Part shown: in pieces, positions 1 through 20,564 of the stretch
Layout: every line of letters begins with the position of its first letter
Position numbering within the stretch: position 1 is the first letter of the stretch
IMG/VR virus record: IMGVR_UViG_3300049255_000543
Coordinates: 1 to 20,564 of that record
DNA from: a virus
DNA: 20,564 nucleotides
Reading direction: 5' to 3' (one strand)
Notes under the pieces: model-generated
Seen by the model: only the letters and a program-made list of their open reading frames with translations
Told to the model about the DNA's origin: nothing
Databases searched by the model: none
Position numbers and translations under genes: made by a program

Positions 1-1416
1 ATGAATGGGCCTTCGGTCGTGCATCAGACGGCCGAGGCCGACCTGCGTCTGACGATCCGGCACGGTCTGGTGGACTGGGCCAAGCTTGTCCTTGAGATTG
101 ATGGTCGGAGCCCAGCGTCGCATCACCGCCTTCTACTGGAAAGACTGGAGGCGGTATGCAATGGGACGATCGATCGATTGATGGTCCTCATGCCGCCCGG
201 CGCGGCAAAATCGACGTATTCTTCGATCATTTTCCCAACATGGTGGTTTGCGTGCCATCCGGCCAGCTCGGTCGTCGCGGTCTCGCACACGGCCGGCCTG
301 GGCGCGCATTTCGGTCGCCAGGTTCGCAACCTGATCAGAAGCCAGGCGCCGCGCCTGGGGTTTGAGATTGCCGCCGACAACCGTGCCGCGGCGCGATGGC
401 GGACCACGGCTGGCGGAGAGTATCTCGTCACGGGGACGCGCGGCGCCATCACCGGACGCCGCGCCGATCTGGCATTGATCGATGATCCGATCAAATCGTA
501 CGCAGAGGCCAATAATATCCGCCTGCGGGACGGGCTGTGGAACTGGTTTCAATCAGAACTAATGACCCGGCTCAAGCCGGGTGGCCGCATCATTCTGGTC
601 ATGACGCGTTGGCACGAGGACGATATCGCCGGCCGGCTTCTGCTGCGTGAGCCGGGTCAGTGGCACGTCCTGCGACTGCCCGCTCTCGCCGAGGCGGATG
701 ATCCGCTGGGCCGCGAGATCGGGAAGCCGCTGTGGCCGGAGTGGGAGGCGCTCGGGCCGTTGCTGCGCAAGCGTGAATCTGTCGGCGAACGTGTCTGGAG
801 CGCGACCTATCAACAGGCGCCGCGCCGACTTGAGGGGGCTCTGTTTCAGACCAATCGCATCGAGGTTCTGGATGAGCTGACACCAACCATCACGGGACAG
901 ATCGTTCGGGCGTGGGACCTTGCGGCGACGGCCGAGGACGACGGATACAACCCCGACTGGACAGTCGGCGTGAAGCTGCTGCGAGAGTCGCAGGGGCGGT
1001 TCATCGTGCTGGACGTGACTCGCAAGCGGGCGGGTCCACACCAGGTGTTGCACGTGATCAAGAGCGTTGCGGTCGAGGATGGGCCGGCTGTCTGGATCGG
1101 GCTGCCCGAAGACCCCGGCCAGGCCGGCAAATCCCAGTCAGCCTATTTCAACGGTCAATTGGCCGGTTACACGATAAGGACGACACGGGAAACCGGGTCG
1201 AAAGCGACCCGGGCCATGCCTGTCGCGTCCCAGGTCGAAGCGCGCAATGTGGCGATCCTCCGAGCCTCCTGGAACCACATCTTCCTGGAGGAGCTTCGGG
1301 ATTTCCCCAACGGCGGCAAGGACGATCAGGTCGACGCTCTGTCGCGCGCATTCAATACGCTAACGAACATCGGTGCGCCGGCGCGCACGCTGAATGTTCG
1401 TATCATGAGCCGATAG
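1..1416 (+). CDS. terL: Phage terminase large subunit (packaging ATPase/nuclease)
   Basis: This 471-residue protein is the motor that cuts concatemeric phage DNA and drives it through the portal into the prohead. The N-terminal ATPase shows a terminase-style deviant Walker A (PPGAAKST, residues 65-72), a Walker B (LALIDD, 157-162) and the MTRWHEDD segment (201-208) typical of large terminases. The C-terminal RNase H-like nuclease begins at RAWDLAAT, with Asp306 as probable first metal ligand, and ends at DDQVDALSRA, with Asp445 as probable last acidic ligand. The length is normal for the family. The start is the first base of the window, so a longer N-terminus upstream cannot be excluded. The portal gene follows after 45 bases, the usual phage order. 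A small terminase subunit is expected upstream but is not in the window. Confidence 0.95.
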   Translation: MNGPSVVHQTAEADLRLTIRHGLVDWAKLVLEIDGRSPASHHRLLLERLEAVCNGTIDRLMVLMPPGAAKSTYSSIIFPTWWFACHPASSVVAVSHTAGLGAHFGRQVRNLIRSQAPRLGFEIAADNRAAARWRTTAGGEYLVTGTRGAITGRRADLALIDDPIKSYAEANNIRLRDGLWNWFQSELMTRLKPGGRIILVMTRWHEDDIAGRLLLREPGQWHVLRLPALAEADDPLGREIGKPLWPEWEALGPLLRKRESVGERVWSATYQQAPRRLEGALFQTNRIEVLDELTPTITGQIVRAWDLAATAEDDGYNPDWTVGVKLLRESQGRFIVLDVTRKRAGPHQVLHVIKSVAVEDGPAVWIGLPEDPGQAGKSQSAYFNGQLAGYTIRTTRETGSKATRAMPVASQVEARNVAILRASWNHIFLEELRDFPNGGKDDQVDALSRAFNTLTNIGAPARTLNVRIMSR

Positions 1417-1461
1417 TCACACATATTCAGATGGGCACGATCCGCCCGCCGGCAAGGTTCC

Positions 1462-2880
1462 ATGTTCGATACAATATGCGATCAGATTCCACACGATCCG
1501 GATTATCCGGCGCGCACGCGTGCCCTGGATATCCTGCGCCGCGTTCTGGATGGCACACTCTACGACGTGCTTCCGTACCAGTTTCATGAGGAACGATCCG
1601 CTGGTGGGGAGTATATTCCTCTGCGTAATCGCCGACCCAGTGTGCGTTATACCCTGTGTCGCGTGGTCGTCGAGGACAGCGTGTCACTGCTGTTCAGCGA
1701 AGGTCACTTCCCGACCTTCGACTGCGCCGACTCGGAGTTGGTGTCCACACTGGCGGACGTTGTCAAGGAGACGCGGCTCAATCAGGTGATGACCGATGCC
1801 GCGTTACGCGGCGCAATTGGATCTGTTGCCATTCTGATGCGCCTGCTGCGAGGGCGCATCTTCTTCTCAGTGTTAGATACGATCTATCTGACACCGCTAT
1901 GGGATGCGATGGCACCCGACACGCTGTTGAGTGTCACCGAACGGTACAAGGTGCCAGGCCAGCTTCTCATTGCGAATGGCTACGATGTCGCGGATCCGGC
2001 GTCGGATTACTGGTTCATGCGGCGCTGGGATGCGCAGGACGAGATCTGGTACGTTCCCAGTCTGACCTCGGATCCGTCCGCTCCTGCCGTGGATGCAGCA
2101 CGCAGTGTCCATCACGGACTGGGCTTCGTTCCCCTGGTCTGGATCCACAACCTTCCCGGTCCATCGGCGAGTGGTGACCCAAACGATGGCGCGTGCACAT
2201 TCCGTGCCGCTGTCGAAACGCAGATAGAGATCGATTACCAGCTCAGCCAGGTCGGACGCGGGCTTAAATACAGCAGCGATCCAACTTTGCTGATCAAGGA
2301 GCCGGCGTCCTCCGATACCGAGATCGTCAAAGGGGCAGGCAATGCGCTGGTTGTCAGTGAAAACGGCGATGCCAAATTGCTGGAAATCGGTGGCACCGCA
2401 TCGACCGCTGTCATCGAATACGTTCGCACCCTGCGGGAGATGGCGCTGGAGAGCGTGCACGGCAATCGCGCGAGTGCCGACCGCCTGACCGCCGCGCAAT
2501 CGGGGCGCGCATTGGAGCTGATGAATCAGGGCCTGATCTGGCTCGCGGACAATCTGCGTATCAGTTACGGCGAGGGCGCTCTGCTGACCTTGGCCCGCAT
2601 GGTTCTGCGGGCGGCGCAGCTCTATCCGGTGACTGTACTGGGCGCGAAGGTCGGCGATCTGGATCCTTCGGCCCGCCTCTCTTTGAAGTGGCCCCGCTGG
2701 TATGCGCCAACGTCCGATGACCGCCAGAAGGACGCCCTAACCCTGTCCACCCTGGCGGCGGCCGGACAGATCAGTCGGGAAACCGCGATCAAGTCCATCG
2801 CCGATACCTACGACATCGAGGATGTGGACGCCGAACTGGCGCGCATCGAATCGGACAGAATCCAGAATGAGGAAGACTGA
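1462..2880 (+). CDS. Phage portal protein (SPP1 gp6-like)
   Basis: This 472-residue protein is most likely the portal, the dodecameric ring at one capsid vertex through which DNA enters and leaves and to which the tail neck attaches. It lies between the large terminase and a scaffold-like gene. It has the mixed alpha/beta layout of SPP1-type portals, including the helical stretch TAAQSGRALELMNQG near residues 343-357 and a long helical C-terminus that ends in acidic residues. A weak AAGG lies about 5 bases before the ATG. The stop codon TGA shares its last A with the ATG of the next gene, which implies translational coupling. The assignment rests on context plus family resemblance; no single catalytic motif exists to confirm it. 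Confidence 0.85.
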   Translation: MFDTICDQIPHDPDYPARTRALDILRRVLDGTLYDVLPYQFHEERSAGGEYIPLRNRRPSVRYTLCRVVVEDSVSLLFSEGHFPTFDCADSELVSTLADVVKETRLNQVMTDAALRGAIGSVAILMRLLRGRIFFSVLDTIYLTPLWDAMAPDTLLSVTERYKVPGQLLIANGYDVADPASDYWFMRRWDAQDEIWYVPSLTSDPSAPAVDAARSVHHGLGFVPLVWIHNLPGPSASGDPNDGACTFRAAVETQIEIDYQLSQVGRGLKYSSDPTLLIKEPASSDTEIVKGAGNALVVSENGDAKLLEIGGTASTAVIEYVRTLREMALESVHGNRASADRLTAAQSGRALELMNQGLIWLADNLRISYGEGALLTLARMVLRAAQLYPVTVLGAKVGDLDPSARLSLKWPRWYAPTSDDRQKDALTLSTLAAAGQISRETAIKSIADTYDIEDVDAELARIESDRIQNEED

Positions 2881-3290
2881 TGGCGGACGATGTACCTGAA
2901 CCGAACAAACCGGACGACGCCTTGGCTGAACTTCGAGCGCGTGCCGAGGCGTTGGAACAGCAGTTGACCGAAGTCCAGCAGCGGACCGAAGCCCGCTTGA
3001 TTCGTGCCGAGCTAAAGGCCGAGGCCGTTCGTGCCGGAATGATCGATCTCGACGGCCTGAAGCTGGTCGATCTGGATCAGGTCAAGCTCACCCCCGAGGG
3101 CGAAGTGCAGGGGGCGGCGGACCTCATGACGCAGCTCAGGAAGAGCAAACCCTGGCTGTTCGGATCCGCGTCATCTTCGAGTGCTGCGACCCCGCCGCCG
3201 GCGCAGGCGCCACGCCAGAAACTGGCGACCGAAATGACCGACGCGGAGTATCGCGCGGCGCGCGAGGCGCTGCTCAAGCTCCGAGCCTGA
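2880..3290 (+). CDS. GP20-like capsid scaffolding protein
   Basis: This 136-residue protein resembles the short scaffold family typified by phage minor structural protein GP20. Residues about 12-50 are charged and heptad-like and probably form a coiled coil. A segment of the form AGMIDLDGLKLVDLDQVKL follows at roughly residues 52-70, then a conserved pattern ending in KPWLFG near 96-101. A low-complexity Ser/Ala/Pro linker leads to a short basic helical C-terminus, which in scaffolds commonly contacts the capsid protein. It overlaps the portal stop by one base (TGATG) and sits directly before the major capsid gene, where a scaffold is expected. No protease signature is visible in it. An alternative reading is an uncharacterised minor head protein. 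Confidence 0.7.
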   Translation: MADDVPEPNKPDDALAELRARAEALEQQLTEVQQRTEARLIRAELKAEAVRAGMIDLDGLKLVDLDQVKLTPEGEVQGAADLMTQLRKSKPWLFGSASSSSAATPPPAQAPRQKLATEMTDAEYRAAREALLKLRA

Positions 3291-3307
3291 CAGTCGGTCC
3301 GGACTGA

Positions 3308-3322
3308 CCGGGCGAGACCCGG
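3308..3322 (+). other. Small GC-rich hairpin in the capsid gene leader
   Basis: CCGGG and CCCGG flank a five-base loop, followed by AAATTTCC. A second weak 5-bp stem (CGGTC/GACCG) lies just upstream and overlaps its left arm by a few bases. There is no T-run, so this is not a convincing terminator. It may be an mRNA processing or stability element between the scaffold and capsid genes. Confidence 0.3.
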
Positions 3323-3326
3323 AAAT

Positions 3327-3351
3327 TTCCTGACACTCTATCACCAAGGAA
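3327..3351 (+). promoter_or_regulatory. Possible Shine-Dalgarno sequestering stem before the capsid gene
   Basis: The Shine-Dalgarno AAGGA at 3346-3350 lies 10 bases before the capsid ATG at 3361. TTCCT at 3327-3331 is the exact complement of AGGAA at 3347-3351, giving a 5-bp stem with a 15-base loop. A run of A residues before it and T residues after it could extend the stem past a one-base bulge. The pairing is short and may be chance. Confidence 0.3.
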
Positions 3352-3360
3352 TTTCATAGA

Positions 3361-4683
3361 ATGGGTATCCAGAATTTCCCCGCGGCGTTACAGCCGATCA
3401 TCCAGCAGGGGTTCCTGCAGCGCGAGTTCATGCAGGCACTGCGGTCCCGCCTGGGCTATCGCGCCTGCGCCGACCGCGAGCAGATCGCCGTTGGTATCGG
3501 TGAAACATTGACGAAGACCCGGGTCGGCCTGAAACCCAGTGTCACGACGCCCATCCCGCCGTCGACGAATACAAACTTCGACAACGGCCTGACCACGACA
3601 ACCTGGGGTGTCGAGCAGTATACCATCACCATCAATCACTACGCGGCCACGACCGATCTGAATATGGTCACCAGCCGCGTCGGCATCGCGTCGCAGTTCC
3701 TGCAGAACGCGTATATCAATGGCGAGCAGGCAGCCCGCAGCCTTGACGAGCTGGCACGCAACGCACTGTTCAATGCGTATTTCGGTGGCAACACCCGTGT
3801 TCGTACGACCCTGTCGAGCGCGGGCACATCCGTTTCAGTCGACGACATTCGCGGATTTATGAATGCCTTCGTCAACGGCGTCCAGCAATCGGTGAGCAGT
3901 AGCAATCCACTGACTGTTACTGTCGGCGCTGACTCGTACACGATCATCGGCGCGGCGGCAGACGCAACCAACGTGTCGACCGCGCCCAATGGCATCTCCG
4001 GCGTCCTTACGTTTTCCGGCAATGTGTCGGTCAGCGATGGCACGGCGGGCAATGCCGTTACCGCGGCGAATGCCTCCGTGATTGTGCGGCCTTCGCAGAG
4101 AAGCAATACCTCGACCCTGGTTGCCGGCGATACGCTGACCATGTCCTGCCTGCTCGACGCCGTGGCCAAGCTGCGGATGAATGCGGTGCCGGAGATCGAC
4201 GGCGTCTACAACTGTTATCTCGATCCGGTGTCGGCGCGCCAGCTGTTCGCCGACCCTGATTTCAAGCAGTTGTTCCAGGGCGCAACCTCGGCCAACCAGG
4301 TGTTTCGCAAGGGGCTGACGAACGATTTCCTCGGCCTGCGCTTCATGCCCACTACCGAAGCCTACGTGCAGTCGCATCCGACCCTGGCGGGACTGTTGGT
4401 GCGCCGCCCGATCATCTGCGGGCAGGGGGCATTGGTCGAAGGATCCTTCGACGGGATGGCCGCGCAGGATGTCGCTCCGGCGGACTCGATCGTATCGATG
4501 GTGGATGGCGTCGCCATGGTGACGCGTGAACCGATCGATCGCCTGCAGCAGATCATCGCACAGTCCTGGTATTGGATCGGCGGCTATTGCGCGCCATCCG
4601 ACACTACCACCAACCCGACGACGATCCCCACGGCAAGCAACGCTTCGTTCAAGCGAGCCGTGATGGTCGAGCACATCGGTTGA
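3361..4683 (+). CDS. Major capsid protein
   Basis: This 440-residue protein is assigned as the major capsid subunit that forms the icosahedral shell. The N-terminal arm (about 1-45) is followed by a beta-rich segment with Thr/Pro-rich loops (60-95). A helical spine-like region follows (110-140, ending NALFNAYFGG), and the C-terminal half carries the pattern LDAVAKLRMNAVPEIDGVYNC from about residue 265. This layout is compatible with an HK97-type fold. Between about residues 172 and 250 there is a Ser/Thr/Val/Ala-rich beta segment that looks like an inserted surface domain. The gene has its own leader of 70 bases and an AAGGA ribosome site, unlike its overlapping neighbours, consistent with high independent translation. 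No N-terminal propeptide or delta domain is obvious. Confidence 0.85.
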   Translation: MGIQNFPAALQPIIQQGFLQREFMQALRSRLGYRACADREQIAVGIGETLTKTRVGLKPSVTTPIPPSTNTNFDNGLTTTTWGVEQYTITINHYAATTDLNMVTSRVGIASQFLQNAYINGEQAARSLDELARNALFNAYFGGNTRVRTTLSSAGTSVSVDDIRGFMNAFVNGVQQSVSSSNPLTVTVGADSYTIIGAAADATNVSTAPNGISGVLTFSGNVSVSDGTAGNAVTAANASVIVRPSQRSNTSTLVAGDTLTMSCLLDAVAKLRMNAVPEIDGVYNCYLDPVSARQLFADPDFKQLFQGATSANQVFRKGLTNDFLGLRFMPTTEAYVQSHPTLAGLLVRRPIICGQGALVEGSFDGMAAQDVAPADSIVSMVDGVAMVTREPIDRLQQIIAQSWYWIGGYCAPSDTTTNPTTIPTASNASFKRAVMVEHIG

Positions 4684-4705
4684 TTGGCAAGGAGGCAGAA
4701 CAGCG

Positions 4706-5014
4706 ATGGCCACTGGTTCCGTTACTCCGTTCCACCCAACTGGCACGGTGCCGGTCGGCGCTGGCACCACCTCCCTGAGCGTTCAGCTTCAGGGAGGTGG
4801 TGATTCCATCGTGGTCACCAATACGACCAGCGCCCTGGCATATGTGCGTTTCGGTGCCGATCCATCGGTGGCGGCATCGCAGTCGGACATGCCGATCCTG
4901 CCCAACAGTCGTGTGATGCTGGCCGTGAACAGCCTCATCACCTATGCGGCCGCGCTGCTGTCGTCTGGCAGCGGGATGGTACTCTTCACTCGCGGCGACG
5001 GGTCGTTCCTCTGA
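4706..5014 (+). CDS. Small beta-rich head protein, possible capsid decoration protein
   Basis: This 102-residue protein has no motif I recognise with certainty. It is rich in Gly, Ser, Thr and Val, has almost no charge, and looks like a compact beta fold. It is placed directly after the major capsid gene, where capsid decoration or head-stabilising proteins are often found, so that role is an inference from position and composition. A strong AGGAGG ribosome site lies at about 4690. The gene contains a perfect 14-bp inverted repeat across codons 20-33, described separately. Its stop overlaps the next ATG by one base (TGATG). Confidence 0.75.
   Translation: MATGSVTPFHPTGTVPVGAGTTSLSVQLQGGGDSIVVTNTTSALAYVRFGADPSVAASQSDMPILPNSRVMLAVNSLITYAAALLSSGSGMVLFTRGDGSFL
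4765..4802 (+). repeat. Perfect 14-bp inverted repeat (strong hairpin) inside a coding region
   Basis: The arm CACCACCTCCCTGA at 4765-4778 is the exact reverse complement of 4789-4802, around a 10-base loop. The right arm carries GGAGGTG, a strong Shine-Dalgarno-like string. The left arm can alternatively pair upstream: GGTGCC at 4747-4752 with GGCACC at 4763-4768. There is no T-run after it. It begins 82 bases after the capsid stop codon. Confidence 0.85.
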
Positions 5015-5391
5015 TGAGCTTCAGTGACGCAGAGAAGACGGACATCCGCCGCTACTGCGGCTATCCGGCGTACGGGGCGGCGCCGGTGGGCTTTCAGACA
5101 TGGCGTTTCTATCAGGTCTACGGCCTGCTGGAGTTTCGGATGAACAACCTGTCCGACGCCGAGATCGCGGTCGTGCGCCGCTATCTCGGAACCCTGCACG
5201 CCATGGAAATGGCAGTTCCACGCTCGGCCGAGAACCTCGACACCGACCAGGCCGCCGTGTGGACCCATAACCCGAACGAGACCAGGGATCGTGCCAGGTT
5301 GTTCGATGACTGGCGTCTTCGGCTTTGCGGGTTCTTTGGCGTTCCCGCCGGTCCGGCATTGACCGACGGCGGCATCACCCTGGTGGTATGA
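5014..5391 (+). CDS. Probable head-tail connector protein (conserved phage protein)
   Basis: This 125-residue protein lies between the capsid genes and the neck and tail genes, the place of head completion or connector (adaptor) proteins that bind under the portal. It is mostly helical. It contains RRYCGYPAYG near the N-terminus, a long helix with AEIAVVRRYLGTLHAMEMAV (about 49-68), and a C-terminal RLFDDWRLRLCGFFGVPAGP segment (about 94-113). I recognise this as a conserved phage protein of unknown exact role. It overlaps the preceding stop by one base (TGATG), and its own stop overlaps the next start, so translation is probably coupled. Confidence 0.75.
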   Translation: MSFSDAEKTDIRRYCGYPAYGAAPVGFQTWRFYQVYGLLEFRMNNLSDAEIAVVRRYLGTLHAMEMAVPRSAENLDTDQAAVWTHNPNETRDRARLFDDWRLRLCGFFGVPAGPALTDGGITLVV

Positions 5392-6035
5392 TGGACGCAA
5401 GCCATCTTCAGGACCGCATTCGGTGGGGATCGAATGTTGCAGCACGGTCCCTCGGATTGCCTACGGACGCTTTTCGGTCGCGTGGGGCCGCTGATCCACT
5501 CGACCTCACGAACCGGTTCCTGCGTCTCAATGCACTCTTTACGCCACCGGACAACAAGCTGACGCGGTCGATCCCGTACGGTTCGGCCTTGTGGCACGGG
5601 ATCTTCGACGCCGCCTACACACGGGTTGGCGATTATCTGGTGCATCCCGATGGTACCTGGTTTGTAGCGTCCCAGCCGCCGTTGCTGCCGGTCCTTTGCG
5701 TCCGAACCAACCGGACTGTCTCGTTCACCCGCCCCGCGGCTGCATCGAGCAGTGGCGTGAATTCCTATGGCGGTGTCACATCGGCAACGAACTCGCCATT
5801 GATGGCCAACTGGCCGGCGAGCGTGATGGGGGCGTCTGGCGGGGGGACGCCATCCGCCGACCTGCCGACCGACGCATCCGTGCCGTACTGGACGGTGCTG
5901 CTACCTTCCTGTCCCGAGGTGATCCTTCAATTGTCTGACCTGATGACCGATGACCTGGGGCGCAATGCGGTCGTCGCGGCAGCGGAACTGTCGGACTTTG
6001 GATGGCGGATATCCGTCAAGCAGGCGACAACCTGA
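5391..6035 (+). CDS. Conserved phage structural protein, probable neck/head completion
   Basis: This 214-residue protein has no domain I can name. An aromatic and Gly/Ser-rich middle (about 85-150) follows a basic N-terminal third that carries RIRWGSNVAAR. Its position between two probable neck proteins suggests a head-tail joining or minor head role. Two adjacent ATG codons (5388 and 5391) are possible starts. I chose 5391 because it gives the TGATG one-base overlap used repeatedly in this cluster; 5388 would add one Met. The reading frame continues upstream, but that part lies inside the previous gene and looks like shadow sequence (Arg-rich). Confidence 0.7.
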   Translation: MDASHLQDRIRWGSNVAARSLGLPTDAFRSRGAADPLDLTNRFLRLNALFTPPDNKLTRSIPYGSALWHGIFDAAYTRVGDYLVHPDGTWFVASQPPLLPVLCVRTNRTVSFTRPAAASSSGVNSYGGVTSATNSPLMANWPASVMGASGGGTPSADLPTDASVPYWTVLLPSCPEVILQLSDLMTDDLGRNAVVAAAELSDFGWRISVKQATT

Positions 6036-6844
6036 TGGCTGACGAATCAGACGTCGAAACAGCACTGGTGTCGCTGGCCGCCGCCGCACTGTATCCGCAG
6101 GGGGCGGGCGCGGCGAGCGTGCCAGGGCCCGACTGTCGTATCTTTCGTGGTTGGCCGAATTCGGCCGCCCTGAATTCAGACCTGTCCACCGGTCTCATCA
6201 ATGTCACTGTCTTCCCGGCCCATGGTCACCCGCGCACAACCACGCGCTACGCGCCGATTTGGAACGTTGTCCCCGTACAGCCGACATTGTCAGTCGCGGT
6301 GTCAGGCAACGCAGTTACGTTCGGCGGGGCGGCGGACCCTGGCCAACTGGCGGGCCTGCTGATCAATGGCACCACCTACGCCTATCGCACACAGACTGGA
6401 GATGGTCCCGCAAGCGTCGCGGCCAACCTCGCTGTTCTCGCGCGTGCCGATACGATCGTGCATCTCGCCAATGCGACGCTCATGCTGCCAAACATCGGGC
6501 AGGTGCAGGCGCGTGTGGTTGCCGATGCGTCGGCACAACAGGAGGTTCGCCGGCAGGTACAAAGTTTCCGCGTCACGTGCTGGTGTCCGACACCCGTGAC
6601 ACGCGACCTCACTGCCAGCACGATCGATGCCAGCCTTGCCGGTCTGCGGTTCATCACGTTGCCGGATGGGTCCATGGGGCATCTGACCTACGCGGGAACC
6701 GCAGTGCTCGACCAGTCCGAGAACGCGCTGCTGTATCGTCGCGACCTGATCTATCGCATCGAATATCCGACCCTTCTGACGGCATTGCAGCCTTCGATGC
6801 TGTTTGGCGATCTGCTGCTCAACGCGGCCAATTTTGCTGCCTGA
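6035..6844 (+). CDS. Probable tail terminator/neck protein with an inserted beta domain
   Basis: This 269-residue protein lies directly before the sheath genes, where the tail terminator or neck protein that caps the finished tail is expected. The N-terminal part (1-80) has the pattern of a short helix followed by VTVFPAHGHPRTTTRY, which resembles tail completion proteins. Residues about 81-140 look like an inserted Ig- or beta-sandwich-like module, with NGTTYAYRTQTGD as a hairpin. The terminator-like pattern resumes at SFRVTCWCPTP (about 177-187). The start at 6035 gives a TGATG overlap with the preceding gene. An in-frame ATG at 6002 would add 11 residues inside that gene and is less likely. 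The function is inferred from position and fold impression only. Confidence 0.65.
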   Translation: MADESDVETALVSLAAAALYPQGAGAASVPGPDCRIFRGWPNSAALNSDLSTGLINVTVFPAHGHPRTTTRYAPIWNVVPVQPTLSVAVSGNAVTFGGAADPGQLAGLLINGTTYAYRTQTGDGPASVAANLAVLARADTIVHLANATLMLPNIGQVQARVVADASAQQEVRRQVQSFRVTCWCPTPVTRDLTASTIDASLAGLRFITLPDGSMGHLTYAGTAVLDQSENALLYRRDLIYRIEYPTLLTALQPSMLFGDLLLNAANFAA

Positions 6845-6858
6845 ATTTCGAGGATTTC

Positions 6859-7008
6859 ATGAACACATATCTTGTTGTCATCAAGCCCTTCGGGCGCCTG
6901 GTTCGTGGTGACACGATCAAGGATCCCGCCCAGATCGCGCAGGTTCTGGCGGGCGATCATGCACATGCGGTCGTACGTGTTGCTGCGTCGTCCAACAGGG
7001 AGGTGTGA
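6859..7008 (+). CDS. Small conserved phage protein upstream of the sheath gene (49 aa)
   Basis: This 49-residue ORF has a GAGGA ribosome site at 6850-6854, a plausible though short spacing from its ATG. It reads MNTYLVVIKPFGRLVRGDTI at the N-terminus. The sequence is well formed for a small beta-alpha protein, with a basic middle and an AHAVVRVAAS strand near the end. Comparable tiny genes occur just before sheath genes in other contractile-tail phages, but I cannot name a function. It ends three bases before the sheath ATG, and the sheath Shine-Dalgarno AGGGAGG lies inside its last codons. Confidence 0.7.
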   Translation: MNTYLVVIKPFGRLVRGDTIKDPAQIAQVLAGDHAHAVVRVAASSNREV

Positions 7009-7010
7009 TC

Positions 7011-8573
7011 ATGCCGATCGTTCAGCAGGGTAGCCTGAACACGACCGCATTGGTGGTGCCGGATCTGTATGTTCAGATCGTTCCGCCACAGAACCTCATT
7101 CTGAATGGCGTGCCGACGAATGTCGTCGGCGTTGTCGGCACCGCATCATGGGGGCCGGTGGGACAGCCGGTCATTGTGGCGACAATGGCCGATTATGCGC
7201 AGTATTTCGGCCCTATCATCGCGCGCAAATACGACATGGGCACCCAGGTTGCGGTGGCGGTGCAGCAGGGCGCTCAGGATTTCCGCTGCGTGCGTGTGAC
7301 CGACGGGACTGATACGGCGGCGCAGGTCTCGGTGCCAGGAACCACTTTCACGTTCACCGCGCTGTATACAGGCTCGCTGGGCAATCAGGTTGCCGTGGCG
7401 ATGAACCCTGGTTCGCAGCCCAACACCTGGCGCCTGACGGTGGCCCTGCCCGGGCTGCAGCCGGAAGTCTACGATAACGTCGGTGGGACCGGCGCGGCGT
7501 TCTGGGCTGCTCTCGCAGCGGCGGTAAATCAAGGGCAGGGTGCGCAACGCGGCCCGTCCCAGTTGATCGTTGCAAGCAGTGGCGGCGCGATCGCGACGGT
7601 CGCGCCTTTCGCGATCGAGCTGGGGGCTGGTACGGCCGGCAGTGACGGCGCGACGAGCGTTGCGGCTGGGCAGTTGGTTGGCAGCGATGTGCCCCCGCGA
7701 ACGGGGATGTACGCCCTGCGTGGCCAGGGTTGTGGCATCGCGGTTCTTGTCGATGCCGACGACCCAATCCAGTGGACCATCCAGGCGGCGTTTGGCCTTC
7801 AGGAAGGCGTCTACATGATGCTGACCGGCCCCGCCGGCGATACGATCCAGAATGCGGTGACCATCAAACATCAAGCCGGCCTGGACAGCTATGCCGCGAA
7901 ACTGATGTTCGGTGATTGGTTGTGGTGGTCCGATCAGGTCAACAACATTGTCCGGTTGGTGTCCCCTCAGGGCTTCGCGGCAGGGCGGCTTGCCAATCTG
8001 TCACCGGAACAGTCCAGCCTGAACAAGCAGTTGTATGGGGTTGTCGGCAGCCAGAAGTCGGGTGTTCCCGGCTCGGGTCAAACGACCTCGTATTCCTCGG
8101 CCGATCTTTCCGTCCTTCTTGGCGCGGGCATTGACGTGATATGCAACCCGCAGCCGGGTGGCAGCTACTGGGGTGTTCGGGGTGGGCATAACTCGTCCTC
8201 AAATGCCGCGACCAACGGCGACAATTATACGCGACTGACGAACTACATCGCGGCGACGCTTGCCGCGGGTATGGGCGTATATGTGGGCCAGGTGATCAAC
8301 GCCGACCTGTTCCGTCGGATCCGCGCGACGCAGCTGTCGTTCCTGCAGAACATGTTCGGCCAGGGCCTGCTTGGCAGCGTTGATGGCAGCCTGCCGTTCA
8401 GCGTGATCTGCGACATTTCTAACAACCCAGCCAGCCGGACGGGTCTTGGTTACGTGCAATCGGATGCGCAGGTCCAGTACCAGGCCATCAACGAGAAATT
8501 CATTGTCAACATGGAAGGCGGCCAGACCGTTCAGGTTTCGCGCCAAACCCTGCCCGGTGGGCAGCCAGCTTAA
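7011..8573 (+). CDS. Phage tail sheath protein
   Basis: This 520-residue protein is the contractile sheath subunit that surrounds the tail tube and shortens on infection. The N-terminal segment, with VVGVVGTASWGPVGQPV at about residues 40-56, then DYAQYFG and a QVAVAVQQGAQDFRCVRV strand, is the classic sheath start. The C-terminal region, with NADLFRRIRATQLSFLQN and SDAQVQYQAINEKFIVNM near the end, matches sheath domains that form the donated strands. The ATG at 7011 is preceded by AGGGAGGT with a 6-base spacing; an in-frame GTG at 7005 lies inside the ribosome site and is rejected. The presence of this gene defines the particle as myovirus-like. The tube gene follows after 12 bases. Confidence 0.93.
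   Translation: MPIVQQGSLNTTALVVPDLYVQIVPPQNLILNGVPTNVVGVVGTASWGPVGQPVIVATMADYAQYFGPIIARKYDMGTQVAVAVQQGAQDFRCVRVTDGTDTAAQVSVPGTTFTFTALYTGSLGNQVAVAMNPGSQPNTWRLTVALPGLQPEVYDNVGGTGAAFWAALAAAVNQGQGAQRGPSQLIVASSGGAIATVAPFAIELGAGTAGSDGATSVAAGQLVGSDVPPRTGMYALRGQGCGIAVLVDADDPIQWTIQAAFGLQEGVYMMLTGPAGDTIQNAVTIKHQAGLDSYAAKLMFGDWLWWSDQVNNIVRLVSPQGFAAGRLANLSPEQSSLNKQLYGVVGSQKSGVPGSGQTTSYSSADLSVLLGAGIDVICNPQPGGSYWGVRGGHNSSSNAATNGDNYTRLTNYIAATLAAGMGVYVGQVINADLFRRIRATQLSFLQNMFGQGLLGSVDGSLPFSVICDISNNPASRTGLGYVQSDAQVQYQAINEKFIVNMEGGQTVQVSRQTLPGGQPA
8550..8564 (+). other. Small perfect hairpin at the end of the sheath gene
   Basis: CTGCCC and GGGCAG form a 6-bp stem with a GGT loop in the last sheath codons, just before the AAGGAGG ribosome site of the tail tube gene. 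There is no T-run. It could insulate or stabilise mRNA at this boundary, or it may be chance. Confidence 0.3.
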
Positions 8574-8585
8574 GGAGGCGCGCTC

Positions 8586-9014
8586 ATGGCACTCACGAAC
8601 TTCTCCGTCGGTCGCGATACGCAACTCGTGGTGATCGGCCCGTCCGGGCGGATCGATCTGACGCACGTCACCGGATTTGAGGCGCGGCAGCTCACGCAGT
8701 CGGTGCGTGTCGATCGGTTGGATGGCACCCAGATGGGTACCGAAATCCCCAAGGGGTGGGAAGGAAACTTCGAGATCGAGCGCGGAGATTCCATCGTCGA
8801 CGACTTTATCGCCAAAGCCGAGCAACAGTTCTATGCCGGCAGCACCGTGCCTAATGGCACGATGTATCAGTATGTCGCGGAGACCGATGGATCAACGTCG
8901 ACCTATCAGTTCGATGGCGTTATCTTCAAACTGACGAGTGCTGGCCAATGGAAAGGTGACAGCAGTGTCAAGCAGAAGCTGGAATTCTTCGCCGCCCGAC
9001 GGAGGCGAATCTGA
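8586..9014 (+). CDS. Phage tail tube protein
   Basis: This 142-residue protein follows the sheath gene directly, as major tail tube genes do in contractile phages. It is beta-rich: VIGPSGRIDLTHVTGFEARQ near residues 17-36, a central GTEIPKGWEGNFEIERG segment, and a C-terminal QFDGVIFKLTSAGQWKGDSS segment that resembles tube proteins of the FII/gp19-like fold. It ends with a basic RRRR tail. Tube subunits stack as hexameric rings to form the inner DNA channel. A strong AAGGAGG site precedes the ATG, which suggests high expression. The stop overlaps the ATG of the chaperone gene by one base. Confidence 0.88.
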   Translation: MALTNFSVGRDTQLVVIGPSGRIDLTHVTGFEARQLTQSVRVDRLDGTQMGTEIPKGWEGNFEIERGDSIVDDFIAKAEQQFYAGSTVPNGTMYQYVAETDGSTSTYQFDGVIFKLTSAGQWKGDSSVKQKLEFFAARRRRI

Positions 9015-9361
9015 TGACGCCTTCGCAGGTGATCATCGGCACGGCCGAAGCGCGCACGACCATCATCGATGCAGAGGGACGCAAACTGGCGCTGCGGCGG
9101 CTGACCGCCTTGGACAAGCTTCGCTTGTTTAAGGCCGCCGGTCCTATTTTGGCGCAAAACCAGCCTTGGTTGGGGATGGCGCTGCTGGCCTGCTCTGTCG
9201 CGGCCATCGACGACGTGCCCGTCCCGCCTCCGGTCAATGAACAGCAGATTGAAACGATGGTCTCGCGACTCGGCGACGCGGGTATCGCCGCGATTGCGGA
9301 CGCATTTGGTGACGAGGACGATCGCGACCCCGCGGAGCTGTCGGCATCCGCGGGAAACTGA
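9014..9361 (+). CDS. Tail assembly chaperone, short (0-frame) form
   Basis: This 115-residue product is the unshifted form of the tail assembly chaperone, analogous to lambda gpG or P2 gpE, which coats the tape measure protein during tail assembly. It is mostly helical, with LRRLTALDKLRLFKAAGPIL at about residues 26-45 and an acidic end (DAFGDEDDRDPAE). It sits between the tail tube and tape measure genes, the conserved position for this protein. Its last sense codons, GGA AAC, lie inside the GGGAAAC slippery heptamer, directly before the TGA stop. That stop placement is the hallmark of a programmed -1 frameshift gene pair. Confidence 0.88.
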   Translation: MTPSQVIIGTAEARTTIIDAEGRKLALRRLTALDKLRLFKAAGPILAQNQPWLGMALLACSVAAIDDVPVPPPVNEQQIETMVSRLGDAGIAAIADAFGDEDDRDPAELSASAGN

Positions 9362-9531
9362 GCAGGCACCCCGATCTGATCGACTGCTTGTTCCTTGTTC
9401 GGAACGGGGTGCCATTCGATGTGGCGTTCAGCCTGCCGGCGGATGAGCGGTTGGCCTGGATTGTTGCCTTGGGAACGATCGACGGTCGGGAGTTCGACTG
9501 GCAATCTTTGAGCTGGAGGGAGAGGCATTGA
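9014..9531 (+). CDS. Tail assembly chaperone, -1 frameshifted fusion form
   Basis: Slippage by -1 on GGGAAAC (9352-9358) joins the chaperone to a second reading frame. Reading continues with CTG at 9358 and ends at TGA 9529-9531, giving about 172 residues. The 57-residue extension starts LSRHPDLIDCLFLVRNGVPF and continues with DVAFSLPADERLAWIVALG. It is clearly coding in character, has no start codon or ribosome site of its own near its beginning, and resembles the extension domain of G/GT- or E/E'-type chaperones. In such pairs the extended form is the minor product and links the tape measure to tube subunits; that role is from the family, not seen here. The frame is closed upstream at 9310-9312, consistent with entry only by frameshift. 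Confidence 0.85.
9352..9358 (+). promoter_or_regulatory. -1 programmed frameshift slippery site GGGAAAC
   Basis: The heptamer fits X XXY YYZ in the frame of the chaperone (codons GCG GGA AAC), and the next codon is the TGA stop. Both tRNAs can re-pair on GGG and AAA after a one-base backward slip. A GGAG string at 9334-9337, 14 bases upstream, could act as an internal Shine-Dalgarno stimulator, as in dnaX. Confidence 0.88.
9365..9413 (+). promoter_or_regulatory. Frameshift-stimulating stem-loop
   Basis: GGCACCCC at 9365-9372 pairs perfectly with GGGGTGCC at 9406-9413, leaving a 6-base spacer after the slippery site. Inside the 33-base loop a second stem, GTTCC at 9390-9394 with GGAAC at 9401-9405, abuts the outer stem and could stack on it. 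The position, spacing and strength match known -1 frameshift stimulators. Confidence 0.82.
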
Positions 9532-9860
9532 TTTCGATCGATAGATTGCAAGCAATTTGCGACCTCCTCGACCATATCGATGTCGATGAGCTGGAGACGA
9601 AAGCGTTGACCCAGGCAACGCATGATATCCAGGCGCTCGTCGAAGCATCGGAGACCGACGCGGCGACGGCTTCGATCAGTAGCCGCCTGGTCCCTGGTGG
9701 TGTTGTCATCGGCTCCACAAACCCGCACGCCGCGGAGCGGGAGTTCGGGTCAATGGACCATCAGCCCGAGCCGTTGCTTGGCGCCGCGGCCAGTGAGATC
9801 GGCCCGGTGGTTGCCGAACGTATTGGACAAGTCTTTGCACGGCGACTGGCAGGGCGGTGA
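9528..9860 (+). CDS. HK97 gp10-like / minor tail protein
   Basis: This 110-residue protein starts with TTG, which overlaps the TGA stop of the frameshifted chaperone frame (TTGA). A GGAGGGAGAGG purine tract just upstream is a strong ribosome site. The N-terminal half is helical. The C-terminal half, with VVIGSTNPHAAEREFGS (about 59-75), a Pro-containing turn and a final helix, resembles the end of HK97 gp10-like or virion-morphogenesis proteins, which act in tail completion. Its position between the chaperone and tape measure is less usual for that family, so the assignment is tentative. It could instead be an accessory tail assembly factor. Confidence 0.6.
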   Translation: MISIDRLQAICDLLDHIDVDELETKALTQATHDIQALVEASETDAATASISSRLVPGGVVIGSTNPHAAEREFGSMDHQPEPLLGAAASEIGPVVAERIGQVFARRLAGR

Positions 9861-9863
9861 ACC

Positions 9864-10853
9864 ATGATCGAGGCCTACACGGTAGGTATCACGCTGGCGC
9901 TGGAGAACGGCGTTTCGGAGGGCTTGGCGGTCATCCGCCGTGATCTGGGCACGGTCAACCGTGCCGTGGAGGGAAGTGCCGTGGGGTTGCGGCACCTGAA
10001 GCGTCTTGCGGATCACTCGCCGCTTGGCCCGCGTGCAGCGGCTCTCGGGACAGAAAGCGGTGAGTCCCAGGCCAGATCCCGCGTCAGTGCCGGATCTGCC
10101 AATCAGTCAGGCGTCGCGCGATCCGAACTCATGCCATCAGGCTTCACGAGGCAGTTGCGCACCGCCGATGGGCATGGTCGTGATCTGTTGCACGTGGCGG
10201 TGGCGAGCAGGCCCTCAGCCGACGCAGCCCGATCGTCCGGCGCACGCGCGATGTCGATCCGGACGGAAGGTGATACATCTCCACGATCGGGACGTTCGCT
10301 CGCTTCGATCGCTGGCAATGAGACGAAGCCGATAAAGGCAACAATCGTGCAGGTGCCGGAAGCGGCACGCCTGCAATATGGGCAGTCGCAGATTGCTGCG
10401 GTGCAGCCGGTCCCGAGGTCGTCCCGAGGCGGTCAGTCCGAGCGTCAGGCGGATCAGCCTCTGGCAGCGTACGTGGCGCAGCAGACCCCGTCGGCGCCAT
10501 CAGGTTTGGTCGGAGATTCGAAGCCGCGGGCTTACGATCCGCTGCGATCTACCTCCGCGGCAATCTACCAGAGCAGGGACGTTCCGCAGCCAATGGGTTC
10601 CGCAGGTGAGCGAACCAACCCAGCGAACAACGATCAATTCGGATTCCTGAAGTCCGAGATGCCATCGGCCGTGCCTCCGCCGACCGATACACGCGGAACT
10701 TCGATGCAAGGCGATGTCTATCTCGACGGAACACGCCTCGGTCGGTGGGTTGCGGACTATCTATCAAAGGCGGTCGACCGCCCACGATCTGGCACGACAG
10801 GTTTTGATCCGCGCATGACGGCCACCTGGCCTGGCGCGCCAATCGGTTCCTGA
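9864..10853 (+). CDS. Short tape-measure-like protein
   Basis: This 329-residue protein occupies the tape measure slot after the chaperone pair. The N-terminus (MIEAYTVGITLALENGVSEG, then a short helix) and the C-terminal 47 residues (GDVYLDGTRLGRWV from residue 283, then TGFDPRMTATWPGAPIG) resemble the ends of tape measure proteins from related phages. The middle (about 55-280) is rich in Ser, Arg, Pro, Gln and Ala, without the long helices, coiled coils or hydrophobic segments that tape measures usually carry, and looks disordered. The protein is much shorter than typical contractile-phage tape measures (roughly 600-900 residues). It may be a shortened or degenerate tape, or a real one for a very short tail. 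It ends 14 bases before the baseplate genes, so no hidden continuation is seen. Confidence 0.6.
   Translation: MIEAYTVGITLALENGVSEGLAVIRRDLGTVNRAVEGSAVGLRHLKRLADHSPLGPRAAALGTESGESQARSRVSAGSANQSGVARSELMPSGFTRQLRTADGHGRDLLHVAVASRPSADAARSSGARAMSIRTEGDTSPRSGRSLASIAGNETKPIKATIVQVPEAARLQYGQSQIAAVQPVPRSSRGGQSERQADQPLAAYVAQQTPSAPSGLVGDSKPRAYDPLRSTSAAIYQSRDVPQPMGSAGERTNPANNDQFGFLKSEMPSAVPPPTDTRGTSMQGDVYLDGTRLGRWVADYLSKAVDRPRSGTTGFDPRMTATWPGAPIGS
10349..10374 (+). other. Hairpin within the tape-measure-like gene
   Basis: GTGCCG and CGGCAC form 6 bp around a GAAG loop, extended by GCAG/CTGC after a two-base bulge. No function is evident and it may be chance in GC-rich DNA. Confidence 0.25.
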
Positions 10854-10867
10854 CAAGACAGGATATT

Positions 10868-11605
10868 ATGATGGGTACGGCGCTTATTCTCGGCGGGGTT
10901 GAATTTCGGGATTATGAGATTCCGGCAGCGATCAATTTCGGGGGGCGCCAGCGACTGGTGGTACACAATCTGTCCAATGGCACTCGAGTGATCGATGCCC
11001 TCGGCCGCGATGATTCGGATATATCGTTCGCAGGGATATTCTCCGGCTCCGACGCGACCCTGCGTGCACGACTGCTCGATGAGATGCGAGCAAGCGGAGT
11101 GCTGTTCCCGCTGACGTGGGACGTGTTCCTGTATTCGGTGGTGATCAAGCGATTTGAGGCCGACTATCGCACGGGATGGTGGATTCCGTATCGCGTCGTG
11201 TGCTCGGTGCTGCGTGATGAGGCCAGTGCCATTGTCGAAGCTGCCGTATCGATCGCCGCGAGCGTTCTGGCGGATGTCGCGACGGCCGGCAGCTATCCGG
11301 CCAACGGTGTGGATCTGTCGGTCACACAGACGGCTCTGAGCCAGCCTGGTGCCATGCTGCCTGGGACGACAAGCTACACGTCGGCAATGGCAAGCCTTGG
11401 CCAGAGCTCGAGCGGAATCGACACGGGAATAGCGACCACCGAGGCCAATCTGAATGGCCTCGTTACATCACAATTATCGACGCCATCCACCGCAATAGCC
11501 GCCCTTCCGGCGATGGTCGGGGCAGCGGGGCAGTTGGGTGGCTTGACGGCAGCACGAGGTTATCTCGGTCGGGCCGCTACCAACATGACGAATGTGAGTA
11601 CGTGA
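10868..11605 (+). CDS. Baseplate/tail protein with gpU-like N-terminal domain
   Basis: This 245-residue protein begins with a gpU-like domain (about 1-115). It has LGGVEFRDYEIPAAINFGGR at the N-terminus, the pattern DISFAGIFSGSDATLRARLLDEMR, and a strand pair ending GWWIPYRVVCSVL. In P2, gpU acts at the tail end; in other contractile particles this fold joins the tube to the baseplate hub. The remaining 130 residues are Ala/Ser/Thr-rich and helical or flexible, an extension not present in P2 gpU. Two Met codons are possible starts (10868 and 10871). AGGA at 10860-10863 has better spacing to 10871. The stop overlaps the GTG start of the next gene by four bases (GTGA). Confidence 0.7.
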   Translation: MMGTALILGGVEFRDYEIPAAINFGGRQRLVVHNLSNGTRVIDALGRDDSDISFAGIFSGSDATLRARLLDEMRASGVLFPLTWDVFLYSVVIKRFEADYRTGWWIPYRVVCSVLRDEASAIVEAAVSIAASVLADVATAGSYPANGVDLSVTQTALSQPGAMLPGTTSYTSAMASLGQSSSGIDTGIATTEANLNGLVTSQLSTPSTAIAALPAMVGAAGQLGGLTAARGYLGRAATNMTNVST

Positions 11606-11793
11606 CGGTGAAATCGATAACGATCGCGGGCGGCAATTTGTACGATATTGCCGCCCGTGAGTTAGGAGATGCGACCCAATGGATACGCATCGCTCAGCTG
11701 AACGGCATTGAGGATCCGATGTTGTCTGGCATCGTGACGCTTGTCATTCCAGACATCGATCCGAACGCGGGAGGCGGTGTTGCTCCTCAGTGA
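11602..11793 (+). CDS. LysM-like tail protein X
   Basis: This 63-residue protein is a single LysM-type module with the pattern GGNLYDIAARELGDATQWIRIA and then QLNGIEDPMLSG, typical of P2 gpX and related baseplate hub proteins. In contractile tails it clamps hub components rather than binding peptidoglycan. The start is GTG at 11602, overlapping the previous stop by four bases, which implies coupled translation. The short Gly-rich tail (NAGGGVAPQ) contains the ribosome site of the next gene. Confidence 0.85.
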   Translation: MTVKSITIAGGNLYDIAARELGDATQWIRIAQLNGIEDPMLSGIVTLVIPDIDPNAGGGVAPQ

Positions 11794-12832
11794 TCAACTG
11801 ATGCCGTGGCGATCGCCGTGTGCACGAATGATTGCGAACGGTTCGATCGTCCCTGGGGTCATGGATGTGGAGGTGATCTCCAACGGGCATCTTGCGGCTG
11901 ACAGGTTCAGCGCGCAGATCGCTCTCGATGCATCTGGCGGATACAGCGATGCATTTTGGGCAAGCGCTCCTGACATCCGGCTCGACGTTCAGTTCAGCGT
12001 CGACTCGGCGATCTTCATCGGTCTCATCACCGGAACCGTCGACACAATGACGATGGATCCGGTGCGTCGGACAGTGCACGTAAGTGGCCGCGACCTATCA
12101 TCGAGCCTCATTGAATCCAGGATACAAGAGTCTTTCGCCAATCGGACGTCGAGTGAGATCGCCGCCGTGCTTGCCGAACGACATGGTCTGGCAGCCAACG
12201 TCACGTCAACCCAGACACTGGTCGGGCGTTACTATCAGAATGAGCATGACCGCATCACGCTCGATCAGTTCAGTCGAGTTACGACCGAATGGGACCTGCT
12301 CGCCTTTCTCGCTCGCCAGGAAGGATTCGGACTATCGGTCACTGGCACGCAGTTGAACTTTGGTCCCAGTCAGCAAGCCGTGGGTCCATCGTACGGGCTG
12401 ACTCCGAGTGACTGCATTAGCCTGCGATTGGAGCGATCCCTGACACTGGCCCGCGACATCGAGGTGACCGTCAAGACCTGGAACTCTCATCAATGTGGGG
12501 CGTTTTCCCAGACTGTCCGCCGCATCGGCAGCAGCGCCTCGAGCTTCGGGCAGGTATTGTCTCCCCAGCAATACGCCTATGTTCGTCCCAATCTCACTCC
12601 CGATCAGGCGCTGAGGTTGGCAAACGAGACACTAGCGGAATTAACGCGGCACGAGCGTACGATCGAGATCATGATGCCAGGGGATTTGGCGTTGAGCACG
12701 TCTTCTCCATTATCGTTGTCCGGAACGAATACGGATTTCGATCAATTATATTCTGTCGATGTCATAGAGCGCCGATTCAGCCACTCTGACGGATTCACGC
12801 AGTGCGTCCGGGCAGTAAACGCTAACATCTGA
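11780..12832 (+). CDS. Baseplate hub protein, gpD-like
   Basis: This protein of about 350 residues follows the LysM gene, as gpD follows gpX in P2. It has the features of the late control D / gp27-like hub: a beta-rich N-terminal domain, the segment GLITGTVDTMTMDPVRRTVHVSGRD cut by a strand-turn pattern, a helical SSEIAAVLAERHGLAA region, and a second barrel with TEWDLLAFLARQEGF. The hub trimer connects the tube to the spike. The start is uncertain. The open frame reaches back to 11741. GGGAGG at 11769-11774 favours the TTG at 11780, GTG at 11777 is too close, and ATG at 11801 lacks a ribosome site. It overlaps the LysM gene by 14 bases. A 49-base gap follows it. Confidence 0.82.
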   Translation: MLLSDQLMPWRSPCARMIANGSIVPGVMDVEVISNGHLAADRFSAQIALDASGGYSDAFWASAPDIRLDVQFSVDSAIFIGLITGTVDTMTMDPVRRTVHVSGRDLSSSLIESRIQESFANRTSSEIAAVLAERHGLAANVTSTQTLVGRYYQNEHDRITLDQFSRVTTEWDLLAFLARQEGFGLSVTGTQLNFGPSQQAVGPSYGLTPSDCISLRLERSLTLARDIEVTVKTWNSHQCGAFSQTVRRIGSSASSFGQVLSPQQYAYVRPNLTPDQALRLANETLAELTRHERTIEIMMPGDLALSTSSPLSLSGTNTDFDQLYSVDVIERRFSHSDGFTQCVRAVNANI

Positions 12833-12881
12833 TCACCACTTTGTCTGACTTGTGACTCAAACGACATTGATGGCCCCATAA

Positions 12882-13397
12882 ATGGACCGGTTCCTGAATG
12901 CCCTCAAGGCACATGCCGAGGCACTCGATTGTGGCATCGGACAGCCGCGATTTGGCGTCGTGGCATCGGTTGACAGCACGACGGCCACCGCGCGTGTGAC
13001 GCTGCAGCCCGAGGGCGTTCTGAGTGGCTGGTTGCCGATCCTCTCTTCGTGGGTGGGCGCCGGATGGGGCGTCGTGAGCCCCCCTTCTCCAGGGGACCAG
13101 GTTTTAATCCTCGCGCAGGAAGGTAACGCCGAACACGGCATAATCGTTGGCGCTGCGTTCAGCGTCGCGCAATCACCTCCCGCAGCTCCGGTCGGAGAAT
13201 TCTGGCTGGTCCACGGCTCCGGCAGCTTCATCAAGCTGCAGAATGACGGCACTGTCCGGGTGAACGGTGATCTCTATGTCGAGGGCGACGTCTATGATCG
13301 TCACGGCCCGATGTCGAGCCTCCGTAATCACTACAATGTCCACACCCACAATGATTCCCGCGGCCAGGTTACCTCTGCGCCCACACCTCAGGATTAG
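12882..13397 (+). CDS. Baseplate spike protein, gpV-like
   Basis: This 171-residue protein is assigned as the membrane-piercing spike at the tail tip. The N-terminal OB-fold-like part includes FGVVASVDSTTATARVTLQ and SPGDQVLILAQEGNAEHGII. The C-terminal part forms a narrow beta-helix-like tip, with NDGTVRVNGDLYVEGDVYDR. Near the end an HTH tripeptide at residues 154-156 (His-Thr-His), with His150 nearby, matches the His-x-His iron-binding motif at the apex of P2 gpV-type spikes. This gene has no overlap with the hub gene. An earlier ATG at 12870 is in frame but meets a stop after three codons. Confidence 0.88.
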   Translation: MDRFLNALKAHAEALDCGIGQPRFGVVASVDSTTATARVTLQPEGVLSGWLPILSSWVGAGWGVVSPPSPGDQVLILAQEGNAEHGIIVGAAFSVAQSPPAAPVGEFWLVHGSGSFIKLQNDGTVRVNGDLYVEGDVYDRHGPMSSLRNHYNVHTHNDSRGQVTSAPTPQD

Positions 13398-13403
13398 CAT
13401 CCA

Positions 13404-13781
13404 GTGGATGATATCTTTCACGTGTGGGGCACCGACCTGACAGTTGGGGCCTCCGGCGATCTGGCTGTGGCCGCTCAACCGACAGTCGGTCAGCAGCGCA
13501 TCTTGCGTCGCCTTCTTACCAATCCTGGCGACTATATCTGGCAGCTCGATTATGGCGCCGGGCTGGCGGGCTTCGTCGGAGAACCCGCGAACGCTTCCCA
13601 GATCACGGCCATCATTCGCAGTCAGATATTCAAAGAATCTGCCGTCGCGCGAACGCCTGAGCCGATCGTTGATGTTCAGGTGTCTCCAGCTGGGGCGGTT
13701 GGAACGGTCTACGTGCACCTGCGCTACGCGGATTCGCAGAGTGGCGAAAGTCAGGTCTTGTCCTTCTCGGTGACTGGTTGA
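13404..13781 (+). CDS. Baseplate wedge protein, gpW/gp25-like
   Basis: This 125-residue protein starts with GTG at 13404, seven bases after the spike stop. The motif QQRILRRLLTNPGDYIWQLD at about residues 29-48, followed by YGAGLAGFVGE, is typical of gp25/gpW-like wedge proteins, which initiate sheath assembly at the baseplate. A C-terminal beta hairpin ends in SFSVTG. The order spike, W-like, J-like, I-like matches the P2 baseplate cluster. Confidence 0.82.
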   Translation: MDDIFHVWGTDLTVGASGDLAVAAQPTVGQQRILRRLLTNPGDYIWQLDYGAGLAGFVGEPANASQITAIIRSQIFKESAVARTPEPIVDVQVSPAGAVGTVYVHLRYADSQSGESQVLSFSVTG

Positions 13782-13784
13782 TTC

Positions 13785-14909
13785 ATGCAGCTCCCCCTTC
13801 AGACATTCACGTCGCTGGTTCAGAACATGGCGGCGGCGGTGCAAGCGGCCGCAACGCAGTTGATCGACCTCACGGTGGGATCGGTTCTCCGGGCGATCCT
13901 GGAGGCCAATGCATCGGTCGCCCTCTGGATGCAGTGGCTGATACTGCAGGTCCTGCAGATGACCCGTGCTGCGACCAGCTCTGGCGCCGACCTCGACAGC
14001 TGGATGGCCGACATGTCGCTGATCCGCTTGCCGGCGATATCGGCGACGGGGCTTGTCGCCTTCTCGCGCTACACACCAACATCAACGGCGTTGGTGCCGG
14101 CCGGCGCTCTCGTTCGCACCGCGGATGGCGTGCAAACGTTCGTTGTGACAGTCGACACGACCAACTCGGCATGGGCCCCTACGCTCAATGGGTACACGAT
14201 TGCCACGGGGCAGGCCACGCTGACGGTTCCCATTGCCGCGCAATCTCCAGGCAGCGCCGGGAATGTCCTGGCCGGTACTATCACTCTGCTGGCCACGGCG
14301 ATGCCCGGGGTCGACACCGTTACGAATGCTGCGTCAACTCAGGACGGGATGGATCCTGAGAGCGACGCGGCATTCAGACTTCGCTTTGCGAATTACATCA
14401 ATAGCCGGTCTCGCGCGACGATCGCCGCCATCGAGTATGCGATAATGAGTATTCAACAGGGACTGAATTTCGCCGTGGCGCTGAATGTCGACACGACAGG
14501 AAGTCCGCTGGTTGGAAATTTTGTCGTTGCAATCGATGATGGAACCGGATCTCCACCCTCGTCCCTGCTTTCGACAGCGTATGCGGCTGTCGATGCGGTC
14601 CGGCCGATTGGTTCGACATTTTCCGTGCAACCCCCGATCGTGACCCAGGCCAACGTGACATTGACCATATCGGTCATGCCGGCGACCGCGAAGCCGCAAG
14701 TGGTTGGCTTGGTGGCGGCTGCTGTCACGAGCTTTATCAATGCGTTGCCGATCGGGGCCACACTTGCGGTCACGAGACTTGCACAGATTGCGTATGCAAC
14801 CAATCCAGCGATCAACAATGTCACCGCCGTGCAGATCAACGAGGTGACTGCGGATCTTACCGTTGGTACCTCCGGTGTCATCAAAGCCGGCAGCGTGTCG
14901 GTGAACTGA
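13785..14909 (+). CDS. Baseplate wedge protein, gpJ-like
   Basis: This 374-residue protein is of the baseplate J family. The helical N-terminus has VGSVLRAILEANASVALWMQ at about residues 32-51. A beta domain follows, then the conserved DGMDPESDAAFRLRF block at about residues 187-201 and helices with SRATIAAIEYAIMS. The C-terminal half has repeated beta-alpha units and ends VIKAGSVSVN. J-like proteins form the wedge dimer around the hub and transmit the signal for sheath contraction. The gene starts three bases after the W-like gene and is followed by the gpI-like gene after one base. Confidence 0.9.
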   Translation: MQLPLQTFTSLVQNMAAAVQAAATQLIDLTVGSVLRAILEANASVALWMQWLILQVLQMTRAATSSGADLDSWMADMSLIRLPAISATGLVAFSRYTPTSTALVPAGALVRTADGVQTFVVTVDTTNSAWAPTLNGYTIATGQATLTVPIAAQSPGSAGNVLAGTITLLATAMPGVDTVTNAASTQDGMDPESDAAFRLRFANYINSRSRATIAAIEYAIMSIQQGLNFAVALNVDTTGSPLVGNFVVAIDDGTGSPPSSLLSTAYAAVDAVRPIGSTFSVQPPIVTQANVTLTISVMPATAKPQVVGLVAAAVTSFINALPIGATLAVTRLAQIAYATNPAINNVTAVQINEVTADLTVGTSGVIKAGSVSVN

Positions 14910-14910
14910 G

Positions 14911-15585
14911 ATGACGGGCGATCAGAGCGATTTTGCCTCGCGGATACGGGCGGTTCTACCATCGCATTGGTTCGCTGATGATTCGCCGGTCCTGGATAGC
15001 CTGCTTGGGGGACTGGCGGCGGGATGGAGCCAGGCCTATTCGCTCCTTCAATACGTCAAATCCCAATGTCGGATCGCAACGGCTTCCGACGTATGGCTTG
15101 ATATCGTCGCTCAGGACTTCTTCAACGCCGCCATGGTACGTAAGCCCAATGAAAGCGACTCATCATTCCGAACTCGGATCCAACGAGAGCTCTTCCGAGA
15201 ACGCGGGACACGCCATTCTGTCGTCGCGGTCCTTGAGGATCTGACGGGGCGTACACCAATAATCTTCGAGCCTGCATGTTCCTCCGACACAGGGGGATAC
15301 TCGACATTGGCCGGCGACGGCGGAGGCGTCGGTTACGGTGTTGGGGGTGGGTGGGGGAGCCTCTCTCTCCCCTTTCAGTGCTTCATCACGGCGTACCGTC
15401 CCGACAGTGGCGGGATAACGCAGGTGGCAGGGTGGTGTGCGCCCTGTGGCGCCTATGGAGCTGGCACTATCGAATACGCCACGTTGGACATGGTGACGGC
15501 GCAGGTTACCGACGCGGACATCTATGCCGCGATTGCCGGCGTTCTGCCGGTCGGGACGATCGGCTGGACTCAGATCAATAGCTAG
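14911..15585 (+). CDS. Baseplate wedge protein, gpI-like
   Basis: This 224-residue protein follows the gpJ-like gene, as gpI does in P2, and attaches fibres to the wedge in that family. The helical N-terminal half includes WFADDSPVLDSLLGGLAAGW, DVWLDIVAQDFF and FRTRIQRELFRERGTRHSVV. The C-terminal half has a glycine-rich loop (GDGGGVGYGVGGGWGSL, about 133-149) and a TDADIYAAIAGVLPVGTIGW ending. Four Cys residues cluster in the C-terminal half (AC, QCF, WCAPC). The glycine loop is encoded by an unusual G-run tract followed by a C-rich complement, noted separately. Confidence 0.85.
   Translation: MTGDQSDFASRIRAVLPSHWFADDSPVLDSLLGGLAAGWSQAYSLLQYVKSQCRIATASDVWLDIVAQDFFNAAMVRKPNESDSSFRTRIQRELFRERGTRHSVVAVLEDLTGRTPIIFEPACSSDTGGYSTLAGDGGGVGYGVGGGWGSLSLPFQCFITAYRPDSGGITQVAGWCAPCGAYGAGTIEYATLDMVTAQVTDADIYAAIAGVLPVGTIGWTQINS
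15343..15372 (+). other. G-run tract with complementary C-rich arm
   Basis: Runs of 5, 3 and 5 G residues separated by single T bases (15343-15357) are followed by a CT-rich stretch. GGGGAG at 15354-15359 can pair with CTCCCC at 15367-15372. Only three G-runs of three or more are present, so a full four-run quadruplex is not shown. Confidence 0.4.
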
Positions 15586-15605
15586 ATTTCGGTATGGAGT
15601 TTTGA

Positions 15606-16859
15606 ATGGACCGAAACTTTGTTTATCCCGGCAGTATTCCGCTAGATACCGATCTACTTTCGGTAAATCGCAATGCGATGGTGGCTGTCGGTTATCTGGC
15701 GCAGATGATACTTGGATCGTCCACAGTCGTGGACGGCCTTGTTTGCGTACCGACAACGCCCGCGTCGCTGGCTGTCACGGTGGGGCCTGGCAGCATCGCC
15801 GGCATGACCGTCATCGACGCGATCTCCTATGGGTCGCTGCCCGCGGATACGGTAAGCCCATTGGTCAAGATCGGTATCAATACCGCCTCGACGAGCTTTA
15901 CTCTCGCTTGTCCGACGACCTCGGGTCAAGCAATCAACTATCTGATCCAGGCATCGTTTCTGGAAAGCGACGTCAATCCCATCGTTCTACCGTATTACAA
16001 CGCGGCGAATCCCGCGCAACCGTACAGCGGACCCGCGAACTCGGGCGTTCCCCAGAACACCCAGCGCGTACAACGCGTGCAGTTGGAATTGAAGGCTGGC
16101 GCACCAGCGATTGTGGGTCAGCAGCAGACCCCGCCGGTTGATGCGGGTTGGGTCGGTCTGTATGTCGTCGCAGTGAGCTATGGCCAGTCGGCGATCACGG
16201 CCGCGGATATCACCCCGTTTCCGACGGCTCCCTTCCTCGGATGGAAACTGCCTCAGCTGCGGCCCGGCTTTGCGTCGGGTGTCGAGAGTATCACAGCGTC
16301 TGGATCCTTCACGGTGCCCGCGGGTGTGACGCAAGTGGAGGTCGAGCTGTGGGGCGGTGGCGCGGGATCCTATGCGTCATATGGGTCCATTCCCAGTGGC
16401 GGTGGCGCCGGTGGCGGCTACGCACGCAAACGCATCTCCGGGCTTCTCCCCGGGCAGGTCATTCCTGTTACGATTGGTATCGGTGGTAACGGTGGCGCGA
16501 CATCAGGCAGTCCTGCGACGGCCGGGGGCACATCCAGCTTCGGGACCTATGTCAGTGCGACAGGGGGTAGTTTGAATGCTCTGGCATCCATCTCTGCCCC
16601 ATTGAACGGGGCCACACCTGGTGGTGTCGGCGTCGGCGGTGACGTCAATATTGCTGGCTCCTCCGGCCAGGCTGGCGTGCTGAACCAGGGGGGATTGGGC
16701 GGAGCAGCCCCGATGGGCGGAACCCAGAACAGTGGCACGACGGGTGTTTCCGGCAATTTTCCTGGTGGAGGCGCTGCCGGCGCAGGCACGGGCAGCAACA
16801 GTGCAACGCAGTATAACGGCGCATCCGGTGCAGGTGGTCTTGCTGTCGTAAGGTGGTAG
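15606..16859 (+). CDS. Tail fibre protein with glycine-rich tip domain
   Basis: This 417-residue protein is a probable host-recognition fibre. The N-terminal two hundred residues (YPGSIPLDTDLLSVNRNAM and onwards, to FLGWKLPQL) are of a type found in many phages as a baseplate-attachment and shaft region. From about residue 226 a glycine-rich module starts with ASGSFTVPAGVTQVEVELWG and carries repeated GGGAGG, GIGGNGG and GGVGVGG segments before ending GGLAVVRW. This matches glycine-rich domains of phage fibre tips, some of which form polyglycine sandwiches that bind receptors. The binding target is unknown. It starts 20 bases after the gpI-like gene. Confidence 0.85.
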   Translation: MDRNFVYPGSIPLDTDLLSVNRNAMVAVGYLAQMILGSSTVVDGLVCVPTTPASLAVTVGPGSIAGMTVIDAISYGSLPADTVSPLVKIGINTASTSFTLACPTTSGQAINYLIQASFLESDVNPIVLPYYNAANPAQPYSGPANSGVPQNTQRVQRVQLELKAGAPAIVGQQQTPPVDAGWVGLYVVAVSYGQSAITAADITPFPTAPFLGWKLPQLRPGFASGVESITASGSFTVPAGVTQVEVELWGGGAGSYASYGSIPSGGGAGGGYARKRISGLLPGQVIPVTIGIGGNGGATSGSPATAGGTSSFGTYVSATGGSLNALASISAPLNGATPGGVGVGGDVNIAGSSGQAGVLNQGGLGGAAPMGGTQNSGTTGVSGNFPGGGAAGAGTGSNSATQYNGASGAGGLAVVRW

Positions 16860-16981
16860 TCCAGAGGACGCCGCTTCCGTCCACCGAGTATACCGCATGC
16901 GTGGAATGCTCGGCTGACAATTTATCACATATCAACCTGTGTGACCGTTTCGCCCTGTCATGAGGGCGCGGGGAGTGATTG
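16860..16981 (+). other. Intergenic region with three short hairpins
   Basis: This is one of the two longest non-coding gaps. It can form GGACG/CGTCC (16866-16882), CCGAG/CTCGG (16884-16913, enclosing a CGCATGCG palindrome) and CGCCCT/AGGGCG (16951-16968). The last lies just before the GGGGAG ribosome site of the next gene. No T-run or convincing promoter is visible. Confidence 0.4.
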
Positions 16982-17470
16982 ATGTCCACGCCAGCGACTC
17001 ATATCTGGAAGCCCAGTTCCGCACGAACGATCGTGATCGATAGTTTCGTTCCGGTCCCTCGTGGGACCACCGCCGCGGCGCCATCTTTGTTGACCTGGCC
17101 CACGAAAGATCCAGGGGATACACTGGACTATCAGTTGGACATATCGCCGGCCCTGATTGGCAATCAGGGAGATTCCATCGCGACTATCGACATTGGCATA
17201 TCACCGAGCAATCCCGGCGATTTGGCTGCCAACAGTATGGCCGCGGACGGTGCCCGTGCCACCTTCTGGTTTACCGCTGGCCAGAACGGGACGGTCTATA
17301 CCGTCACCATATTGATTACGACGTCGAACGGTAGGACTCTGCAGCGGAGTGTTCTGCTGCCTGTCATTTATCTGTCCGTCCCGAATTACCCTACCGATGT
17401 GCTCGATACTGACGCCGGTGCGGTTGTGACTGACCAGAACGGCAATCCGATCCTGGCGCCATCGTCCTGA
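16982..17470 (+). CDS. Phage fiber-tail adaptor-like protein
   Basis: This 162-residue protein resembles the family annotated as phage fiber-tail adaptor proteins. It has the pattern WPTKDPGDTLDYQLDISPAL at about residues 39-58, then IATIDIGISPSNPGDL (68-83), AARATFWFTAGQ-type strands and TTSNGRTLQRSVLLPV. This Ig-like beta domain is thought to join fibres to the tail, which fits its position between two fibre genes. The ATG at 16982 is preceded by GGGGAG with good spacing; a TTG one codon earlier would add one residue. The product has an extended C-terminus ending in NGNPILAPSS. Confidence 0.75.
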   Translation: MSTPATHIWKPSSARTIVIDSFVPVPRGTTAAAPSLLTWPTKDPGDTLDYQLDISPALIGNQGDSIATIDIGISPSNPGDLAANSMAADGARATFWFTAGQNGTVYTVTILITTSNGRTLQRSVLLPVIYLSVPNYPTDVLDTDAGAVVTDQNGNPILAPSS

Positions 17471-17582
17471 CCTTCCAAGTCCACGATATATAGTCCGAAT
17501 CCGATACGAAGATTATTGTCCAAGCGTAAGGTGGTGTTCCGAGCACTCACTCAACGCAATGCTTTGGGAGCTGCGCGCTATT
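17471..17582 (+). other. Intergenic region before the large fibre gene
   Basis: This AT-richer gap contains a GATATATAG string near 17488 without a clear -35 partner at normal spacing. It ends with a GGGAG at 17566-17570, 12 bases before the preferred ATG. No promoter or terminator can be supported. Confidence 0.4.
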
Positions 17583-20564
17583 ATGCCAACGATCGACGAG
17601 CTGGCACCGGCAACCGCTACAGCTGATACGGACGAATTGCTTGTCAGTCAGGGTGGCATTGCACGCAAGGCGACACGGGCCCAGGTCTTGTCCGGGGTCC
17701 AGCCGACCGTTTCGCTCAACAGTGGATCTCTCTTGGGCCGCCAGAGTGCTGGCACGGGAGGTCCGGAACAGATTGGTATCGGTGCCAACCTGACGCTTTC
17801 CGGTGGCACTTTATCGGCCGCGGCGAGTGCCTTCACCATCGCAAGCCTGCCGGTTGGAAACGTCCCTGGCACAATCGATGATATTCCGATTGGCCAGGCG
17901 GGGACAAACGTCGCCGTCACCTACAGCCAGTTCATGAGCGGGATCTCAGGGCTCTCCAACGTCAATGCCTCGCAATTGATGGTGATTCCGACCGGCTCGA
18001 CAGTGCAGCAAAAGCTGGCCGATTTCGCGGCGGGGGCATTGCCTAAATCCGGCGGCGCCCTGACGGGTTCGCTGACCTTGGCGGCGGATCCGGCAGCCGC
18101 GCTGCAGGCGGCGACGAAGCAGTATGTCGATGCAAGGGTATTGCGTACGGGCGATACCTTGACCGGGCCACTGACGCTTGCCGCGGATCCGTCGCTGCCG
18201 CTACAGGCGGCCACGAAGGAATATGTCGACACACAGACCGGCGGGAGTCTGCCGAAAACCGGCGGCGCGCTGACTGGCGCCTTGACTCTTGCCGCGGATC
18301 CAGCGGCCGCCTTGCAGGCGGCGACGAAACAGTATGTCGATACGAGGGTGTTGCGCACTGGCGATACCCTGACCGGACCGCTTACGCTTGCCGCCGATCC
18401 GACGCAGCCGCTTCAGGCTGCCACGAAGGAGTATGTCGATAACCAGGCAGGCGCCAATCTGTCGAAAGCGGGTGGCACGCTCACGGGTGCCTTGACGCTG
18501 GCGACTGACCCTATGATGCCGCTTCAGGCGGCGACCAAGGAATATGTCGACACCCAGGCAGGCGCCAATCTGTCGAAGGCGGGCGGCACCCTCACAGGTG
18601 CATTGACGCTGGCTGCGGATCCAACGGTCGTATTGCAGGCGGCGACGAAACAATACGTCGATACAAGGGTGCTGCGTACAGGCGATACTCTTACCGGTCC
18701 TCTGACGCTTGCCGCCGACCCGACGCAACCGCTACAGGCGGCCACGAAGGAGTATGTCGACAACCAGGCTGGTGGCAGTCTGCCGAAGGCTGGCGGCACG
18801 CTCACTGGGGCCTTGACGCTTGCCGCAAATCCGACGTCGTCGCTGCAGGCGGCGACCAAGCAATATGTCGACCAACAGGTGGCGACGACCCTTCCACTGG
18901 TGGGCGGCACACTGACAGGGCCGATCAACCTGTCCGCGAACCCGACCAGCGCATTGCAGGCGGCACCCAAACAGTATGTCGACGCGGCGGTCGCCGGGGT
19001 TTTGCCGATTTCAGGCGGATCAATGACCGGCCCACTGTCATTCAATCAGGCGTATACCGGTTCGGCGGCTCCAACCGTACTGACGACGTCACGCCAGCAG
19101 GCGAACGTGGGGGACAGCCCTCTCGTCTATTCCACGATGACGGTTGCCATGTCAGGAGGTGCCGGGTCATCGAATACAAACGCCTTGCTTACGACCAATG
19201 TCGGCAACGTCTTGAATTCCAGCGGTGTCGCATCCGATGGTCCTGGCACCGAGGTGTACTCCTTGGTCTCATACCTGAACTCCTCGGCATTGCGGCCCCT
19301 CGGAGTTGGCGCGGTGGCAGCGCAGCACGTATCGATACAATCTGCGCCGACCCGCAACCTGCCACCCGGCGGCGTGCCGTCCGGTCGTCAGATGGCCCAG
19401 CTATGGGCACTTTGGCTGCCGACGGTCGACAAAACGAATCTACCATCGTCCGTCGCCAACTCGATCACGGCGAACGAATCAGACCTCCAGGCCAACAATG
19501 TTGATGACGCGAATGCGCGATTCGGTCTGCAGCTCGTCGTCAATGAAGCGATCCCTCTGGCGTCGGGTGGGTATCCGCTTGAATGGGCTTACGGCATTCT
19601 CACGACCACGAGTGGGACTGGCCAGTTCAAATGGATGGCCAATCTTCAGGGTAATTATTCAATCGCGGTGATCGATACCCGGAACGCCTTTCCCAATGGA
19701 ACGGCGTTGGCTTATCCCACGATCACCACTTCGTTGACCTCACCCAGCACGACAGTCCACGTCAGCAATGCTATGCCCTTCACGTCAGCCGGCGTGTATG
19801 GGCATCCGGTATCTTCGACCAATACGTCCTCGATCAAAATTGGTGCGGGGACCTATACGCAGGTCGGCTGCAGTCTCGATGGTCCGGGATTGACCTCTGG
19901 TACACTGACGCTGGCGGCCGCGGTCTCGGTCGCCAATGGGGTGTCGGGGAATGTTGTTACCAACACAAGTCGCACGATTTGGATGGCCACCGGCCAGCAG
20001 ATCGCGTTCGATTACGGCGGCACCATCAACGTATTTTATGACACGAGCGTTGGTTCTCTGCATGTCACCAGCCAGCTTATGGCGGATGGGGGGTTTCTAC
20101 TCGATCACGGAAGCGGAACGTCCCTCTATTGGGATAGCTCTGCGTTCTCTTCCGCGGGGGGCGGTCATCTGCAGGGCAATCTGATGGTTACCGGAACCCT
20201 GTATACGCCCAACAGCCTGACGGTAGGTGGCTATTCGACTCTTGCTGGCCCTGTGACCTTCGCAAACTCCGCGACATTCAACAATCTAAGCACGTTTCAA
20301 AATGGCGTGACGATGAATGGCGGGCTTTCAGTGGCGTCGGGGACCCTGTCAGCCAAGAACGGTCTGTCAGTCAGCGGCGGAAACCTCACCATCCCTATCT
20401 TTACGATTGCGACTCTGCCGACGGCAGCGTCCGGCACGCTCGCCTATGTCAGCAACGGTCGCAAAGTGGGTGAGGCATCCGGCAGTGGCACCGGTGTACT
20501 CGCCGTAGGAAGCAGCGCCGGTCAATGGATATCTGTCATGAGCGGAACGGTAGTATCCGCCTAG
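17583..20564 (+). CDS. Large tail fibre protein with tandem stalk repeats
   Basis: This 993-residue protein is a long host-recognition fibre. The N-terminus (MPTIDELAPATATADTDELL) is a conserved attachment segment. Residues 153-473 hold nine tandem 33- or 37-residue repeats of the phage fibre repeat type, with GGxLTGxLTL and LQAATKxYVD cores, which probably form a trimeric stalk. A tenth, broken copy (LPISGGSMTGPLSF) leads into a large domain of unknown fold (about 490-850). Towards the end, short beta repeats (SLTVGGYSTLAGPVTF and similar) suggest a triple-stranded beta helix. The last 50 residues (TIATLPTAASGTLAYVSNGR and onwards) resemble a conserved fibre end domain. An upstream in-frame ATG at 17559 lacks a ribosome site; 17583 fits the conserved N-terminus. 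The stop codon is the last base of the window. Confidence 0.88.
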   Translation: MPTIDELAPATATADTDELLVSQGGIARKATRAQVLSGVQPTVSLNSGSLLGRQSAGTGGPEQIGIGANLTLSGGTLSAAASAFTIASLPVGNVPGTIDDIPIGQAGTNVAVTYSQFMSGISGLSNVNASQLMVIPTGSTVQQKLADFAAGALPKSGGALTGSLTLAADPAAALQAATKQYVDARVLRTGDTLTGPLTLAADPSLPLQAATKEYVDTQTGGSLPKTGGALTGALTLAADPAAALQAATKQYVDTRVLRTGDTLTGPLTLAADPTQPLQAATKEYVDNQAGANLSKAGGTLTGALTLATDPMMPLQAATKEYVDTQAGANLSKAGGTLTGALTLAADPTVVLQAATKQYVDTRVLRTGDTLTGPLTLAADPTQPLQAATKEYVDNQAGGSLPKAGGTLTGALTLAANPTSSLQAATKQYVDQQVATTLPLVGGTLTGPINLSANPTSALQAAPKQYVDAAVAGVLPISGGSMTGPLSFNQAYTGSAAPTVLTTSRQQANVGDSPLVYSTMTVAMSGGAGSSNTNALLTTNVGNVLNSSGVASDGPGTEVYSLVSYLNSSALRPLGVGAVAAQHVSIQSAPTRNLPPGGVPSGRQMAQLWALWLPTVDKTNLPSSVANSITANESDLQANNVDDANARFGLQLVVNEAIPLASGGYPLEWAYGILTTTSGTGQFKWMANLQGNYSIAVIDTRNAFPNGTALAYPTITTSLTSPSTTVHVSNAMPFTSAGVYGHPVSSTNTSSIKIGAGTYTQVGCSLDGPGLTSGTLTLAAAVSVANGVSGNVVTNTSRTIWMATGQQIAFDYGGTINVFYDTSVGSLHVTSQLMADGGFLLDHGSGTSLYWDSSAFSSAGGGHLQGNLMVTGTLYTPNSLTVGGYSTLAGPVTFANSATFNNLSTFQNGVTMNGGLSVASGTLSAKNGLSVSGGNLTIPIFTIATLPTAASGTLAYVSNGRKVGEASGSGTGVLAVGSSAGQWISVMSGTVVSA
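18039..19001 (+). repeat. Nine tandem coding repeats in the fibre stalk
   Basis: Unit boundaries are 18039, 18138, 18249, 18348, 18459, 18570, 18669, 18780 and 18891, with unit lengths of 99 or 111 bases. Units 1-2, 3-4 and 6-7 form a higher-order 210-base pair: a short GGALTG-type unit ending in KQYVDxR, then a long VLRTGDTLTG-type unit ending in KEYVD. Units 5, 8 and 9 are single long units. A degenerate tenth copy starts at 19002. Confidence 0.92.

Follow-up and report, generated by a model that had tools for sequence, protein, structure and literature searches.

The programmed -1 ribosomal frameshift by which phages obtain two tail assembly chaperones from a single gene is well known, and GGGAAAC at the position described here has already been reported in other phages. 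Chaperones of this class bind the tape measure protein through their G part and the tube protein through their T part, and neither part is found in the virion. In phage P2 the E/E' genes follow the sheath and tube genes and precede the tape measure gene of a contractile-tail operon, and their slippery site is a run of T. For lambda, the G/GT pair, its ratio and its function have been described (PMC5009743). Burkholderia phage KL1 is predicted to use a GGGAAAC site immediately upstream of a TGA in gp18/gp19 (PMC3483164). The Caulobacter phages Colossus and phiCbK carry GGGAAAC and AAAAAAC, respectively (PMC3556154), and the heptamer of HCTV-1 is G_GGA_AAC (PMC5009743). Work with GeneTack measured 7% frameshifting for a cluster of phage tail assembly chaperones (PMC3711429).

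We analysed here a viral record of 20,564 bases (the window) and show that a gene of its tail operon ends in a cassette of slippery heptamer, stop codon and downstream stem, and that the heptamer, the stem and the -1 reading frame behind them are conserved in evolution. These features point very strongly to a programmed -1 ribosomal frameshift of the lambda G/GT type, which would let one gene yield two tail assembly chaperones. As in lambda G/GT, one gene ahead of the tape measure carries a stop close to a G_GGA_AAN heptamer and a C-terminal domain in the -1 frame, and its two products are presumed to be made in unequal ratio. The locus differs from lambda in the A-site codon (AAC versus AAG), in a strongly conserved hairpin and in the contractile tail. 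With P2 E/E' it shares the place in the operon, with one extra small gene before the tape measure gene in the window, and it has GGGAAAC instead of the T run. KL1 resembles the window in a predicted downstream stem-loop and in one gene before the tape measure (PMC3483164), however it is a siphophage with products of 142 and 264 aa, and its site is a one-genome prediction without covariation. The E. coli dnaX cassette also combines a slippery heptamer with a downstream hairpin, a likeness that for the window is one of structure and conservation only. In contrast to dnaX, an upstream Shine-Dalgarno stimulator is not conserved, and the shift would lengthen the product, whereas the dnaX shift shortens it.

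The putative chaperone gene within the tail operon

Gene order and family matches identify a contractile-tail operon in the window, arranged as terminase, portal, sheath, putative tube, chaperone, a 110-aa gene, putative tape measure and baseplate genes (the genes from sheath to tape measure and all elements of the cassette are given on the + strand). The sheath gene (7005-8573) matches phrog_23 (4.8e-45). Directly after it, and immediately upstream of the chaperone gene, 8586-9014 encodes a protein of 142 aa that is, judged by this position, a putative tail tube protein; it belongs to phrog_12993, a family without function. The 0-frame chaperone gene (9014-9361; gpG-like, 115 aa, ATG start, TGA stop) lies between this tube-position gene and the tape-measure-position gene, with one gene intervening before the latter, as has been reported for HK97 and KL1 (PMC3483164). 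Its protein falls into phrog_20383, which has no function (2.4e-21), and matches phrog_508, a tail assembly chaperone family, only at 0.051. Sequence similarity to lambda G/GT was not detectable, and the 0-frame alignment, used as a profile against PDB sequences, gave chance hits only. The AlphaFold model of the 0-frame part (pLDDT 88) has as its top PDB fold match the HK97 tail assembly chaperone 2ob9, a weak match (E 0.042, TM 0.43/0.46, prob 0.90); its BFVD (viral) matches include several proteins named as tail assembly chaperones. Pfam gave nothing convincing for the 0-frame chaperone, the extension or the tape measure protein, and Rfam had no match anywhere within the window.

The gene between chaperone and tape measure (9528-9860, 110 aa) begins with a TTG that overlaps the stop of the extension, and a strong Shine-Dalgarno sequence, GGAGGGAGAGG, is found at 9515-9525. 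A convincing family match was absent in PHROG and Pfam. Its product carries a GGVVIGSTNPHAAEREFGS motif, which we take to resemble HK97 gp10-like tail completion proteins. In some relatives (e.g. L005, L042) this gene is apparently missing and the tape measure gene then adjoins the extension. The putative short tape measure protein itself (9864-10853, 329 aa) had no family match in PHROG or Pfam; its name is suggested by gene order and by the end motifs seen in relatives, where the N- and C-terminal ends are conserved and the middle is variable. The protein in this position has roughly 270-510 aa in soil relatives and 742 aa in Komagataeibacter phage phiKX1. Tape measure proteins set roughly 1.5 angstrom of tail per residue, and by this usual rule 329 aa would imply a tail of about 50 nm.

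Further downstream, phrog_21362 matches two ORFs, 10868-11605 (family residues 4-156) and 11602-11793 (262-317). What is a single protein in this family is here split into two -1-related ORFs that overlap in GTGA, and no slippery heptamer was seen at this overlap. The record closes with a putative tail fibre (17559-20564) built from repeated units LTGALTLAADPxxxLQAATKQYVD. Its ends match genes exactly, position 1 being the terminase ATG and position 20564 the fibre stop, as if the record had been trimmed.

Conservation of the heptamer, the stem and the -1 frame

The chaperone ORF ends in the codons GCG GGA AAC TGA. The heptamer at 9352-9358 is hence read as G_GGA_AAC, in the correct phase, and the 0-frame stop TGA (9359-9361) lies directly 3' of it. 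In the -1 frame, a T/E'-like extension of 57 codons (9358-9528) runs to a TGA at 9529-9531, and the predicted fusion product (9014-9531) has 172 aa (115 + 57). A spacer of 6 nt (9359-9364) separates the heptamer from the predicted stimulatory stem, whose arms are GGCACCCCG (9365-9373) and CGGGGTGCC (9405-9413). The phased heptamer, the adjacent stop, the spacer, the coding extension and the G/GT-type frameshift itself had been proposed in the earlier note on this stretch, and all of them are supported by direct reading, by the conservation described below or by both. The stem is perfect, as had been claimed, but we read it as 9 bp instead of 8.

From this anatomy and its conservation we infer that slippage occurs, at which rate, and what the two products do. 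Most ribosomes would read GGA AAC, terminate at the TGA and thereby produce the 115-aa chaperone. In a minority, delayed by the GC-rich hairpin that lies 6 nt further on, the two tRNAs would slip from GGA-AAC to GGG-AAA, and reading would restart at CTG, giving a fusion of 172 aa that ends in a C-terminal domain of 57 aa. If lambda is taken as the model, the short form would coat the tape measure protein, whereas recruiting the tube protein would fall to the long form.

Taken singly, the elements of the cassette are not rare. GGGAAAC occurs at chance level in the window (3 found versus 2.0 expected), although the pattern XXXYYYZ with a stop directly after it has a single instance on the + strand. 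The 62 nt after the heptamer fold with -27.6 kcal/mol (z = -3.85), and none of 200 shuffles was as good, but the window holds three such 9-bp inverted repeats, and 3.5% of its 62-nt windows are equally stable. It is the phased combination together with its conservation that exceeds chance; the matter is decided by conservation.

Relatives were collected by protein-pattern scans with the 0-frame chaperone and the tube protein, neither of which touches the cassette. This gave 159 loci, of which 101 distinct ones (window included) are readable through the junction. A slippery heptamer stands in phase in all 101, as GGGAAAC in 100 and as AAAAAAC in one (L078). A second scan with the extension found 80 loci (76 GGGAAAC, 4 AAAAAAC), 22 of them absent from the 101 above. 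Eight bacterial genome contigs have the same arrangement, six with GGGAAAC and two with AAAAAAC; four are titled Acetobacteraceae and one comes from Limobrevibacterium gyesilva RN2-1. The loci are related, and therefore these counts are not independent events. In one contig (L056/L123) the heptamer has lost one base, and in L073 the 0 frame is broken upstream of an intact cassette; both have the look of errors or decay.

The 101 loci all keep a slippery heptamer although the preceding codon specifies A, V, S, Q or other residues, with only its last base fixed. Of the Gly codons of these genes, just 13% are GGA. In L078, L165, L168, L206 and L225, G_GGA_AAC is replaced by A_AAA_AAC, which takes several coordinated substitutions and keeps the slippery pattern. 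In a minority of relatives the 0-frame stop comes 18 nt later, inside the hairpin.

Pairing and silent sites of the stem were analysed in 79 diverse sequences. The nine pairs hold in 99.7% of 711 cells, and sliding one arm by 1-3 columns as a control lowers pairing to at most 48%. Compensatory changes occur at two pairs, including one at which C-G has become G-C in L134 and L136, so that the covariation for which the earlier note had asked is found in relatives. Silent sites inside the stem, which overlies codons of the HP...NGVPFDVAF motif of the extension, are nearly frozen, with GGG for Gly in 77 of 79 sequences and GTG for Val in 79 of 79; the commonest Gly codon in the same genes is GGC. 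Outside the stem, the third positions of Gly, Val, Pro and Ala codons use four bases (entropy 1.4-1.9 bits), and the Pro codon at 9412-9414, just outside, shows four different third bases.

Two further elements that had been proposed fare differently. The nested 5-bp stem is present in the window sequence, but its register changes between relatives: of its pairs in the window's register, 31-57 and 32-56 (alignment columns) are kept almost throughout, 30-58, 33-55 and 34-54 are broken in 42-53 of the 79 sequences, and the loop of other relatives pairs in a different register. We therefore rejected it as a conserved part. The GGAG at 9334-9337, suggested as a dnaX-like internal stimulator, is kept in only 15 of 79 relatives and was likewise rejected as a conserved element. 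The best anti-Shine-Dalgarno duplex upstream averages -4.0 kcal/mol versus -2.9 in control windows, which is only a weak enrichment.

The -1 frame is coding. From the heptamer onward, variation is concentrated in -1-frame third positions (1.09 bits versus 0.33 and 0.56, outside the stem), and protein identity of the extension is 42-89% across 48 relatives. In every locus with an intact junction the extension is in the -1 frame, and a 0-frame fusion is found in no relative. The extension is modelled as a small, mostly helical domain (pLDDT 85); a PHROG scan with it gave weak hits only, to families without function.

The arrangement extends to a clade of acetic acid bacterium phages. AAAAAAC with TGA or TAA is the form seen in phiKX1, an isolated Komagataeibacter phage, and in 29 related contigs of viruses, and most members of this clade keep the stem at the same place. 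Phages phiKX1 and phiKX2 (LC644975, LC644976) have tube and chaperone genes homologous to those of the window, and phiKX1 has a TGA after the heptamer, the identical 9-bp stem and a -1 extension with the same HP...GVP.DVA motif. It differs in the heptamer A_AAA_AAC, a shorter loop and the 742-aa gene in the tape measure position. Where a fusion is predicted for the window, GenBank annotates two separate ORFs in phiKX1, the extension being a separate hypothetical protein from an internal ATG (L161:12791-12970); this is probably a mis-annotation of the frameshift product. A prophage subclade (L264, L265, L274-L277) keeps AAAAAAC and has lost the 9-bp stem or replaced it by another fold, hence the stem is not indispensable everywhere. 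Overall, relatives lacking both heptamer and stem, which would have spoken against the frameshift, did not appear: the heptamer is kept, and the stem is kept in nearly all.

Other explanations of the junction

The extension could be a separate small gene with its own start, translated by re-initiation after the TGA, with the stem acting on re-initiation. The separate ORF given to it in phiKX1 and a GTG codon that lies inside the 3' arm in all loci would fit such a gene. However, the codon-like pattern of conservation in the -1 frame (LSRHPDLIDCL) sets in at the heptamer, 5' of any start that the relatives share, the ATG of phiKX1 is missing from the clade of the window, and the heptamer is left unexplained. 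The 0-frame residues just upstream of the heptamer are hypervariable in the alignment of relatives and conservation resumes at the junction. Coding in the -1 frame that sets in at the heptamer, behind such a variable stretch, is expected of a fusion arising by slippage and not of an independent start. An own start for the extension, which would have contradicted the earlier note, is thus not borne out, and we regard re-initiation as very unlikely.

Even less probable is that RNA polymerase, and not the ribosome, slips and gives mRNAs in the -1 frame. Relatives with A_AAA_AAC do have a run of six A, but the runs in the window comprise only three G and three A, and the slippage described for bacterial polymerase involves nine A or T in a row (PMC5009743). 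Polymerase slippage would also require neither the phase of the heptamer nor a conserved RNA stem. That a sequencing or mutational frameshift has split one gene, as the one-base deletion in contig L056/L123 might suggest, is refuted by the same -1 arrangement, which recurs across many samples in over 120 distinct viral loci, in eight bacterial contigs and in an isolated phage, with silent sites frozen.

A-site codon, hosts and significance

The A-site codon of the heptamer is AAC in every intact locus and never AAG, after GGG or AAA alike. In E. coli, where there is a single tRNA-Lys, A_AAG sites are preferred (PMC5009743). A_AAA_AAC is far less shift-prone there than A_AAA_AAG (PMC5009743), a point that we count against the frameshift reading. 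In the bacterial genomes of L168 and L163, genes for both tRNA-Lys(CTT) and tRNA-Lys(TTT) are present. The exclusive use of AAC together with both tRNAs in these genomes fits the idea that hosts with two tRNA-Lys favour A_AAC, as a correlation over two genomes. A tentative extension of this idea, which we consider possible though on balance rather doubtful, is that a tightly pairing tRNA-Lys(CTT) in the host excludes A_AAG and drives the phages to A_AAC combined with a frozen hairpin.

For annotation, the locus exposes a gap: the extension has no gene call in the window, and in phiKX1 it is annotated as a protein of its own. The known frameshifted tail chaperones are joined by a large and uniform family that is linked to Acetobacteraceae. 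In this family, the role of a downstream hairpin as stimulator receives unusually strong evolutionary support from frozen silent sites, compensatory changes and the replacement of one slippery heptamer by another.
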